Below, one piece after another: positions 1-64,000 of a stretch of 64,000 nucleotides of DNA. The position numbers and the translations under genes are program-made. The stretch spans positions 1-64,000 of the forward strand of contig JBFLXB010000009.1 in the NCBI GenBank assembly GCA_040757335.1, given 5' to 3'. How positions within the stretch are numbered: the stretch's first letter is position 1; each line of letters begins with the position of its first letter. The stretch comes from Nitrospirota bacterium (lineage in GTDB: Bacteria; Nitrospirota; Nitrospiria; 2-01-FULL-66-17). A model generated the notes under the pieces. That model did not search any database. It saw nothing but the letters and a program-made list of their open reading frames with translations, and was not told where the DNA came from.

Positions 1-27
1 TAAGCGGCGCGCTCCCCGTGTTGTGCG

Positions 28-327
28 TCAGTGCATCTTCATCGCCGCCTGCTGTAAGCTCGCGACCACGGACCACCGTAGGAAATAGATAATAACAATG
101 ACCACGAGCGGTGAGAGATCGATGCCCAATCCGTAGCCTCCCATGACTCGGCGGATTGGGTGGAACACCGGCTCCGTCACTTTACGGAGGAACTGCACGA
201 TGGGGTTGTACGGGTCCGGGTTGACCCACGACAACAGGGCAGCGATGATGACTACCCACATGTAAAAGGTTAAGACCATATCCAACACCCCGGCCAGCGC
301 CGACAGAAAATTCGCTGCTACGAACAT
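28..327 (-). CDS. yggT: YggT family membrane protein
   Basis: A 99-residue integral membrane protein with two hydrophobic blocks, about residues 5-33 and 68-88. Between them is the family hallmark region containing SWVNPDPYNP and then FHPIRR, typical of one YggT repeat. The family often sits beside yggS at the end of the division cluster and is linked to membrane or osmotic functions and, in some bacteria, to division; the exact role is unknown. It starts 10 bp after yggS and closes the minus-strand dcw series. Family assignment is firm, function is not. Confidence 0.88.
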   Translation of the reverse strand: MFVAANFLSALAGVLDMVLTFYMWVVIIAALLSWVNPDPYNPIVQFLRKVTEPVFHPIRRVMGGYGLGIDLSPLVVIVIIYFLRWSVVASLQQAAMKMH

Positions 328-337
328 GCGTCTCCCT

Positions 338-1009
338 TCACGCTACCACCCGCAGTCCAAAAATCGCGGTACCGACTCTGACCATCGTGGCCCCTTCTTC
401 GACCGCGATTTCGAAATCACCGCTCATGCCCATGGAATACTCGGCAGCCCCGACCACGCAGCCCAGGCGGCGCAGTTCCTGAAAGTACTGGCGCATCTGT
501 TCGGGGTCCGAAGCCGCCGGGGGAATAGCCATCAACCCGTCCAGCCGCACGTGGCGGCACGAACTGAGGGTGTTCCAGAGCGGCTCCACCTCCTCCGGGG
601 CCACCCCGCCTTTTTGCGGCTCGCGGCCCACGTTGACCTGAATCAGAACGCGCTGGACGAGCCCTGCGCGGGCCGCCGCGTCGTCGATCGCCTGGCCCAG
701 TCGCAGACTGTCGACCGAATGAATCACGTCAAAACGTCCCACCGCGGCGCGAACTTTGTTGCTCTGCAATCGCCCGACCAGGTGCCAAGCCAGACGAGCG
801 GAGTCGGACCCGCTCCACGCGTCAGCTGAAGCCATCTTCTCGAGTGCCTCCTGCACCCGGTTTTCACCGACGTCGCGCAAGCCGGATTCGAACGCCTCCC
901 GGATCGCGGGAAGCCCCACACCCTTGGTGACGCCGATGAGACGGACCGACAACGGATTCCGCCCCGCGCGTTCGGCCGCGCGCGCGATCCGCTCGTAGAC
1001 ATCGGCCAT
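338..1009 (-). CDS. yggS: YggS/PROSC family PLP homeostasis protein
   Basis: A 223-residue cytosolic protein with the alanine-racemase-like TIM-barrel fold. The PLP lysine is in GVTKG (about K29), followed by the conserved GENRVQEAL, WHLVGRLQSNK and SMGMSGDFE blocks. Family members bind PLP without a known enzymatic reaction and keep vitamin B6 and amino-acid pools balanced. Length matches the family (about 225-235 residues). It follows pgeF by 29 bp and precedes yggT, the usual order downstream of ftsZ. Confidence 0.93.
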   Translation of the reverse strand: MADVYERIARAAERAGRNPLSVRLIGVTKGVGLPAIREAFESGLRDVGENRVQEALEKMASADAWSGSDSARLAWHLVGRLQSNKVRAAVGRFDVIHSVDSLRLGQAIDDAAARAGLVQRVLIQVNVGREPQKGGVAPEEVEPLWNTLSSCRHVRLDGLMAIPPAASDPEQMRQYFQELRRLGCVVGAAEYSMGMSGDFEIAVEEGATMVRVGTAIFGLRVVA

Positions 1010-1038
1010 GCGATCGGCGATCGTCGTCGCAGTCAGCG

Positions 1039-1785
1039 TCAGGCCCCGGCCGCGACGTGCACGGCGCTCAACATGCCTTGCGGCCGCTTCCCCTCCCTAC
1101 GGTAGGATGAGAACAACGCCGGCTGGCACCGCGTGCAAAGGCCAAGGGCTACGACGCGTTCCGGCGCAATCCCGGTCTCGGCCAGTTGCCAGCGGACGAA
1201 CCCGCCGAGGTCGAAGTGTCCCTTCTCTCCGGAGCGGCGAGACACCCACCGGTCCCCTTCGGGCAAACGCGACAACGGCTCCAAGACCGCGCGGCCGACT
1301 TCAAAACAGCAGGGCCCGATATGCGGACCCAGCGCAGCTTCCAGACGCGACGCGCTGGCGCCGAAACGATCCACCATAGTCCGCACCGCGGCGTGCGCGA
1401 CGCCCAACAGCGCGCCCCGCCAGCCGGCGTGGACCGCGGCGACGGCCCTCGCCCCGGGATCGTGCAACAGCAGCGGCACGCAATCCGCGGTGGTTACCCC
1501 CAGCCAGCAGTCCGTCCGATCGGTCGTCAGACCGTCGGCGTCCGCCCCGGCGGTTTCGGTCTGCCACTGCGCGGCGTCACGCTCGTCGGACGGGACCGCC
1601 ACGATGGCGTCTTTGTGCACTTGTCGCGCGCTCAGGACCGGCGTGCCTTCGATCGACCGCGTCGATGCGGCGGGGAACCGCCGGGTCCCGAACCGATGCG
1701 GCGCGGAAAATCCGCTCAGGACAATCCATTCCCCTTCCACGCCGACGTCAACGCGGTACGCCGAGACGGACACGCCTTGGTCCAC
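1039..1785 (-). CDS. pgeF: peptidoglycan editing factor PgeF (laccase-domain / YfiH family)
   Basis: A 248-residue member of the multicopper-oxidase-like DUF152 family. Visible metal ligands are the His in ARQVHKD, the Cys in TTADCVPLLL and the His in AVHAGWRG, the H-C-H set of the family. E. coli YfiH removes wrongly incorporated L-Ser from UDP-MurNAc precursors; homologues also act as purine nucleosidases. The GTG start is chosen because it overlaps the ftsZ TAG by one base; a second GTG lies four codons further in. Its place directly after ftsZ suits a cell-wall quality-control role. Confidence 0.88.
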   Translation of the reverse strand: MDQGVSVSAYRVDVGVEGEWIVLSGFSAPHRFGTRRFPAASTRSIEGTPVLSARQVHKDAIVAVPSDERDAAQWQTETAGADADGLTTDRTDCWLGVTTADCVPLLLHDPGARAVAAVHAGWRGALLGVAHAAVRTMVDRFGASASRLEAALGPHIGPCCFEVGRAVLEPLSRLPEGDRWVSRRSGEKGHFDLGGFVRWQLAETGIAPERVVALGLCTRCQPALFSSYRREGKRPQGMLSAVHVAAGA

Positions 1786-2951
1786 TAGTCCAATTGTTTG
1801 CGAAGGAAGGTGGGCACGTCCCACTCCTCCTCCGTCAGTCCATCTCGGGACTTCACGTTCGCGGTCTTTTTCGTCGGCGAAGCGACTTCCATAAACAGGC
1901 TACGCGTGGAAGGCGACGCCACCGGAACCGCCACGGGCCCCACCTGCCGCGCGGGGGCGTCGTTCAGCGACCGAACGGGCGCCTCCGTCGGCAGGTCGAA
2001 TCCGGTCGCAATCACGGTGACCAGCACGTCGTCCGCAAGTTGGTCGTTGACTACCGAGCCGAAAATGATGTTGGCGTCGGGGTCGGCGGCCTCCTGGATG
2101 ATCGACGAGGCTTCGGTCACCTCGTGCAACGAGAGGTCGGGACCGCCCGTGATGTTGATGAGCACGCCCCGCGCGCCTTGGATTGACCCGTCTTCGAGCA
2201 ACGGGCTGGCGATCGCGCGCTGTGCGGCCTCGACCGCGCGCTGTTCGCCGCGCGCCCGTCCCATGCCCATCACTGCGCGTCCCATGTGCGTCATGATCGC
2301 CCTGACATCCGCAAAGTCGACGTTCACCAGGCCCGGGACCGTAATGACCTCAGCGATCCCCTGCACCGCCTGGCGCAGGATATCATCGGCGACCGCAAAC
2401 GCACGTGTCAAGGGCGTGCCCTTTTCCACCACGCTGAGCAGACGCTGATTGGGGATCACTAGCATCGTATCGCACGCGGTCCGCAGCTCGCGCACGCCCT
2501 CGTCCGCCTGGCGCATGCGCCGCGCGCCTTCGAACGTAAACGGCTTGGTGACCACCGCCACCGTCAGCGCGCCGGTTTCTTTGGCGATTCCCGCGATGAC
2601 CGGCGCGGCCCCGGTGCCGGTGCCGCCGCCCAATCCCGCGGTGATGAAGACCATGTCGGCCCCGGCCAAGACTTCGCGGATCCGATCCGCGTCTTCCAGC
2701 GCGGCATCCCGCCCGACTTGCGGATTGGCACCCGCCCCCAGCCCTTTGGTGAGACGCGCCCCCAGCTGGATCTTGGTGCTCGCCGGCGACGAGCGCAACA
2801 CCTGCAGGTCGGTGTTCGCGACGACAAACTCCACCTGGCTCAAGCCGCTCGCGATCATCGTTGCGATGGCGTTACAGCCCCCGCCCCCGACGCCCATCAC
2901 GATGATGCGGGCGGGCATCGTGCCCTGCGTTTCTTCGTCAAATAGGAACAT
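1785..2951 (-). CDS. ftsZ: cell division protein FtsZ
   Basis: Tubulin-like GTPase that polymerises into the cytokinetic Z-ring. This start gives 388 residues, with the nucleotide-binding GVGGGGCNA near residues 20-28, the tubulin signature [10 protein letters not shown] near 108-117, a variable linker and the C-terminal peptide DVPTFLRKQ that binds FtsA. The start at 2951 follows a good GGGAGGAG ribosome-binding site. The frame stays open a further 168 bases upstream, but that extension is translated dispersed repeat and should not be annotated. The stop overlaps pgeF. Confidence 0.97.
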
Positions 2952-3018
2952 GCCGTCTCCTCCCTGCCGCGTGTTGGTCGGCCTCATGCCGGCCCGCAGT
3001 CCCGCGGCGCGCGGGCTA

Positions 3019-3142
3019 GGAGCCTGTCCATGAAAGGCCGTCTGCGGCGTTGTCGCTGCGCTTCCGGTGCTCACGTACAACCCAGTACGCTCCGCTCCGG
3101 TTCTCGCTCCGCCTTGCATCCGGCGCTTTCCTGAACAGGCTC
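3019..3142 (+). repeat. dispersed intergenic repeat, copy 1 (MITE/REP-like)
   Basis: A 124-bp element bounded by imperfect 14-bp terminal inverted repeats, GAGCCTGTCCATGA at the left and TCCTGAACAGGCTC at the right. The interior (TCTGCGGCGTTG, then CACGTACAACCCAGTACGCT, then GCCTTGCAT) matches the copies at 7046-7293 and 19488-19613, which lie in the opposite orientation. It sits between ftsA and the ftsZ start. No open frame of its own is credible. Confidence 0.85.
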
Positions 3143-3167
3143 AGAACTACATGATTCTGATCAGCTC

Positions 3168-4415
3168 CTAAAAGAACTCCTGGGCCCAATCCCTCATCTT
3201 ACGGACCACCCGATGCCATGCCCCGTGGCCGTTACGGGGCGCGCGGGTTGGCTCGCGGTGCTTGGCCCCATACAGGATCAACCCCACACCGGTCGCGTAC
3301 ATCGGGCTGTTGATGATGTCGACCAGCCCCCCCACGTCCAGCGGCGCGCCGCGGCGCACGGGCAGATTCATCACGCGCTCGGCCAATTCGGGCATTCCAT
3401 CAAGGATGGACGTCCCGCCGGTGATCACGACCCCGGCCGCCACGCGGTCCTCGTACCCCATCCGGCGCAACTCCTGAGCGACCAGCGAAAACATCTCCTC
3501 CGCGCGCGGTTCGATAATTTCGGACAAGAGTTGTCGCGACAACACCCGCGGCGGCCGTCCACCCATGCTCGGCACTTCGATGGTCTCGTGGTCGCGCACC
3601 ATCGAGGTGGCTGCGCATCCGTAACGGATTTTGATCTTTTCGGCTTCGTAGGCGGGGGTGCGCAAGCCCACCGCAATGTCGTTGGTGAGGTGATTCCCGC
3701 CGATCCCCAACACCGCCGTGTGCCAGACGCCATGGTCCACGATCGTGGCCAAGTCGGTGGTGCCGCCGCCGATGTCGACCATCGCCACGCCCAACTCGCG
3801 TTCTTCGGGCGTCAGCACGGCCTCGCTGGACGCGAGCGGCTGCAGGATTAGATCGATCACCTCCAGGCCCGCGCGGTTGATCGAGCGGACGATGTTTTGC
3901 GCGGACGTCACCGCCCCGGTGATAATGTGGACCTCAACCTCAAGGCGGGTCCCGAACATCCCGATCGGGTCTTTGATCCCTTCCTGGTCGTCCACCGAGA
4001 ATCCGCGCGGCAGCACGTGGAGAATTTCGCGGTCCATGGGAATCGCCACCGCCTTGGCCGCCTCCACCACCCGCTTGACGTCCGCCGCCGCGACCTCGCG
4101 GTTCTTGATCGCGATCACCCCGCGGCTGTTGAAGCCTTTGATGTGCGAGCCGGCGATCCCGGTGTAGACGGAGTTGATCTCCACCCCGGCCATCAGCTCG
4201 GCCTCTTCCACGGCTTTTTTGATCGACTCGATCGTGCTCTCGACGTTGACCACCACCCCCTTGCGCAACCCCCGCGACGGGTGGGTGCCGATGCCGATGA
4301 TTTTCACGTGGGGGCGCTCCCCGGGTATCGCCCCCTCCGATACCTCGCCCACGATGGCGCAGATTTTCGTGGTCCCCACGTCCAACCCCACGACGATCTG
4401 ATCTCTCTTCGCCAC
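3168..4415 (-). CDS. ftsA: cell division protein FtsA
   Basis: A 415-residue actin-family ATPase that tethers FtsZ to the inner membrane. The N-terminal phosphate-1 motif reads GLDVGTTKICAIVGE, the phosphate-2 motif DIGGGTTDLA lies near residue 210 and the adenosine motif GVVITGGTSILDG near 330. The C-terminus (residues about 395-415, containing WHRVVRKMRDWAQEFF) is a plausible membrane-targeting amphipathic helix. It lies between ftsQ and ftsZ; repeat copy 1 fills the gap to ftsZ. Confidence 0.97.
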   Translation of the reverse strand: MAKRDQIVVGLDVGTTKICAIVGEVSEGAIPGERPHVKIIGIGTHPSRGLRKGVVVNVESTIESIKKAVEEAELMAGVEINSVYTGIAGSHIKGFNSRGVIAIKNREVAAADVKRVVEAAKAVAIPMDREILHVLPRGFSVDDQEGIKDPIGMFGTRLEVEVHIITGAVTSAQNIVRSINRAGLEVIDLILQPLASSEAVLTPEERELGVAMVDIGGGTTDLATIVDHGVWHTAVLGIGGNHLTNDIAVGLRTPAYEAEKIKIRYGCAATSMVRDHETIEVPSMGGRPPRVLSRQLLSEIIEPRAEEMFSLVAQELRRMGYEDRVAAGVVITGGTSILDGMPELAERVMNLPVRRGAPLDVGGLVDIINSPMYATGVGLILYGAKHREPTRAPRNGHGAWHRVVRKMRDWAQEFF

Positions 4416-4445
4416 GACTCTCCTCCTCTCAGGCGCCCATCGCGG

Positions 4446-5195
4446 CTACAGCGCCCGATCCCACCCGGTGACCACCGCGCGGTCGGGAAACCGCAGGTCC
4501 ACCAGCCGCGGACTCGGGATTCGCTCCGTTGCGTTGTCGGCGATCGCTTGGACCCGGCGCCACTTTTCGACGAAGCCACCGCGCCCGATCCGCACGTGTA
4601 TTCCGTCCGGCAGCCTGACCACGGGGTCGTCGGGGTTTGCCACGTCGATGACCAACGAGTCGATCGGGGCCAACGAGACGTCCGCCGCACGGAATCCGGC
4701 CAGAATTCGCGCCGCCAGCCGGAGCCGCTCGGGCCGCGACGTCGACGCCCCGACGATCACCGGAAAGCCGTGGGCAAGTGAGGCGGGGCCGATCGCCCAC
4801 CCGTCGGCGTCCACCAAGACGCGGCCTCGATCGGTCGCGGCCACTGCAGCGGGTACGCACTCGGCCACCTCGATGACGAGCGTATCGGGGAATCGCTTCG
4901 TGATGGTCACGGCCTTGACCCATGGGCGGCCTTCGAGCCGCGCGACGAGCTGTTCGCCCTTGGTCGTCCACAGGTGCGCCCCGAGGGGCACGGCCGCCCA
5001 CGCCCGGACCTGATCGGCATTCAGTCGAACCGTGCCCCGGACCTCCACCCGCTCGATTGTGTCCCAGCCGCACAACCCGGCCGTGTCGCCAGCCCCACAG
5101 AGACTGCGAGCCGTCCACCACAGCACGCCACCGGCGAGCCCGGCCAGCGCGAACCGCCCGATCAGGCGACGCGCCAGGCGTTTTGGTCGCTTCAT
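4446..5195 (-). CDS. ftsQ: cell division protein FtsQ (POTRA domain)
   Basis: A 249-residue bitopic protein of the FtsQLB divisome complex. A short basic cytoplasmic tail (MKRPKRLARR) leads into one membrane helix (about residues 14-34), then a POTRA domain (IERVEVRGTVRLNADQV) and the FtsQ beta domain. The ATG at 5195 overlaps the ddl TGA (ATGA), which fixes the start; the open frame continues upstream through ddl but is a shadow there. Two cysteines just after the membrane helix could form a periplasmic disulfide. Confidence 0.93.
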   Translation of the reverse strand: MKRPKRLARRLIGRFALAGLAGGVLWWTARSLCGAGDTAGLCGWDTIERVEVRGTVRLNADQVRAWAAVPLGAHLWTTKGEQLVARLEGRPWVKAVTITKRFPDTLVIEVAECVPAAVAATDRGRVLVDADGWAIGPASLAHGFPVIVGASTSRPERLRLAARILAGFRAADVSLAPIDSLVIDVANPDDPVVRLPDGIHVRIGRGGFVEKWRRVQAIADNATERIPSPRLVDLRFPDRAVVTGWDRAL

Positions 5196-6100
5196 GCCCC
5201 CGACCCCTGCGCCTCGCGCACGATCGCCACCACCAGGTCGTCGAACGAGAGTCCGACGCCCCGCGCGATGTCGGGCAGAAGGCTCGTCTCGGTCAGTCCC
5301 GGGAGGGTATTGACCTCGAGCACGTATGGCGTGCCCGCTTGGTCGACCAGGCAATCCACCCGGCCGTATCCCGCGCCCCGCAGCGCCCGAAACGCGCCCA
5401 ACCCCACGTCCAGGGTGCGCCGCATGACGTCGGGCGGCAGCGTGGCCGGAAAGATGTGCTCGGACATCCCCGGCGTGTATTTGGCGGTGTAGTCGTAGAA
5501 CGCGGTCTTGGAGCGGATCTCGATCGCGCCCAGCGCGCGGTCGCCCAGAATGCCGACTTGCACTTCTTTTCCCGCGATGTACGCCTCGATGAGCACCCGC
5601 CGGTCGTACCGAAACGCCTCGCCCAGCGCCGTGGGAAGGTCCGCGGCGCTCGCAACGAGACTGACCCCCACGCTCGAGCCTTCCCCGTTGGGTTTGACGA
5701 CCACCGGAAACGCGAAGGGCAATGGAGGGGGCGCGGGCTCCGTGAGGAGCACGTAGCGCGGCACCGGCAGGCCCGCGGCCGCGAACAGCGTCCGCGAGAT
5801 GACCTTGTCCATCCCCAGGGCGCTCGCGAGCACCCCTGAGCCGGTGTAGGGAATCCCGAGGATTTCCAGCAAGCCCTGAACCGTGCCGTCTTCACCGTAG
5901 CGGCCGTGCAGCGCGATGAACGCCAGCGTGACGCGCTCGCGACCCAGCCGTTCCACCACGGACGCGTCCACGTCGATGCCCACTGCGTCGATGCTCCGGC
6001 GTCTGAGCGCCCCCAACACCGCCTCCCCCGAGCGGAGCGACACCTCGCGCTCCGCGGAGCGGCCGCCCATCAAAACTCCCACGCGCAGTTCGGCCGTCAT
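5192..6100 (-). CDS. ddl: D-alanine--D-alanine ligase
   Basis: A 302-residue ATP-grasp enzyme making the D-Ala-D-Ala dipeptide for the MurF step. The N-terminal GGRSAEREVSL motif, the ATP-binding VVKPNGEGSSVGV block and the C-terminal EVNTLPGLTETSLLP metal-binding segment are all present. Length is normal for DdlB. It overlaps murB by the ATGA quartet upstream and ftsQ downstream, so the three are translationally coupled. Confidence 0.97.
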   Translation of the reverse strand: MTAELRVGVLMGGRSAEREVSLRSGEAVLGALRRRSIDAVGIDVDASVVERLGRERVTLAFIALHGRYGEDGTVQGLLEILGIPYTGSGVLASALGMDKVISRTLFAAAGLPVPRYVLLTEPAPPPLPFAFPVVVKPNGEGSSVGVSLVASAADLPTALGEAFRYDRRVLIEAYIAGKEVQVGILGDRALGAIEIRSKTAFYDYTAKYTPGMSEHIFPATLPPDVMRRTLDVGLGAFRALRGAGYGRVDCLVDQAGTPYVLEVNTLPGLTETSLLPDIARGVGLSFDDLVVAIVREAQGSGA

Positions 6101-7017
6101 TCCCGTCCCACAAGTCGGATTTCCATTTCCAACGTGACGCCCCGCTCGCGTTCAACCCGGCCGCCCACGTGGCGGATGAGCGCGGTCAGGTCCTTCGCGG
6201 TCCCGCCGCCCACGTTGACCATGAAGTTGGCGTGGCGTTCGGACACCTGAACGCCCCCGATCCGATATCCCTTGAGCCCCAACTCGTCGATGAGCCGGCC
6301 GGCCGACTGGCCGGGCGGGTTCTTGAACACGCACCCCGCGTTGGGAAGGTGCAGCGGCTGCGTCTCCCGCCGATACTCGAGGATCGCCTGCATCCGGCCC
6401 TCGATCGCGGGAGGGTCGTCCGGCTTCAACCCTACGGTGCAGCCCACCAACACCCCGGGCGGCAGATGCGACTCGCGGTAGGCGAACCCGAGCTTGGACG
6501 CGGCGATCTCCACGATCTCGCCCTCGAACGTCATCAACCGGACGCTCTCCAAGACGTCGGCGATCTCGCCGTCGCGCGTCCCCGCGTTCATCACCACCGC
6601 GCCGCCGACCGTGCCGGGAATGCCGCAGGCGAATTCAAGACCCGATAGCCCCGCGTCTTTCGCGGCGTGCGCCAAGGTGGGGAACGGGCCTCCGGCTTCG
6701 GCGTACAGCCGATTCGTCCCCGCAGGCCGGATCGCCTTGAGGCCGGACAATCGCAGCACCACGCCCGCCATGCCGCCGTCGCGAACCACGATGTTGGTGC
6801 CGCCCAGCACCATCACGGGCACTCGGGCGGCGCGGGCAGCCAGCAACGCCTCCCGCAGATCGGCCTCGTCAGCGGGAATCACCAGCGCATCGGCGGGGCC
6901 GCCGATTTTCATCGAGGTGAACCGCGCCAAAGGCTCGTCGTACCGCACCTCCCCCCTGATGTCCTTCAAACTCGCACGGAGGTCAGAACGTGTCGTCAAT
7001 GCTGTTCGTTCGGTCAT
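6097..7017 (-). CDS. murB: UDP-N-acetylenolpyruvoylglucosamine reductase MurB
   Basis: FAD- and NADPH-dependent reductase that converts UDP-GlcNAc-enolpyruvate to UDP-MurNAc. The 306 residues contain the FAD-binding MKIGGPADAL and GGTNIVVRDGG segments, the GIPGTVGGAVVMNAG motif and the C-terminal NAGCVFKNPPGQSAG segment, which carries the catalytic serine/cysteine region of the type IIa-like enzyme. It begins the block after repeat copy 2, which separates it from murC. Confidence 0.96.
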   Translation of the reverse strand: MTERTALTTRSDLRASLKDIRGEVRYDEPLARFTSMKIGGPADALVIPADEADLREALLAARAARVPVMVLGGTNIVVRDGGMAGVVLRLSGLKAIRPAGTNRLYAEAGGPFPTLAHAAKDAGLSGLEFACGIPGTVGGAVVMNAGTRDGEIADVLESVRLMTFEGEIVEIAASKLGFAYRESHLPPGVLVGCTVGLKPDDPPAIEGRMQAILEYRRETQPLHLPNAGCVFKNPPGQSAGRLIDELGLKGYRIGGVQVSERHANFMVNVGGGTAKDLTALIRHVGGRVERERGVTLEMEIRLVGRE

Positions 7018-7045
7018 CGATTCCCGTCCAGGGAGCCTAACACCT

Positions 7046-7293
7046 GAGCCTGTTCAGGACCGGTCAGATGCAAGGCGCCGCGAGACCCAGAGCGCAGCGT
7101 ACTGGGTTGTACGTGAGGCGAGTGGCGCCACGAAGAAGTGGCGCCAAGCCACGAGCGCCGCCGAGACGGTGAGGCGGCCGTGCAACCTAAAGAGCGGCAA
7201 CGCCGCAGATGACCGGTGCTGCGCCACCTGTAAGGTCCCTTCGGACCGATTACCAGTCGCGCCCTTGGCGCGTCCAGGTTCATGGACAGGCTC
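7046..7293 (-). repeat. dispersed intergenic repeat, copy 2 (long form)
   Basis: A 248-bp element between murC and murB with the same ends as copies 1 and 3: GAGCCTGTTCAGGA at 7046 and TCATGGACAGGCTC ending at 7293. Its outer parts match the 124-126 bp copies, but about 120 extra bases lie inside, including the inverted repeat GTGGCGCCA...TGGCGCCA around 7131-7147. On the minus strand the murC stop TGA is the start of this repeat, so the element abuts and completes the murC reading frame. Confidence 0.8.
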
Positions 7294-8656
7294 ATCCCCG
7301 CTCCAAGTACGCGGGCCCCACCTTCCACACGTCGCCCGCACCAAGCGTGATTACCATGTCGCCGGGTCGCACGATCTGGACCAGTCGGTCCACCGCCGCG
7401 TCGCGGTTCTCGATCCACGTGGCGTCGCGGTGCCCGTGCTCGCGGATCCCCGCCACCAGCGCCTGCGCGGTGACCCCCTCGATCGGTGGCTCACCCGCCG
7501 GATAGATATCCAGGACCAGCACCACGTCGGCCTGGTAGAAGGCCGTACAAAATTCCGCGAAGAGATCCCGGGTCCTGGTATACCGATGAGGCTGGAACAC
7601 CACCACCACCCGTCGCCCCCACCCGTCTTTCGCCGCGGCCAGGGTGGCCCGGATCTCGGTCGGGTGGTGCCCGTAGTCGTCGACCACGAGGATGCCCCGC
7701 CGCTCGCCCCGGATCTGAAAACGCCGTTCGACCCCCGTAAACTGCGCCAGCCCTTCGCGGATCGCCGACACGGGCACGTCCAGCTCCAGGCCCACCAGGA
7801 TCGCGGCCATGGCGTTGGACACGTTGTGGGCTCCGGGGACGGTCAATGTGAAGCGGCCCAGTTCGGTCGCGCCCAGGCGTGCCTCGAATTCAGAGCCCTT
7901 GGCGCTCAGGCGCAGCGACGTCACGGTCAGATCCGCCTGGGTGGTCCGACCGTAGGTGCGCACGCGCTTCTCCACCTTGGGGATCAAGGCCTGGAGGTGC
8001 GGTTCATCCAGACAGAGCACCGCGGCTCCGTAGAACGGCACCTTGTTGATGAAGTCGAGGAACGCGCGTTTGATCGCCTCGAGGTCGTGATAGTGATCCA
8101 GATGTTCGCGGTCGATGTTGGTGACCACGGCGATCGTGGGCGAGAGCTTGAGGAACGACCCGTCGCTCTCGTCGGCTTCCGCCACCAGAAACTCTCCCTG
8201 CCCCAGTTTGGCCGGTCCTCCGAACCGATTCAGCTTGCCCCCGATCACCGCGGTGGGATCCAATCCGCCGTGCGCGAGCACCGTGGCGATCATCGACGTG
8301 GTGGTGGTTTTGCCGTGCGCGCCGGCGACAGCAATCCCGTATTTGAGCCGCATGAGCTCGGCCAGCATCTCGGCGCGAGGGATCACCGGGATCATCCGCT
8401 CGCGAGCCGCGATCACTTCGACGTTGCTCGACGAGACCGCGGACGATACCACCACTACTTGCGCGCCCTCGACCTGGTCGGCGCGATGGCCGATGTACAC
8501 CGTCCCGCCCAAACCCTCCAGCCGGCGGGTCGCCTCGGACACGGCCAGGTCCGACCCCGTCACGCGATACCCCAGTGTCAGCAAGACCTCCGCGATCCCG
8601 CTCATCCCCGATCCGCCGATGCCCACGAAGTGTAGGCGTTGGATCTTCTTATACAC
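7292..8656 (-). CDS. murC: UDP-N-acetylmuramate--L-alanine ligase MurC
   Basis: A 454-residue cytoplasmic Mur ligase that adds L-Ala to UDP-MurNAc. Domain 1 carries [17 protein letters not shown], the central ATPase P-loop is [11 protein letters not shown] near residues 115-125, and the C-terminal domain carries [10 protein letters not shown]. Length agrees with the family. The termination codon lies inside repeat copy 2. It follows murG by 9 bp. Confidence 0.97.
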
Positions 8657-8665
8657 CGGCGTCCC

Positions 8666-9733
8666 TCACCCCTCGACCAGCGCGAGACACCGACGCGCGA
8701 TCTGTTCGCCGGCATCGGGGCGGCCCAGGCTGCGGCTCGCCGCCGCCATTCGTGTCAGGCGCGGCCGGTCGCCGAGCAACCCCGCGACCATCTCTCCCAG
8801 CCGCTCCCCGCTCAGATCGCGCTCCAAAATCACCTGCGCGGCGCCGGCCGCCTCCAGCGCGCGGGCGTTGTGCTCCTGATGGCCGTGCGCGGCGTGTGGA
8901 TACGGGATGAGCACCGCGGGACGGCCGCACGCGGTGAGTTCCGCCACGGTGGTGGCCCCAGCGCGCGAGACCACCAGCGCCGCGCCTGCGTACGCCGCTC
9001 CCATGTCGTCCAAATACGGCTCCACCTTTGCCGTCACGCCCGCGGCCGCGTACGCGCGTTGCGTGGCGGCGTGATCCGCGGGTCCGGTTTGATGGACGAT
9101 CGACAGCCCTCGGATCGCCGCGAGCCGCCCCAGCGCGCCCGTGACCGCGCGGTTGATGGCCACGGCCCCTTGGCTGCCGCCGAAGACGAGCAGGGCCGGG
9201 GCATCGGGCGGTAAGGTGCGCCCCGCCGTCACGACCGTCCGGCGGACCGGGTTGCCCAACACCTCCACCCGACCTCGACACGCAGCCCGCGATTCCTCGA
9301 ACGCGGCCACCACCACATCGGCCAACGGCGCCAGGAGCCGGTTCGTCAGACCCGGCAGCACGTTCTGCTCCAGCAGCACGATGGCCCGGCGCATCAGGAG
9401 GGCCGCCACAATCGTGGGGGCCGCGGCGTATCCGCCGACCCCCACCACCAGATCCGGTCGAAACCGCCTGAGCACGGCCCACGCCTGCGCGAACGCGACC
9501 GGTAGTCGCACCAGCGTGGCCGCGGCGCGCCAGACGCCGCGCCCCACGATCCCGCGGACCCGGATCGTGGCGAGTTCAAACCCTTCGCGAGGCACCACGC
9601 GCGCCTCCAGCCCCCGCTCGGTCCCGACGAACAACACCGAGGAACCCGGCCGCAACCGAACGAACTCGTGCGCCAACGCGATCCCAGGGTACAAATGGCC
9701 GCCGGTACCGCCGCCCGCGATCACGATCCGCAT
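8666..9733 (-). CDS. murG: UDP-GlcNAc:lipid I N-acetylglucosaminyltransferase MurG
   Basis: A 355-residue GT28 glycosyltransferase that converts lipid I to lipid II on the inner face of the membrane. G-loop 1 (GGGTGGHLYPG) is at residues 7-17, the second glycine loop GGSQGA is near 190, and the UDP-GlcNAc site contains SRAGATTVAEL and PYPHAAHGHQEHNA. The start at 9733 overlaps ftsW by 13 bases, coupling flippase-family and transferase synthesis. Confidence 0.96.
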   Translation of the reverse strand: MRIVIAGGGTGGHLYPGIALAHEFVRLRPGSSVLFVGTERGLEARVVPREGFELATIRVRGIVGRGVWRAAATLVRLPVAFAQAWAVLRRFRPDLVVGVGGYAAAPTIVAALLMRRAIVLLEQNVLPGLTNRLLAPLADVVVAAFEESRAACRGRVEVLGNPVRRTVVTAGRTLPPDAPALLVFGGSQGAVAINRAVTGALGRLAAIRGLSIVHQTGPADHAATQRAYAAAGVTAKVEPYLDDMGAAYAGAALVVSRAGATTVAELTACGRPAVLIPYPHAAHGHQEHNARALEAAGAAQVILERDLSGERLGEMVAGLLGDRPRLTRMAAASRSLGRPDAGEQIARRCLALVEG

Positions 9734-10884
9734 CCCCACCCCACGCCGCGTTGCCGCGAAATATTGAACAGGATGCCGACCGCCAACAGATTGGCCACCA
9801 ACGACGACCCGCCGTAGCTCACCAACGGCAACGGCAGTCCCTTGGTGGGTAACACGCCGGTCGCGACCCCGATGTTGAGCGCAGCCGCCAGTCCGATCGC
9901 GATCGACAGACCGAACGCGAGCAAGCGCCCGAACGGATCCGCGGTGGCCAGCGCCACCCGCCAGCCACGCCACAGCAGCGCGGCGAACAGCGCCAGGATC
10001 GCCAGCGTCCCCCACAACCCCAATTCCTCCCCCACCACCGAGTAGATGAAATCGGTATGCGGTTCGGGGAGGAAGAACAGCTTTTGCCGCCCCTCGCCGA
10101 GCCCGACCCCGGCCGCCCCGCCCCCGCCGATCGCCAATAAGGACTGAATGACCTGGAACCCCGAGTCGGTGGGGTCGCTCCAGGGATCCAGGAACGCGAA
10201 CCATCGCCGCCTGCGATAAGCCGTCCCCATCACCGCGTAGGCCACGAGCGGGACTGCGCAGAGCGCCAACGCCCCCAGGTGCGTCAACCGGGCGCCGCCA
10301 AGGACGCACAACAGCCCGGCCACGGTCGCGAGCACCACGGCGTTGCCCAAGTCCGGCTCCGCCGCGATCAGGCCCACCCCCACCCCCACCACCGCAAGCC
10401 CTGGGGCCAAGGTCTTGAACGATCGCAACGCCTCGCCGCGTTTGGCCAACACGTGCGCCAGGTAGACGATGAACACCACGCGCGCGAACTCAGAGGGTTG
10501 GATCGTGAATCCACCCGCGCGAAGCCAGCGGCGCGAGCCGTTCACCGTCCAGCCGGCCACAAGCACCACGGCCAAGATCGCGATCGTCCCCAAGGTCAGG
10601 GGCACCACGAAGCGCCGCCACCAGTGGTAATCGATCACGGCACCCGCGCCAAACGCCGCGACCCCCACGGCGGCCCACATCGCTTGGCGGGAGATGAAAT
10701 GGGTCGCGTCGCCGTACCGCGTGGTGGCCAGAGCCGAACTGGCGCTGTAGACCATGACCAGCCCGATGACGACCAGCACGCCGGACACCAACACGATCAG
10801 GCCGTCGCCGCGCCCCCACATGTCGGGCTCCAGGCGCGCGCTCAGCCACGCCTTGGGGGTACGCGGAGCGGTCCGGCGCCTCAT
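9721..10884 (-). CDS. ftsW: SEDS peptidoglycan glycosyltransferase FtsW
   Basis: A 387-residue polytopic SEDS protein with about ten membrane segments; it polymerises septal peptidoglycan together with FtsI. SEDS hallmarks seen are NGSRRWLRAGGFTIQPSEFA, AEPDLGNAVV, HTDFIYSVVGEELG and the C-terminal GLPLPLVSYGGSS. The ATG at 10884 overlaps the murD TGA. A long basic N-terminal extension that would start further upstream lies inside murD and was not used. Confidence 0.95.
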   Translation of the reverse strand: MRRRTAPRTPKAWLSARLEPDMWGRGDGLIVLVSGVLVVIGLVMVYSASSALATTRYGDATHFISRQAMWAAVGVAAFGAGAVIDYHWWRRFVVPLTLGTIAILAVVLVAGWTVNGSRRWLRAGGFTIQPSEFARVVFIVYLAHVLAKRGEALRSFKTLAPGLAVVGVGVGLIAAEPDLGNAVVLATVAGLLCVLGGARLTHLGALALCAVPLVAYAVMGTAYRRRRWFAFLDPWSDPTDSGFQVIQSLLAIGGGGAAGVGLGEGRQKLFFLPEPHTDFIYSVVGEELGLWGTLAILALFAALLWRGWRVALATADPFGRLLAFGLSIAIGLAAALNIGVATGVLPTKGLPLPLVSYGGSSLVANLLAVGILFNISRQRGVGWGCGS

Positions 10885-12236
10885 AATGCGTTGACCAACG
10901 CTTTGAAGCGTCGGCCCCGCTCTTCGAAATCGCGAAAGAGATCGAAACTTGCGCACGCCGGCGACAACAGGACCACGTCGCCAGGCACTGCGCTCTCGGA
11001 GGCGATCCGCACCGCCTCCTCCAGTCCGTCCGCTTCGGCCACGGTGGTGATCCCTTCAAACGCCTGCCGGAGCTGCGGCCGCGCCTCCCCGATCAGCACC
11101 GCTTTCTTGACCCGCCGCGCCACCAGCGGTCGCAGCGCGGAAAAGTCCGCCCCCTTGCCCACGCCGCCTGCAATGAGGATGACGGGGCGGCGAAAGCTCT
11201 CCAGCGACTTCTGCGCCGCGCCGACGTTCGTGCCTTTGGAATCATTGATATACGTCACGCCCCGCAGTTCCCTCACGAACTCCGAGCGATGTTCCAGCCC
11301 GCGAAACTCCGCCAGGACGTTCCCGACCACCGCCGCGTCGATCCCGCGAAGCAACGCGACCGCGGCGGCGGCCATGGCGTTCTCGACGTTGTGCACGCCC
11401 GCGATGCGCAGACGATCCAGCGCCAGGACCAGCCCGCGTCGCCCGCCCACCCGGTACACGATGTTGCCGCCATCGACCCACACTCCGTCGCCGGGCGGCT
11501 CGGCCAGCCGCGAAAACAGCACCCGCCGAGCGGCGATCTTCCCGGTCAACGCCGGGTCGCGGCACACCGGGTCATCGGCGTTCAGAACGGCCGCATCCTC
11601 TGCGCGCTGGCGCTCAAAGATGCGCCCTTTCGCCCTGGCATACGCCTCGAAATTCGGATACCGGTCGAGGTGGTCCGGCGTGACGTTCAGCAACGCCGCC
11701 ACCGCGGGACGGAACGTCACCACGGTTTCCAACTGAAAGCTGGAAACCTCGAGCACGACCTCACCCCACGCCGAGCCGGGTTGGACCGCCTCCGAGAGGG
11801 GCACGCCGATGTTCCCGCCCACGAAGGTTCGCCGACCCGCGCCCTGGCACATCTCCCCGGTCAGCGCCGTGGTGGTGCTCTTGCCGTTGCTGCCGGTGAT
11901 CGCGACGATCGGGGCCGACACGAATCGGGAGGCGAGCTCCAGCTCGCTCCAGATCGGAATGCCTCTCGCCTGAGCGGCCTGAAGCGGCGGGCTGGTCAGC
12001 GGCACGCCGGGGCTCAGCACGATCAACTCCGCGTCGCGAAACGCCTCATCCGGATGCGCCCCCAGGAACCAACGGATCTCCCCCGACTCGAACCGCGCCG
12101 TCCACGGGGCCAGTTCCGCGGCCGGGCGGCTGTCCGTGACCGACACCGCCGCCCGCTCGCGCAGCAACAACTGGGCCGCCGCGGCGCCGCTGCGCGCCAG
12201 CCCCACCACCGTCACCCGTTTGCCTTTCAGGTCCAC
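10881..12236 (-). CDS. murD: UDP-N-acetylmuramoyl-L-alanine--D-glutamate ligase MurD
   Basis: A 451-residue Mur ligase adding D-Glu. The N-terminal Rossmann motif GLARSGAAAAQLLL, the P-loop GSNGKSTTTAL (near residue 115), NVTPDHLDRYPN and the C-terminal NDSKGTNVGA are diagnostic. The GTG start overlaps the mraY TAG by one base. The same frame stays open for about 1,700 bases upstream across mraY and murF, but that is shadow translation with no protein-like features. Confidence 0.96.
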   Translation of the reverse strand: MDLKGKRVTVVGLARSGAAAAQLLLRERAAVSVTDSRPAAELAPWTARFESGEIRWFLGAHPDEAFRDAELIVLSPGVPLTSPPLQAAQARGIPIWSELELASRFVSAPIVAITGSNGKSTTTALTGEMCQGAGRRTFVGGNIGVPLSEAVQPGSAWGEVVLEVSSFQLETVVTFRPAVAALLNVTPDHLDRYPNFEAYARAKGRIFERQRAEDAAVLNADDPVCRDPALTGKIAARRVLFSRLAEPPGDGVWVDGGNIVYRVGGRRGLVLALDRLRIAGVHNVENAMAAAAVALLRGIDAAVVGNVLAEFRGLEHRSEFVRELRGVTYINDSKGTNVGAAQKSLESFRRPVILIAGGVGKGADFSALRPLVARRVKKAVLIGEARPQLRQAFEGITTVAEADGLEEAVRIASESAVPGDVVLLSPACASFDLFRDFEERGRRFKALVNAL

Positions 12237-13312
12237 TACCGTAGCTTCAAGGTACTCAAACTCAGCAGCGCCAGGATGATCGCGATGATCCAGAATCGCA
12301 CCACGACTTTCGGCTCTTCCCATCCCTTGAGCTCGAAGTGGTGGTGAATCGGCGCCATCAAGAACACGCGCTTGCCCCGCGATTTGAACGACGCCACTTG
12401 AAAGATCACGGACAGGGCTTCGATCACGAACAACCCGCCCACCAGCAGCAGAAGCAACTCGTGTTTGGACACCACCGCCACCAGACCCAGCGCCGCACCG
12501 AGCGGCAGCGAACCCACGTCGCCCATGAACACGGTGGCGGGATAGGTGTTGAACCACAAGAACCCGAGGCTCGCGCCGATCATCGCACCGCAGAACACGG
12601 CCAGCTCCCCGGACCCCTCGATGTAGGAGATCAGCAGGTAGTCGGCGATCTTGCGGTGTCCGGCCGCGTACGCCACGATCATGTACGCGGTGGCGGCCAC
12701 GATGACCGGACCGATCGCCAACCCGTCGAGCCCGTCCGTCAGGTTGACGGCATTGGAGGCTCCGACGACCACCAGTAGCACCAACGCGGGGTAGAACCAG
12801 CCCAGGTCGAGTTGCGCCGTCTTGAAAAACGGGAGTGCGATCTGCGTCGAAAACCCCGGGGCCTGAGCCAGCACGGCTGCGGCCACCGAAGCCACGAGCA
12901 CTTGGAGCGAAAATTTGTACCGCGGGATCAAACCCCGCGAGTGGCGCTTGACGACTTTGAGGTAGTCGTCCCAAAAGCCGATGAGTCCGAACCCGACCGT
13001 GGCGAGGAGTACCACCCACACGTATCGATTCGTCAAATCGGTCCACAACACGGTCGAGCACACCACGGCAATCAAGATGAGGAGGCCGCCCATCGTGGGC
13101 GTTCCCGACTTGACCTGGTGCGACTTGGGTCCTTCTTCCCGGATCTGCTGACCGATGTGCAGGCGCTGCAGCCAACGAATGATGGCGGGCCCGAGCAGGA
13201 AACTGATGACCAACGCGGTCAACACTGCGTAGATCGTGCGAAACGTGATGTAGCGAAAGACGTTGAGGAACGCGAAGTCGGTGTGCAGGGGATACAGAAG
13301 GTGATAGAACAT
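12236..13312 (-). CDS. mraY: phospho-N-acetylmuramoyl-pentapeptide-transferase MraY
   Basis: A 358-residue integral membrane enzyme with about ten helices that transfers phospho-MurNAc-pentapeptide to undecaprenyl phosphate, giving lipid I. Signature blocks are [11 protein letters not shown], the Asp-rich [32 protein letters not shown] and the C-terminal [14 protein letters not shown]. Length and topology are standard. The gene lies 12 bp after murF and overlaps murD. Confidence 0.97.
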
Positions 13313-13324
13313 CCGCGCTCGCTG

Positions 13325-14767
13325 TTATGAGGAGGAGGGGGCCGCCGGCGCGGGTGCGCCGACGCCCAGTCCCTCCGCCACGTACTCCAACCCCACTCGC
13401 CGCGACCCTTTGACCAAGACCAAATCCCCGGGCCGGCTCCACGCCGCGATCACGGGGAGCGCCTCGCCCGCGGTCTCTACCCACGCGATCGCGCGGGCCG
13501 GCATGCCCGCTTTGATCGCCTCGTCCGCGAGCCACCGCGCGGCAGGGCCCACCGCGACCAGGCCGTCGAGCGAGGCGCGCGCCGCGGCCCGCCCCACTTC
13601 GCGGTGCAGCGCCTCCGAGGCCTCGCCGAGTTCTCGCATCTCCCCCAACACCGCCCAAACGCGGCCCGCGCCCCGCAACCGACCGACGGTTTCCAGCGCC
13701 CGCTCCATCGACGAGGGGTTCGCGTTGTAGGCGTCGTTGAACACGTCGACGCCGGCCGGCGTCGACACGAGCTCGCTCCGCATCCGGGCGGGCCGGAACG
13801 ACTCCAGGCCGCTCCGAATGGTGTCGAGGTCCACGCCCAGCGCCACCGCGACGGCCGCCGCGGCCACGGCGTTGGACGCGTTGTGACGTCCGACGACGGG
13901 GATGAAGCACTGCACCGCCGACCCGGCGTAGCGGATCTCCACGCGCGTGCCCGACCGCGCGACCTCTTCGACGATGCCCCCATGCACGTCCGCGGTACGC
14001 AGCCCGAACGTCAGCGACTCGCAGCGCAGGTGCTTGCGGAGTCCGGCCACCCGAGGGTCATCCGCGTTCAACACCGCCATCCCGTCGGCGGGCAATGCTG
14101 CGAACAACTCCCCCTTGGCGCGCGCCACCTCCTCGACCCCCCCGAACCCTTCGAGGTGGGCGTGTCCCACGTTGGTGATCACGCCCACGGTGGGGCGCGC
14201 GATCTCGCACAGGCGCGTCATCTCCCCGGGGTGATTGACGCCCAGCTCCACCACCGCGACGCGGTGCGCCGCGGACAGTCCCAAGAGGGTGAGCGGCACT
14301 CCGATGTGGTTATTGAGATTCCCCTGCGTCTTGAGCACGCCGCCGCGGCGCGCCAGGATCGCCGCCGTCATTTCCTTGGTGGTGGTCTTTCCGTTGCTTC
14401 CGGTCACGCCGATGAGCGGGATCACGAACCGCGCGCGATACGCCGCCGCGGCATCCTGGAGTGCGCGCAGGGGGTCGGCCACCGCGATGATGACGACGTC
14501 GCGGCCCCGCCAGACCCCGGAGGCGGGTACCGACGCATCGGCCACCACCGCCCCGCACGCGCCCGCCGCGAGCGCGTCCGCCACGAACACCGCACCGTCG
14601 AAGCGCTCGCCCTTGAGCGCCCAAAACACCGCGCCCCGCGGGAGCCGCCTGGTGTCGGTCGAAATCGCCTCGATCCGCGCGTCCGGCCGACCGGCCACGA
14701 TCCGGCCCCTCACCACCTCCGCCAATTCACTCGCCAGAAACATCTCGCTCCCGTTCATCAGCGTCAC
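13325..14767 (-). CDS. murF: UDP-N-acetylmuramoyl-tripeptide--D-alanyl-D-alanine ligase MurF
   Basis: A 480-residue Mur ligase that attaches the D-Ala-D-Ala made by Ddl. Motifs: N-terminal DTRRLPRGAVFWALKGERFDG, the P-loop GVTGSNGKTTTKEM near residues 120-133, HLEGFGGVEEVARAKGE and the C-terminal domain motif FNDAYNANPSSM. The GTG start overlaps the murE stop (GTGA); an ATG three codons in is an alternative. The C-terminus is low-complexity Ala/Pro/Ser. Confidence 0.95.
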   Translation of the reverse strand: MTLMNGSEMFLASELAEVVRGRIVAGRPDARIEAISTDTRRLPRGAVFWALKGERFDGAVFVADALAAGACGAVVADASVPASGVWRGRDVVIIAVADPLRALQDAAAAYRARFVIPLIGVTGSNGKTTTKEMTAAILARRGGVLKTQGNLNNHIGVPLTLLGLSAAHRVAVVELGVNHPGEMTRLCEIARPTVGVITNVGHAHLEGFGGVEEVARAKGELFAALPADGMAVLNADDPRVAGLRKHLRCESLTFGLRTADVHGGIVEEVARSGTRVEIRYAGSAVQCFIPVVGRHNASNAVAAAAVAVALGVDLDTIRSGLESFRPARMRSELVSTPAGVDVFNDAYNANPSSMERALETVGRLRGAGRVWAVLGEMRELGEASEALHREVGRAAARASLDGLVAVGPAARWLADEAIKAGMPARAIAWVETAGEALPVIAAWSRPGDLVLVKGSRRVGLEYVAEGLGVGAPAPAAPSSS

Positions 14768-16326
14768 GCGGACTGCGCGCGAACCGCAAGTCGCCGTTCA
14801 ATCGCGTCTTTCGCAACCGCCCGGTCGTCGAACGACAGGCGCCGCGAACCGATGAGTTGATAATCCTCGTGCCCTTTTCCCGCAATGACCACCAGATCGC
14901 CAGCCTCGGCGGTCTGTACCGCGCGCTCGATCGCTTCCCGCCGGTCGGGCAAGGTCAGGTACGGCTGACGCGAAAACGCCGACGGGCGGCCCGGTGGCCG
15001 GGCCGACACCTCGTCGCGGATGCCGCCCTCGATCGCCTCGATGATGGCCAGCGGGTCTTCACCCCGCGGGTTGTCCGACGTGAGGATGACCAAGTCGCTC
15101 GCGCGAGCCGCCACGCGCCCCATCGGCGCGCGTTTGCCGGGATCGCGATCGCCCCCGCACCCAAACACGGTGATGAGGCGACCGCGGCAGAGTTCGCGGG
15201 CCACGGCCAAGACCCGGCGCAGCGCGTCCTCGGTGTGCGCGTAATCCACTACCACGGTGAAGTCCTGCCCCACGTCGACCTTGTCGAACCGGCCCGGAAC
15301 CCTGATCATCGCGGCGATCCCCTCGCGGACCGCTTTCGGCGGAACGTCTTGCCCGACCGCCACCGCAGTCGCCGCAAGGAGGTTCGAGAGATTATACGAC
15401 CCGATCAACGGCGAGGTCAGGTCCAGTTGGCCCTTCGGGGTGCGCACTCGACACCGGATACCGTCCACCGAGGACGACACCGATGCGGGATAGACATCGG
15501 CCCCTGAATCGAGGCCGAAGGTCCACACCGGCGCGCCCGACGCCCGAGCCATCTCGTTCCAACGCGGGTCGTCGCGGTTGATCACGGCCAGGCGGGGCCG
15601 CACCTTCGGGTTGTCCTCGCCCAGCGCTTCGAACAGCCGGCGCTTCGCCGCGGCGTACGCGTCCATCGTGCCGTGGAAGTCCAGGTGATCCTGCGTGAGG
15701 TTCGTAAACACCCCGACGTCGAAGGCACAGCCCGCCACGCGGTCCTGTGCCAGGGCGTGGGAGGAGACTTCCATCACCACGTCGGTGACGGACCGCGCCA
15801 CCATTTCCGCCAGCAGCGCCTGTAGAGTTTCGGCGTCGGGCGTGGTGTGCGGCGCAGGACGGATCTCCTCTCCGACCGCGTACGACACCGTGCCGAGCAG
15901 ACCGGTGGAGCGCCCCGCCGCCTGGTAGATCGCCCGGATGAGATGCGTGGTCGTGGTTTTGCCGTTGGTGCCGGTCACGCCGACCAGACCGAGCCGATGC
16001 GAGGGATCGCCCCATGCGCGAGCCACCACCCGTCCGAACCATCCGGCGCCCGCAGGGACGATGAGCCGCACCAGACGCGGCGGTCCCGCCACCGCCCGGA
16101 TCGCTTTGCCGTCCTCGCCTGCCACTGCGACCGCCCCGCGGACGACGGCTTCGCGGAGAAACTGATGACCGTCCTGACGGACGCCGCGTAGCGCCGCGAA
16201 CAGCGCCCCGGGAATCACCCGACGCGAATCCGCGGTCACCAGCGTGATCTCGGGATCGGTATCGCCCGGCGTGGTGATGCCGGGGATGCCACGAAGCAAC
16301 TCGCTGAGCCGGCGGGGAGCCCTCAT
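14764..16326 (-). CDS. murE: UDP-MurNAc-tripeptide synthetase MurE (meso-diaminopimelate-adding type)
   Basis: A 520-residue Mur ligase that adds the third stem-peptide residue. The P-loop is GVTGTNGKTTTTHLI, followed by HTTPDAETLQ and MEVSSHAL. The substrate loop reads TSDNPRGEDP; a DNPR motif marks enzymes that use meso-diaminopimelate rather than lysine, as expected for a Gram-negative wall. The ATG at 16326 overlaps the ftsI TGA; a GTG two codons upstream is possible. It follows ftsI directly. Confidence 0.95.
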   Translation of the reverse strand: MRAPRRLSELLRGIPGITTPGDTDPEITLVTADSRRVIPGALFAALRGVRQDGHQFLREAVVRGAVAVAGEDGKAIRAVAGPPRLVRLIVPAGAGWFGRVVARAWGDPSHRLGLVGVTGTNGKTTTTHLIRAIYQAAGRSTGLLGTVSYAVGEEIRPAPHTTPDAETLQALLAEMVARSVTDVVMEVSSHALAQDRVAGCAFDVGVFTNLTQDHLDFHGTMDAYAAAKRRLFEALGEDNPKVRPRLAVINRDDPRWNEMARASGAPVWTFGLDSGADVYPASVSSSVDGIRCRVRTPKGQLDLTSPLIGSYNLSNLLAATAVAVGQDVPPKAVREGIAAMIRVPGRFDKVDVGQDFTVVVDYAHTEDALRRVLAVARELCRGRLITVFGCGGDRDPGKRAPMGRVAARASDLVILTSDNPRGEDPLAIIEAIEGGIRDEVSARPPGRPSAFSRQPYLTLPDRREAIERAVQTAEAGDLVVIAGKGHEDYQLIGSRRLSFDDRAVAKDAIERRLAVRAQSA

Positions 16327-18068
16327 TGCCACGCCACGCGGGTCACGTGTTGCGGCGGTGCGGGCGCGTCGCGCGGCGCGCTCAGATAACGCAGCGTCGC
16401 CTCGGTCACCCGAGCAAACACCGGACCGGCCACCGTGCCCCCCCAGGTCCGGCCGCGCGGATTCTCCAGCACCACGGCTACTACCACCGCGGGCGCACGC
16501 GACGGCGCAAACCCCACGAACGACGTGACCTCCCGGTCGAACGAGTACCGGCCGGTCTCCGGATCCACCTGTTCCGCCGTGCCCGTCTTGCCCGCCACCC
16601 GCACGCCCTCGATCGCCGCCAGAGCCCCGGTCCCGCCGGGCTCGACCACGCCTTCGAGCAGCCGAGTCATGACCGCCGCGGTTCGTTCCGACATCACGCG
16701 CGGACCCGACGCGTCCTCCGACGGCCCCGCGACCCCCCGGCCCTCGGAGCCCTCCACCCGGACCACGAGGTGAGGTCTGACGAGGCGACCGCCGTTGGCG
16801 ACCGCGGCGTAGGCCGCGACCAGTTGGAGCGGCGTGGCCATGAGTTCCTGGCCGATGGCGATGGTCGCGGCGGAGCGTTTGGACCAGCGGGCGACCGGCG
16901 GGACCCGGCCCGGCGCCTCCCCGCCCAGGTCGATCCCGGTTTTTCTGCCAAACCCGAACGCGGCAATGGCGCGCGCCAACCGTTCGTCGCCGAGGCGAAG
17001 CGCAATCTTGGCGGTCCCGATGTTGCTGGACTTGGTGATCACGTCGGTGAACGGCACCCGGCCGAGCGGTTCGTGGTCGTGCAACACGCCGCCCGGCATC
17101 ACCCAGCGCCCGTTCTCACAGTCGATGATCTCGTTGGGTCGGACCAGGCCGGCTTCCAGCGCCGCGACCGCGGTGACGAGCTTGAACGTCGAGCCGGGCT
17201 CGAAGGCGTCGGTGATCGCGCGGTTGCGCCACTGCGCGGGGCTCGAATAGTCGACGGCGTTGGGGTTGAACGTGGGGCGCACCGCCAGAGCCAGGATGCC
17301 GCCGTCCCACGGATCCATCACGATCAACGAGCCGCTCTCAGCCCCGCTGTCGGCCATGGCGGCGTCAAGCTCCCGCTCGCTGATGTGTTGGATCACCTCA
17401 TCGATCGTGAGGATCAGATCTCGCCCCCGGGACGGCGCGACGTATTGGAGTCCTTTGGGGAACAGCCGGTGCCCGGCGCCATCGCGTTCGTAAATCAGCC
17501 AGCCCTTTTCGCCGCGCAATTCGCGGTCGTAGAACCGTTCCAGTCCTTCGAGGCCCTCGTGGTCGGTTCCCGCGAACCCCAACACGTGGCTCAACAACGC
17601 CTTGCGGGGATACATCCGGCGGGGCTCCGGCAGTAGGCGAACCCCCTCGGCCCCCAACTCCTCCACCGCGTGGGCCACGGCCGGATCCACGCGGCGCTCG
17701 AGCCAGACAAACGCGCGGTCTTCGCGCAGGCGTCGCGCAAGCGGTGTGGCTGGCACCCGCAACACCGCAGCCAACTCACGGGCGATCGACTGGGGATTGT
17801 CGATGAGCGGCGGCACCGCGTAGAGCGACGGCACGGTCAAATCCGCGGCCAAGATCCGGCCGTTGCGATCGTAGATGGTGCCGCGTTCCGCTTCGACCGC
17901 CACGGCCTTCTCGTGTTGTCGCTCCGCGCGGTGAGCCAGTTCCGGACCGCGGAACACCTGCAGATACACCACGCGGACCGCAAGCGCCGCGTAGACCACC
18001 CCGAACACGGCGAACACCCACAGGGCACGCCGACGAGCCAGGCGGTCGGTTTCGTCAGGGCGCGGCAT
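16323..18068 (-). CDS. ftsI: septal transpeptidase FtsI (PBP3, class B PBP)
   Basis: A 581-residue bitopic penicillin-binding protein that cross-links septal peptidoglycan. One membrane helix (about residues 16-36) is followed by the dimerisation module (AERGTIYDRNGRILA). The transpeptidase domain carries the catalytic SxxK motif in EPGSTFKLVTA, the SSN in TKSSNIGTAK and the KTG in VAGKTGTAEQ. There is no PASTA repeat. The start overlaps ftsL by 13 bases, matching the usual ftsL-ftsI coupling. Confidence 0.96.
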   Translation of the reverse strand: MPRPDETDRLARRRALWVFAVFGVVYAALAVRVVYLQVFRGPELAHRAERQHEKAVAVEAERGTIYDRNGRILAADLTVPSLYAVPPLIDNPQSIARELAAVLRVPATPLARRLREDRAFVWLERRVDPAVAHAVEELGAEGVRLLPEPRRMYPRKALLSHVLGFAGTDHEGLEGLERFYDRELRGEKGWLIYERDGAGHRLFPKGLQYVAPSRGRDLILTIDEVIQHISERELDAAMADSGAESGSLIVMDPWDGGILALAVRPTFNPNAVDYSSPAQWRNRAITDAFEPGSTFKLVTAVAALEAGLVRPNEIIDCENGRWVMPGGVLHDHEPLGRVPFTDVITKSSNIGTAKIALRLGDERLARAIAAFGFGRKTGIDLGGEAPGRVPPVARWSKRSAATIAIGQELMATPLQLVAAYAAVANGGRLVRPHLVVRVEGSEGRGVAGPSEDASGPRVMSERTAAVMTRLLEGVVEPGGTGALAAIEGVRVAGKTGTAEQVDPETGRYSFDREVTSFVGFAPSRAPAVVVAVVLENPRGRTWGGTVAGPVFARVTEATLRYLSAPRDAPAPPQHVTRVAWQ

Positions 18069-18450
18069 GCGCGTCCGTCGGCAACACCCCCCGACCCACC
18101 GCCACGGCGAACAGTTGCTCCGAATCCGGCTCAAGCGGCGGCAGTCGCATCACCACGGTTTCGCGGGGAGGAACATGCGTGAGTCCCATTGCGCCGGCCA
18201 ATCGTTCGATCCGATCGAGCGACGCCAGGCTTTCGCGTTCGATCAGCAGTTGACGATGCAGACGTTCGAGTTGGGTCTTTTCGGCCTGCAACCGCTCGGT
18301 TTCGTAACCCAGCTGAATCGTCCGATGGTGGTGCCACAGCACCACGACGCTGAGCGAGACGACCGCGCCCCAGATCATCCACGCGCGGCGCGGGCCGACG
18401 CACCATCCTCCCAATCGTCTCAGCACGCTGCTCCGTACGCTCCCCGGCAT
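18055..18450 (-). CDS. ftsL: cell division protein FtsL (septum-formation leucine-zipper protein)
   Basis: A 131-residue small bitopic protein with one membrane helix (about residues 23-41, AWMIWGAVVSLSVVVLW) and then a coiled coil (ETERLQAEKTQLERLHRQLL). These features and its position between rsmH and ftsI identify FtsL, whose sequence is otherwise poorly conserved. It recruits FtsW/FtsI as part of the FtsQLB complex. The start was taken at the first in-frame ATG downstream of rsmH. Confidence 0.8.
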   Translation of the reverse strand: MPGSVRSSVLRRLGGWCVGPRRAWMIWGAVVSLSVVVLWHHHRTIQLGYETERLQAEKTQLERLHRQLLIERESLASLDRIERLAGAMGLTHVPPRETVVMRLPPLEPDSEQLFAVAVGRGVLPTDAHAAP

Positions 18451-18487
18451 CACGACCTTCCCAATAAGTCCCCGACTCCGTCGGCGC

Positions 18488-19420
18488 TCACGCGGCCTCC
18501 GCCATGCACTCGACTGCGCGGAGTTTGGCGCTCCTCGCGCGGGGGTTGGCGAGAGCCTCTTCGGCGCTCGGGGTAATCGGTCGTCGGGTAAGCACCCGGG
18601 CCAACCGGCGACGCCCGCACGCGCAAACCGGCAGGTCGGGCGGACACACACACCCTCCTTCCCAGCGCCGGAAGGTCTGTTTAACGATGCGATCTTCCAG
18701 CGAATGAAAGGTGATCACCACCAATCGCCCACCGGCGGTCACGCAGCGCCGCGCCGCCTCCAGCGCCGGCTCGAGATCTTCCAGCTCGTGATTCACCGCG
18801 ATGCGCAGGGCTTGAAAGGTCCGCGTCGCGGGATGAGGATGGGGCGCGCGATACCTCGCGGGGATGGCGTTGACGACGAGGTCGGCCAACTCGCGGGTGT
18901 GCGCGATGGGTCGGAGGTTCCGCGCCCGCGAGATGGCCGCGGCGATCCGGCCGGACCACCGTTCTTCGCCGTATCGCCGAATGACGTCGGCCAACACCGG
19001 CTCCGGCCACTCGTTGACGATTTCGGCGGCCGTCAGCGGGTTACGGTGATCCATACGCATGTCCAGCGGTCCCTCGCGTTGAAACGAAAAGCCCCGCTCG
19101 GGGGTGTCGAGTTGCAGCGACGAGACCCCGAGATCGAACAGCACCCCGTCAACGGCCGTCCAGCCGTCGGCCGTCAGCACCTCCGGAAGCGCGCGAGCGT
19201 CGGCCTGGTGCAGACGGACACGATCCGCCGGCAACCGATCGCGGGCGATCGCCAGGGCCTCCGAATCCCGGTCGAGTCCCACCAGCATCCCGTCGGGTGC
19301 ACACGCCGCGATGATCGCTGCCGCGTGCCCCCCGAGCCCCACCGTGACGTCCGCGATTCTCCGCCCGGGTCCGCACCCCAACCACTGCACCACTTCGCGG
19401 ACCATGACCGGCTCATGCAC
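18488..19420 (-). CDS. rsmH: 16S rRNA (cytosine1402-N4)-methyltransferase RsmH
   Basis: A 310-residue SAM-dependent methyltransferase modifying C1402 in the ribosomal P site. The N-terminal HEPVMVREVV, the SAM-binding VTVGLGGHAAAI, FDLGVSSLQLD and the C-terminal TFHSLEDRIVKQTF are family signatures. The GTG at 19420 is chosen because AGGAG lies 8 bases before it and the family begins just before HxPVM. The C-terminus has a Cys-rich CVCPPDLPVCACG, usual for RsmH. Confidence 0.95.
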   Translation of the reverse strand: MHEPVMVREVVQWLGCGPGRRIADVTVGLGGHAAAIIAACAPDGMLVGLDRDSEALAIARDRLPADRVRLHQADARALPEVLTADGWTAVDGVLFDLGVSSLQLDTPERGFSFQREGPLDMRMDHRNPLTAAEIVNEWPEPVLADVIRRYGEERWSGRIAAAISRARNLRPIAHTRELADLVVNAIPARYRAPHPHPATRTFQALRIAVNHELEDLEPALEAARRCVTAGGRLVVITFHSLEDRIVKQTFRRWEGGCVCPPDLPVCACGRRRLARVLTRRPITPSAEEALANPRARSAKLRAVECMAEAA

Positions 19421-19487
19421 TGCTTCCACTCCTGCCGCTCCGCTTCCATAGATAGTTAGTGGAGAACCAATCGCATTATCTGAGATT

Positions 19488-19613
19488 GGAGCCTGTTCAG
19501 GAGCGCGCCAGATGCAAGGCGCCGCGAGCACCGGAGCGGAGCGTACGAGGTCGGTACGTGAGCACCGGATGCGCAGCGGCAACGCCGCAGATGGCCGCTC
19601 ATGGACAGGCTCC
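19488..19613 (-). repeat. dispersed intergenic repeat, copy 3
   Basis: A 126-bp element between mraZ and rsmH with ends GGAGCCTGTTCAGGA and TCATGGACAGGCTCC, near-perfect terminal inverted repeats. The interior aligns with copies 1 and 2, including the GCAACGCCGCAGATGG block. It lies inside the mraZ-rsmH spacer, so it is probably transcribed and could fold into a long hairpin. Confidence 0.85.
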
Positions 19614-19617
19614 TCTC

Positions 19618-20061
19618 CTACACGCCGTAGCCGGTAACCGCCCCGACGATCTGATCGAGATCACGCGCCAGTTGCGCGGATTTGGCTTGCCACCGAACCA
19701 GCGACCACGCCTCGAAGTAGTCGTGAAGTCCCACCAGCATGACGTCGCGGTCCAGACCTGCGTATTGGCGAAGCTCGGGAGGAATCAAGATTCGACCTTG
19801 CCCGTCGAGCGTGCAATCCACCGCATCACCGTGAAAGAATCGTCGATAGTCTTTGCTGACCCGCGCCGTATCGGGAATGGCCTGGATCTTGGCGGCCCGC
19901 CGTTTCCACTCATCGAGCGGCAAAATCGCGAGGCACTGTTCCTGGTCTTTGGTCACGATCAGCACCTCGGTAGCCCGTTGCGCGAGGGCGTCGCGATATT
20001 TTCCCGGAATACTGAGTCGCCCTTTGGCGTCGATGGTGTGGTGGTACCGGCTGAGAAACAC
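19618..20061 (-). CDS. mraZ: transcriptional regulator MraZ
   Basis: A 147-residue protein with two SpoVT-AbrB swapped-hairpin domains, marked by DAKGRLSIP (about residues 11-19) and DGQGRILIP (about 85-93). MraZ forms a ring that binds tandem TGGGA-type repeats in its own promoter and represses dcw transcription. The start codon is GTG, preceded at 10 bases by AGGAG. The matching operator repeats lie immediately upstream. Confidence 0.96.
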   Translation of the reverse strand: MFLSRYHHTIDAKGRLSIPGKYRDALAQRATEVLIVTKDQEQCLAILPLDEWKRRAAKIQAIPDTARVSKDYRRFFHGDAVDCTLDGQGRILIPPELRQYAGLDRDVMLVGLHDYFEAWSLVRWQAKSAQLARDLDQIVGAVTGYGV

Positions 20062-20072
20062 GTGGTCTCAAC

Positions 20073-20097
20073 TCCTACTTTATCCCACTATGCCCCA
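20073..20097 (-). promoter_or_regulatory. MraZ operator (three direct repeats)
   Basis: Read on the minus strand, three pentamers TGGGG, TGGGA and TAGGA occur exactly 10 bases apart, separated by 5 bases. This is the spacing known for MraZ boxes in E. coli and Mycoplasma. The last repeat overlaps the Shine-Dalgarno of mraZ. Autoregulation is therefore very likely. Confidence 0.85.
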
Positions 20098-20111
20098 CTT
20101 TGTGGGTTGGA

Positions 20112-20140
20112 ACGTAGCGCAATTGGCCCTGCGAGGTCAA
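20112..20140 (-). promoter_or_regulatory. candidate promoter of the dcw cluster
   Basis: On the minus strand a -35-like TTGACC is followed after 17 bases by CTACGT, a weak -10. The position, just upstream of the MraZ boxes, is right for the mraZ promoter, but the -10 match is poor. Confidence 0.4.
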
Positions 20141-20207
20141 GCGAAAAAACACCGACCAGCGGGGGTTTCCCGCCAACGGCCTTCGATCCCCGGCTTACGA
20201 TCCCCGC

Positions 20208-20237
20208 TTGACACGTTTTTCCACCATTTGCTACAAA
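20208..20237 (+). promoter_or_regulatory. candidate promoter of the sulfur-carrier cluster
   Basis: A perfect -35 hexamer TTGACA at 20208 is followed after 18 bases by TACAAA. It is divergent from the mraZ promoter. It leaves a roughly 110-base leader before the ThiS-like start; no clear riboswitch fold was recognised in that leader. Confidence 0.55.
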
Positions 20238-20353
20238 TGGAATCCTTTTAGGTGTTGATCTCGCGGTTCCGGAGCCGGATGCACACCGTGTGCCCTGCCC
20301 GCGGTCTGCGGCGTCACACGCCGAACCTCCACTCACGACCACAAAGGATCGCG

Positions 20354-20554
20354 ATGAAGGTCAAACTGAACGGCAAGATCGAAGAGATCCAGCAAACCAC
20401 GGTCCTGGATCTGCTCAAAGCGCGCAACATCGAGCCCCAGATGGTCTCGGTCGAGCACAACCTCAAGATTCTCGAAAAAGAAGAGTTCGCCACGACCACG
20501 CTCAAGGAGGGCGACGCACTCGAGTTCCTCTATTACATGGGCGGGGGCGGGTGA
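20354..20554 (+). CDS. ThiS/MoaD-like sulfur-carrier protein (GG terminus)
   Basis: A 66-residue beta-grasp ubiquitin-like protein: [12 protein letters not shown] at the N-terminus, a conserved hydrophobic core, [13 protein letters not shown] at the end. The terminal Gly-Gly is the site where an E1-like enzyme adenylates and then thiocarboxylates the protein. The next gene starts on its stop codon (GTGA) and is a cysteine synthase, so this carrier probably delivers sulfide to O-acyl-serine, as CysO does for CysM in Mycobacterium. Thiamine thiazole synthesis is the alternative, but no thiG or other thi gene is nearby. Confidence 0.88.
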
Positions 20555-21471
20555 AAGCGGCCGCCGACGCGACCGCGCTGATCGGCGACACGCCGTTGGT
20601 GCGGCTCCTCAGCGACGACGGCTGGGCCGAGATTTACGCTAAGGTTGAAGCAGCAAATCCTGGAGGGAGCGTCAAGGATCGCATCTGCCTCAACATGATC
20701 CTGGCCGCCGAGCGCGACGGACGGCTCAAGCCGGGCTCCACCATCGTCGAGCCCACCAGCGGAAATACCGGAATCGGCCTGGCGCTCATCGCCGCGGTGC
20801 GGGGGTACCGACTCGTGCTGCTCATGCCGGAAAGCATGTCGCGGGAGCGGAGCGAGATCTTAAAGGCATTCGGGGCCGAGGTCGTGTTGACCAAGGCACA
20901 ACTGGGCATGGCCGGCGCCATTGACGAGGCGCGCGCATTGTTGGCGCGACACTCGGACTATTTCATGCCGGATCAGTTCGCCAACCCCGCCAACCCGGAG
21001 GTGCACCGACGGACGACCGGGCCCGAGATCTTGTCCGCCACCGACGGACGGGTCGACGCGTTTGTGGCGGGCGTGGGAACCGGGGGCACGATCACGGGCG
21101 TCGGGGAGGTCCTCAAGGCCCAGAACCCCTCGGTGCGGATCGTGGCGGTTGAGCCGGCCGCCTCGGCGGTGTTGTCCGGCGGGCCCCCCGGCCCGCACAA
21201 GATTCAGGGCATTGGGGCGGGCTTCATTCCAAAGGTCTTGAATAGAGCGGTCGTGGATGAGATTATTACGGTAACGGACGACGACGCGTATCGCGCCAAG
21301 AAGGGTTTGGCCGAGCGCGAAGGTCTCTTGGTGGGAATCTCCTCCGGCGCCAACGTCGTTGCCGCGCGGCAAGTGGCGCGCAGGCTCGGCAAGGGACGGC
21401 GCGTGGTCACGGTCTTACCGGACCGGGGAGAGCGCTATTTCAGCATCGAGCGATACTTCGGAACCGCGTAA
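20551..21471 (+). CDS. cysM: cysteine synthase family PLP enzyme (CysK/CysM-like)
   Basis: A 306-residue fold-type II PLP enzyme. The Schiff-base lysine is in NPGGSVKDR, the substrate-loop motif is [11 protein letters not shown], the phosphate-binding loop is [10 protein letters not shown] and the C-terminal Ser motif is GISSGAN. The GTG start overlaps the upstream carrier's stop codon. Because it is coupled to a thiocarboxylate-type carrier and a JAMM peptidase, it may use protein-bound sulfide rather than free sulfide; that is inference. Confidence 0.9.
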
Positions 21472-21495
21472 GGGCAAAGACGAGGAACACCGCAG

Positions 21496-22299
21496 ATGGC
21501 GATGAACGAGGATCAGATCAAACGCTACAGCCGACACATCCTGCTGCCGGAGGTGGGGGGCAAGGGACAAAAGAAGATCGCGAACGCCAAGGTGTTCATC
21601 GTGGGCGCGGGCGGGCTGGGATCGCCCGCCGCGTTGTACCTGGCAGCGGCCGGAGTGGGCACGATCGGCATCATCGACGGCGACGTGGTGGATCTCTCCA
21701 ATCTGCAACGCCAAGTCATCCACCACACGCCCGACATCGCCCGCCCCAAGATCCAGTCGGCGCGCGAAAAGATCGCGGCGCTCAATCCCGACGTGTCGGT
21801 GGTCCCGATCCACGATCGGCTCACGGCCAAGAACGCCCTCGATCTGGTCAAGGACTTCGACTTGATCATCGATGGCACCGATAATTTCCCGGCCAAGTTT
21901 CTGATCAACGATACCGCGGTGTTGGCCCAGAAACCGTTGGTCCACGGCGGGATCTTACGCTTCATCGGGCAGGTGCTCACGATCCTCCCGGGCAAATCGG
22001 CGTGTTACCGGTGTCTGTTCAAAGCCCCGCCGCCGGCAGGGTTGGTGCCCTCCTGCCAAGAAGCCGGTGTGCTGGGCGCGCTGGCGGGCGTCATCGGGAC
22101 GATCCAGGCGACCGAAGCGCTCAAACTGATTTTGGGCGTGGGGCAGCCGCTCACCGATCGTTTGCTCACCTACGACGCGCTCACCACGCGGTTTCGGAAC
22201 GTCCCGTTACGCAAGAACCCCCACTGCCCGGTGTGCAGCGACCAGCCGACCATTACCGAGCTCGTGGACTACGAGCAGGAGGTCTGCCGGACGGCGTAA
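21496..22299 (+). CDS. moeB: MoeB/ThiF family E1-like adenylyltransferase, copy 1
   Basis: A 267-residue ATP-dependent enzyme that adenylates the C-terminal Gly of ubiquitin-like sulfur carriers. The Rossmann ATP site is VGAGGLGSPAALYLAAAG (about residues 37-54) with DLSNLQRQ after it. Structural zinc is held by CYRC near residue 174 and CPVC near 247. It lacks the rhodanese domain of eukaryotic MOCS3. It is about the same length as, and visibly similar to, the enzyme at 24104-24928, so each may serve a different carrier. Confidence 0.92.
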   Translation: MAMNEDQIKRYSRHILLPEVGGKGQKKIANAKVFIVGAGGLGSPAALYLAAAGVGTIGIIDGDVVDLSNLQRQVIHHTPDIARPKIQSAREKIAALNPDVSVVPIHDRLTAKNALDLVKDFDLIIDGTDNFPAKFLINDTAVLAQKPLVHGGILRFIGQVLTILPGKSACYRCLFKAPPPAGLVPSCQEAGVLGALAGVIGTIQATEALKLILGVGQPLTDRLLTYDALTTRFRNVPLRKNPHCPVCSDQPTITELVDYEQEVCRTA

Positions 22300-22319
22300 C
22301 CCGTCGACTGGCGAACGCC

Positions 22320-23555
22320 ATGGACAAGATCAAGGGGCTCAAGTGCCGCGAGTGCGGCAAGCAGTACCAGCCGGACCCGCTCCACGTCTGCGAGTTTTGC
22401 TTCGGTCCGTTGGAGGTCGACTACGACTACGAGGCGATCGCCGCGTCGGTTTCCCGCGAGACCATCACGGCTGGGCCCAAGAGCTTGTGGCGGTATATCG
22501 ATCTGCTCCCGGTCGAAAAAGAGGCCACGGTCGGGTTGCACGGCGGGTTCACGCCCATGATCCGCGCACATCGGCTCGGCCAAGCGCTGGGACTGAACGA
22601 GCTGTACCTGAAAAACGACACGGTCAACCACCCCACCCTGTCCTTCAAGGACCGCGTGGTGGCGGTGGCCCTTACCCGCGCGCGGGAGTTCGGTTTTGAC
22701 ACCGTGGCCTGCGCCTCGACCGGCAACCTCGCGAATTCCGTGTCCGCCCACGCCGCGCAAGCCGGGCTGCGGTGCTTCGTCTTCATCCCATCGGACCTGG
22801 AGTCCGCCAAGGTGTTGGGCAACTTGATTTATCATCCCACCGTGGTGGCGGTGGAAGGAACCTATGACGACGTGAACCGTCTGTGCAGCGAGATCGCGGG
22901 AGAGTACCGGTGGGCGTTCGTGAACATCAATATCCGGCCCTACTACGCCGAAGGCTCCAAGACCCTGGCGTTCGAGACCGCGGAACAGCTCGGATGGCGC
23001 GCCCCGGACCAAGTCGTGGTCCCCATTGCATCGGGCTCGCTGTTGACCAAGATCTGGAAAGGGCTCAAGGAGTTCGAGCGCGTGGGGCTCATCTCGGGCG
23101 TCAAGACCAAGGTCAACGGCGCGCAGGCGACCGGGTGCTCGCCGGTGGCCGCGGCGTTTTCAGAAGGCCGCGACTTCATCAAGCCGGTCAAGCCCAAGAC
23201 GTTGGCCAAGTCATTGGCCATCGGCAACCCGGCGGACGGGTATTACGCGCTCAAAACCGCACGGGAAACCAACGGCGTGATCACGAGCGTGACGGACGAC
23301 GAAATCGTCGAAGGCATCCACCTGTTGGCCAAAACCGAAGGCGTTTTTGCCGAGACCGCGGGCGGGGTGACCATCGGCGTCCTCAAGAAGCTGGTGGAAC
23401 AGGGCGCGATCGGACGACGCGACGTGACCGTGGCTTACATCACGGGCAACGGGCTCAAGACGCAGGAAGCCGTTGCCGGCACGTTGGGCGAGGCCGTGTA
23501 CATCGAACCCACGCTGGAGAAATTCCAGCGACGATTCCGATTGAAGGAGCCTTGA
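22320..23555 (+). CDS. thrC: threonine synthase
   Basis: A 411-residue PLP-dependent lyase converting O-phosphohomoserine to threonine. It has an N-terminal zinc ribbon (CRECG and CEFCF), the PLP lysine in HPTLSFKDRVV and the STGNLANSV substrate motif. Its place between E1-like and MoaD-like genes raises the question whether it acts on O-phosphohomoserine together with a sulfur carrier. Sequence alone supports ordinary threonine synthase. The start ATG follows moeB by 20 bases. Confidence 0.9.
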   Translation: MDKIKGLKCRECGKQYQPDPLHVCEFCFGPLEVDYDYEAIAASVSRETITAGPKSLWRYIDLLPVEKEATVGLHGGFTPMIRAHRLGQALGLNELYLKNDTVNHPTLSFKDRVVAVALTRAREFGFDTVACASTGNLANSVSAHAAQAGLRCFVFIPSDLESAKVLGNLIYHPTVVAVEGTYDDVNRLCSEIAGEYRWAFVNINIRPYYAEGSKTLAFETAEQLGWRAPDQVVVPIASGSLLTKIWKGLKEFERVGLISGVKTKVNGAQATGCSPVAAAFSEGRDFIKPVKPKTLAKSLAIGNPADGYYALKTARETNGVITSVTDDEIVEGIHLLAKTEGVFAETAGGVTIGVLKKLVEQGAIGRRDVTVAYITGNGLKTQEAVAGTLGEAVYIEPTLEKFQRRFRLKEP

Positions 23556-23556
23556 G

Positions 23557-23838
23557 ATGGCCGTAATGGTCCGCATCCCGTCACCGCTGCGTAAGCTCAC
23601 CGGGGGCGCGAGCGAGGTCGAGGCCAAAGCGGACTCGATCGGCGGGTTGATCAGCGCGCTGGAGTCCTCGTATCCGGGCATGCGCGAGCGCTTGTGTGAC
23701 GAAACGGGCGCGGTCCGGCGCTTCGTCAACATCTACGTCAACGACGAAGACATCCGGTTCCTGACCAACCAGAACACGCCGCTCAAAGACGGCGACCACG
23801 TGTCGATCGTCCCCGCCATCGCGGGCGGGCGGATCTAA
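23557..23838 (+). CDS. MoaD/ThiS-like ubiquitin-fold protein with GGRI tail
   Basis: A 93-residue beta-grasp protein ending VPAIAGGRI. The family diglycine is followed by two extra residues, Arg-Ile, so it cannot be adenylated until trimmed. Related carriers (QbsE, HcyS) have short extensions that a JAMM peptidase removes; such a peptidase is encoded at 24925. Conserved family blocks VNDEDIRFL and KDGDHVSIVPA are visible. It lies one base after thrC and two before the NIL gene, in one operon. Confidence 0.9.
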   Translation: MAVMVRIPSPLRKLTGGASEVEAKADSIGGLISALESSYPGMRERLCDETGAVRRFVNIYVNDEDIRFLTNQNTPLKDGDHVSIVPAIAGGRI

Positions 23839-23840
23839 CC

Positions 23841-24080
23841 ATGGCGAGCCTCAAGGTCCACATCACGTTCCCGGAAACCAAAATCAAGGACCCCGTCATT
23901 TATCAGATCAGCCACGAATACAAAGTCATCACCAATATCCGGCGCGCCGACGTGACCGCGAAAACCGGATGGATGGACGTGGAGTTGACCGGGGACGCGG
24001 CCGAGATCGAACGCGCCATCGCCGGACTCAAAGCCAAGGGGGTGAAGGTCGACCCCATCGAACGCAACATCGTCGAGTAA
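23841..24080 (+). CDS. NIL-domain protein
   Basis: A 79-residue protein consisting of a single NIL (ferredoxin-like) domain: KVHITFPETKIKDPVIYQI at the start, then hydrophobic strands and the alternating ELTGDAAEIERAIAGLKAKGV helix. NIL domains occur at the C-terminus of the methionine transporter ATPase MetN and in ferredoxin-like proteins tied to sulfur amino-acid metabolism. A stand-alone copy inside this cluster suggests a small ligand- or partner-binding role in sulfur transfer; that role is unproven. Confidence 0.82.
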   Translation: MASLKVHITFPETKIKDPVIYQISHEYKVITNIRRADVTAKTGWMDVELTGDAAEIERAIAGLKAKGVKVDPIERNIVE

Positions 24081-24103
24081 CCGACACGGAGCAGACGCGG
24101 CCC

Positions 24104-24928
24104 ATGGCACTCACCGACTCACAGATCGAACGGTACAGCCGGCACTTGATCCTCAAAGAGGTCGGCGGCAAGGGACAGCAGAAAATCGCCAATGCCAAGG
24201 TGTTCCTGGTCGGCGCAGGAGGCCTGGGATCGCCGTCGGCGCTCTACCTGGCGGCCGCGGGCGTGGGCACGCTCGGCCTCATCGACGCCGATACCGTTGA
24301 CCTGTCGAATCTGCAGCGACAAATCTTGCACACCACGGACCGCGTGGGAGTGCCCAAGGTGGAATCCGCTCGCCAGACGCTCGCGGCGTTGAACCCCGAC
24401 ATCAAAATCAATCTGTATCAGGACCGCATCTCGTCCGCCAACGTCATGGACCTGATCCGCGACTACGACATCGTGCTCGACGGGTCCGACAACTTCCCCA
24501 CCCGGTTCCTGATCAACGACGCCTGTTTCTTTCAGAAAAAAACCCTGGTGTCGGGCAGCATCTTCCGCTTCGAGGGGCAGGTCGCGGTCATCAGAGCGCA
24601 CAACGGCACGCCCTGCTACCGCTGCCTGTACCCGGAACCTCCTCCCCCGGGATTGGTCCCGTCGTGCCAGGAGGCCGGTGTGCTGGGTGTGTTGGCCGGG
24701 ACCATCGGAATTCTCCAAGCCGCGGAAACGCTCAAGGAGATTCTGGGCGTGGGCGAGTCGCTGGCCCAGGGCTTGGTCATGTACGACGCGCTGGACATGA
24801 CGTTTCGTACCCTCAAGACGCGCAAGAACCCGCACTGCGCGCTCTGCGGGCCGAATCCCACGATCACGACTCTGCTGGATTACGAGCAGTCCTGCACCCT
24901 GCCGCCCGCCGGCGCGCCGCACGCGTGA
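24104..24928 (+). CDS. moeB: MoeB/ThiF family E1-like adenylyltransferase, copy 2
   Basis: A 274-residue enzyme close to the copy at 21496, sharing QIKRYSRH/QIERYSRH starts, the ATP motif VGAGGLGSPSALYLAAAG and the zinc motifs CYRC and CALC. It is probably the activating enzyme for the MoaD-like carrier two genes upstream. The start ATG at 24104 is preceded by a poor ribosome-binding site, but it is the first position compatible with the family's N-terminus. Confidence 0.92.
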   Translation: MALTDSQIERYSRHLILKEVGGKGQQKIANAKVFLVGAGGLGSPSALYLAAAGVGTLGLIDADTVDLSNLQRQILHTTDRVGVPKVESARQTLAALNPDIKINLYQDRISSANVMDLIRDYDIVLDGSDNFPTRFLINDACFFQKKTLVSGSIFRFEGQVAVIRAHNGTPCYRCLYPEPPPPGLVPSCQEAGVLGVLAGTIGILQAAETLKEILGVGESLAQGLVMYDALDMTFRTLKTRKNPHCALCGPNPTITTLLDYEQSCTLPPAGAPHA

Positions 24929-25323
24929 AGATCCCCAAGGCCCTGGTCGCGGCCATGATCGCCCACGCCGAGGAGACGTATCCCGAAGAGTGCTGCGGTC
25001 TGCTGGCGGGGCCCCCTGATGCGCCGTCACACCTCTACCGGATCCAAAATGTCCACGCCACGCCCAGGGTGTTTTTCGAAATGGCGCCCAAGGAGCAGTT
25101 CTGGGCCTTCAAGAACATGCGCCACAACAACCTGAGTCTGGTCGCCATCTACCACTCCCACCCCGAAACCCCCGCCCGCCCCTCGCAAAGCGACATTCGC
25201 CTGGCCTACGACCCGGAGCCGTACTACCTCCTCGTGTCGTTGCAACAGCGCGACAAGCCCGAGCTGCGGGCGTACCGGATCGTGGAGGGAAAGGTGACCG
25301 AAGAAGCGATCGAGATCGTCTGA
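24925..25323 (+). CDS. JAMM/MPN+ metallopeptidase (Mov34, M67 family)
   Basis: A 132-residue zinc peptidase. The JAMM motif is complete: Glu in YPEECCGLL (about residue 20), then YHSHPETPARPSQSD with the two zinc-ligand histidines and aspartate. Bacterial stand-alone members (Mec, QbsD, HcyD) cleave after the diglycine of sulfur-carrier proteins, either maturing the carrier or releasing the amino-acid adduct. The GTG start overlaps the upstream moeB stop. The likely substrate is the GGRI-tailed carrier at 23557. Confidence 0.9.
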   Translation: MKIPKALVAAMIAHAEETYPEECCGLLAGPPDAPSHLYRIQNVHATPRVFFEMAPKEQFWAFKNMRHNNLSLVAIYHSHPETPARPSQSDIRLAYDPEPYYLLVSLQQRDKPELRAYRIVEGKVTEEAIEIV

Positions 25324-25438
25324 CGCTAGGGGCCAGCATACTCCCAACCGGCGGTTGACAGAGCGGCCCTCGTCGGAGCAAAGTAGAGCCTCTAGACGGT
25401 TTCTCCCAGTGGCCACGCGTTCGCAGGAGGACTCCGCA

Positions 25439-26656
25439 GTGCCCCGCACTGTTCAGCCCCGCATCCTTGCCATGATCATGGCCGGCGGTCGCGGCGAACG
25501 GTTGGCTCCTCTTACCGATTTCCGTACCAAGCCCGCCGTGCCTTTCGGCGGCAAGTACCGCATCATCGATTTCGTGCTCAGCAACTTCGTCAACTCCGAC
25601 GTGATGGCCATCTACGCGCTGGTGCAGTACCGTTCGCAGTCGCTCATCGAGCACTTACGGCGGGGGTGGCGGATCGGCGGACGGATTCACCAAAACTTCA
25701 TCACCGTGGTGCCGCCCCAGATGAAGACCGGCGCCATGGTGTACGAGGGCACGGCGGATGCGGTGTATCAGAACATCAACTTGATTCACGACTTCGCGCC
25801 CGACCTGGTCGCCGTGTTCGGCGCGGACCACATCTATCGCATGGACATCCGCCAGATGGTGGATTTCCACCTTGCGCATAAGGCCCAGATCACGGTCGCG
25901 GCGCTGCCGGTGCCATTGGCAGCCGCCTCCTCGTTCGGAGTGATCGAGGTCAACGAGGAAGATCGGATCATGGGATTCGACGAAAAACCCAGGCGGCCCA
26001 AACCCATGCCCGGGGACCCCACGCGGGCGTACGCGTCGATGGGCAACTACCTGTTCGCGGCCGATGCCCTCGTGGACATCCTCAACCAAGACTCCATGCA
26101 CGGGGGCTCACACGACTTCGGACGCGACATTATCCCGCGTATGGTCGGTGAACACCGCGTGGTGGCGTACAACTTTCTCGCCAACGAAATCCCGGATCTC
26201 CAAGCCTACGAGGAGCACGGGTACTGGCGTGACGTGGGCACGATCGACGCCTATTGGCAGGCGCACATGGATCTGTTGGGCGAGCGGCCGCGTTTTGATT
26301 TGCGCAACGCGGCGTGGCCGATCATGACCGACAGCTACGACGGCCCGGCCGCGAGCCTGGTTCGCACTCGGGTCGATGCCGCCATGATCGGCCAGGGCAG
26401 CCAGATCGTGGACGCGGAGATCACAAGATCCGTGATCGGGCGCAACGTGCGGATCGACGCAGGCTGCCGCATCGAGGACTCGGTCATTCTCGATGGGTCG
26501 ATCGTCGGCGAGGGCTCGCACCTGCGTCGGGTGATCGCGGATCGCTTCAACGTGCTCCCGAAACAGAGCGTCGTGGGCAAGGCCGACTCCGCGATCACCG
26601 TGCTCCCGCGCGGGCGCTCGATCGGCGGGAGAGCCTTCAACGTGACTGGCGGCTAG
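25439..26656 (+). CDS. glgC: glucose-1-phosphate adenylyltransferase
   Basis: A 405-residue nucleotidyltransferase making ADP-glucose for glycogen. It has the N-terminal [13 protein letters not shown] and [16 protein letters not shown] motifs, the GTADAVYQN substrate loop, [10 protein letters not shown], and a C-terminal left-handed beta-helix (repeats such as [18 protein letters not shown]). The GTG start is chosen because GGAGGA lies 7 bases before it. Its 3' end overlaps the convergent mutM by 20 bases. A weak TTGACA lies at 25355. Confidence 0.94.
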
Positions 26657-27467
26657 CTACCCCCACCCGCTGACAGCGGGGGCAGAAAAACCCGGGCTGG
26701 GCGTCTTTGGCGGCGGGCAATTTCTGGATGCGGGCGCCGCAGCGGCGCTTGCAGGGCAGCCCCGCGCGGTCGTACACGCGAAAGCGCTCTTGAAACCGGC
26801 CGCTCGCCCCATCTGGGGTGCGGTAGTCACGGATCGTTGACCCACCCCACCGAATACCTTCTTTCAGCGTGGATTTGATGGCGCGGTAAAGCGCCTCGCG
26901 CTGCGCGTCATTGAGATCCGACGCCTCCTGGCGAGGGTGTAGTCGCGCGGCGAACAGGGCTTCGTTCGTGTAGATGTTGCCCAAGCCCGCGATGATGTGT
27001 TGATTCATCAACAGCGGACGGAGCATCCCGCTCCGCGTCCCGACGATCCGCTCCCACGTCGCCCGACGCAGGGTCAAAGCATCCGGAGCCAGGTCGAACT
27101 CGACAAGCGACTTGGCGACGCGCCAGGCGCCGAACCGCCGTGGGTCCCGGTATCGGAGCTCCAGCGGTTCGCCGGCAAACGTCACCACCACGTGGGTGTG
27201 CGGCGGACGCGGCGTGTTACGAGGAGCGACCAGCAACTGGCCCGTCATGCCCAGGCGAACGCCAAGCCACAGCGATGGTTCCAACTCGAACAGCATGGAT
27301 TTGCCGTGGCGGAGCAGACGAACTGTCGTGCGGCCCGGCAGTTCATCGGCGGTCAACGGCCCGGACCAGATGTCCCGGCGGAGGACTTCGACGGAGTCGA
27401 TCGTGCGGCCGATGACTGCTGGTCGCAAACGCCGAGTGATGGATTCAACCTCGGGCAACTCGGGCAA
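26637..27467 (-). CDS. mutM: formamidopyrimidine-DNA glycosylase (Fpg/MutM) with unusual zinc finger
   Basis: A 276-residue bifunctional glycosylase/AP lyase excising 8-oxoguanine. The enzyme must begin with a catalytic proline; the TTG at 27467 gives (M)PELPEVES, with GAGGTG upstream, 5 bases after tatC. The beta-elimination lysine is in RHGKSMLFEL and the H2TH region contains NQHIIAGLGNIYTNEALF. The zinc finger reads CKRRC...CPRC: the first pair has three residues between cysteines instead of two, and the segment before CPRC (DAQPGFFC) lacks the usual DNA-phosphate-binding arginine. Activity may be altered. Confidence 0.9.
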   Translation of the reverse strand: MPELPEVESITRRLRPAVIGRTIDSVEVLRRDIWSGPLTADELPGRTTVRLLRHGKSMLFELEPSLWLGVRLGMTGQLLVAPRNTPRPPHTHVVVTFAGEPLELRYRDPRRFGAWRVAKSLVEFDLAPDALTLRRATWERIVGTRSGMLRPLLMNQHIIAGLGNIYTNEALFAARLHPRQEASDLNDAQREALYRAIKSTLKEGIRWGGSTIRDYRTPDGASGRFQERFRVYDRAGLPCKRRCGARIQKLPAAKDAQPGFFCPRCQRVGVASRQSR

Positions 27468-27471
27468 GGGA

Positions 27472-28221
27472 CTACACCTCGGCCGCGGCGGCTTCGGGCG
27501 CAGACCTCCGGCGTCCGAAGATGCGTGCCCCGATGATGCCGACTTCATAGAGCACGGTGAGCGGCACCAACATGAGCGCCATGTTGAACAGGTCGGAGGT
27601 CGGCGTGAGCACCGCGGCCAGGATGGCGTTGACCAGGAACGCGTAGCGCCGGTTGCGGGCCAACGCCGCCGGCGTGACCAGGCCCATCCGGCTGGCCAGC
27701 GTGACGCCGAGCGGCACCTCGAAGATCACGCCGAACGCCAAGTAAAACTTCAACGCGAAATCCACGTACATCCGCGCCGAGATCATCGGTCTGATACCGC
27801 GCTCCACGCCGAATGCGATCAGGAACTTCAGTGCGAAGGGCAGCGCCACGAACGCGCAGAACGCGAGCCCCGCGGCGAAAAACGCGCACGAGGTGATCAC
27901 GAACCCCGCGGCGTAGCGGCGCTCCGATCGGTACAGGCCGGGAGCAATGAACCGCCACGCTTGATAGAACACGAGCGGCAACGCGATGAGCAGACCCGCG
28001 ACGAGCGAAATTTTCAACGAGACCCAAAAGGCTTCGGTCGGGGACAGAAACACCAGCTCTTGGTCGAGCGAAGACACCAACCAGCCGAGGATCTCGTCGG
28101 AAAATGAAAACGCGCCGACGGCCGCGACCAGCACCGCGACCGCGCTGATGATCAGGCGCTTCCGCAACTCGACGAGATGATCGAGCAGCGGCATCGCCCC
28201 CCCGGTCCTGTCCTCAACCAT
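27472..28221 (-). CDS. tatC: twin-arginine translocase subunit TatC
   Basis: A 249-residue inner-membrane protein with about six membrane helices. It has the N-terminal HLVELRKRLI signal-peptide-binding motif (residues about 10-20), FVSLK/LSPTEAFWVSLK and the FEVPLGVTL segment. It forms the receptor for folded Tat substrates with TatB. The start overlaps the tatB stop by 8 bases. The C-terminus is a short acidic/Ala tail. Confidence 0.95.
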   Translation of the reverse strand: MVEDRTGGAMPLLDHLVELRKRLIISAVAVLVAAVGAFSFSDEILGWLVSSLDQELVFLSPTEAFWVSLKISLVAGLLIALPLVFYQAWRFIAPGLYRSERRYAAGFVITSCAFFAAGLAFCAFVALPFALKFLIAFGVERGIRPMISARMYVDFALKFYLAFGVIFEVPLGVTLASRMGLVTPAALARNRRYAFLVNAILAAVLTPTSDLFNMALMLVPLTVLYEVGIIGARIFGRRRSAPEAAAAEV

Positions 28222-28465
28222 CGGTCGATCGATCCGGCGACTGGGGGGAGGCGGACCTCGGCCCCGAGGTGGACTTCGGCTCCATGGTGTCTTCCACCGC
28301 TCGCAGTTCGTCCTGCACCTGGGCCTGTGCGTCGTCCGCGGCGCGTTTGAGCATGGCGAACCCGCGCCCCAGCGTGCGCGCGAGTTCCGGCAACCGCTGC
28401 GGCCCCAGGACGATCAGGGCCAGCAGGAGGATCACGATCAGTTCTGGAAAGCCGATACCGAACAT
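28214..28465 (-). CDS. tatB: Tat translocase subunit TatA/TatB
   Basis: An 83-residue protein with a single short N-terminal membrane helix (IGFPELIVILLLALIVLG), the hinge GPQRLPELA and an amphipathic helix followed by a polar tail rich in Ser and Pro. The GPQRLP hinge is closer to TatB than to TatA (usually FGP.KLPELG). It is the only TatA/B-type gene in the window; another may lie elsewhere. Confidence 0.9.
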   Translation of the reverse strand: MFGIGFPELIVILLLALIVLGPQRLPELARTLGRGFAMLKRAADDAQAQVQDELRAVEDTMEPKSTSGPRSASPQSPDRSTDG

Positions 28466-28485
28466 ACGACGCAGACCCGATCGTG

Positions 28486-28722
28486 TCAGGACGCCATGCG
28501 GGCGTGCCGGGTATGTCGCAAAATGTCGTTCATGCGATCCTTCGTGGCGAGTTTTTCTTTCTGGACGTTCTTTTTCCTGACTTCTTCGTCGGTGGTCAAC
28601 ACGCGACGTTTGACCAAGTCCCCGAGTTCTCGTTCCAACTCAAGGTGTCGCCGTTCGAGGTCAACGTATTCTCGATTGGTCTTGCGGAGGTGTTCGATCC
28701 AACTGACGTCGTCATCGCGCAT
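28486..28722 (-). CDS. YdcH family (DUF465) coiled-coil protein
   Basis: A 78-residue highly charged protein predicted to be almost entirely helical. Residues 10-70 (LRKTNREYVDLERRHLELE, then KKNVQKEKLATKDRMNDIL) match the DUF465/YdcH pattern, where a final KKxKLxxKDxI segment is conserved. Function is unknown. It lies 20 bases upstream of tatB on the same strand. Confidence 0.75.
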   Translation of the reverse strand: MRDDDVSWIEHLRKTNREYVDLERRHLELERELGDLVKRRVLTTDEEVRKKNVQKEKLATKDRMNDILRHTRHARMAS

Positions 28723-28753
28723 CGCGCTCCCTCCTGTTCTTGAGCGTACCGCG

Positions 28754-29230
28754 TCACACGACCCGCTCCATCAACACCGCGTCCTCCTTGGGCTCGTCAT
28801 AATACCCCCGGCGCACGCCGGCCGGTCGAAACCCGAACCGCTCATACATCGCGATCGCGGCCCGATTCGACCGCCGCACTTCCAGGGACGCTCGGCGCAC
28901 CGGGGCCCCCGCGTGGTCGAAGAGATGCGCCAGGAGACGGCTGGCCACCCGGCGTCGTCTGGCGTCCGGCCGCACGGCGAGGCTGACCACCTGCAGCTCG
29001 TCCACCACGAACCACCCTCCGATGTAGCCGACGATATCGCCCCCGGCTACGGCCACGAAAAACCGCGCGGACGGGTTCTCGGTCAGTTCCGCCCGGAACA
29101 TGTCCTCGGTCCACGGCTGCGCGAACGACGCCCGCTCGATCGCGAGCACGACATCGAGGTCTGGGAGCGTCATGGGACGAATGCGACCGACCGACGGCTC
29201 CTCGGCCCGACGACCGGGTCGGTTCTCCAC
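28754..29230 (-). CDS. rimI: ribosomal-protein-alanine N-acetyltransferase RimI-like GNAT
   Basis: A GNAT acetyltransferase: substrate region ASFAQPWTEDMF, acetyl-CoA pyrophosphate loop VRPDARRRRVASRLL, and the C-terminal NRAAIAMYERFGFRPAGVRRGYY. RimI acetylates the N-terminus of ribosomal protein S18 and is commonly encoded next to tsaB. The start is uncertain. The GTG at 29230 (158 residues) keeps the first beta strand (GRIRPM); the ATG at 29173 would cut into it. Neither has a strong ribosome-binding site. Confidence 0.85.
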   Translation of the reverse strand: MENRPGRRAEEPSVGRIRPMTLPDLDVVLAIERASFAQPWTEDMFRAELTENPSARFFVAVAGGDIVGYIGGWFVVDELQVVSLAVRPDARRRRVASRLLAHLFDHAGAPVRRASLEVRRSNRAAIAMYERFGFRPAGVRRGYYDEPKEDAVLMERVV

Positions 29231-29237
29231 CTCGGGG

Positions 29238-30002
29238 CTAGGTCCGACCACGCGCCGGATCCCAGCCGAGCATGCGCCGTCGACGGCTCCCCAGCACGCC
29301 GCGCTCCAGATTCGCCTCCGCGGTCGACCGCCTGACATATCGCGGAAGCAACGCCTCCACCGGCGTGTCCCGCCCGGAAGCCAAGAGGCGGGCTCCCAGA
29401 TGCAGCGCCGCAGCCGCGGCCGTCATCAGGGGTCCCGGGGCGACGCTCACACGGGATCCCAGGGCGGTTTTCAGGACATCGGCATGGCGTGCCGCGCCTG
29501 GTCCGACGCAGGACAGGGCTGCGCCCCCCGGCAACGACGCGGCCCATGCGTCAGGCGTGGTCACCGCCTCGTCGCCGAGCGGTTCGGCCCCGCCGTCGTC
29601 GCAGCGAAAGAGCCGAGCGTACACCTCGCCGCGGCGAGCATCCAGCACGGCCGCCACGTGGCCCGACCGGCCCGACGCCACGGCGATCGCATCCAGCGTC
29701 CCCACCGCTGCGACCCGCACCGGACACGCGGACCGCAGTCCCTTCACCAAACTCACGCCGATACGCAAGCCGGTGAACGAGCCGGGACCGAGCGTCAGCA
29801 CCACGCCGTCGAGGTCCGACGTCGACCAGCCCCGCAGCCCGAGCAACCGGTCGATCGCGGGCAACAACTCGCGCGACGCCGTGGCCCGCTCGGTGCACAC
29901 CACCTCGCTGACCGACCCGAGCGCCGGCTCACCCTCGCCCTCCCACACCGCCGCGCTCGCGTCGTCGAGCGCGGCATCGATCGCCAGAAGCCTCATCCCC
30001 AC
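29238..30002 (-). CDS. tsaB: tRNA threonylcarbamoyladenosine biosynthesis protein TsaB
   Basis: A 254-residue ASKHA-fold protein that with TsaD and TsaE makes t6A37 in ANN-decoding tRNAs. The N-terminus MRLLAIDAALDDASAAVW is the ATPase-like phosphate-1 strand, and GPGSFTGLRIGVSLVKGL (about residues 70-88) is the family signature. The C-terminal 30 residues are Arg-rich and not conserved. It is paired with rimI downstream, as in many genomes. Confidence 0.93.
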   Translation of the reverse strand: MGMRLLAIDAALDDASAAVWEGEGEPALGSVSEVVCTERATASRELLPAIDRLLGLRGWSTSDLDGVVLTLGPGSFTGLRIGVSLVKGLRSACPVRVAAVGTLDAIAVASGRSGHVAAVLDARRGEVYARLFRCDDGGAEPLGDEAVTTPDAWAASLPGGAALSCVGPGAARHADVLKTALGSRVSVAPGPLMTAAAAALHLGARLLASGRDTPVEALLPRYVRRSTAEANLERGVLGSRRRRMLGWDPARGRT

Positions 30003-30003
30003 G

Positions 30004-30774
30004 CTACGATGGATCGACTGCCAGTTCGTGAAATTCGATACGCAACGAGCCGGACTCGCTCAGCGCGCTCACGAGAAACGGCCGCCACGTTCCGCGCACC
30101 TCGCGATAGCGATCGAACTCGACGCGTATTCGGCGCGAACCGTCGGAGTCGAACCATTCCTCGCTCACCGGCAGAAACCGCGTGCGCTCGAACAGGATCT
30201 TGCGTTCCAGACGCGCTCGCCCGCCGTCAACGACCAACACATAAAGGGTGTAGCGCTCCTCCCCGCGCTCGAGCGCGACGACCTCGAGAGGATCCACCGC
30301 CACGCCATGGCTGGCCCCCAATACCAGCAGCACGTCGGCGACGCGGATCGGTCCCACCCACGGAGCCAGACCGCTCTCAATGAGGTCCGCCCCCACCAGG
30401 GCGGGCGCGGCGTCGTCTCGTCGCAGCGTCACGTGCTCGCCCTCCGCGCTGAGCACGAACAGATCCCGCCCCAACGGGTCGAGACCGTGGACTTCGAACG
30501 TCTTCGGCGGCGTGTACCGCACCGTCCCCTTCACGCTGCCCGACCGGCCGCCGCGCGAGGCCTGAAAGGTGACCAGGGCACGATAGGCCTCGACCTCCGA
30601 TCGTTCGGCGAGCATGCGTTCGAGTTCGGAGAGCGTGGCGTCGCGCTTGGGAAGGACGTCGGCCTCGACCGCCGGCCGATGGGCGGCGCACCCCGCGACG
30701 AGGACGGCCCAGAGCGCCACGGCCAACCCCGGCCAGCAGCCGCTCGGCCGATCATCCGCGGCGCGACCCGCCAC
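30004..30774 (-). CDS. outer-membrane lipoprotein, LolA/LolB/DUF4292-like
   Basis: A 256-residue predicted lipoprotein. A hydrophobic stretch WPGLAVALWAVLVAGC (about residues 14-29) ends in the lipobox LVAGC. The remainder is beta-rich (GTVRYTPPKTFEVHGLDPLG, then VTLRRDDAAP, YTLYVLVV), resembling the LolB-like domain used in lipoprotein or lipid trafficking. GTG at 30774 is used because it lies 7 bases after the radA stop. Function is inferred from fold type only. Confidence 0.65.
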   Translation of the reverse strand: MAGRAADDRPSGCWPGLAVALWAVLVAGCAAHRPAVEADVLPKRDATLSELERMLAERSEVEAYRALVTFQASRGGRSGSVKGTVRYTPPKTFEVHGLDPLGRDLFVLSAEGEHVTLRRDDAAPALVGADLIESGLAPWVGPIRVADVLLVLGASHGVAVDPLEVVALERGEERYTLYVLVVDGGRARLERKILFERTRFLPVSEEWFDSDGSRRIRVEFDRYREVRGTWRPFLVSALSESGSLRIEFHELAVDPS

Positions 30775-30781
30775 GCCGCGG

Positions 30782-32140
30782 TCAGCGGATGCCAAGCGCT
30801 TCGAGTGCGTGATGGACGTCTTCGACCCCAACGACGGCGACCCCGGAGGCCGCGGCCCGTTCCGCGTTCCGAGCCGGAACCACGCAGCGCGCAAACCCCA
30901 AAGCCGCGGCCTCGCGAAGGCGAATATCCGCCTGGGGCACCGCCCGGATTTCGCCCGCGAGCCCGATCTCGCCGAAAATCACGGTCTTGGGATCGATGGC
31001 GCGGTCTGTCCAACTCGAAGCCACCGCGGCCGCCACAGCCAGGTCGGCGGCGGGTTCGTCCAGCGACAAGCCTCCGGCCACATTCACGAACACGTCCTGC
31101 CCGCCCACTCCCAATCCCACGCGTTTTTCGAGCACGGCCAGCAGCAGCCCCAGCCGAGCGGGATCGACCCCGTTGGCTGTTCGTCGCGGCGTCCCCGCCG
31201 CGGGATACGTGACGAGCGCCTGCAACTCGACCAGAATGGGCCGCGTCCCCTCGGCGCTGGCCAGAATCGCTGAACCGGATGTGCCGTGGGAACGCTCCGA
31301 GAGGAAGAGTTCCGAGGGATTGGCCACCTCGGACAACCCATACCCCTTCATTTCAAACACCCCGACTTCTTGCGTGGAGCCGAACCGGTTTTTCACCGTA
31401 CGCAGGATCCGATAGGGATGGCTCTTCTCGCCTTCGAAGTGCAGCACCGTGTCGACGATGTGTTCCAGGACCCGAGGGCCGGCAATCGCCCCGTCTTTCG
31501 TGACATGACCGACCAGAAACGTCGCGGTCCCGGTTTGTTTGGCAAGGACCATGAGCCGGCTCGCCACTTCACGCACTTGACCCACGCTCCCTGCGGAAGA
31601 CTCCAGCGTCTCGCTGCGCAGCGTTTGCACGGAATCCACGATGAGCGCGCGGGGAGCGTGGGTGATCGCGGCTTCGATCGCCCGGTCGAGCGACGTCTCC
31701 GCCAACAGCCACACCGAGTCGCCCGTCACGCCGATTCGTTCCGCGCGCAGGCGGATCTGGCGAGCGGACTCTTCACCGGAAACGTATAAGACGCGTTGAC
31801 CGGTCCGCGCCAACCGGTCGGCGAGCTGGAGGAGTAACGTCGATTTGCCGATGCCGGGGTCGCCGCCGATCAACGTCACCGCGCCGGCTACCAGTCCTCC
31901 GCCCAGGACGCGATCCAGCTCCGCCATGCCGGTCGGAGACCTGGCCTCGGCGGCGTCGACCGGCACGTCGGCCAGTCGGAGCGGCGCGGCGGAGGAGCCG
32001 CTTCCGCTCATCGCCGCGATCCCGGTGTGGGGTTCCTCGACCAGACTGTTCCAGGTTCCGCACTCGGCGCAGCGTCCGAGCCATTTGGGGTGCTGGCCCC
32101 CGCACGACTGGCAAACGAACACCGTCCGAGCTCTCGACAT
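30782..32140 (-). CDS. radA: DNA repair protein RadA
   Basis: A 452-residue RecA-like branch-migration helicase. It has an N-terminal zinc finger (CQSCG...CAECGTW), Walker A GGDPGIGKSTLLL near residue 95, the RadA-specific KNRFGSTQEVG motif near 250, and a C-terminal Lon-protease-like domain without the Lon Ser-Lys dyad. The ATG at 32140 gives the family length (about 454); the frame is open upstream without family similarity. Confidence 0.95.
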   Translation of the reverse strand: MSRARTVFVCQSCGGQHPKWLGRCAECGTWNSLVEEPHTGIAAMSGSGSSAAPLRLADVPVDAAEARSPTGMAELDRVLGGGLVAGAVTLIGGDPGIGKSTLLLQLADRLARTGQRVLYVSGEESARQIRLRAERIGVTGDSVWLLAETSLDRAIEAAITHAPRALIVDSVQTLRSETLESSAGSVGQVREVASRLMVLAKQTGTATFLVGHVTKDGAIAGPRVLEHIVDTVLHFEGEKSHPYRILRTVKNRFGSTQEVGVFEMKGYGLSEVANPSELFLSERSHGTSGSAILASAEGTRPILVELQALVTYPAAGTPRRTANGVDPARLGLLLAVLEKRVGLGVGGQDVFVNVAGGLSLDEPAADLAVAAAVASSWTDRAIDPKTVIFGEIGLAGEIRAVPQADIRLREAAALGFARCVVPARNAERAAASGVAVVGVEDVHHALEALGIR

Positions 32141-32207
32141 GTTCCGATGATAGGACCGATCACGCTCAAAAATCAACGAAGTCGGGCGCGTACCGCTTCT
32201 AGCGACG

Positions 32208-34808
32208 TTACGAGGCCGGCTGGGCAACGCCGGATTTCACGAATTCCAACCCGCCCTCGCGAACATCCACGCGGATCACGTCCCCGTCCCGGAACTCGCC
32301 CTCCAACAATCTCAGCGACAGCGGATTCAGGAGGTCGCGCTGAATGACTCGCTTGAGCGGGCGGGCGCCGTAAACCGGGTCGTATCCCTCCATCGCGAGC
32401 ACGGCTTTCGCCCCGTCGGTGAGTTCCAGCCTGATGTGGCGCTCCTCCAGCCGCTTTGCCACCGCCGCGAGCTGGATCTCCACGATTTTCCCGATCTGTT
32501 CGGCTCTCAGCGGGTGGAAGATGATGATGTCGTCGACCCGGTTCAGGAACTCCGGCCGGAACTGGGCGCGCAGCGCCGCCATGACCTGGCTGCGCATTTC
32601 GGTTTCGTCGTGAGCCAGCTCTTGGATGAACTGACTCCCGGCGTTGGACGTCATGATCACCACGCTGTTCTTGAAGTCAACCGTCCGCCCCTGCCCGTCC
32701 GTCAGCCGCCCGTCATCCAGGAGTTGGAGCAACACGTTGAACACATCCGGGTGCGCTTTTTCGATCTCGTCCAACAACAGCACGGCGTAGGGTCTCCGCC
32801 TGACCGCCTCGGTGAGCTGGCCGCCCTCTTCGTACCCCACGTATCCTGGGGGCGCGCCGATCAAGCGGGCCACGGCGTGTTTTTCCATGTACTCGGACAT
32901 GTCGATCCGGATCAGCGCCTGCTCCTGGTCAAACAGAAATTGCGCCAAGGTCTTAGCGAGTTCGGTCTTACCGACGCCGGTCGGACCGAGAAAGATGAAC
33001 GATCCCATCGGGCGATTGGGATCCGCAATCCCGGAACGGGCTCGTCGAATCGCGTTGGAGACCGCGACCACGGCCTCGTCCTGGCCGACCACGCGCTCGC
33101 GCAGACGTTCCTCCATGTGCACGAGTTTCTGAATCTCTCCCTCCAACAGCCGTGAGACGGGAATCCCGGTCCACTTCGCCACGATTTCGGCGATGTCCTC
33201 CTCGTCCACCTCCTCTTTGAGCAGGCGCGTGGTGGAGTGGACATCCTTGAGACGAACCTGTTCGGCCTCCAGGCGTTTGTTGAGGTCGATCAGGCGACCG
33301 TAGCGCAGTTCGGCCGCGCGACCAAGGTCGCCCGCGCGCTCGGCGCGTTCGGCGTCTTCCGTGGCTTTCTCGATCTCGGCTTTCAAAGCGCGGAGCGATC
33401 CGATGGAGGCTTTCTCGGTCTGCCACTGGGCGGTGAGCCGATTTTTCTCTTCGCCCAAGGACGCCAGGTCCTTCTCGATCCGCTCCAATCGCTCCCGAGA
33501 CGCCTCGTCCCGCTCTTTCTTCACCGCTTCGCGCTCGATCTCGAGCTGCCGGATCTTGCGCTCGACCTCGTCGAGTTCGGTCGGAAGGCTGTCGATTTCA
33601 ATGCGAAGACGGGACGCCGCCTCGTCGATGAGATCGATCGCCTTGTCCGGCAAGAACCGGTCGGTGATGTAGCGATGCGACAAAATGGCCGCGGAGACCA
33701 GCGCGGCGTCGCGAATCCTGACGCCGTGGTGCAACTCGTAGCGGCCCTTCAATCCACGGAGGATCGAGATCGTGGTCTCGACGCTCGGTTCGGTGACCAG
33801 TACCGGCTGGAATCGGCGCTCCAGCGCCGCGTCCTTTTCGATGTGCTTGCGGTACTCGTCGAGCGTCGTGGCACCCACGCAGCGCAACTCTCCGCGCGCC
33901 AGGGCGGGCTTGAGCATGTTCGACGCGTCCATCGCTCCCTCGGCCGCGCCCGCCCCTACCAGCGTGTGCAGCTCGTCGATGAACAGGATGACGTCGCCCT
34001 CGGCGGCCGTCACCTCTTTGAGCACGGCCTTGAGCCGGTCCTCGAACTCCCCGCGATACTTGGCCCCCGCGATCAAGGCGCCCATGTCGAGGCTCATGAC
34101 CCGTTTGTTTTTGAGGCCCTCGGGCACGTCCCCGTGCGCAATCCGCTGGGCGAGGCCCTCGGCAATGGCGGTCTTGCCCACGCCCGGCTCCCCGATCAAC
34201 ACGGGGTTGTTCTTGCTTCGCCGCGACAACACCTGAATCACGCGGCGGATCTCCTCGTCGCGGCCGATTACCGGATCCAGCTTGCCCTTGCGGGCGAGAT
34301 CCGTCAGGTCTCGGCTGTACCGCGCCAGCGCTTGATACTTGTCCTCGGGATTCTGGTCGGTCACCCGCTGGGTGCCCCGAATTTCCGTGAGCGCGGCCAA
34401 GAGCCGGTCCCTGGTGACCCCCGCCCCCTTCAGCAGGGTGCCGATCGTGCCACCGGCGTCGAGGAGCGCGGTCAGCAAGTGTTCGGTGCTGACATAGTCG
34501 TCCTTGAGCCGCTCGGCCTCCTGCTCGGCCTTGGTGATCGCCTCCTGAAGCCTCGGCCCGGCGAACAGCTGCCCCCCGCCCCCGGTCACGTTGGGCAACC
34601 GATCGAGAGCTTGCTCCAAGTCACGGCGAACCCGTCCCACGTCCACGCCGATCTTCTTCAAGAGCGGAGGCACCACGCCGTCGTCCTGCGCCGCGAGGGC
34701 CAGTGCCAGGTGCTCGGCGTCGACTTGCTGATGCCCGCGGCTCTCGGCGCTTCGTTGGGCCGCCTGTAAGGCTTCCTGGGCTTTAACGGTCAGTCGATCC
34801 AGTCTCAT
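32208..34808 (-). CDS. clpB: ATP-dependent disaggregase ClpB
   Basis: An 866-residue AAA+ Hsp100 chaperone that rescues aggregated protein together with DnaK. It has Clp_N repeats (1-145), AAA-1 with Walker [10 protein letters not shown] (about 205-213), a long M-domain coiled coil (about 400-525), AAA-2 with Walker [10 protein letters not shown] (about 603) and the C-terminal D2-small domain. The coiled-coil length and absence of a ClpP-binding tripeptide separate it from ClpA/ClpC. It lies 44 bases after hspR in a heat-shock operon. Confidence 0.97.
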
Positions 34809-34852
34809 CGCTCTACCTTTTCGTCACGGTTCTCTGTGTTCGTTGCCCCGAG

Positions 34853-35242
34853 TCAACCCCGTCGGATCGGCACCGTGATCGCGCGCGCCGGCGGATGACG
34901 GGCGGCCTCCAGGGATTCGTGTCGCGTGGCCAGCTCGCGTTCCACACGCGCAGACCACTCTTGCATCCACCGTCGGATGACGGATTCGACCTCTCGGATG
35001 TTGTCGTCCAATTCCAGAATCTTGGCCACACCCGCCAGATTGACCCCTTCATTACGAGTTAAGTGTACGATCAGCTTCACCCGCTCGACATCTTGCTCGG
35101 AGTACAGCCTGGTTCGCCCCAGGCTTCGGGACGGCTTCAAGAGTCCTTGACGTTCATACAGTCGCAACATCTGAGGGTGCACCGAGGCGATCGCGGCAAC
35201 GCTGCCGATATGAAAGACGGGCTGGCTCGAGTCCTCGTTCAT
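34853..35242 (-). CDS. hspR: MerR-family heat-shock regulator HspR
   Basis: A 129-residue MerR-type regulator. The winged helix-turn-helix is at residues 9-75 (VFHIGSVAAIASVHPQMLRLYERQGLL and the SEQDVERVKLI helix), followed by a dimerisation coiled coil. HspR proteins repress dnaK/clpB-type operons through HAIR inverted repeats. Its position between hsp20 and clpB matches the Streptomyces/Helicobacter arrangement except that dnaK is absent. No perfect HAIR site was found upstream of hsp20. Confidence 0.87.
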   Translation of the reverse strand: MNEDSSQPVFHIGSVAAIASVHPQMLRLYERQGLLKPSRSLGRTRLYSEQDVERVKLIVHLTRNEGVNLAGVAKILELDDNIREVESVIRRWMQEWSARVERELATRHESLEAARHPPARAITVPIRRG

Positions 35243-35258
35243 CCCCAGGACACCCTTG

Positions 35259-35699
35259 TCATTTCACCTCGACCGCGATCGCCCGGCTTGAACCTTGAGA
35301 TCGCTTGGGCATTCGCACTTCGAGAATGCCGTCCTTCAGACGCGCCTGCACGTGTTCTTGGTGGATGGTGGACGGCAAGGTGAATGACCGGCTGAAGCTG
35401 CCGTAAGCCCGCTCGATCCGAAAATAGTGTTCTTTCTTGAGCGTGTTTTCAAACGTCCGCTCACCTCTCAGCGTGAGCACGTTGTCGCGGATCTGAAGTT
35501 CGATATTCTCGAGATCCACCCCCGGCACCTCTGCGAGCAAGATAATCTCGCCCTCGGTTTCCAGGATATCAACGGAGGGGCTCCATTGGGACGGCCGTTC
35601 CTCGGGTTGCCTCGCTGTTCCACGGGCCAGCGATTCCTCGAACAGCCGATTCATCCGATCCTGTAGGGACAACAGGTCCTTAAATGGCTCCCAACGCAT
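35259..35699 (-). CDS. small heat-shock protein Hsp20 (alpha-crystallin type)
   Basis: A 146-residue ATP-independent holdase. The alpha-crystallin domain spans about residues 45-135 (SPSVDILETEGEIILLAEVPGV in two parts, then NVLTLRGER), ending in the I-x-I-like RMPKRSQ/AIAVEVK tail. It is first in the hsp20-hspR-clpB unit, and a good vegetative promoter lies 50 bases before it. Confidence 0.93.
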   Translation of the reverse strand: MRWEPFKDLLSLQDRMNRLFEESLARGTARQPEERPSQWSPSVDILETEGEIILLAEVPGVDLENIELQIRDNVLTLRGERTFENTLKKEHYFRIERAYGSFSRSFTLPSTIHQEHVQARLKDGILEVRMPKRSQGSSRAIAVEVK

Positions 35700-35750
35700 G
35701 GCATCTCCCCAGATGTTCGAAATATAACTCAGATAATATTAACTGTAACG

Positions 35751-35779
35751 TTTATATAATATGACTTGATAGTTGTCAA
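35751..35779 (-). promoter_or_regulatory. promoter of the hsp20-hspR-clpB operon
   Basis: On the minus strand a perfect TTGACA is followed by a 17-base spacer and TATAAA, in an AT-rich island that contrasts with the surrounding GC-rich DNA. The inferred transcript start is about 45 bases before hsp20. The -35 region overlaps an imperfect inverted repeat (TTGACAACTATCAAG) that could be a repressor site. Confidence 0.75.
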
Positions 35780-35847
35780 TATATGGATGCCGCCTGGAAT
35801 CTCAGGTTTTTGACGGCTGTCCTACCCCTGTGCTACCTTTTGGAGCC

Positions 35848-36531
35848 ATGAACCCCGCAACAGCCCTGGCGGTCGTAGCCGCGCTGGCGTGGACCGGTCT
35901 CGTTCTCCCTGGCGAGGGTCGCGCGGAAATCTTTCGTTACATGGCTCCTGATGGGTCGGTCCACTACTCCAACGTGCCGGTGGAGCGCGGTTACCGTCCG
36001 TATAAGATTCGCTCGGACGTGGGATTTACGGCGCTGCGATCGACCGCGAAACGCGATCGGACCCGTTATTACCGCCTGATTGACGACACTGCACTCAAGT
36101 ATCGGATGGATCCGGCCCTGGTGCGAGCCGTGGTGAGGGCCGAGTCAGACTACGATCCAAGAGCCGTGTCATCGGCTGGCGCCTTGGGGCTCATGCAACT
36201 CATGCCGGGGACCGCCCAAGACCTCGCGGTGGCAAACCCGTTCGACCCGGAAGAGAACGTGCGCGGGGGGGTTCAGTACCTTCGCTACTTGCTCGATCGA
36301 TTCAACGGGGATACCGCGCTCGCACTCGCCGCGTATCACGCCGGCGAACAAACCGTGGATCGGCACAACGGCATTCCGCCGATCAAGGCAACCCGCACCT
36401 ACGTCAATCGCGTCCTCAAGTTCCAGAAGGGCTATCTCCGCACCATGCCCCAGGTGGACCCGGCGATCTATCGGGTCCAGACGGGCGACGCCGTGCACTA
36501 CACCACCACTCCTCCGACGCCAACTCGGTAA
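35848..36531 (+). CDS. lytic transglycosylase (SLT domain) with signal peptide
   Basis: A 227-residue secreted protein. A signal peptide (residues 1-26, ending GEGRA) is followed by an IFRYMAPDGSVHYSNVP DUF4124-like strand pair and a goose-lysozyme-type SLT domain: the catalytic Glu lies in VRAVVRAESDYDPRAVSS, then SAGALGLMQLMPGTA and AYHAGEQTVDRHNGIPP. It cleaves peptidoglycan with 1,6-anhydroMurNAc formation. It is divergent from hsp20 and convergent with nadB. Confidence 0.9.
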   Translation: MNPATALAVVAALAWTGLVLPGEGRAEIFRYMAPDGSVHYSNVPVERGYRPYKIRSDVGFTALRSTAKRDRTRYYRLIDDTALKYRMDPALVRAVVRAESDYDPRAVSSAGALGLMQLMPGTAQDLAVANPFDPEENVRGGVQYLRYLLDRFNGDTALALAAYHAGEQTVDRHNGIPPIKATRTYVNRVLKFQKGYLRTMPQVDPAIYRVQTGDAVHYTTTPPTPTR

Positions 36532-36577
36532 CCGACGGCGCGCCCCGGGACGCGCGTGACGACCGTCCAACCAAGCC

Positions 36578-38155
36578 TCACCCTGAACGCACCGTGGGCG
36601 TTCGCCGGGCTGGGCCCCCGATCACGGTCACGTGCCGCCGCCAATGCGTTCCCTTCTGCGGGTAATCGCCGCGGAAATGACACCCCACACTACCGCGTCG
36701 CGCGAGCGCAGCCTTCGCCACCACCGTGGCCACAAGCAAGAGGTTTTGCGCCTCGATTCCCTCTCGGGACGCGAAGGCCGCGCGGTGAAGCCAGCCTTCC
36801 TGCGCTAGGCCGTCGAGAGCTCGACGGATCGACGAACCGGTGCGTTCGATGCCCACACCATCCCACATCAGCCGCCGGATAGTCGCGCGGACCGCCTTGA
36901 GTGCCGTCGCGTCCGAAGCCGTTCCGGCCTCCTTGGCCTCCGGCGGCTCGGCGCCCCGCAGTCCTGCGAGCCGGGCGCTGGCGGCCGCAGCCCGCCCGGT
37001 TCGCGAGCCGAAGACCAGCCCTTCGAGCAATGAATTGCTCGCTAAACGGTTGGCCCCGTGCACACCGGTGCACGCGGTTTCACCCACCGCGTACAGACCG
37101 GGCAGATTGGTGGCCCCGTATACGTCGGTTTTGACCCCGCCGATCATGAAGTGAGCGGCCGGGGCGACCGGGATCGGCGTCGAGGCGATGTCCACGCCGT
37201 AGTGTCGACACGTCTTGGCAATCAGCGGAAAGCGCTCCAGGAGCCACCGGCGTGGGAGCGTGGTCACGTCCAGCAGCACGTGATCGTCGCCGGATGCGGC
37301 CATCTCCCGCCAAATTGCCCGTGCGACCACGTCCCGGGGTGCCAGCTCCCGTCGGGCATCGTAGCGCTCCATGAAGGCTTCTCCCGCCGTGTTGCGCAGC
37401 ACCGCGCCCTCACCGCGCATCGCTTCCGAGAGGAGGAACGCCGGCGCACCCTTCAGCGCGAGGGCGGTGGGATGAAACTGCACGAATTCCAGATCCGCCA
37501 ACACGGCGCCGGCGCGGTACGCCATCGCCACGCCGTCACCGGTCGCCACCGGTGGATTGGTGGTTCGCAGGTACGCCTGCCCGATCCCGCCCGTCGCGAG
37601 GATCACGGCTCCAGCCCGGACGAGACGCAGGCGACCTCGGTCCAAAACCCACACTCCAACGCAGCGTCCATCCTTCAGGCACAGGTCGACCGAGAAAACG
37701 CCCGCTGCCATCGTAATCCGAGGGTTCGACTCGACGAGTCGGAGTAGGACGGTGGTGATTTCCATTCCGATTCGGTCGCCCCCGGCCCGGAGGATCCGGC
37801 GTCGGGTGTGAGCCCCCTCGTGCGCCTTGGCAAACCCGCGGCCCTCCCGATCGAACTCCACCCCCCAACGGATCAACTCGCGAACACGTCGCGGCCCCTC
37901 GTCGACCAGGATACGCACCGCCTCGGGCCGGCACAGGCCACGGCCCGTGCGCATGGTGTCGGCAAAATGGGCGTCGCGTTCCGCGCGGCCTTCCAGCGCC
38001 ACGGCGATGCCGCCTTGCGCGTATGCGCTGTTGCTCTTGTTCCCCCGCTCTTTGTTCAACAGCACGACTCGGCGTGTGCGCGCGGCCTCGACCGCGGCCC
38101 TGAGGCCTGCCACGCCTCCGCCTACAATCACGACCTCAGTTGACGAGGGAAGCAC
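36578..38155 (-). CDS. nadB: L-aspartate oxidase NadB
   Basis: A 525-residue flavoenzyme that oxidises L-Asp to iminoaspartate in NAD synthesis. The FAD Rossmann motif VVIVGGGVAGLRAAVEAA is near the N-terminus, with NKSNSAYAQGGIA, HPTALAL and the C-terminal GANRLASNSLLEG. The GTG at 38155 follows the upstream lipoprotein stop by 11 bases; a long upstream extension would be shadow. nadA/nadC are not adjacent. Confidence 0.94.
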   Translation of the reverse strand: MLPSSTEVVIVGGGVAGLRAAVEAARTRRVVLLNKERGNKSNSAYAQGGIAVALEGRAERDAHFADTMRTGRGLCRPEAVRILVDEGPRRVRELIRWGVEFDREGRGFAKAHEGAHTRRRILRAGGDRIGMEITTVLLRLVESNPRITMAAGVFSVDLCLKDGRCVGVWVLDRGRLRLVRAGAVILATGGIGQAYLRTTNPPVATGDGVAMAYRAGAVLADLEFVQFHPTALALKGAPAFLLSEAMRGEGAVLRNTAGEAFMERYDARRELAPRDVVARAIWREMAASGDDHVLLDVTTLPRRWLLERFPLIAKTCRHYGVDIASTPIPVAPAAHFMIGGVKTDVYGATNLPGLYAVGETACTGVHGANRLASNSLLEGLVFGSRTGRAAAASARLAGLRGAEPPEAKEAGTASDATALKAVRATIRRLMWDGVGIERTGSSIRRALDGLAQEGWLHRAAFASREGIEAQNLLLVATVVAKAALARRGSVGCHFRGDYPQKGTHWRRHVTVIGGPARRTPTVRSG

Positions 38156-38166
38156 CGAAGCGCGGG

Positions 38167-38619
38167 TTACGGAGGAACGGAGGGACTGGCGACGAACGGA
38201 TTGTCGCCCAGCACCGCGGTGAGGACGGGGCGGACATCGGTTTCGACCAAGAAGCGCGCGGTGCCTTGCCGGGCGATCGGGGCGCTCCCGGCCGCCCGCC
38301 ACTGCGCGTCCCAATGAAGAGACACCGTCGCAGTCTGTCCCTCGAGATGAATGCGCTCGATGGTCAATGCCAGGTCGATCCGATCGAATTGGTCGAAGGC
38401 GGCTTGGGCCGTCCGCTGCAGGGTCTCGCGATCGGGAAACTGGGTCGCCACTCCGGACATCAGCGCGGCGCCGTCGCGGTGTTCGTAGGCGCGCTCGAGT
38501 TCGGCGACCAATGCCGCCACGTCGCGCACCAACCGTCCGTCGTCGGACAGCTTCGGAGCGCTTGAACAGGCGTACAAGGCCGACATCACCAGGAGAGCCG
38601 TCCGACCCCAGCAGGGCAT
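38167..38619 (-). CDS. small lipoprotein of unknown function
   Basis: A 150-residue predicted lipoprotein: MPCWGRTALLVMSALYACSS is a short signal with lipobox LYAC, Cys about residue 18. The mature part is mixed alpha/beta, resembling SnoaL/NTF2-like folds (VAALVAELERAYEHRDGAALM, then FDQFDRIDLALTIERIHLEG and VSLHWDAQW), but the match is only structural impression. The ATG lies six bases after a TATAAT, implying leaderless translation. nadB follows 11 bases downstream. Confidence 0.6.
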   Translation of the reverse strand: MPCWGRTALLVMSALYACSSAPKLSDDGRLVRDVAALVAELERAYEHRDGAALMSGVATQFPDRETLQRTAQAAFDQFDRIDLALTIERIHLEGQTATVSLHWDAQWRAAGSAPIARQGTARFLVETDVRPVLTAVLGDNPFVASPSVPP

Positions 38620-38625
38620 CGCCGC

Positions 38626-38654
38626 ATTATAGGAACGCCGTCCCCAGCGGTCAA
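38626..38654 (-). promoter_or_regulatory. strong promoter of the lipoprotein-nadB unit
   Basis: On the minus strand TTGACC is followed by 17 bases and a perfect TATAAT. The downstream ATG (38619) begins six bases after the -10, so the transcript would start at or next to the start codon. Confidence 0.75.
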
Positions 38655-38668
38655 GCCGCTCCGTCCGC

Positions 38669-38698
38669 TTGCATTCCCACACACAATCGCCCTACAAT
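38669..38698 (+). promoter_or_regulatory. promoter of the COX24-like gene
   Basis: TTGCAT at 38669, an 18-base spacer and TACAAT at 38693. It is back-to-back with the minus-strand promoter at 38626-38654 and leaves a leader of about 30 bases. Confidence 0.6.
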
Positions 38699-38734
38699 GC
38701 CCCTCCACATCGCCACCCAAAGCGGGGATACTGC

Positions 38735-38824
38735 ATGTCACGAGTCGTCAAGAAACGCCGCAAGAAGATGCGCAAGCACAAATACAAAAAACTGCGCAAG
38801 AAGATGCGGCATAAGCGCAGATAG
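38735..38824 (+). CDS. AURKAIP1/COX24-domain small basic protein
   Basis: A 29-residue, extremely basic protein beginning MSRVVKKRRKKMRKHKYKKL and ending KMRHKRR. The KKRRKKMRKHKYKK core matches the AURKAIP1/COX24 domain, which in mitochondria belongs to the small-subunit protein mS38. Bacterial stand-alone copies are known in a few phyla and are presumed ribosome-associated. It has its own promoter at 38669. It is easily missed because it is so short. Confidence 0.8.
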   Translation: MSRVVKKRRKKMRKHKYKKLRKKMRHKRR

Positions 38825-38866
38825 CGCGACCTGGCGCAGGCGAGTTGGTTTTGGTAGGCTACCGGG

Positions 38867-40219
38867 GTGCGTGATCAACCCCGTTGGCGCAGCCGCGCGG
38901 TCGCGTGTGTGACCGCGATCGCGCTGGCGGGATGTGTTGGCGCCCCCGCGCAACGCCCTCCGCCGGCCGATCCCGATTCCGGACCTCCGTCAAAGGCCTA
39001 CGGTCGGGCGTTCCTCGCAGAGGCGCTGCATACCTACCGCTTTATCGTGGACTCGGACGTCACGGGACCGGTGCAACAGACGGGAATGCGCCTGGTCACC
39101 GCGATCGGGGCCGACCCTGCAGCGATTCACTTTTTCGTCATCGACGAACCGCAGCCGAATGCGTTTGCCATCCCGGGCGGCTATATTTTCGTGTTTACGG
39201 GCCTGCTGTCCAAGCTGTCCGATGACGAAGAACTCGCCGGCGTCCTCGCTCACGAGCTCGGCCACGTCTCGTACAACCATTTCTTCCAAGATCGCAACCA
39301 AATCCTCGCGATGAACCTCGCAACGGTGGCCGCGCTGCTGCTCAGCCGCGGCAACCCGGCGGCCCTGGCGTTTGGAAGCGGTGCGAGCTATCACCTGCAG
39401 TTGGCCTACAGCCGCGAGCACGAAGCCGAGGCGGACGCCGCCGCCGTGAGTTTCTTACGCAAGGCTCACTACGATCCGTCGGGCCTCGCGCGTTTCTTCA
39501 GAACCTTGGAGGTTTACGAGCGCTTCAACCCGCCCTCGGTGCCCGCGTATTTCACGACGCACCCGGGCGTGTCGGAGCGCCTGGGGGTGGTGGAAACCAT
39601 GATCCAGGCGACCCCCCCGCGCGGCGTGGAATCCGGGTCGGTCGACTGGGGTCGCCTCCGGGCGAGCCTGGGAGCCGTCCCCGAAGGTCCCAACCCGTCG
39701 CCACGCGACCGCTATCTCCGCGGGATCAACCATTTGAAGAACCAGCGCATCGCCGCGGCCATCGAGGAATTTCGCGCGGTGCTCGCCGTCGAGCCCCGCC
39801 ACGCGGCCGCTCGCGCCGACCTGGCCTGGGCCCTCCTGAGCGACCAGCGGCGCGATGAAGCCCGCGCCGAAGCCCGCCGCGCACAACAGGACGATCCTCA
39901 CCTCGCCGAGCCGAGCGTCACCTTGGGCATCCTCGCGCAAGACGCGGGCGACCATCAGGAGGCGATCAGGGAGTTTCTGACCGCGGCGTCCAACGACCCG
40001 TACGACCCCACCACGCATCTGCGCCTCGCCAGCTCCTACGCCGCGGTCGGCGACTCGACCCGCGAGGCGCTGCACCTCGGTCGACACTTCCGCTTGTCAC
40101 TGATGCCGGGACGGGCGGCCGCCGCCTACCAACGATTTCTCAAGGCTCCGGACGCCGATCCCGAGACCAAGCGCGCGGTGGAACAGGAACTCGTCCTGAT
40201 TCAGCGGGAGGGGATCTAG
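38867..40219 (+). CDS. M48-family metalloprotease lipoprotein with TPR repeats (BepA/LoiP-like)
   Basis: A 450-residue predicted lipoprotein: hydrophobic VACVTAIALAGC gives lipobox LAGC at about residue 23. The M48 peptidase domain holds the zinc site HELGH (about 128-132) and a downstream third ligand in SREHEAEADAAAV. Residues about 275-445 contain TPR-like helices (ALAVEPRHAAARADLAWALL). E. coli BepA has this architecture and controls outer-membrane protein assembly. The start codon is GTG. Confidence 0.9.
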   Translation: MRDQPRWRSRAVACVTAIALAGCVGAPAQRPPPADPDSGPPSKAYGRAFLAEALHTYRFIVDSDVTGPVQQTGMRLVTAIGADPAAIHFFVIDEPQPNAFAIPGGYIFVFTGLLSKLSDDEELAGVLAHELGHVSYNHFFQDRNQILAMNLATVAALLLSRGNPAALAFGSGASYHLQLAYSREHEAEADAAAVSFLRKAHYDPSGLARFFRTLEVYERFNPPSVPAYFTTHPGVSERLGVVETMIQATPPRGVESGSVDWGRLRASLGAVPEGPNPSPRDRYLRGINHLKNQRIAAAIEEFRAVLAVEPRHAAARADLAWALLSDQRRDEARAEARRAQQDDPHLAEPSVTLGILAQDAGDHQEAIREFLTAASNDPYDPTTHLRLASSYAAVGDSTREALHLGRHFRLSLMPGRAAAAYQRFLKAPDADPETKRAVEQELVLIQREGI

Positions 40220-40252
40220 CGAGCGAGGCCCGCGGTCTCCACCGCTCGTCGC

Positions 40253-40282
40253 TTGACAAGGTTGTGAGGGATTGCATATAGT
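40253..40282 (+). promoter_or_regulatory. promoter of the yceD-rpmF-fatty-acid cluster
   Basis: A perfect TTGACA at 40253, 18-base spacer and TATAGT at 40277. The transcript would start near 40289, only about 14 bases before the ATG used for yceD. Confidence 0.7.
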
Positions 40283-40302
40283 CGAGCCCGCTGTTGACGG
40301 CT

Positions 40303-40845
40303 ATGATCTCCGCGCCGATCCGGTTCTCTGATATCCCGGCAGAGGGTTTGGTGCTCGAGTATCGGCACGACCGTGCCCTGCTCGAACCATTGGGCGAGGG
40401 GGTGCGCCTTCTCGACTCGGTCCCGGTCTCGCTCCGGATCACGCCCCAAGGGGATCGCTTTTTCGTCGAGGGCGAAGTACACGGGCAGGTCGAGGTCGAG
40501 TGCGGCCGCTGCCTCGCGCCCGTCACGCTGACGGTACGCGCGCCGTGCGCCGTGGATCTGGTGCCGCTCGCACCGCGAGGCGCGGCGGGCGAACGAAACG
40601 CGTTGGACCGCGGCGATCTGGACGTCACGTTCGTGTCAGGCCCCGTGCTGAACCTCGACGATCTGGTCCGGGAGCAACTGCTCTTGCAGGTTCCGATGCG
40701 GGTGCTCTGCCGCGATGGCTGTTTGGGCTTGTGCCCGCGATGCCGCAAGAACTTGAACGACGGGCCGTGCGGCTGCGAGGACTCCCCGTCGGTCGATCCA
40801 CGATTGGAGGCGCTTCGGAACGTTCGGCGGCGGATGCAGGGCTGA
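40303..40845 (+). CDS. yceD: YceD family protein (DUF177), large-rRNA accumulation protein
   Basis: A 180-residue protein with the DUF177 signature: VEVECGRCLAPVTL in the middle and a C-terminal zinc-type motif CRDGCLGLCPRCRKNLND. YceD is encoded upstream of rpmF in most bacteria and affects 23S rRNA levels. A TTG at 40294 would add three residues. There is no Shine-Dalgarno before either start, in keeping with the very short leader predicted from the promoter. Confidence 0.87.
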   Translation: MISAPIRFSDIPAEGLVLEYRHDRALLEPLGEGVRLLDSVPVSLRITPQGDRFFVEGEVHGQVEVECGRCLAPVTLTVRAPCAVDLVPLAPRGAAGERNALDRGDLDVTFVSGPVLNLDDLVREQLLLQVPMRVLCRDGCLGLCPRCRKNLNDGPCGCEDSPSVDPRLEALRNVRRRMQG

Positions 40846-40921
40846 AGCGCCGGATCGAGACGTTTTCACAACCACAACCCCGTGACGAGCGGGACGCGAA
40901 GGATACTCGAAGGACCATCAC

Positions 40922-41104
40922 ATGGCGAACCCTAAACACAAGATATCACGCGCGCGACGAGACAAGCGTCGTGCGCATCACGCGTTGGCGACGCCGGCCC
41001 TCAGCCTGTGCCCCCAGTGCCGGGAACCGAAACTCCCTCACCGGGTATGCCGCTCCTGCGGGACGTATCGCGGGCGCGACGTCATTCCCGTTAAAGAGGT
41101 CTAA
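40922..41104 (+). CDS. rpmF: 50S ribosomal protein L32
   Basis: A 60-residue protein: [20 protein letters not shown] followed by a four-cysteine zinc ribbon (CPQC and CRSC). This is the zinc-binding (C+) form of L32. It lies between yceD and plsX, the usual order, linking ribosome and membrane lipid synthesis. Confidence 0.96.
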
Positions 41105-41203
41105 CCCCACCCGCACGACGTGGCCTCAAGCACGTCGCCCGGAACCGTCGACGCGACCGGCCAGCCGCTGAGCCCACACTCACCAACGCCAGAGTCGTCG
41201 AAC

Positions 41204-42208
41204 ATGACGACGATCGCCGTGGATGCCATGGGCGGCGACGCGGGGCCTTCCGCCGTGGTTGAAGGCGCTGTCCTGGCGGACGCCGACGCACACACGCGAT
41301 TGATCTTGGTCGGCGACGAGGCGCGCATCCGCGCCGAACTCGCCAAACATCCGCCCTCGACGAGGATTCGCACCGTCCACGCCCCAACCGTGGTGGGCAT
41401 GGACGAGAGCCCGTCGTCGGTGATCCGGCGGCGCAGAGACTCGTCGATCTGGCGTGCCACGGAACTGGTGAAGGCCGGTGAGGCCGATGCGGTGGTGAGC
41501 GCGGGGCATACCGGCGCATCCATGGCCACGGCCTTTTTTCTGTTGGGCACCCTACAAGGCGTGGAGCGCCCCGCCATCGCGACCATCCTGCCGACGCTCA
41601 AGGGTGCGGCGGTCCTCCTGGACGTGGGTGCCAACGTCGATTCCAAACCGCAACACCTGGTCCAGTTCGCGATCATGGGTCACGTCTATGCGCAGCGCAT
41701 GCTCAATATCCCCAGCCCACGGGTCGGCTTGTTGAGCATCGGGGAGGAGGACACCAAAGGCAACGAGTTGACCAAGGAGACCTTCAAGCTGCTCAAACAA
41801 ACCCAGGTCAATTTCATCGGCAACGTGGAGGGCCGGGACGTCTATTCCGGAAACGCGGACGTGATCGTTTGCGACGGATTCATCGGCAACGTGGCGTTGA
41901 AGATCAGCGAGGGCCTCGCCGAAGCGATCATGCAGGTGCTGCGTCGCGAAATTACGGAGTCCGCGTTCGGGCGACTGGGCTTTGCGCTCTTGCGGCCCGC
42001 ATTCCGCCGATTCAAGCGCCGCGTGGACTACGCGGAATACGGCGGCGCCCCGTTGTTGGGCATCAATGGGGCGTCGATCATCTGCCACGGTCGATCCTCG
42101 CCCAAAGCGATCAAGAACGCCATCCACGTGGCGAGGGATTTTGTCGCCGGTCACGTCAACCGTCACATCCGAGACGATATCGAACGTCACCTGGGCAGCA
42201 AGGACTGA
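41204..42208 (+). CDS. plsX: phosphate acyltransferase PlsX
   Basis: A 334-residue peripheral membrane enzyme that converts acyl-ACP to acyl-phosphate for phospholipid synthesis. N-terminal IAVDAMGGDAGP, the SAGHTGASMA motif near residue 100, DVGANVDSKPQHL and GNVEGRDV are family blocks. The ATG at 41204 matches the family start; the frame opens about 28 codons earlier without similarity. plsX-fabH-fabD-fabG-acpP-fabF follow in the canonical order. Confidence 0.95.
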   Translation: MTTIAVDAMGGDAGPSAVVEGAVLADADAHTRLILVGDEARIRAELAKHPPSTRIRTVHAPTVVGMDESPSSVIRRRRDSSIWRATELVKAGEADAVVSAGHTGASMATAFFLLGTLQGVERPAIATILPTLKGAAVLLDVGANVDSKPQHLVQFAIMGHVYAQRMLNIPSPRVGLLSIGEEDTKGNELTKETFKLLKQTQVNFIGNVEGRDVYSGNADVIVCDGFIGNVALKISEGLAEAIMQVLRREITESAFGRLGFALLRPAFRRFKRRVDYAEYGGAPLLGINGASIICHGRSSPKAIKNAIHVARDFVAGHVNRHIRDDIERHLGSKD

Positions 42209-42213
42209 CCCGC

Positions 42214-43194
42214 ATGTTGCGCTCCCGGATCATCGGCACCGGCTCGTACCTCCCGGAACGCGTCCTCACGAACGCGGAGATCGAGCAAATGGTGGAGACG
42301 TCGGACCAATGGATCGTCGAGCGGACCGGGATCAGAGAGCGGCGGATCGCCGCGCCCTCCGAGGCCACCTCGGATTTGTCCGTGGTCGCGGCTCGGCGCG
42401 CGCTGGAGGCGGCCGGCGTGCGTGCGGCGGATGTCGACGTGATCCTGGTCGCGACCGCGACCCCCGACATGTTGTTTCCCGCCACCGCCTGTCTGGTCCA
42501 GACCCGCCTGGGTGCGACCCACGCCTTTGCGTTCGACCTGTCGGCCGCGTGCACCGGTTTCCTTTACGGGCTGTCGGTGGCGGACCAATACGTGCGGTCA
42601 GGTGCCGCGCGCACGATCCTCGTCATCGGCGCCGAGGTGCTCTCGCGCGTCGTGGACTGGACCGACCGGACGACGTGTATCCTGTTCGGCGACGGCGCGG
42701 GCGCCGCAGTGCTGCGCGGGGAGCAGGGGGACCGCGGGATCCTCTCCACCCACATTCACGCCGACGGCTCGTTGTGGGACTTCATCCACGTCCCGGGTGG
42801 CGGATCGCGCCATCCGCCGTCGGAGGATACGTTGGTCCGGCGCCTGCAGTTCTTGCGCATGAAGGGCAGCGAGACCTTCAAGGTCGCGGTTCGAACCCTC
42901 GAAGAGACCGCGTGGGAAGCGCTGAAAGCCAACGGCCTGTCGATCGCCGACATCCAATGGTTCATTCCGCACCAAGCCAACCGCCGGATCATCCAAGCGG
43001 TCGGCGCCCGGCTGGGCCTGCCGACCGAACGGGTGGTGATGAACCTCGACCGCGTGGGGAATACCTCGGCCGCGTCGATTCCCATCGCGCTCGATGAACT
43101 GGTTCGCGCGGGTCGCGTCTCCCCCGATCAGGCATTGTTGTTCGCCGCGTTCGGCGCGGGACTGACGTGGGGGTCGGCGATCGTGCGGTGGTAA
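42214..43194 (+). CDS. fabH: 3-oxoacyl-ACP synthase III FabH
   Basis: A 326-residue condensing enzyme starting fatty-acid synthesis from acyl-CoA and malonyl-ACP. The catalytic Cys is in LSAACTGFLYG (about residue 113), His in WFIPHQANRRI and Asn in VGNTSAASIP, giving the C-H-N triad. The N-terminus IIGTGSYLPERVLTN is typical. It starts 5 bases after plsX. Confidence 0.96.
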   Translation: MLRSRIIGTGSYLPERVLTNAEIEQMVETSDQWIVERTGIRERRIAAPSEATSDLSVVAARRALEAAGVRAADVDVILVATATPDMLFPATACLVQTRLGATHAFAFDLSAACTGFLYGLSVADQYVRSGAARTILVIGAEVLSRVVDWTDRTTCILFGDGAGAAVLRGEQGDRGILSTHIHADGSLWDFIHVPGGGSRHPPSEDTLVRRLQFLRMKGSETFKVAVRTLEETAWEALKANGLSIADIQWFIPHQANRRIIQAVGARLGLPTERVVMNLDRVGNTSAASIPIALDELVRAGRVSPDQALLFAAFGAGLTWGSAIVRW

Positions 43195-43211
43195 ACCCGC
43201 GATCTACGCGC

Positions 43212-43240
43212 TTGACAACCGGAGAGGTTTTCAGCAATAT
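43212..43240 (+). promoter_or_regulatory. candidate internal promoter before fabD
   Basis: TTGACA at 43212, 17-base spacer, CAATAT at 43235, in the 82-base gap between fabH and fabD. It could give the later fab genes independent transcription. Confidence 0.5.
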
Positions 43241-43276
43241 CAGGCCACCGTTTTCCCATGGACGACTGATCCGACC

Positions 43277-44242
43277 GTGACCGCTCTCCCAAAGATCGCG
43301 TGGCTGTTTCCCGGCCAAGGTTCCCAAAGCGTCGGGATGGGGAAGGCCTTGTACGAGCACTTCCCCGAAGCCAAAGTCACATACGCCGAGGCCGCCCAGG
43401 CGCTGGGTTGGGACGTGGCCCGGATCTCGTTCGAGGGCCCCGAGGCCGAGCTCAACCGCACGGCAGTCACGCAACCCGCGCTGCTCACCGCGAGCGTGGC
43501 GGCCTGGCGCGTGTTGGCGCGAAAGCCCATGGCTCCGGCATTCGCCGCGGGGCACAGTCTGGGCGAATATACTGCTCTGGTGTGCGCGGGTGCGGTGCCC
43601 TTCTCGCAGGCCGTCCGGTTGGTGCATCAACGAGGGCGCTATATGCAAGAGGCGGTGCCGGAAGGAGCCGGAGCAATGACCGCGGTGCTCGGTCTCGATC
43701 GCGAAGCGGTGGCATCGGTCTGCCGGGACGCTTCGGCGTCGGGCGTGGTGGAACCGGCCAATTTCAACGCGCCCGGTCAGATCGTGCTGGCCGGTGAACG
43801 CCGGGCGGTGGAGCGAGCGGCGGAACTTGCGGTCGCTGCGGGCGCCAAACGCGTGGTCCCGCTGCCGGTCAGCGTCCCTTCGCATTGCCGGCTGATGCGC
43901 GAGGCGGCCAAGCGGCTGGAGTTGGATTTGCGACAAGCCGCGTGGACCGCGCCCGCCGTCCCGGTCGTCGCCAACGTCGACGCCAGGCCCCTCGCGTCGC
44001 GCGATGCCGTGGTCCCGGCCCTGGTCCGCCAACTCTCCTCTCCCCTGCTGTGGGAGGATTCGATCCGGTTCATGCTCGCGCAGGGAGTGACCACGTTTAT
44101 CGAAGTCGGTCCTGGACGCGTGCTGTCGGGACTCGTGAAAAAAATCGAGCGATCCGCCCGCACGCTGCAAGCCGACTCGCCGGACGCGGTCGAAGGCGTG
44201 TGGGCTGCGATCGAGCGCGTCGAGGTGGGAGCGTCTTCGTGA
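43277..44242 (+). CDS. fabD: malonyl-CoA-ACP transacylase FabD
   Basis: A 321-residue acyltransferase. The active-site serine lies in the motif GHSLGEYTALVCAG (about residue 92), with the N-terminal LFPGQGSQSVGMG oxyanion loop and the C-terminal histidine in SVPSHCRLM. The start codon is GTG and the fabG start overlaps its TGA. Confidence 0.95.
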   Translation: MTALPKIAWLFPGQGSQSVGMGKALYEHFPEAKVTYAEAAQALGWDVARISFEGPEAELNRTAVTQPALLTASVAAWRVLARKPMAPAFAAGHSLGEYTALVCAGAVPFSQAVRLVHQRGRYMQEAVPEGAGAMTAVLGLDREAVASVCRDASASGVVEPANFNAPGQIVLAGERRAVERAAELAVAAGAKRVVPLPVSVPSHCRLMREAAKRLELDLRQAAWTAPAVPVVANVDARPLASRDAVVPALVRQLSSPLLWEDSIRFMLAQGVTTFIEVGPGRVLSGLVKKIERSARTLQADSPDAVEGVWAAIERVEVGASS

Positions 44243-45012
44243 GCGACTCGGCGCCAGCCGCGGGAGCGTTCGGCGCCGCGAGCCTGGCCGACCGCGTGGC
44301 GCTGGTCACCGGCGCCGCCCAGGGCATCGGCTGGTCCATCGCCCAACAACTGGCCGCGTGCGGGGCCTCCGTGGTGGTCGCCGACGTGGAGGCCGACAAG
44401 GCCCAAACGGCCGCCAAAACCCTGGGCGCTCGGACGCTGGGCCTGGCCATGAACGTCGCGCGCAGCGCGGAGGTCGCCGCGGGGGTTGAGCGTGTGGTGG
44501 CTGAATTCGGCCGGCTCGACGTGTTGGTCAACAACGCGGGCATCACCCGCGACGGGCTGCTCATCCGGATGAAGGACGAGGACTGGGATCGCGTCTTGGA
44601 CGTCAACCTGAAAGGGACCTTTTACTGCACCAAAGCCGCCCTAGGGGTCATGATCAAGCAGCGGCGCGGCCGCATCATCAGCATCGCGTCCGTGGTCGGC
44701 GTCATGGGCAACGCCGGGCAGACCAACTACGCCGCCTCGAAGGCGGCCATCATCGGTTTCACCAAGAGCGTTGCACGCGAGTATGCGAACCGCGGCGTCA
44801 CCGCCAACGCGGTCGCGCCCGGCTTCATCAAGACCGCGATGACCGACCAACTCCCGGACGACGTTCAGACGCGCCTGCGCGAACAGATCCCGTTGGGTCG
44901 GCTTGGCGGTCCGGAAGACGTGGCGCAGGCCGTCGTGTTCCTCGCGTCCGACGCGGCATCGTACATCACGGGGCAGGTCGTCCACGTCAACGGTGGGATG
45001 TGGATGGGATAG
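44239..45012 (+). CDS. fabG: 3-oxoacyl-ACP reductase FabG
   Basis: A 257-residue short-chain dehydrogenase reducing 3-ketoacyl-ACP with NADPH. It has the cofactor motif VTGAAQGIG, the NNAG in [12 protein letters not shown], and the catalytic Ser/Tyr/Lys in [14 protein letters not shown] and [11 protein letters not shown] overlaps the fabD stop (GTGA). The N-terminus has about 16 extra low-complexity residues before the core. Confidence 0.93.
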
Positions 45013-45097
45013 CCCGTCCCTGACGGCCCGCAGGCGTCGGACCGTCGGTCACCGATACACGCAACACGAGAGAACAGAACAGGAGGTGCGAGAGAGT

Positions 45098-45328
45098 ATG
45101 GGTGCGGAGGATCGCGTAAAAAAAATCATCACCGAGCAACTGGGGGTCGACGAAGAGGACGTCACGCCCGAGGCCAACTTCGTCGAGGATCTCGGCGCCG
45201 ACTCGCTTGACACCGTCGAGCTGGTCATGGCGTTCGAAGAGGAGTTCGGAATCGAGATTCCCGATGAGGATGCCGAGAAAATCCTGACCGTCCAGCAAGC
45301 CGTCGACTACATCAACGAAAAGCTATAA
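45098..45328 (+). CDS. acpP: acyl carrier protein
   Basis: A 76-residue acidic four-helix protein. The phosphopantetheine serine is in [12 protein letters not shown] (about residue 37). AGGAGGT lies 11 bases before the ATG. The position between fabG and fabF is standard. Confidence 0.97.
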
Positions 45329-45367
45329 CGAATTGTCCGTCAGTTCCTGTCCCCTGAAGGTCCCGCG

Positions 45368-46612
45368 ATGACGCGCCGAGTTGTCGTAACGGGTTTGGGC
45401 CTGGTCACGCCCTTGGGCTTGACCGTCGAAGAGACGTGGGCCGCGCTCTGCGCGGGTCGTTCGGGTATCGGGCCCATCACCCGGTTCGACACGACCGATT
45501 TCCCGGTCACCATCGCGGGTGAAGTCAAAGGCTTTGACCCCGCCCGCCTGATCGACCGGATCGACAAGAAAGACGTGAAGAAGATGGACACGTTCATCCA
45601 CTACGCCTGCGCAGCCGGCCAAATGGCGTTCGCCGATGCGGGGGTGCGGATGGAGGCGGTCGGTCCCGAGCGGGTGGGCGTGTACATCGGGTCGGGCATC
45701 GGGGGACTGCAGGCCATCGAAGAGTGGCACACCGTCCTGAAGGAGAAAGGGCCCAGGAGAATCACCCCGTTCTTCATCCCGATGACGATCATCAACATGG
45801 CGTCGGGCCAACTGGCGATCCAGCTCGGCGCCAAGGGTCCCAACTCCGCGGCTGTCACCGCCTGCGCGACCGGCAACCACTGCATCGGCGACGCGTTCCG
45901 GCTGGTACAGCGCGGGGACGCGGACGTGATGATCGCGGGGGGCACCGAGGCGGCGATCACCCCGCTCAGCGTGGCGGGCTTCGCGGCCTCGCGCGCGCTC
46001 TCCACCCGCAACGATGATCCCGCCCGCGCGTCGAGACCGTTCGACCGAGACCGGGACGGGTTCGTCATCGGCGAAGGCGCAGGCGTCGTGGTGCTCGAAT
46101 CGCTGGAGTCCGCCCGCCGGCGCGACGCCAGAATCTATGCGGAAATCGTCGGCTACGGCGCCTCGGCGGACGCCTACCACATCACGGCACCACCCGATGA
46201 CGGCGAAGGCGCGGTGCGGTGCATGCGCGCCGCCCTGGCCGACTCGGGCACCAAACCCGGAGAGGTCGGATACATCAACGCCCACGCCACCTCGACCATG
46301 GCGGACGCGATCGAAACGCGGGCCATCAAGACCGTGTTCGGCGCCACCACCGACATCGCGGTCAGTTCCACCAAATCCATGACCGGCCATCTGTTGGGCG
46401 CGGCCGGAGGCATCGAAGCCATCTTCTCGATCTTGGCGATCCAACGCGAGATGTTGCCCCCGACCATCAACCTGGCCGACCCCGATCCCGCGTGCGACCT
46501 GGACTACGTGCCCAACACGGCTCGCCGCGCGCGCGTGGACGTGGCCATGTCCAACTCGTTCGGTTTCGGGGGCGTCAACGCGTGCTTGGTTTTCCGCCGC
46601 TTCACCGACTAG
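45368..46612 (+). CDS. fabF: 3-oxoacyl-ACP synthase II FabF
   Basis: A 414-residue elongating condensing enzyme. Catalytic Cys is in [15 protein letters not shown] (about residue 164), the two histidines in [13 protein letters not shown] and [11 protein letters not shown], and the C-terminal [14 protein letters not shown] loop is present. It follows acpP by 39 bases. Confidence 0.96.
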
Positions 46613-46649
46613 CGCAAGCGCAATCGCAAGTTCCACCCAGTTTGACCCG

Positions 46650-47351
46650 ATGTCCGAGCCAGCACCCATCGACCAGTTGGCCGAGCGCCTCGGCTACCGT
46701 TTTCGCACGCCGCGTTTGCTCGAAGCGGCGCTGACCCACAAGTCCTACCTCAACGAATCGCCGGATCCCTCCCGGGAAGACAACGAACGGCTGGAGTTTC
46801 TGGGGGACGCGGTGCTCGACCTCGTGATCAGCGAACGCTTCTTGTCGCAGTTTCCGAACGCTCCGGAGGGCGAACTCTCCAAGCTCAAGGCTAAAACAGT
46901 GAGCGAAGCGGCGCTGAGCCACGTCGCCCGTCGGCTCGATCTCGGGAGCGCGTTGGTCCTGGGCCGCGGGGAGGAACTGACCGGGGGTCGCGACAAAGCC
47001 TCACTGTTGGCCGATGCCTTCGAAGCCGTGATTGCCGCCGTGTACCTGGACGGCGGACTCGTTGCCGCGCGTCAGGTGGTGCTCACCGCGTTTTCCGACC
47101 TGTTCGAGAACCTGTCGCGACCTGAAGTCGCGGACCACAAGACCGAACTCCAGGAGATTTGCCAGCGAGACTTCTCGGTGCTGCCCGTGTACCGGGTGCT
47201 GCGCGAGTCGGGCCCCGACCACCTCAAACAATTCGACGTAGAGCTGTTGATCCGCGGAGAGGTCTACGGGGTGGGAACGGGGCGGAGCAAGAAGGAAGCC
47301 GAACAGCAGGCCGCGAGACACGCGCTCGATCGGCTGAGACCCAGCACGTAA
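46650..47351 (+). CDS. rnc: ribonuclease III
   Basis: A 233-residue dsRNA endonuclease. The RNase III signature ERLEFLGDAVLDLVISE (about 46-62) carries the catalytic acidic residues, with a second acidic cluster in KASLLADAFEAVIAA. A dsRNA-binding domain (DHKTELQEICQ ... KKEAEQQAARHAL) fills the C-terminus. It ends 6 bases from the convergent queC. Confidence 0.96.
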   Translation: MSEPAPIDQLAERLGYRFRTPRLLEAALTHKSYLNESPDPSREDNERLEFLGDAVLDLVISERFLSQFPNAPEGELSKLKAKTVSEAALSHVARRLDLGSALVLGRGEELTGGRDKASLLADAFEAVIAAVYLDGGLVAARQVVLTAFSDLFENLSRPEVADHKTELQEICQRDFSVLPVYRVLRESGPDHLKQFDVELLIRGEVYGVGTGRSKKEAEQQAARHALDRLRPST

Positions 47352-47357
47352 CCGCCA

Positions 47358-48023
47358 CTACCCACGCGTATACCGGGTGGGATCTTTGACGCCGGCCACC
47401 ACGAACGCCTGTCGGCGTTCCGCGCACTTGTTGCAGCGCCCGCAATGCCGACCGCGCACGGGACGAATACACGAGAATGTGAGGCCCCACGGCAGGTGGC
47501 GGTGTTGCGCGATCAGGTCGGCTTTGTGGAGGTGCCGGAACGGCGTCTCGATCTTGATCGAACTCTCGAGGCCCAGGCGGATCGCCTGCCCCATCGCGTC
47601 GAAGAAGGCGGGGGTCGCGTCCGGGAAGGGGTTGTCTTTCAGGGGACCGATGGTCACGGCATCCAGACCGTGCAGCGCCGCGTAGACCGCCGCCTTGCTC
47701 AACAGGAAGAGGTTTCGGCCCGGCAAATACACGGCGGCATCTGGGCTACGCGCATCGGGCACCGCCCGGCCGGTCAGGCTCCAGTGCGCGCCGTACACGT
47801 CACGCACCGGGAGATCCAATACCACCGGTCGGACCAGCCGCGGGTCGCCGATCCGCGCGACGAACTGACGCAACCAACGCAGTTCAGCGGCTTCCCATCG
47901 GAGGCCGGCGCGGACATACAGCGGCGTCGCGGAGCGATACCGCTCCAGCGCCCACACCAACAGCGCGGCGCTCTCCACCCCTCCACTCGCGAGTACCCCG
48001 GCCCCGCCGCCGCGCCGCGCCAT
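47358..48023 (-). CDS. queC: QueC/ExsB family 7-cyano-7-deazaguanine synthase-like protein
   Basis: A 221-residue N-type PP-loop ATPase. The ATP loop is LASGGVESAALL (about residues 10-21), where the usual SGGxDS aspartate is glutamate. The C-terminal zinc site is CIRPVRGRHCGRCNKC. QueC makes preQ0 from 7-carboxy-7-deazaguanine. It is 28 bases downstream of queD. The D-to-E change and the short length (QueC is usually about 230) leave room for a related but different PP-loop function. Confidence 0.8.
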   Translation of the reverse strand: MARRGGGAGVLASGGVESAALLVWALERYRSATPLYVRAGLRWEAAELRWLRQFVARIGDPRLVRPVVLDLPVRDVYGAHWSLTGRAVPDARSPDAAVYLPGRNLFLLSKAAVYAALHGLDAVTIGPLKDNPFPDATPAFFDAMGQAIRLGLESSIKIETPFRHLHKADLIAQHRHLPWGLTFSCIRPVRGRHCGRCNKCAERRQAFVVAGVKDPTRYTRG

Positions 48024-48051
48024 CGACCTCTCCCCGATCCCGCGGTTTCCC

Positions 48052-48474
48052 TTACCCGGGACCGCCCGAGCGAGGCCGCTGGTACGTCGCGTACGACGTC
48101 TCGGTTTCCCACAACCGGATCTGCCGCAGGGGAAAGCCGCGGGCCTCCGCGAAGTCATAGATCAGCCGCGCAATGGCCTCCGCGGTCGGATTGTCGTCCA
48201 TCACGACGATAGGCTCCCCCATGCGCTGCAACACGTCCACGAGGGGATCGTCTTTCCTGAGCAGCATGCGATGATCGAGCTCGCGGTCGAGCCAGGTCTG
48301 CACCGCGGCCTTGATCTCGCTGAAGTCATACACCATCCCCCGATGGTCGAGCTGCTCGGCCTCCAGCTCGATCTCCACGACCCCATTATGGCCGTGCGGC
48401 ACGCGGCATTTGCCGTCATAGTCCATCAACCGATGTCCGTAACAGAAGGTGAGGCGCTTGGTCACTTGATACAC
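48052..48474 (-). CDS. queD: 6-pyruvoyl/6-carboxy-tetrahydropterin synthase family (QueD)
   Basis: A 140-residue T-fold enzyme. The zinc histidines are in FCYGHRLM (about H14) and VPHGHNG (two histidines, about 27-29), with the catalytic Cys in GKCRVPHGH and Glu in RLWETETSYATY near 124. QueD converts 7,8-dihydroneopterin triphosphate to 6-carboxytetrahydropterin, the first queuosine-specific step. The SDR upstream resembles pteridine reductases, so a tetrahydropterin role is possible. Confidence 0.88.
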   Translation of the reverse strand: MYQVTKRLTFCYGHRLMDYDGKCRVPHGHNGVVEIELEAEQLDHRGMVYDFSEIKAAVQTWLDRELDHRMLLRKDDPLVDVLQRMGEPIVVMDDNPTAEAIARLIYDFAEARGFPLRQIRLWETETSYATYQRPRSGGPG

Positions 48475-48547
48475 GGCGAAGACCCTGGTTCAGATGCGCA
48501 GCGACAATCCGCATCGCTCCAGAGGAGCGACTGGGAATCTCCCTCCT

Positions 48548-48592
48548 TGCGGATGGCGAAGCAACGCCGCAGATGGCCGCTCATGGACAGGC
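48548..48592 (-). repeat. truncated copy 4 of the dispersed repeat
   Basis: Bases 48561-48592 are identical over 32 positions to 19579-19610 in repeat copy 3 (the GCAACGCCGCAGATGG...GGACAGGC end). The rest of the element is missing or diverged. It lies in the 124-base gap between the SDR gene and queD. Confidence 0.75.
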
Positions 48593-48598
48593 GTCGCC

Positions 48599-49336
48599 CT
48601 ATGAGGCGATGTAGCGACCGCCGTCGACCAGATACGTTCCGCCGGTCGCAAAGTCGGTGCCTTCGATCAGAAAGAGTACGGTTTGCACGATGTCCTCCGG
48701 CGAGCCGATTCGCTTGAGCGGCGTGGCGCGAACCACCCGCTCTCGTTCATCCTCTTCCATCTCCTCGGGTAACAGGATGGGGCCCGGCGCGATGCAGTTG
48801 ACCTGCACCGCCGGCGCGAGCTCCTGGGCGAGCGCTTGGGTGAGCGCGATGACACCGGCCTTCGAGACGCAATAGGGAAGGTATTCCGGGTATGGCCGCA
48901 TCCCCGCCCAGTCCGCAAAGTTGATGATTTTCCCCTCCCCACGGCTTCGCATGTGCTCCGCCACCGCCTTGGCGCACAGGAAGCTCCCCTTGAGGTTGAT
49001 GTCCATGGTGAGGTCCCATTCGCTTTCCGTGAGGTGCGCGAACGGGGTTTTGAAATACACCGCGGCATTGTTGATCAAGACATCGATCCGCCCGAAGCGT
49101 TCCAGCGCGCCCGCAATCATGCGCTGCACGTCCGCGGCGTTGGACACGTCGCCAGGCACCGCCAACGCGTCGACCCCGATCTTCTGTAACTCGCGGACAA
49201 CCGCTTGGGCATCGGCGTTCGAGTACCGGTAGTTGATGACCAGGTTCGCGCCGCGCTGAGCCAGGGCCCGCGCCAGGTGACTGCCGATCCGCTTGGCTCC
49301 CCCCGTGATGAACACGGTCCGGTGGTCAAGGCGCAT
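48599..49336 (-). CDS. short-chain dehydrogenase, pteridine-reductase-like (FolM/PTR1 type)
   Basis: A 245-residue SDR. The cofactor motif TGGAKRIGSHLA has the Arg typical of NADPH-using pteridine reductases. The catalytic region reads INFADWAG then YCVSK: Tyr and Lys are present, but the usual catalytic Ser is replaced by Asp, also typical of PTR1/FolM enzymes. Its neighbour queD handles pterins, supporting a pterin substrate. Plain 3-oxoacyl reductase is the alternative. Confidence 0.7.
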   Translation of the reverse strand: MRLDHRTVFITGGAKRIGSHLARALAQRGANLVINYRYSNADAQAVVRELQKIGVDALAVPGDVSNAADVQRMIAGALERFGRIDVLINNAAVYFKTPFAHLTESEWDLTMDINLKGSFLCAKAVAEHMRSRGEGKIINFADWAGMRPYPEYLPYCVSKAGVIALTQALAQELAPAVQVNCIAPGPILLPEEMEEDERERVVRATPLKRIGSPEDIVQTVLFLIEGTDFATGGTYLVDGGRYIAS

Positions 49337-49491
49337 AGGCAGCCGATCTTAAAGACAACCCCCCAAAGTGTCAATCCAGTTGGAGCGCGGGCGCGCCGCC
49401 CCCTCACCCCAACCCTATGGTCGATTTTCGGCCGACCAAACCACCCGTGGGTAGCGCCTCGCAAATGGCGTCAGAACGCCATTTGCACAAA

Positions 49492-49520
49492 TTGATCTTT
49501 TGGGGATGTTCTTGTATCAT
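49492..49520 (+). promoter_or_regulatory. candidate promoter of purM-purN
   Basis: TTGATC at 49492, exactly 17 bases, then TATCAT at 49515. The transcript start near 49527 would lie after an in-frame ATG at 49519, so that ATG is unlikely to be the purM start. Confidence 0.6.
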
Positions 49521-49548
49521 GCCTCCTGCGCAGGGCGGGCCCCCACTC

Positions 49549-50580
49549 GTGACCAAGCAGACCTACCGCAGCGCTGGCGTGGACATTGACGCCGGCAACC
49601 GAGTCGTCGAACTCATCAAACCCCTTGTGAAGACCACGCTCCGGCCCGAGGTCCTCACCGATCTCGGTGGATTCGCGGGGTTGTTCCAACTCGACACCAG
49701 CCGCTATCGCGAACCGGTGTTGGTGTCCGGAACCGACGGCGTAGGCACCAAGCTCAAAATCGCACACCTCATGCGCCGCCACGACACCATCGGCATCGAC
49801 CTGGTGGCCATGTGCGTCAACGACGTCATGGTCTGCGGCGCCGAGCCGTTGTTTTTCTTGGACTATTTCGCCACCGGCAAGCTCGACCCCGAGCAAGCCG
49901 CCGAAGTCGTGGGCGGCATCGCCGAGGGCTGTCGGCAAGCCCGGTGTGCGCTCATTGGCGGCGAGACCGCCGAGATGCCGTCGATGTACGCCGAAGGCGA
50001 CTACGATCTCGCGGGATTCGCGGTCGGCGTGGTTGACCGGGCGCGTCTCATCGACGGCCGCACCATCGTTCCAGGCGACGTGGTGGTGGGGCTGGCGTCG
50101 AGCGGGCTGCACAGCAACGGTTATTCCCTCGTGCGCAAGTTGCTCTTCGAAGTCGAAGGCCTGGCCGTGGATGACCGGCTCCCGGAACTGGCCGAGCCTC
50201 TCGGATCCGTCCTGCTGACCCCCACGCGGATTTACGCGAAGACGGTCCTGGCCCTGATGCGGAACCACACCTTGAAAGGCATCGCGCACATCACGGGCGG
50301 CGGGATCACGGAGAACCTTCCCCGAGTCCTCCCCGACGGGTGCGCGGCGCGCATCGACCGCGGAGCGTGGACACCGCATCCGATCTTCCAGCTTCTTCAA
50401 TCGCGGGGCGCTATTCCCGACGACGAAATGCTGCGCACGTTCAACATGGGCATCGGTCTCCTGCTGGTGGTCGCGGCCGACGAGGCGGAATCCGTTCGAG
50501 CCGACGCCGAGGCGCTCGGGGAGCGGGCCGTCATCGTGGGGACCATCGAGCCGGGAACGCCGGGGGTTCGCTATGCCTGA
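49549..50580 (+). CDS. purM: phosphoribosylformylglycinamidine cyclo-ligase PurM
   Basis: A 343-residue AIR synthetase of purine synthesis. It begins [16 protein letters not shown] and contains [11 protein letters not shown], the [11 protein letters not shown] motif, [15 protein letters not shown] and [17 protein letters not shown] at 49549 gives the family length; an ATG at 49519 would precede the predicted transcript start. It overlaps purN by 8 bases. Confidence 0.94.
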
Positions 50581-51223
50581 TCGAACCCTTATGATGGGCG
50601 TGCTCGCGTCGGGACGCGGCAGCAATCTGCAAGCGATCCTCGACGCCATCGCCGCCGGGCGCCTGGACGCCAAGGTGGCGATCGTCATCAGCGATCGCGA
50701 AGATTCCCAGGCGCTCGAACGCGCGCGCGCGGCGGGCCTCATGACCCGGTTCGTCAACCCCAAGGCGTTCCCCACTCGCGAGGCGCACGACGCCTACCTC
50801 GCCGAAGAGTTGCGCCGCGCCGGCGTAGAGGTCTTGGTGCTGGCCGGGTACATGCGCATCGTGACGCGCGAGCTCCTCGACACCTTTCCAGACCGGATCA
50901 TCAACGTGCACCCGTCCCTCTTGCCCGCGTTTCCCGGCATGCGCGCGCAACGACAGGCGGTCGAATACGGTGTCAAACTCTCGGGGTGCACGGTACACTT
51001 TGTCACCGAACACGTTGACGACGGGGCGATCATCCTGCAAGCCGCGGTTCCGGTTCATGACGACGACACCGAGGCCTCGCTGGCCGATCGCATCCTCGTC
51101 CAGGAACACCGCCTATTGCCGGAGGCCCTCCAACTCTATGCCGAAGGTCGGTTGAGCATTGTGGGGCGGCGCGTCGTGATCGCGCCGCCGGTTCACGCAA
51201 CGGGACATCCCAGGGAGACGTGA
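50573..51223 (+). CDS. purN: phosphoribosylglycinamide formyltransferase PurN
   Basis: A 216-residue 10-formyl-THF-dependent transferase. [15 protein letters not shown] at the N-terminus binds the phosphoribosyl group; the catalytic Asn-His-Asp set lies in [15 protein letters not shown] and [12 protein letters not shown]. Normal length. It starts within the end of purM, so both are co-translated. Confidence 0.95.
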
Positions 51224-51227
51224 CGCC

Positions 51228-51695
51228 ATGAGCCAGGAAATGCGCCCGAAAGATTACATGGAACTCGGCATCCTGTACGTCCGCGAGGGACGTTTCGACG
51301 AGGCGTTCCGCGCGCTTCGTCAGGCCATGTTTCGCTACACCGAGCAGAGCGGACATGAACTCCCGTACCCCTTGATGTCGTATTACGGTCTGTGCCTGGT
51401 CGTGCTGCACCAGGACCCGCCGCGCGGGTTGGCGCTCTGTAAGCGCGCGGTCGACGAAGCCGGAAACCGGGCCGAGTTCTACTGGAACCTGGGGAAGGCC
51501 TTCCTCGCCATGCGCAGAAAAGCCCAGGCCATCACCGCGTTTCAACACGGCCTGCAGATCGGCGACGACCCTCGCCTGGTCAGCGAGCTGAGACGCTTGG
51601 GGATTCGCAACCAGCCGCTGATTCCATTCCTCTCCCGTGAAAACATCCTGAACCGTTATTTGGGTATCCTGCGCGCAAAAAGTAAAGCGGCTTGA
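51228..51695 (+). CDS. TPR-type small protein
   Basis: A 155-residue soluble protein that looks like three to four TPR helical pairs (YMELGILYVREGRFDEAFRAL near residues 8-27, and NLGKAFLAMRRKAQAITAFQHGL near 89-111). It follows purN by 4 bases and its stop overlaps the next gene's TTG. Function is unknown; TPRs suggest protein-protein binding. Confidence 0.7.
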   Translation: MSQEMRPKDYMELGILYVREGRFDEAFRALRQAMFRYTEQSGHELPYPLMSYYGLCLVVLHQDPPRGLALCKRAVDEAGNRAEFYWNLGKAFLAMRRKAQAITAFQHGLQIGDDPRLVSELRRLGIRNQPLIPFLSRENILNRYLGILRAKSKAA

Positions 51696-52270
51696 TCCGG
51701 GTCGTCATCGCGTCCATCCTCTTGTTGAGCCTCGCTAACCCGGCGTGGGCGCAGCCTCGCGACGGGGCCTGGTGGCTCACCGCGCCGGAGTCCTTCAAGT
51801 TCGGGTACGTGGCCGGGTACCTGGCCGGACGCGAGGAGCAAGCGACGCGATGGGGACAACTCGCCGATGAAGCGGCCGCGCAACTTCCCCAAGAAGCCCG
51901 CGAGCAGTTCGAACCCGTGCTGGACGCGCTGCGCGAGAGCAACGCGGCCTTTGCCGACGTGACCTACGCGCAACTGATCGAACAACTGGACGGGTTTTAC
52001 CGCCCGGAAAAGAATCGCCGGATTCCGTTGGACCAGGCGTTGACCGTGGTGCGCCAAGCGCTGGCGGGCGTGGACCAGCAATACCTTTACTGCCAAGTCG
52101 AATACTTTCGCCTCGCCCACGACAACAACATCCCGATGAAGGAACGGCTGGAAGCCTTGGGCAAAAAAGCCGCGGAGTGCGCCGAGTTGAGCCCGCACAA
52201 GGATGTCGGTCCTCCAGGCAGGGTTGACGAGCGGTACGGGCTCCCGGAAGGACACCCCAAGACGGAATAG
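51692..52270 (+). CDS. exported protein of unknown function
   Basis: A 192-residue protein with a Sec signal peptide (MIRVVIASILLLSLANPAWA, cleavage after WA). The mature part is helical and acidic, ending in a disordered tail. The start codon is TTG, overlapping the upstream TGA. No family was recognised. This is the last gene before the tRNA and mobile element. Confidence 0.65.
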   Translation: MIRVVIASILLLSLANPAWAQPRDGAWWLTAPESFKFGYVAGYLAGREEQATRWGQLADEAAAQLPQEAREQFEPVLDALRESNAAFADVTYAQLIEQLDGFYRPEKNRRIPLDQALTVVRQALAGVDQQYLYCQVEYFRLAHDNNIPMKERLEALGKKAAECAELSPHKDVGPPGRVDERYGLPEGHPKTE

Positions 52271-52291
52271 CGGACTCATCGGCCTCGCGCG

Positions 52292-52320
52292 TTGCGCGCA
52301 CGTGCGAGTTTTGCTATGAT
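52292..52320 (+). promoter_or_regulatory. promoter of the tRNA-Ala gene
   Basis: TTGCGC at 52292, a 17-base spacer and TATGAT at 52315, placing the transcript start about 13 bases before the tRNA. Confidence 0.6.
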
Positions 52321-52339
52321 CCTTCGGCCGCTGACACGT

Positions 52340-52415
52340 GGGGGGTTAGCTCAGTTGGGAGAGCGGCTGGTTCGCAATCAGCAGGTCACCGGTTCGATCC
52401 CGGTACCCTCCACCA
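52340..52415 (+). tRNA. tRNA-Ala (anticodon CGC), integration target
   Basis: A 76-base cloverleaf with encoded CCA. The acceptor pairs GGGGGGT with ACCCTCC and contains the G3-U70 wobble that identifies alanine tRNAs. The D arm begins GCTC, the anticodon loop is TTCGCAA (anticodon CGC) on the stem GCTGG/TCAGC, and the T arm contains GGTTCGATCC. The gene is intact because the integrated element restored its 3' half. Confidence 0.93.
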
Positions 52416-53614
52416 CTTAAATTCCTCGTAAGACCAAGACCTTGTGACACCGCCCCCGTCTGGGGGCGGCGCGGTTTTTGCCGATTTGCTACCAGTTTGC
52501 TACCACTTGGTTCTGGAGCAGCGTCATCCAAGCGATCGACCGCCGCCTTGTTGCCTTTCGGAAGCCACTTCCCATACGTGTCCACGGTAAGGCGGATCGA
52601 CGCGTGGCCCAGTTGCTCCATGACGTAGACGGGGCTTTCGCCTTGCTGCAAGAGTAATGAGGCGAACGTGTGCCGCAGGCAGTGCGGAGTGAAGTGCCCG
52701 GGCAACTTGGCGGCCTTCAGCGCCGCACGCATTGCGCGTCTGACGTTCCCCTCGTCCATGACGGTCCCGTGAATTGAACAGAACACCCACGGCGGCATCT
52801 TCGTCCATCCTCGCTTCAACTTTTCTGTCCGCCGCTCGATGAGGAGGCGATCGAGACGTTCCTTGAGTTGCAGGCTCATATCGACCACCCGGCCGGTTGC
52901 GGTTTTCGTCGTCCCGATTTCTCCGGCCGAGATCCCCTTGGTGATCCGCAACTCGCGAGCGGCAAAGTCGAGATCGTCCCACTGAAGGGCGCGTGCCTCC
53001 CCGAGCCGGAGACCCGCGCGCGCGAGCGTTAGGAACAGCGGCGCATAACGCGGCTCTTCCAGCTCTGCTGCAGCGAGAAATCGGACGAGCTGCTCACGGG
53101 TCATCGCCTTGATCTCTTCCTGGCGCTCTTTTGCCCGCTTGCTCAAGCGGAACTGCCGACCGATCCGGACCGTGGGATTGGCCAGAATCACCCCGTCGAC
53201 CACGGCGGCGTTCAACATCGCACGAAGGGTGCCATACATGATCCGCACCGTGGCCCTCGAAAGATTCAGGGAAAGCTTCTCGGCGAGAAATGCCCGCAGA
53301 TGGGCTGGGGTCAGCCGGCAAAGCTTGAGGCTACCGAACTTGGGAAGGATGTGAAGGCGCAGATTCTGCTCGTAACTGAGCAGGGTCCGTGGTTTAATCG
53401 TCGGGGCGATAAGCTTGAGCCACGATTTCGAGTAGGTCTCGACCGTGATGTCGCGGTCGTACGCCGGCAGGGCACCCAGACGCGCCTCACGAAGTTTGTC
53501 CGAGAGAACGTCTTTTGCTTCTCGCCGCGTCTTACAGGTCACCCACCGACGGATTCCTGCGCTGTCCCGGTAGTCGACGATCCACTTTTTCCGTCGTTTT
53601 CGGATGCAGGCCAT
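52346..53614 (-). CDS. int: tyrosine recombinase/integrase reading into the tRNA
   Basis: A 422-residue phage-type integrase. An N-terminal arm-binding domain (KWIVDYRDSAGIRRW) and a SAM-like core-binding domain (about 60-170) precede the catalytic domain. The catalytic set is visible: Arg in ARAGLRLGEARALQW, HCLRHT, then Tyr in TVDTYGKW. The frame has no stop before the attachment site, so its last 20-odd codons (including RDRTGDLLIANQ) are antisense of the tRNA. A GGGGG ribosome-binding site precedes the ATG. Confidence 0.93.
   Translation of the reverse strand: MACIRKRRKKWIVDYRDSAGIRRWVTCKTRREAKDVLSDKLREARLGALPAYDRDITVETYSKSWLKLIAPTIKPRTLLSYEQNLRLHILPKFGSLKLCRLTPAHLRAFLAEKLSLNLSRATVRIMYGTLRAMLNAAVVDGVILANPTVRIGRQFRLSKRAKERQEEIKAMTREQLVRFLAAAELEEPRYAPLFLTLARAGLRLGEARALQWDDLDFAARELRITKGISAGEIGTTKTATGRVVDMSLQLKERLDRLLIERRTEKLKRGWTKMPPWVFCSIHGTVMDEGNVRRAMRAALKAAKLPGHFTPHCLRHTFASLLLQQGESPVYVMEQLGHASIRLTVDTYGKWLPKGNKAAVDRLDDAAPEPSGSKLVANRQKPRRPQTGAVSQGLGLTRNLSGGGYRDRTGDLLIANQPLSQLS
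52450..52479 (+). terminator. hairpin with T-run after the tRNA
   Basis: An 8-bp GC stem CCGCCCCC/GGGGGCGG with a GTCT loop is followed five bases later by TTTTT (52475-52479). It is a plausible terminator for the tRNA transcript, imperfect because of the gap before the T-run. It lies inside the 3' end of the integrase reading frame on the other strand. Confidence 0.55.
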
Positions 53615-54162
53615 GTTCCCCCTTCTTTCTCACCGCCGCCTTCTAGAATCGAAGGCAGCGGCACGAGGCGTTCGATCGGCGAGCGAGACCGAGTCGCTCC
53701 CCTCGCAGCGAGCCGCCGTTTTACAGGATGACGGACGGCCAAATCAATACGGGGGCCGCGAGCCTGTCGAGCCTTAGGCGCCACACGACTCAACCCATGC
53801 GAAGTCGTATGGCCAGGAACTCGCTCTGCTCCCTTCTGGTTGTCCTTAAGCCACACCTCAAGATCCGAGGCACGAATTCGAACGTACTTTCCGAATCGGA
53901 CGGTCGGCAGAACGCTCCTTCGAGCGAGATCGTATGCGTAGGGAGCAGGAACTGATAGCCGTGTTGCCACCTCGGGAATGGTCAGAAGCTGGTCTTTCGG
54001 CGGACGTGATTCGCTTTTGTTGTGAGCGTCGTTCAACAGCCGCGCGACCAACGCGCTCTGAGTGGCCGCCAGACGCAGTAGCAGTGCCGGAATCTCGCCC
54101 GACGGAATGGCGGCGATGTCTTGACAATGATGGACGAGCGAGCCCGAATCTCCGTTGTTCAT
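53539..54162 (-). CDS. excisionase-like helix-turn-helix protein
   Basis: A 207-residue protein. Residues about 55-105 form a MerR/Xis-type DNA-binding domain (LLTIPEVATRLSVPAPYAYD, then FGKYVRIRASDLEVWLK). The rest is basic and probably disordered. Such proteins control excision by the neighbouring integrase. The ATG overlaps the upstream TGA (ATGA) and the 3' end overlaps int by 76 bases. It could also be a general replication/regulatory HTH protein. Confidence 0.75.
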   Translation of the reverse strand: MNNGDSGSLVHHCQDIAAIPSGEIPALLLRLAATQSALVARLLNDAHNKSESRPPKDQLLTIPEVATRLSVPAPYAYDLARRSVLPTVRFGKYVRIRASDLEVWLKDNQKGAERVPGHTTSHGLSRVAPKARQARGPRIDLAVRHPVKRRLAARGATRSRSPIERLVPLPSILEGGGEKEGGTWPASENDGKSGSSTTGTAQESVGG

Positions 54163-54395
54163 GATACTCCCCCTATCGCGCAGGGGCCGACGGGGTCTGG
54201 CAGGCTCTGTTGATCTACCCCAGACTGCGGTTTCTCGGGTTCGCGCGCCCGATACCCGCAGATCGGACACCGCCAGTTCTGTTCAATCGACTCCCACACC
54301 AATCCGACGGTGTCTGGATCACGCCCCGCTCCGCAGTGCGGGCAGGCAAAACCGCGCAGGCCTTCGAGAATCTCACTCACCCGCTCCAGACTCAT
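54159..54395 (-). CDS. small double zinc-ribbon protein
   Basis: A 78-residue protein with CPHC near residue 18 and CPIC near 43, a two-knuckle zinc ribbon, followed by a Pro-rich tail. It is translationally coupled to the excisionase-like gene. A nucleic-acid or protein-binding role is likely; no named family was recognised. Confidence 0.6.
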   Translation of the reverse strand: MSLERVSEILEGLRGFACPHCGAGRDPDTVGLVWESIEQNWRCPICGYRAREPEKPQSGVDQQSLPDPVGPCAIGGVS

Positions 54396-54407
54396 CGCTT
54401 TCCTCTC

Positions 54408-55370
54408 TTATCCCGCTCCGGCTCTACGACGGCGGACTGGGCAGTCCTCCCGACAGAACGGCAGAATCAATGGATCCTCGCACCCATAGCTCGTGTAGTT
54501 TCTCTCATACACCGATCTGACCTTCTCTCTGATTATCGGCAGCCCCAACGGCGGCCGATTCCTTCTCGCATCCCACCGGCGCAGGATCTGTTCGGCCCTT
54601 TCCCTTGAGAGGCCACTGGCTTTGAGGTGGATCGCCAGACGAAACGCCACGACGTCGCGGCACCCTTCACCAACTCCCCGCATCATGGCCTGCGCGCAGG
54701 GTAAGAGGTCACCGTGGTACGCACGGGCATCCCTGTCTCTCGCCTCCGGGTGGGCCCGAGAGGCACGCGCCTGCCGGACCAAAGCTGCAATTTCGCGCGG
54801 GTGCACGGTTGGGATGCGGTCAATGTAGTCCCACTGATCGGCATATGGTTGATGGGACTCCGGATCCACAAACACTGTCTTCCCTAGCGGAACCGATTCG
54901 CCCGAGAGCGGAAGCCAGATGAAATTGCCCAGGCCATTGGCCGGCACGACATCCTGCTTGGGAAAGATTTCGGCCTTCACGCCAGCCTTGGCGAGCAGCG
55001 TCAGCGCCACCGCTCTGGCATCCCGTGCCGGAACCGATTCGGCAAAGAACAGCCACAGATGCCCGCCGCGGCTCTTACTGATTTCCCGGCACAGGGCCAG
55101 ACCATACTGCGATGCGCGCTCGACCACCACATCCTCCGCGCCTTCCGCCTGCGGTCCATCGAAGTCGAGCGCGAGAAAGTGCGTGTGGCCATCATGCAAG
55201 AGCGGGTAGACGCCCAGGCGAAGCTTTCCCTCCAGGTGTAGCCGGTACTGGGCGAGCGTGAGCCGGCGCCGAACCGCGCAGATCCGCCCGGCCTGCAAGA
55301 CTCCGAACGCGTCGGGCCGTCCGCGAAACAGCGCCGCGAACCGCTCCAGGTCAACAAGGGTCCACTTCAT
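54408..55370 (-). CDS. archaeo-eukaryotic primase (AEP), TOTE-type
   Basis: A 320-residue protein resembling the primase domain of TOTE conflict systems. It has FRGRPDAFGV and LGVYPLL before the metal-binding FLALDFDG (about residues 66-73), the SRGGHLWLFF motif (about 99-108), then EIFPKQD, GLGNFIWLPL and DQWDYI. A C-terminal helical PriCT-like region ends in a cysteine-rich segment (YGCEDPLILPFC, CREDCP), a possible Fe-S or zinc site. It probably primes replication of the element. No TOTE partner helicase-nuclease fusion is adjacent. Confidence 0.82.
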   Translation of the reverse strand: MKWTLVDLERFAALFRGRPDAFGVLQAGRICAVRRRLTLAQYRLHLEGKLRLGVYPLLHDGHTHFLALDFDGPQAEGAEDVVVERASQYGLALCREISKSRGGHLWLFFAESVPARDARAVALTLLAKAGVKAEIFPKQDVVPANGLGNFIWLPLSGESVPLGKTVFVDPESHQPYADQWDYIDRIPTVHPREIAALVRQARASRAHPEARDRDARAYHGDLLPCAQAMMRGVGEGCRDVVAFRLAIHLKASGLSRERAEQILRRWDARRNRPPLGLPIIREKVRSVYERNYTSYGCEDPLILPFCREDCPVRRRRAGAG

Positions 55371-55380
55371 CGCCGGCTCT

Positions 55381-55605
55381 TCAGCTCAAGGCATGGTGCA
55401 GCGCTTCAACGCGGGGAATTCGCCCATAGCCACCGTCCGCGTACCGATATGTCTCGCCAATCCGATCAACGTTGATGTATCGACGCGTCCAGATGTGCTT
55501 AAAGAGCAGAATGCCCTGCACCTCTCCGACAAACATGAACTCCCGATACGCCCCCCCGACGACCTGCTCGAGCAGGGGCCATGGAATCTCAGAGGTCTCG
55601 ATCAT
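55381..55605 (-). CDS. small protein of unknown function
   Basis: A 74-residue protein (MIETSEIPWPLLEQVVGGAY at the start). The ATG at 55605 is selected because GGGAGGA lies 5 bases upstream; a longer frame up to 55713 lacks such a signal. It looks like a compact alpha/beta fold with several aromatic residues. It precedes the primase gene by 10 bases and may be co-transcribed with it. Confidence 0.5.
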   Translation of the reverse strand: MIETSEIPWPLLEQVVGGAYREFMFVGEVQGILLFKHIWTRRYINVDRIGETYRYADGGYGRIPRVEALHHALS

Positions 55606-55667
55606 AGCATCCTCCCAGATTCGAACTCTCCCTCTCGTGATTACCGCCATCCTAGCGGCGTGTTCCC

Positions 55668-55970
55668 TCAACGACTCCTCACGTCTCGGCCAGCAGCATC
55701 GAGAATCTGGCACGGGTGCCCGCTCAATGGCTCCTCCTCAACGTCATCAAGGAGCATCGCCGCGGCGGCGTACCAGATACGCAGCATGCCCAGAAGATCC
55801 TCGAGCTCGCCGCTGACCGGATTCGGATCGCCATACGCGTGGTACGCGTGATCGGCTGCCGCGCGTGCTTTCTCAACAGCCGTGTCGACGGCATCAAGCG
55901 CTTGGCCCAGCGCCCGAACCACGTCCTGGCGGGAATCCACAACCTCTTCACCCAGCGCGGTGAGATCCAC
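55668..55970 (-). CDS. helical protein of unknown function
   Basis: A 100-residue protein beginning on GTG at 55970, 7 bases after the DUF932 stop. It is predicted to be mostly helical (ALGQALDAVDTAVEKARAAA, then LEDLLGMLRIWYAAAAMLL). The frame is open further upstream, but that is shadow of the DUF932 gene. No family recognised. Confidence 0.5.
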   Translation of the reverse strand: MDLTALGEEVVDSRQDVVRALGQALDAVDTAVEKARAAADHAYHAYGDPNPVSGELEDLLGMLRIWYAAAAMLLDDVEEEPLSGHPCQILDAAGRDVRSR

Positions 55971-55977
55971 ACCGCAC

Positions 55978-57147
55978 CTACACCAGCGCGAGATCGCGGC
56001 TGCGGAGAATGGTGCCTGCCAGGTCCTCCAGCGCACCGGCCTGATCCGGATCGGATTCATCCTGGGCCAACCGCGCGACCGCCTGCGCCATCCCGTAGCG
56101 CGTGGCGTCGTACTCGCGAAGGAAGTACTCCAGGAGCGCGTTGCGCTTCTCCTCGGCGAGGCCGACCGCCTTGGCCACGTTCTGGACGGCCGAGTGCGGC
56201 GAGGTGACCGCGTCATCCTGCGCCTGCCGCGCGATCGCGACGATTCGGGCGAATGTCTCGGGATGAAACGCGCTTCTGATGGCATCGCGCGCCTTGAGGT
56301 AAATGAGCTTCGACTCCTGGCTCACCGTCTCCTCGGTGAAGATCCCCACCGCGAGTCGCTCGCCGAGATGTACCTTGGCCACCACGTCCTCCACCGTGGC
56401 CAGGTTGAAGCAGATCGCGCGCAAGAGCCCGATGCGCACGCCAAAGCCGCCGTGCCCTGTCTCGCTGTTGGACACGGTGACCAGCGGATGGACCGTTCCC
56501 GGCCCGCCCGGCAGGTCGCCGCCGACCCGTGCGGAGACGCGCCGCAGGTGCTCCTGATTGCCGAGGCCGCCCGAGTACCAGGAGCCTGGATCGCCCGTTC
56601 TCCTCTCGTCGATCGCGTCCCAGATCGAGCGGGTCGTGAACTTGAGCTTCATGCGCGTGTCCGAAAGACTCGCCTCGATCACTTCGCCACCGGCTGCTCG
56701 CACCGCATCAAGCGCCGCGAACGCAATGTCGTAGTGATCCAGTACGCGGTACCGGTCCGACAACACCGCGCGCACGTGGCCATCCAGGCACCGGATGAAC
56801 CGCCGTCCCGGGGCATCCTGCATCAGCCCGTTGAGCAATTCGGCCGCACGCACCGGGCGTTCGTGCGCCAACTCCTTCATGAACCGCCCGGGGACTGGCG
56901 GGACCACCTTGCTCCCCATCTGTTCCAGCGCCAGATCCTGGATCGGCAGACCCTGCTGGGGGAGCCATGCCATCGCATGGGGCTCGGTGGGCACGAGGGA
57001 GAGCTGCCCATCCCGTGCCGCCACCGCCAGACTGCGCGTATCCGCCACGAAGTCGATCCTGGCGTTCTTCTGCCGCTCGAGCTCCCCGACAAGCTGATCC
57101 AGCCGTCCCCGTCCCGTCCACGCGGCAAACTCCGACACGGTTTCCAT
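55978..57147 (-). CDS. DUF932 (phage/plasmid-like) protein
   Basis: A 389-residue member of the DUF932 family, common on plasmids, phages and ICEs. Family blocks seen are FIRCLDGHVRAVLSDRYRVLDHYD (given in part), KLKFTTRS, NSETGHGGFGV and the helical C-terminal third. The function is not established; it tends to sit beside recombination genes, as here. AAGGAGGAA lies 7 bases before the ATG. A leader with a 12-bp hairpin precedes it. Confidence 0.85.
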   Translation of the reverse strand: METVSEFAAWTGRGRLDQLVGELERQKNARIDFVADTRSLAVAARDGQLSLVPTEPHAMAWLPQQGLPIQDLALEQMGSKVVPPVPGRFMKELAHERPVRAAELLNGLMQDAPGRRFIRCLDGHVRAVLSDRYRVLDHYDIAFAALDAVRAAGGEVIEASLSDTRMKLKFTTRSIWDAIDERRTGDPGSWYSGGLGNQEHLRRVSARVGGDLPGGPGTVHPLVTVSNSETGHGGFGVRIGLLRAICFNLATVEDVVAKVHLGERLAVGIFTEETVSQESKLIYLKARDAIRSAFHPETFARIVAIARQAQDDAVTSPHSAVQNVAKAVGLAEEKRNALLEYFLREYDATRYGMAQAVARLAQDESDPDQAGALEDLAGTILRSRDLALV

Positions 57148-57262
57148 GTCCGTTCCTCCTTCTCTGTGATGACGAGCTGCATCGAATGACGACGCCTCGT
57201 CTCGTGAAACACCACGGGCCAGCACTCGTCGCTGGCCCGTGGGAGTCCCTGATCGTCTTTCG
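57148..57262 (-). promoter_or_regulatory. leader element F (A-rich box plus hairpin) before the DUF932 gene
   Basis: On the minus strand, the box CGAAAGACGA (57262-57253), directly after the stop codon of the upstream gene, is followed by a perfect 12-bp inverted repeat CCACGGGCCAGC/GCTGGCCCGTGG (57242-57212) with a 7-base loop, then AGGAGG and the start codon. It is the loosest member of the leader family: the box has one G in the A-run, the spacing to the hairpin is short, and GTGAC is missing. Confidence 0.55.
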
Positions 57263-57264
57263 AA

Positions 57265-58218
57265 TTACGCCGTCGTGGCGTCCGTTCCCGTTGGCGCTGG
57301 AGGCACTGCCAGGTCCTTAAGCTGCGCCAGGACCTGATCCGCCTCGTCCTGTCGCAGTTCGACCGACTTCTCCACCCCGAAGGTTTTGAGCACCGCGGCC
57401 ACGCGACCCTTGCCGAGGCGCTCAGCCCAGCTCCAGATCGCCTCAAGCTGCGCGGCCTGGATCCCCGCGGTCCTGGCGCGCTTGCCCCCGACCTGCACCA
57501 CCGTGGTCAACGCGCGGGTGACCGGATCCCGTTGACGATCCGGCGCAGAGCCGTTCGCCGGTGCGGCCGGCTGTCCGGTTGTGGCCTGAGCGTCCGCGGG
57601 CGTCTCGCCGTTGGCCTCGGCCACCGCCTGGGCCTCGCGCTGCTCGTGCGTGATTTCGTCCGGCTCGCGGTACTCCACCCCCAGCAGCTTCTTCTCCACG
57701 ATCGCCTCGGCCTTGGTCACGGCCGTCCGCTCGCCGAACCGCTTGATGCGGGAGAGCTGCTGGATGATCGCGAGCTGGTCGGCGGGCTCGGTCAGCACGG
57801 GAAACCCATCCGGGCCGACCGTGTAGGGCTTGCCCGCTTTGACGACCTGGCCGTCCCGGTCGGTCTTGTGCGCGATCGCGTTCCAGATCAGGTCCTCGCA
57901 CTCGGTCCGCCAGACGATCGTGACCTTGGCCTCGCGCTGCAAGACGGGGTTCGCGTCGGGGCCGATCCAGCCTTTGACGTGCGCCCAGGCCATCTCGGTA
58001 TCGCACCCGGCCGCGACGATCCGCGTCTTGATTCCGGCCTCCTTGGCCCAGTTGTTGTAGACCCGCGCGCTCGGGATCAGCTTTCGGCCGCACCGGCGGT
58101 CATAGACCGCGTAGAAATCGCGCGCGGTGATGGCCGTTTCCTTCTTGAGCTGTTCGACCGGGTCGAACGTCGCGACCTCGGTTCCGGTCTTGGTCTGACC
58201 ATTCTGAGTCGTGGGCAT
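57265..58218 (-). CDS. possible single-strand annealing protein (RecT/ERF-like), otherwise unknown
   Basis: A 317-residue protein. The conserved-looking middle contains SRIKRFGERTAVTKAEAIVE (about 155-174), reminiscent of the Ala/Arg-rich helix in RecT/Rad52-type annealing proteins. A Gln/Ala-rich linker then leads to a C-terminal motif (GIQAAQLEAIWSWAERLG, then FGVEKSVELRQDEA) of the kind found at the ends of phage annealing proteins. The next gene is a PD-(D/E)XK nuclease 14 bases away, as in exonuclease/annealase pairs. The assignment is inference. Confidence 0.55.
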   Translation of the reverse strand: MPTTQNGQTKTGTEVATFDPVEQLKKETAITARDFYAVYDRRCGRKLIPSARVYNNWAKEAGIKTRIVAAGCDTEMAWAHVKGWIGPDANPVLQREAKVTIVWRTECEDLIWNAIAHKTDRDGQVVKAGKPYTVGPDGFPVLTEPADQLAIIQQLSRIKRFGERTAVTKAEAIVEKKLLGVEYREPDEITHEQREAQAVAEANGETPADAQATTGQPAAPANGSAPDRQRDPVTRALTTVVQVGGKRARTAGIQAAQLEAIWSWAERLGKGRVAAVLKTFGVEKSVELRQDEADQVLAQLKDLAVPPAPTGTDATTA

Positions 58219-58232
58219 GGCAACCTCCTCCT

Positions 58233-59045
58233 CTAGACGATGACCTCTTCGTCCGTGATCTCCTCCGTCAACACCAAGTCCTTGGGGATCGCGGCCTCGT
58301 CACCCAGGCACAGCGGCCGATAGTCGCACCCGCCCCACTGTCCGCAGGAGGAGGTCTTCTTGGGAAACCGCCCCCGGACAATGTCCGACGCCACGAGGGC
58401 GAGCTTGTCGCGATACTCGGCGACCTCCTCGGGCCTGCGCGTGGCGAAGTGCCACTCGATCCGCGGTTCCTTGAGCTTGAGCAGTACGCAGAAGGCCACG
58501 CGGTCCACCGGCAAGTGGTTGGCCTCCAGCAGCCACCAGTACGCGGTGAGCTGCTCGTTGAGCCGGACTTCTTCGGGGTCGTACGAGGCCTGGGCGGTCT
58601 TGAAGTCCACCAAGGTGCGCAGGCCGTCGACCCGGGCGTACAGGTCGGGGTAGCCGATGAACGTCACGCCAGCGAGTTCGGCTGAGAGGTGCCGTTGCAC
58701 GCACTCGGGCCGGACCTCGGAGAAGCGGGGTCGCTCTTCTTTCATGAAGCGCTCGAGTAATGCGCCGCCGATGTCGCGGAGCGCCTCCCACGTGTGCCGC
58801 TTGCCCCACGCCACCGGGGCGCCCCTGAGCGCCTCCCAGGCCCCGCTAAACACGGCGAGAGGATCGGCGTCTTGCTGGAACAGCGCCGACAGCGCCCGAT
58901 CAATGGCGCCCCCGAAGAGCAGCGACGGACGCTTGGCGATCGGCCGCCAGCCCTCGACGTAGTAATAGCGATACGCGCGCGGGCAGAAGTCGTGGCGCGT
59001 GACCTTGCTGTGGGAAAGCCTCATCGCCTCAGCGACCATCTGCAT
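58233..59045 (-). CDS. PD-(D/E)XK nuclease, RecB/Cas4-like with probable Fe-S cluster
   Basis: A 270-residue nuclease. The active-site residues lie in GYPDLYARV (Asp) and TLVDFKTAQ (D-x-K), about residues 130-150. Four cysteines, one near the N-terminus in DFCPRAYRYY and three near the end in SCGQWGGCDYRPLC, match the 4Fe-4S arrangement of Cas4/AddB-type nucleases. The ATG at 59045 lies within the end of the helicase gene, so both are co-translated. Confidence 0.83.
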   Translation of the reverse strand: MQMVAEAMRLSHSKVTRHDFCPRAYRYYYVEGWRPIAKRPSLLFGGAIDRALSALFQQDADPLAVFSGAWEALRGAPVAWGKRHTWEALRDIGGALLERFMKEERPRFSEVRPECVQRHLSAELAGVTFIGYPDLYARVDGLRTLVDFKTAQASYDPEEVRLNEQLTAYWWLLEANHLPVDRVAFCVLLKLKEPRIEWHFATRRPEEVAEYRDKLALVASDIVRGRFPKKTSSCGQWGGCDYRPLCLGDEAAIPKDLVLTEEITDEEVIV

Positions 59046-61080
59046 GTCGTGACCTTCCCGCCAAGAGGCCATGAGGTCGGGGACCTGGTTTCGCCCAGAC
59101 CACCGACCCGTCTTCAGTCCCACATCGCGATCGTCCCGGACGAATGTCCTCCAGAAACGACGACGGCGGGTGGCTGATGTCCCGCCCCTGGAGCAGGCGC
59201 CGGCGGCACCACGAGAGCACCAGCCGTGATCGGGCGCGGGTGATGGCCACGTAGAGCAGCCGCCGCTCCTCCTCGATCGTCTCGCGGCAACGCGCGTGCG
59301 GGAGGATGCCCTCTTCCAGGCCGAGGACAAAGACCGAATGAAACTCGAGGCCCTTGGCCGCGTGGATCGTCATCAGCCGCACGCCGTCGGCCGGGCTCCC
59401 GTCCGCGCCCTGCCCCAGGCCCGCCTGCGCGAGAAACTCCCCCAGTACATCGTCCGAGCCTTGCTCGTCGCGCGCCGCGATCGTCTGCAACTGCTCGATG
59501 TGCGTGAGCCGCCGGCTGCCGTCGGGAAATGCCTTGAGCAGGTGAGCTTCGTAGCCCAATCGCGTGAGTACCGCGGCGATGAGCGCCGGGACCGAGCGGG
59601 CTTCCTCGCGGAGCGCCTCGATCTGGAACCGTAACGCCCGCAACGGGCGACAGGACTGGCTCAGGCTTTGGAGCACGTCCGGGAGCGACCGCGCAGGGTC
59701 GGCCTTCAAACGCTCTTCGATCTGCGCCAGCGCCTTCTTCCCGATCCCCCGCGGCGGCACGTTGGCGATGCGCAGGAAGCTCACCAGGTCGTGGGGGTTA
59801 TGGATCCAGCGTAAGTAGGCCAACACGTCCTTGATCTCCCGCCGGTCCCAGAAGGCCAGACCGTCCACCAGGTGGTAGGGAATCAGCGCCCGCGCCAGCT
59901 CACGCTCGATCGGCCGGAAGAGCGACGCCACCCGGCACAGAATCGCGATCTCACCGAGGGGCACGCCCTGCGCCCGGGCCTGCTGGATCTGCTCGACGAT
60001 CCACCCCGCCTCCACATCCTCCCAGGAAAACCCGACGACACGCACGGGCTCGCCGCAAACATTCGCCGTGCGGATGGTTTTCGGCTGGCGCTGCCTATTG
60101 GCGACGATCGCGCGGCGCGCCGCCTCGATAATCGCGCCGGTGGAGCGGTAGTTCTCCTCCATGCGGAGGATCTGGCTGCCCGAATAACGCTGCTCGAAGG
60201 TGAGGAGGCCGCTCGCGTCAGCGTGCCGGAAGGCATAGATCGCTTGATCGTCATCCCCCACCGCGCACAGGTTGTAGCCGGGCGCGGCCAGCAGCCGGAG
60301 CAAGCGTTCCTGCAAGGGGCAGGAGTCCTGGTACTCGTCAACCAGGAGGTGCTGGTAGCGGCTCCGCACGCGCGCTAAGACCGGCGGGTGCTGCTCCAGC
60401 ACGCGGACGGTGGCGAAGAGCAGGTCCGCGAAGTCCAGGGCGTCGCACCGCGCGAGCATCTGCTCGTAGCGCGCATACGCCCGCTGCAGCAGATCCACGT
60501 ACTCGCGCTGGACCTCGCCGCAATCCAGCGCCCCGGCAAGGTCTCCCTCCGGAGCCACGCCGAGGTGTTTGAGGCGATCGAGGTCGGCCCGCAGCGAGGG
60601 CTCGTAGCCCTCGGCCTCCAAGTCCTTGGCCACGCGCCGCACTACCTCGCTCGCGTCGTCGCCATCGTAGATGGTGAAGCGGTTGCTGCGCGGGATGAAC
60701 GCGTGGTGCATGCGCAGCAGCCGCACGCAGAGGGCATGGAACGTGGCAACCGTCATGCCCCCGAGTTGGCCGCCCAACAGGTGCGCGATCCGGTCCCGCA
60801 TGTTCGCCGCGGCTTTGTTGGTGAACGTCAGGCACAGGATGCGCGAGGCCGGCACGCCTCGGACCGCGACGAGATAGGCCGCCCGGTGGGTGATCGCGCG
60901 GGTCTTGCCCGAACCGGCCACCGCCAGGACCAAGACCGGCCCCTCTCCGTGCTGGACCACCTCGCGCTGCTCGGCATTGAGGCCCGCCAGGAGGGTCTCC
61001 GCGCGAATCGGCTCCGCAGGTGCGTTGGGCAACTCCAGCCACGGCAGCGTGACCTGCATCGTCTTGGCGCTCACAGGCAT
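59029..61080 (-). CDS. UvrD/PcrA/Rep-like SF1A DNA helicase
   Basis: A 683-residue 3'-5' helicase. Motif I is VAGSGKTRA (about 52-60), Ia LTFTNKAA, II LLVDEYQD, III GDDDQAIYAFRHA, IV ENYRSTG, V VRLMTIHAAKGLEF and VI LLYVAITRARSRL. The last 35 residues are Arg/Gly-rich and overlap the nuclease start. It overlaps radC. Chromosomal UvrD/PcrA are longer, and the element location implies a role in replication or recombination of the element. Confidence 0.92.
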   Translation of the reverse strand: MPVSAKTMQVTLPWLELPNAPAEPIRAETLLAGLNAEQREVVQHGEGPVLVLAVAGSGKTRAITHRAAYLVAVRGVPASRILCLTFTNKAAANMRDRIAHLLGGQLGGMTVATFHALCVRLLRMHHAFIPRSNRFTIYDGDDASEVVRRVAKDLEAEGYEPSLRADLDRLKHLGVAPEGDLAGALDCGEVQREYVDLLQRAYARYEQMLARCDALDFADLLFATVRVLEQHPPVLARVRSRYQHLLVDEYQDSCPLQERLLRLLAAPGYNLCAVGDDDQAIYAFRHADASGLLTFEQRYSGSQILRMEENYRSTGAIIEAARRAIVANRQRQPKTIRTANVCGEPVRVVGFSWEDVEAGWIVEQIQQARAQGVPLGEIAILCRVASLFRPIERELARALIPYHLVDGLAFWDRREIKDVLAYLRWIHNPHDLVSFLRIANVPPRGIGKKALAQIEERLKADPARSLPDVLQSLSQSCRPLRALRFQIEALREEARSVPALIAAVLTRLGYEAHLLKAFPDGSRRLTHIEQLQTIAARDEQGSDDVLGEFLAQAGLGQGADGSPADGVRLMTIHAAKGLEFHSVFVLGLEEGILPHARCRETIEEERRLLYVAITRARSRLVLSWCRRRLLQGRDISHPPSSFLEDIRPGRSRCGTEDGSVVWAKPGPRPHGLLAGRSRHADGR

Positions 61081-61583
61081 CCTCCATTCGCTGGAATCAG
61101 GTGGTGATCCGCGAAGCTGAAGAAGCGCTCGTCGCCCACGATCACATGGTCGAGCACGGTGATGCCCAGGAGCCGGCCGGCCTTGACCAATCGCTCAGTC
61201 AGCTCGCGATCCTCACGGCTGGGCTCGGTGTCGCCGCTGGGGTGGTTGTGCGCTAATATGACGGCCGCAGCGTTCGAGAGCACCGCGGGTTTGAAGACCT
61301 CCCGGGCATGGACGAGCGCCGCGGTCAGCGAACCGATCGCGACCACGTTGAGCGCGTTGACGCGGTGCTTGCCGTCCAGCAGCAGGAGGACGAAGTATTC
61401 GCGGTCGGCGCCGGCCAGATAGGTCTGGACGAGCTTGGCCGCGTCCGAGGACTGGCTGATCGCGTTGGACCCGTAGGGAAACTTCCCCTCCCGCACCATC
61501 TGGATGCGGACCACCGTGATCGCGCGTCGCCCTGGTCGAAGGAGTGGTTGATCTCGGCAAGACGCTCCGTCGGCATCGCACAC
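61071..61583 (-). CDS. radC: RadC-like JAMM-domain protein
   Basis: A 170-residue protein containing the RadC MPN domain only, without the N-terminal HhH. The JAMM-like motif is ILAHNHPSGDTEPSREDRE (about 107-125). Stand-alone RadC proteins are typical of mobile elements; no catalytic activity is established. GTG at 61583 follows AGGAGGGAG by 5 bases. The first 20 residues look unnatural, and another frame from the ATG at 61576 reads better (MPTERLAEINHSFDQGDA), hinting at a frameshift near 61525. The leader element E precedes it. Confidence 0.88.
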   Translation of the reverse strand: MCDADGASCRDQPLLRPGRRAITVVRIQMVREGKFPYGSNAISQSSDAAKLVQTYLAGADREYFVLLLLDGKHRVNALNVVAIGSLTAALVHAREVFKPAVLSNAAAVILAHNHPSGDTEPSREDRELTERLVKAGRLLGITVLDHVIVGDERFFSFADHHLIPANGGCL

Positions 61584-61661
61584 TGGCGCTCCCTCCTTGC
61601 TTGGCTGATCGGTGGGTCAGGGGCGGCGCCCCTGTCACGCAGGATTCGAAGTCGTTTTTCG
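61584..61661 (-). promoter_or_regulatory. leader element E before radC
   Basis: On the minus strand: box CGAAAAACGA (61661-61652), 12 bases, CGTGAC, then an inverted repeat CAGGGGCG/CGCCCCTG around a single base (61634-61618), about 28 bases, AGGAGGGAG and GTG. It matches element B in box, GTGAC and hairpin placement although the hairpin sequence differs. Confidence 0.72.
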
Positions 61662-61723
61662 GATTAGGAGGGAAGGAACCGTCCCCACGTCAGGAGACGA
61701 GGACGACGACCATGGACACGACA

Positions 61724-61758
61724 CGGCCTCTCGTCCAGTGTTCTGGGACAAGAGGCCG
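61724..61758 (-). other. strong hairpin between ssb and radC
   Basis: Thirteen paired bases, CGGCCTCTTGTCC with GGACGAGAGGCCG and one G-T pair, around a 9-base loop. No T-run follows on the minus strand, so it is not a classical terminator; RNA processing or structure-mediated regulation is possible. The surrounding spacer (61584-61801) has no credible gene. Confidence 0.6.
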
Positions 61759-61801
61759 CTGATCAGGGATCGAAGAAACGGATGCGGGATGCGGTTCCAG
61801 T

Positions 61802-62206
61802 TTAGAACGGAATATCGGCCTCCCCCGGATCCGGGCTGTCTTGGCCCGCCGTCTGTCCAGGGCCATGGCCGTTCGCCTTCCCCAGATAGATAATCCGCTG
61901 CGCCACCACGTACAACCGCTGGCGCTTCTCCCCGGTCTCCTTGTCGTTCCACTCGTCCTGCCGCAGTTCGCCGTCGATCAGAACCTGCCGGCCCTTGTGC
62001 AGGTACTGGCCTGCGTGCTCGGCGTGCTTGCCGAAGGCCCGGACCGCCACAAAGGTGACGGCCTCGACGATCTCCTCGGTCTCGGCCTTGCGGTACTTGC
62101 GATTGATGGCCACGGAGAAACCGGCCACGGCCGCCCCCCCTGGGGTGGCGCGCACTTCCGGGTCCTGAGTCAGTCGGCCCAACATCGTGATTCGACAGTA
62201 GTCCAT
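61802..62206 (-). CDS. ssb: single-stranded DNA-binding protein
   Basis: A 134-residue OB-fold protein (MLGRLTQDPEVRATPGGAAV at the start, then VAVRAFGKHAEHAGQYLHKG and the EWNDKETGEK loop). The C-terminal tip EADIPF is the acidic peptide that recruits partner enzymes. It is shorter than chromosomal SSB, as is usual for element-encoded copies. AGGGAGG lies 7 bases before the ATG. Confidence 0.94.
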   Translation of the reverse strand: MDYCRITMLGRLTQDPEVRATPGGAAVAGFSVAINRKYRKAETEEIVEAVTFVAVRAFGKHAEHAGQYLHKGRQVLIDGELRQDEWNDKETGEKRQRLYVVAQRIIYLGKANGHGPGQTAGQDSPDPGEADIPF

Positions 62207-62235
62207 GACAGATCCTCCCTGTGTGCCTGTGTGAG

Positions 62236-62592
62236 TTATTGAATGTCCAGCAACACCTGAACGCCCTGTTCGCCCGCAATGCGTGCCAGCAATGCCGCCA
62301 GCAAACGGCGATGGCATCGGGCTGGTAACGCCTCGTAGCAAACCAGGGTGACCTCGGGACGACGGAGCAACGTCAGGAAGAGATCCGGCGAGCGTTGAGC
62401 GAGCGTTTCCATCTCCACGCGGTACCGGCGCTCATACCCATCCCACGAGACCCGTCCCGCCTTGTACGCCGCGAGCAGCCCCTCGGATGGCGCGAACACC
62501 CGCCCGTTCTCGAACACTCGCAACGAGCCCCATCGATACGTCGCCAGGTCGCCGGGGCGCGCCTGATGGATCGAACGCGTGCGAATCACCAT
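62236..62592 (-). CDS. DUF488 family protein
   Basis: A 118-residue protein with the family C-terminal signature VTLVCYEALPARCHRRLLA (about 81-99), where Cys and His are conserved, and an N-terminal strand pair. DUF488 function is unknown. AGGAGGAG lies 5 bases before the ATG at 62592; a longer frame to 62757 runs through the preceding gene and leader. It is 29 bases upstream of ssb. Confidence 0.78.
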   Translation of the reverse strand: MVIRTRSIHQARPGDLATYRWGSLRVFENGRVFAPSEGLLAAYKAGRVSWDGYERRYRVEMETLAQRSPDLFLTLLRRPEVTLVCYEALPARCHRRLLAALLARIAGEQGVQVLLDIQ

Positions 62593-62663
62593 GGGGGCTC
62601 CTCCTGCTGGTGGGGAATCAGAAGGCGGACGCCTTCTCCACGGCATCTCGCGTTCATTTTTCT
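62593..62663 (-). promoter_or_regulatory. leader element A before the DUF488-ssb pair
   Basis: On the minus strand: box AGAAAAATGA (62663-62654, its last bases forming the upstream gene's TGA stop), CCGTGGAG, inverted repeat AGAAGGCG/CGCCTTCT around two bases (62637-62620), GATTCCCC, then AGGAGGAG and ATG. It shares the box and the ATTCCCC downstream of the hairpin with element B. Confidence 0.72.
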
Positions 62664-62881
62664 GGGGCCGCGGGGTCGGGCATATCGTCGAGCGCCACGA
62701 ACGCGCGCTCGCCCCCGCGGGCGCGCGTTGGCCCATACCGTGCTTCCATCCGGGCAATGACCATCTCCAGAAATTCCACGAACGTCATCTCGAACGCGTA
62801 CCTCTGGTACAGATCGCCTAACCGATCGACGAGCTCATCGCTGACGCACACGGTTCGGTCTCGGGACCCTCGATCCTCCAT
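62654..62881 (-). CDS. small ribbon-helix-helix-like protein
   Basis: A 75-residue protein (MEDRGSRDRTVCVSDELVDR at the start). A beta strand (TVCVSDELVDRL) followed by two helices (AFEMTFVEFLEMVIARM) is the pattern of CopG/ribbon-helix-helix regulators, though the fit is loose. GAGGAGG lies 6 bases before the ATG at 62881. It overlaps the end of the next upstream gene by 64 bases. Confidence 0.5.
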   Translation of the reverse strand: MEDRGSRDRTVCVSDELVDRLGDLYQRYAFEMTFVEFLEMVIARMEARYGPTRARGGERAFVALDDMPDPAAPEK

Positions 62882-63087
62882 GACAGCCTCCTCTCCGCGA
62901 CCCAACTGACGTCGCCGTCATCCCAACGGATCCGAAACTCGTTCTCGATGACCGGGCCATCGATCCCCAACCGACCGGACAAGACGGTGCCGGTCCGTCC
63001 CTGCCCGTCGTGAACGTGATCGCCACGTCGGAACGTCACCGTTCTCAAGCACCGATCCATCGCCAGTAACGCCGCTGCTGCGTTCAT
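62818..63087 (-). CDS. small beta-rich protein of unknown function
   Basis: An 89-residue protein. Residues about 20-70 (GDHVHDGQGRTGTVLSGRLG, then FRIRWDDGDVSWVAERRLSW) resemble a KOW/SH3-like barrel. GGAGGAG lies 8 bases before the ATG. The C-terminal 20 codons overlap the next gene; an earlier natural end cannot be excluded. Leader element B precedes it. Confidence 0.5.
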   Translation of the reverse strand: MNAAAALLAMDRCLRTVTFRRGDHVHDGQGRTGTVLSGRLGIDGPVIENEFRIRWDDGDVSWVAERRLSWRIEGPETEPCASAMSSSIG

Positions 63088-63160
63088 GCGCGTCCTCCTC
63101 CAGTGAGGGGATTCCAAGGGCACCGTGCCCTTGGTCACGATCGTCTCCACTCCTTTTTCG
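63088..63160 (-). promoter_or_regulatory. leader element B
   Basis: On the minus strand: box CGAAAAAGGA (63160-63151) four bases after the upstream stop codon, then CGTGAC, then a perfect inverted repeat with 10-bp arms CCAAGGGCAC/GTGCCCTTGG around one base (63134-63114), ATTCCCCTCAC, GGAGGAG and ATG. Same order of parts as element E. Confidence 0.75.
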
Positions 63161-63164
63161 CCCC

Positions 63165-63470
63165 TCAGTACCGCTCGATCTCCGCGAACTCGTGGTGCGG
63201 ATCGGTCGCGATGCGGATTTCGCGGTCCAATTCGGCCTTGGCCTCGGCAAACAGGTCCTGCCAAATGGCTCGCCGCACGGTCCGCGAGACCTGTGCACAG
63301 GCCTGCTGCACTTGGTTCCGGTACGTCACCACCTCCGGGCCACCGGAGCGGGATCGCTCGGTGATCCCGAAATGCAACTCGAGCCGGTCCGGCTGCGAGT
63401 GGTCCACAATCACGGCCCGGGCATCGATTCCCTCCACCTCGAACGCACGCTCATAGATCACGGTCGCCAT
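63165..63470 (-). CDS. small protein of unknown function
   Basis: A 101-residue protein starting MATVIYERAFEVEGIDARAV; the ATG at 63470 follows AAAGGAGGTGA. Early beta strands (ARAVIVDHSQPDRLELHFGI) lead into helices (RNQVQQACAQVSRTVRRAIW). No family recognised. Leader element C lies upstream and element B downstream. Confidence 0.6.
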   Translation of the reverse strand: MATVIYERAFEVEGIDARAVIVDHSQPDRLELHFGITERSRSGGPEVVTYRNQVQQACAQVSRTVRRAIWQDLFAEAKAELDREIRIATDPHHEFAEIERY

Positions 63471-63550
63471 CGGTTTCACCTCCTTTCGCTCGTCCCTCGT
63501 CGTAGGACGTCACAACCCTCGCGTCCCGACCACGCGCGATTCGTTTTTCG
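63471..63550 (-). promoter_or_regulatory. leader element C
   Basis: On the minus strand: box CGAAAAACGA (63550-63541), about 27 bases, TTGTGA, an inverted repeat CGTCC/GGACG with a 9-base loop (63509-63491), then AAAGGAGGTGA and ATG. The hairpin is shorter than in A, B and E. Confidence 0.6.
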
Positions 63551-64000
63551 CGGCGCAAAGCAACGGCCGCCAGTCACGTCCCAGCACGGCCGAGGCCTGC
63601 GGGATGCCTTCCCCTTCCGGGGAGGGCTGGAGGGGCCGGGGGCTCGCTCCACCCCGCAGGGGCCAATTCATTTTTCGGGGTTTTGGTTTTCCCACGCGTT
63701 GACGGTAGCCCACCGCGGACGTGTTGCGATGCGGAAGGTCCGCCAGATGGACGAGAGATGTGGCGGCAATGCGACGAGATCGCGTGCCAGCGTTTCGGTA
63801 CCGTGGAACGCAGCAAAACGGTGGTTGGCCCTGGCAGACCAGAGGGCCTAAAGCGCTGGGGAGATTGGGCAGGAAGCTGGCACGGCAAATGGCAGGCCCG
63901 ACGACTCGGTTGGCCCTTATGGTTCAGGGGGGGCGACGGGCAAAAACCTGGCACGACGAAGGATCAGACGATGGGCAAGTCGAGGCTCCCAAAGGACATC
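63551..64000. other. right edge: no confident gene; sixth A-rich box at 63668-63677
   Basis: This 450-bp stretch has only weak open frames. On the minus strand a box CGAAAAATGA (63677-63668) begins a 53-codon frame ending in the region of element C, and a 4-bp GC hairpin with loop TTCC lies near 63611-63622. On the plus strand a Trp-rich frame from an ATG at 63758 runs off the edge, but its codon third positions are less GC-rich than those of its neighbours. I cannot call a gene here. Confidence 0.35.

Follow-up and report, generated by a model that had tools for sequence, protein, structure and literature searches.

A stand-alone AEP–PriCT primase with a four-cysteine site, encoded by an integrative conjugative element at a tRNA-Ala gene

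The product of the gene at 54408–55370 of the window (the whole stretch of 64,000 nucleotides analysed here, positions 1–64000 of contig C9 of genome G000) is very probably a primase that an integrative conjugative element (ICE) uses for its replication and transfer. This reading is built on what is observed of the gene and its surroundings: the domains, the catalytic residues, the conserved cysteines, the ICE context and conservation in a second genome. The original prediction left two options, a split version of a TOTE conflict system and replication initiation, and the latter is favored by the AEP, PriCT and four-cysteine build of the protein and by its conserved ICE context.

The primase gene, its domains and its catalytic motifs

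The gene is real and the interval first proposed for it stands. It lies on the minus strand; in frame at this place, the plus strand is interrupted by stop codons. The gene and the parts of its product are the following:

54408..55370, minus strand: stand-alone AEP primase, 320 aa, with an AEP domain, PriCT_1 and a four-cysteine site
54756..55370, minus strand: AEP catalytic domain, residues 1–205, with D69/D71, H104 and E134 (conservation; structural match to CAPP)
54495..54680, minus strand: PriCT_1 domain, residues 231–292 (Pfam)
54696–54698, minus strand: C225, fourth cysteine of the four-cysteine site
54441..54482, minus strand: C-terminal cysteines C297-x8-C306-x3-C310 of the same site (conserved in alignments A1, A2 and A7)

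Two Pfam matches, both far above chance, define the architecture. AEP-TOTE (PF22548) matches at 6.3e-40 (137.6 bits versus a cut-off of 27), with residues 37–196 corresponding to profile positions 61–229, and PriCT_1 matches residues 231–292 at 1.3e-8 (34.8 bits versus a cut-off of 21.1). The catalytic residues of the AEP superfamily are D, H and E. The motifs from which a primase was originally proposed are present as DFDG at residue 69, SRGGH ending at H104 and DQWDYI at residue 178, together with AEIFPKQ around E134, and D69, D71, H104 and E134 show little or no variation across 37 aligned sequences.

The four-cysteine site

The cysteine-rich C-terminus noticed at the outset is likewise borne out, with C225, C297, C306 and C310 invariant or nearly so among 37 aligned sequences. 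The pattern is found at 156 of 162 viral, phage and genome loci and in 0 of 28 TOTE-type proteins, a count hardly touched by selection in that only one of the six patterns of one scan covers the cysteine end; the six loci that lack it are five SAR116 loci and L209. The spacing of the last two cysteines is C-x3-C in the 320-aa primase versus C-x4-C in phages, an offset of one position in the alignment.

In Kazlauskas 2018 (PMC5862659) PriCT-1 is described as akin to the Fe–S domain of the large primase subunit, and that domain has been described as two subdomains providing two cysteines each to a 4Fe–4S cluster (PMC4434180). In the 320-aa primase one cysteine marks the beginning of PriCT and the other three come after the domain, so that a metal site at the place equivalent to that of PriL would be plausible. 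Sequence searches of the PDB gave no convincing match for the PriCT/cysteine part, and in the fold comparison the top rows span the AEP part (residues 2–206), so that the proposed link to the PriL Fe–S domain rests on the published PriCT-1 relation and on the order of the cysteines.

Predicted structure and the CAPP prim-pol

The AlphaFold model of the primase has a mean pLDDT of 83.9, with lower values at residues 201–220 and toward the cysteine end. Among solved folds, the best match is the Marinitoga CAPP prim-pol (PDB 7nqd/7nqf; Foldseek 1.5e-15), and 7nqd superimposes on residues 5–206 with a Z score of 26.4 and an rmsd of 2.0 over 198 residues at 28% identity. This closeness raises the possibility of a relative of the CRISPR-associated prim-pols that aids adaptation or repair, a reading also favored by matches to the PADLOC PrimPol models and to NCBIfam PrimPol_Msp (NF040561; 1.7e-27). 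The latter match reaches 96.2 bits, however, under a cut-off of 200 bits, a score that rules out membership of the CAPP family in spite of the fold. In addition, neither cas1 nor cas2 was detected in the block genes covered by the profile searches, and there is no CRISPR-like repeat array at 52–64 kb. We therefore regard a role of this kind as extremely improbable.

The integrative conjugative element

The primase is carried by an F-type ICE, with an integrase at a tRNA gene, type IV secretion genes and a coupling protein. The gene order on the minus strand is SSB, RadC, UvrD, PD-(D/E)XK nuclease, 317-aa protein, DUF932-like protein, small helical protein, 110-aa ORF, primase, zinc-ribbon protein, excisionase-type protein and integrase:

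52340..52415, plus strand: tRNA-Ala(CGC), where the element is integrated, marking one of its ends (ARAGORN; its 3′ half recurs elsewhere in the genome)
52346..53614, minus strand: tyrosine integrase, 3′ end overlapping the tRNA gene (Pfam Phage_integrase, 8.1e-27)
53539..54270, minus strand: ORF for an excisionase-type HTH protein (TIGR01764 excise, 2.4e-9)
54159..54395, minus strand: 78-aa zinc-ribbon protein (CPHCG...CPICG), starting 12 bp past the primase stop and directly downstream of the primase in G404 and G042 also
55381..55713, minus strand: 110-aa ORF just upstream of the primase (the G404 homologue, 43% identical over 77 aa, is directly upstream of its primase)
55731..55931, minus strand: reading frame of a small helical protein, part of ORF 55668–56285 (58% identity to a 79-aa protein of the G404 block)
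55978..57225, minus strand: DUF932-like protein (phrog_1362, 2.2e-29; 68% identity to G404)
57265..58218, minus strand: 317-aa protein without a family match (homologues at C49 and in G368 and G404)
58233..59330, minus strand: ORF for a PD-(D/E)XK (Cas4/RecB-like) nuclease (Pfam PDDEXK_1, 7.5e-22; PHROG exonuclease, 3.5e-14)
59029..61080, minus strand: UvrD/PcrA-type SF1 helicase (Pfam UvrD-helicase, 3.2e-73)
61071..61583, minus strand: RadC-like JAB protein (Pfam, 1.4e-43)
61802..62341, minus strand: single-strand DNA-binding protein, SSB (Pfam SSB, 5.7e-28)

The Pfam matches agree with the original description of a separate nuclease and helicase on the strand of the primase, about 3–6 kb off. 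Past the window, contig C9 encodes an actin-like partition-type protein, TraG (TraG_N), TraH, TraN, TraU, TraC, a TrbI-like protein and the coupling protein, and a 511-aa HD-domain protein (C9:99962–101497; weak MobH match, E 0.05) is a putative relaxase. No further copy of the attachment site is present on C9 up to the contig end at 110,027. Prophage identity was considered and rejected: the element has genes for conjugation, and among the ORFs read none stood out as coding for a phage structural protein.

The DUF932-like protein is about 26–28% identical, over most of its length, to the best-matching plasmid genes annotated DUF932. The 317-aa protein has no match in Pfam, NCBIfam, PHROG or PADLOC, no plasmid match and no PDB match better than E 0.75, and it is present in 3 of the 269 genomes of the class. 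By eye it is reminiscent of phage annealing proteins, and it contains strongly conserved stretches such as KRFGERTxVTKAEAIVEKKLLGVEYRE.

The company of this protein, an exonuclease-like protein, UvrD and RadC in one block with the primase brings to mind a repair primase-polymerase, which would fill gaps as part of a recombination module (nuclease, SF1 helicase and the protein at 57265) rather than initiate replication. An exonuclease/UvrD/RadC/primase arrangement does recall phage recombination modules, and we count this in favor of such a role. PriCT and the four-cysteine site, on the other hand, constitute the build of a phage primase, and the protein at 57265 shows no detectable relation to annealing proteins, its structural model being poor (pLDDT 55.7). 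We consider the repair role very unlikely.

Several further features of the genome touch on the element and its integration site. The genes on the other side of tRNA-Ala resemble, by eye, chromosomal housekeeping genes. Within the ICE, C9 74956–90000 (L005 and L006) appears by eye to hold metal-transport-like cargo, comprising an ABC transporter, a P-type ATPase, RND-type efflux and an outer-membrane factor. The 3′ half of tRNA-Ala with a few additional bases (window 52370–52421) has eight further copies of 46–52 bp and 94–100% identity on three other contigs of G000: C8 (2098, 26665 and 47465), C18 (56493, 60195 and 63316) and C20 (17806 and 19172). No full tRNA-Ala gene accompanies these copies in the stretches read, and they are possibly attachment-site remnants of related elements. 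At about 27.5–47 kb of C8 (L145 and L146), a cluster that resembles nitrogenase (nif) genes by eye lies between two such repeats in the same orientation and may be a mobile nif island.

Conservation of the block in other genomes

The block recurs in G404, which belongs to another family of the same class. Here, the same tra genes and the actin-like gene are accompanied by the order SSB–RadC–UvrD–PDDEXK–unknown–DUF932-like–primase–zinc-ribbon, at 41–75% identity. Individual values are 65% for SSB, 65% for RadC, 60% for UvrD, 64% for the nuclease, 56% for the 317-aa protein, 68% for the DUF932-like protein, 43% for the 110-aa protein, 55% for the primase and 45% for the zinc-ribbon protein. Between its DUF932-like and 110-aa genes, G404 has methylase-like, SNF2/SF2-type helicase (Pfam) and ribonucleotide reductase-like genes. 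A third primase, in G042 (50% identity), is cut by the contig end and is followed by the same zinc-ribbon protein (46%). Complete examples of the ICE block number only two among the 269 genomes of the class.

The ICE-primase profile has matches in 20 of these 269 genomes, with a full-length ICE-type primase in 2; coverage in the other 18 is partial, and mostly concerns the AEP part within long ORFs. A contig scan with two narrow patterns returned 11 distant loci.

The RadC–UvrD–PDDEXK–unknown cassette is also found without the primase, at C49 1550–5872 of G000 (L154) and on C38 of G368 (L153), the latter genome having no match to primase profile A1 (a search run without a positive control) or to profile A4. 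The primase is therefore not required wherever the cassette stands. At C49 the cassette is followed by long genes that are, by eye, possible defence cargo. Primase, nuclease and helicase accordingly occur together in each of the two complete elements, but the nuclease/helicase cassette can exist apart from the primase.

Comparison with TOTE-type proteins

The TOTE-type character first ascribed to the primase applies to its AEP domain, which scores 137.6 bits versus 27 and lies nearer the TOTE AEPs in the tree described below, but does not apply to the protein, which has neither the fusion nor the DRxFPxQ motif of TOTE proteins. The Pfam name AEP-TOTE is in itself barely informative, since plain phage primases also pass its cut-off (L123 with 48.1 bits and L036 with 55.6 bits).

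For comparison, we used a TOTE-type set of 28 AEP proteins drawn from matches in long ORFs and not fetched by motif. The third catalytic motif is DRxFPxQ in 27 of these 28, as opposed to AEIFPKQ in the 320-aa primase. The 28th is a viral 794-aa AEP–PriCT–DUF3987 fusion (L159 7587–9971), which branches near the TOTE/CAPP/ICE side of the tree. The five of the 27 that were checked by Pfam all combine the AEP domain with a ResIII/DEAD SF2 helicase. One of them is in G000 itself, at C20:52346–54808 (L142; 820 aa, AEP-TOTE 320 bits, ResIII/DEAD helicase), and the other four are plasmid proteins of the same build. About 4 kb from the C20 protein lies a gene 63% identical to the ICE gene C9:65888–66238. 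When plasmids were searched with the 320-aa primase, no match covered 80% of the query; the matches listed fall in the AEP part and belong for the most part to genes with a DEAD/DEAH helicase annotation, and the same holds with the G404 primase as the query.

The likeness to TOTE proteins lies in a homologous AEP domain, about 34–42% identical in the best plasmid and own-genome matches, that is the nearest AEP branch in the tree. TOTE proteins differ in being fused to an SF2 helicase, in having DRxFPxQ and in having no four-cysteine site, and the 320-aa primase, which stands alone without an SF2 helicase, is the opposite on each point. In most aligned TOTE proteins the AEP core is also preceded by a zinc-ribbon insert, which the 320-aa primase does not have.

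Could the primase, the PD-(D/E)XK nuclease and the helicase nevertheless be a split TOTE-type conflict system on the ICE, serving defence or counter-defence, as the original prediction envisaged? In favor of this reading, the AEP domain is above the Pfam AEP-TOTE cut-off and branches nearest the TOTE AEPs (97/80), the nuclease and helicase share the block with the primase in both complete elements, and UvrD matches the PADLOC GajB models. Matches of the GajB type are expected for any UvrD, however. The nearby helicase is of the SF1 UvrD/PcrA type, as opposed to the ResIII/DEAD SF2 helicase of the TOTE-type proteins (5/5 by Pfam), and the nuclease is Cas4/RecB-like; for this reason we do not regard the genes as a split TOTE system. 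The TOTE set is further separated by DRxFPxQ and by its missing cysteines, the cassette and the primase are separable, a TOTE-type protein already exists elsewhere in the same genome, and the TOTE AEPs form a clade of their own without the primase (100/98). With helicase superfamily, third motif, missing fusion and clade all against it, the split-system interpretation was rejected, and we assign it a very low probability.

Phage primases and the AEP tree

The 320-aa primase also matches PHROG 21866, annotated ‘primase’, at 2.2e-24 (residues 7–315, profile positions 3–328). A phage member matches profile positions 2–538, and positions 329–538 are missing from the 320-aa protein. The phage primases of this family, such as those of Klebsiella phage VLCpiS6a and Acinetobacter phage vB_AbaS-Bhz9, have the AEP domain, the PriCT region and the four cysteines in the same order, and share with the 320-aa primase the FPKQ motif and a stand-alone gene. 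Identity to the best 11 phage records is 25–30% over 96–98% of the query. The phage proteins, at ~500 aa, extend ~200 residues further at the C-terminus (a length of 500–549 aa is found for 141 of 147 viral ORFs), whereas the ICE primases end soon after the cysteines and are followed by the zinc-ribbon gene. The motif [ED][IVL]FPKQ is found at 162/162 viral, phage and genome loci, a figure that is partly due to selection because the fetching patterns included AEIFPKQ. In four phage records the primase homologue has helicase and DNA polymerase genes in its vicinity, and one of these records also lists SSB.

An unrooted AEP tree of 64 rows resolves three groups. The TOTE clade comprises 23 rows on one side of a branch (100/98) with the ICE primases outside, the phage/genome clade comprises 36 rows (100/100), and a separate branch (100/95) unites the three ICE primases. 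This last branch attaches on the TOTE side (97/80), nearer the TOTE AEPs than the phage primases. An earlier quick tree gave the same picture. Since the phage primases form a separate clade (100/100), we reject an ordinary phage primase by descent. It also follows that the function of the phage proteins is not direct evidence for that of the ICE primase, because the AEP domain of the latter is nearer the TOTE AEPs.

A probable replication and transfer primase of the ICE

For the favored reading, a primase serving replication and transfer of the ICE, we infer the enzymatic activity, the metal and the step in the life of the element at which the protein acts. The AEP domain would make primers on single-stranded DNA of the element. 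The PriCT_1 domain, closed by the four cysteines, would help to initiate these primers in the manner of the primase large subunit in archaea and eukaryotes, and the cysteines probably bind a metal, either 4Fe–4S or zinc. The primers could then be used for second-strand synthesis after conjugative transfer, for plasmid-like replication of the excised circle or for both, and the primase presumably acts together with the SSB, UvrD helicase, nuclease and RadC of the element. Points in favor are the conserved catalytic residues, the match to phage primases over residues 7–315, CAPP as the best solved fold, the integration, partition and conjugation genes of the element and the recurrence of the block in G404. 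Points against are the small number of complete blocks (two), the position of the AEP domain nearer the TOTE AEPs, the cassettes that have no primase, the weak match of the putative relaxase and the far end of the element, which was not found on the contig.

On this reading, a suspected defence protein becomes an ordinary but informative replication part. Three sequence tests, namely DRxFPxQ or FPKQ, the four cysteines and helicase fusion, tell TOTE proteins apart from similar primases of mobile elements, which pass the Pfam AEP-TOTE cut-off as well. Should the order of the branches prove correct, it would also hint at the origin of the TOTE primase domain. A more speculative proposal, which we advance tentatively and consider doubtful, is that the ICE primases are a third AEP lineage, one that has had no name until now and is closer to the TOTE AEPs than any other stand-alone relative. 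They would retain an older AEP–PriCT–four-cysteine build, with the catalytic (PriS-like) and metal-site (PriL-like) functions in one small chain, and the separate zinc-ribbon partner in place of the phage C-terminal domain. If this is true, the TOTE conflict systems took their primase from the replication machinery of conjugative elements.

Relation to known systems

The CAPP prim-pol and the 320-aa primase have the AEP fold and EIFPKQ in common. As described (PMC8211822), CAPP also has a C-terminal domain with a PriCT-like region and conserved cysteines, as in the 320-aa primase, but it has in addition an N-terminal TPR domain and is located in a CRISPR operon, neither of which was found for the 320-aa primase.

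AEP primases with PriCT-1 are known from prophages and conjugative elements integrated in tRNA genes under the name PrimPol-PV1 (Kazlauskas 2018, PMC5862659). The likeness extends to the AEP and PriCT-1 domains, to the tRNA integration sites and, for some of the elements, to conjugation genes. The 320-aa protein differs in that its AEP domain falls in the TOTE/CAPP Pfam family, PrimPol-PV1 being set beside it here by its published description. Because AEP primases on integrated conjugative elements are already in print, the kind of gene is known. What appears to be new is (i) that the ICE primases form their own branch, nearer the TOTE AEPs than the phage primases, and (ii) that they lack the ~200 residues at the C-terminus of the phage proteins and are accompanied by a small zinc-ribbon protein. 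A limited literature search found no description of a branch of this ICE type, which has the zinc-ribbon partner but not the C-terminal part of the phage proteins.

A replication module important for transfer has been described for ICEHin1056, with SSB, DnaB, TopB, a TraC-type primase and RadC (PMC3739013). Its primase is traC-like and not an AEP primase, it includes DnaB and TopB, and no UvrD, nuclease or DUF932 gene is named in the description of the module consulted. The two share a module in which the ICE supplies a primase, SSB and RadC itself; that of ICEHin1056 supports transfer.
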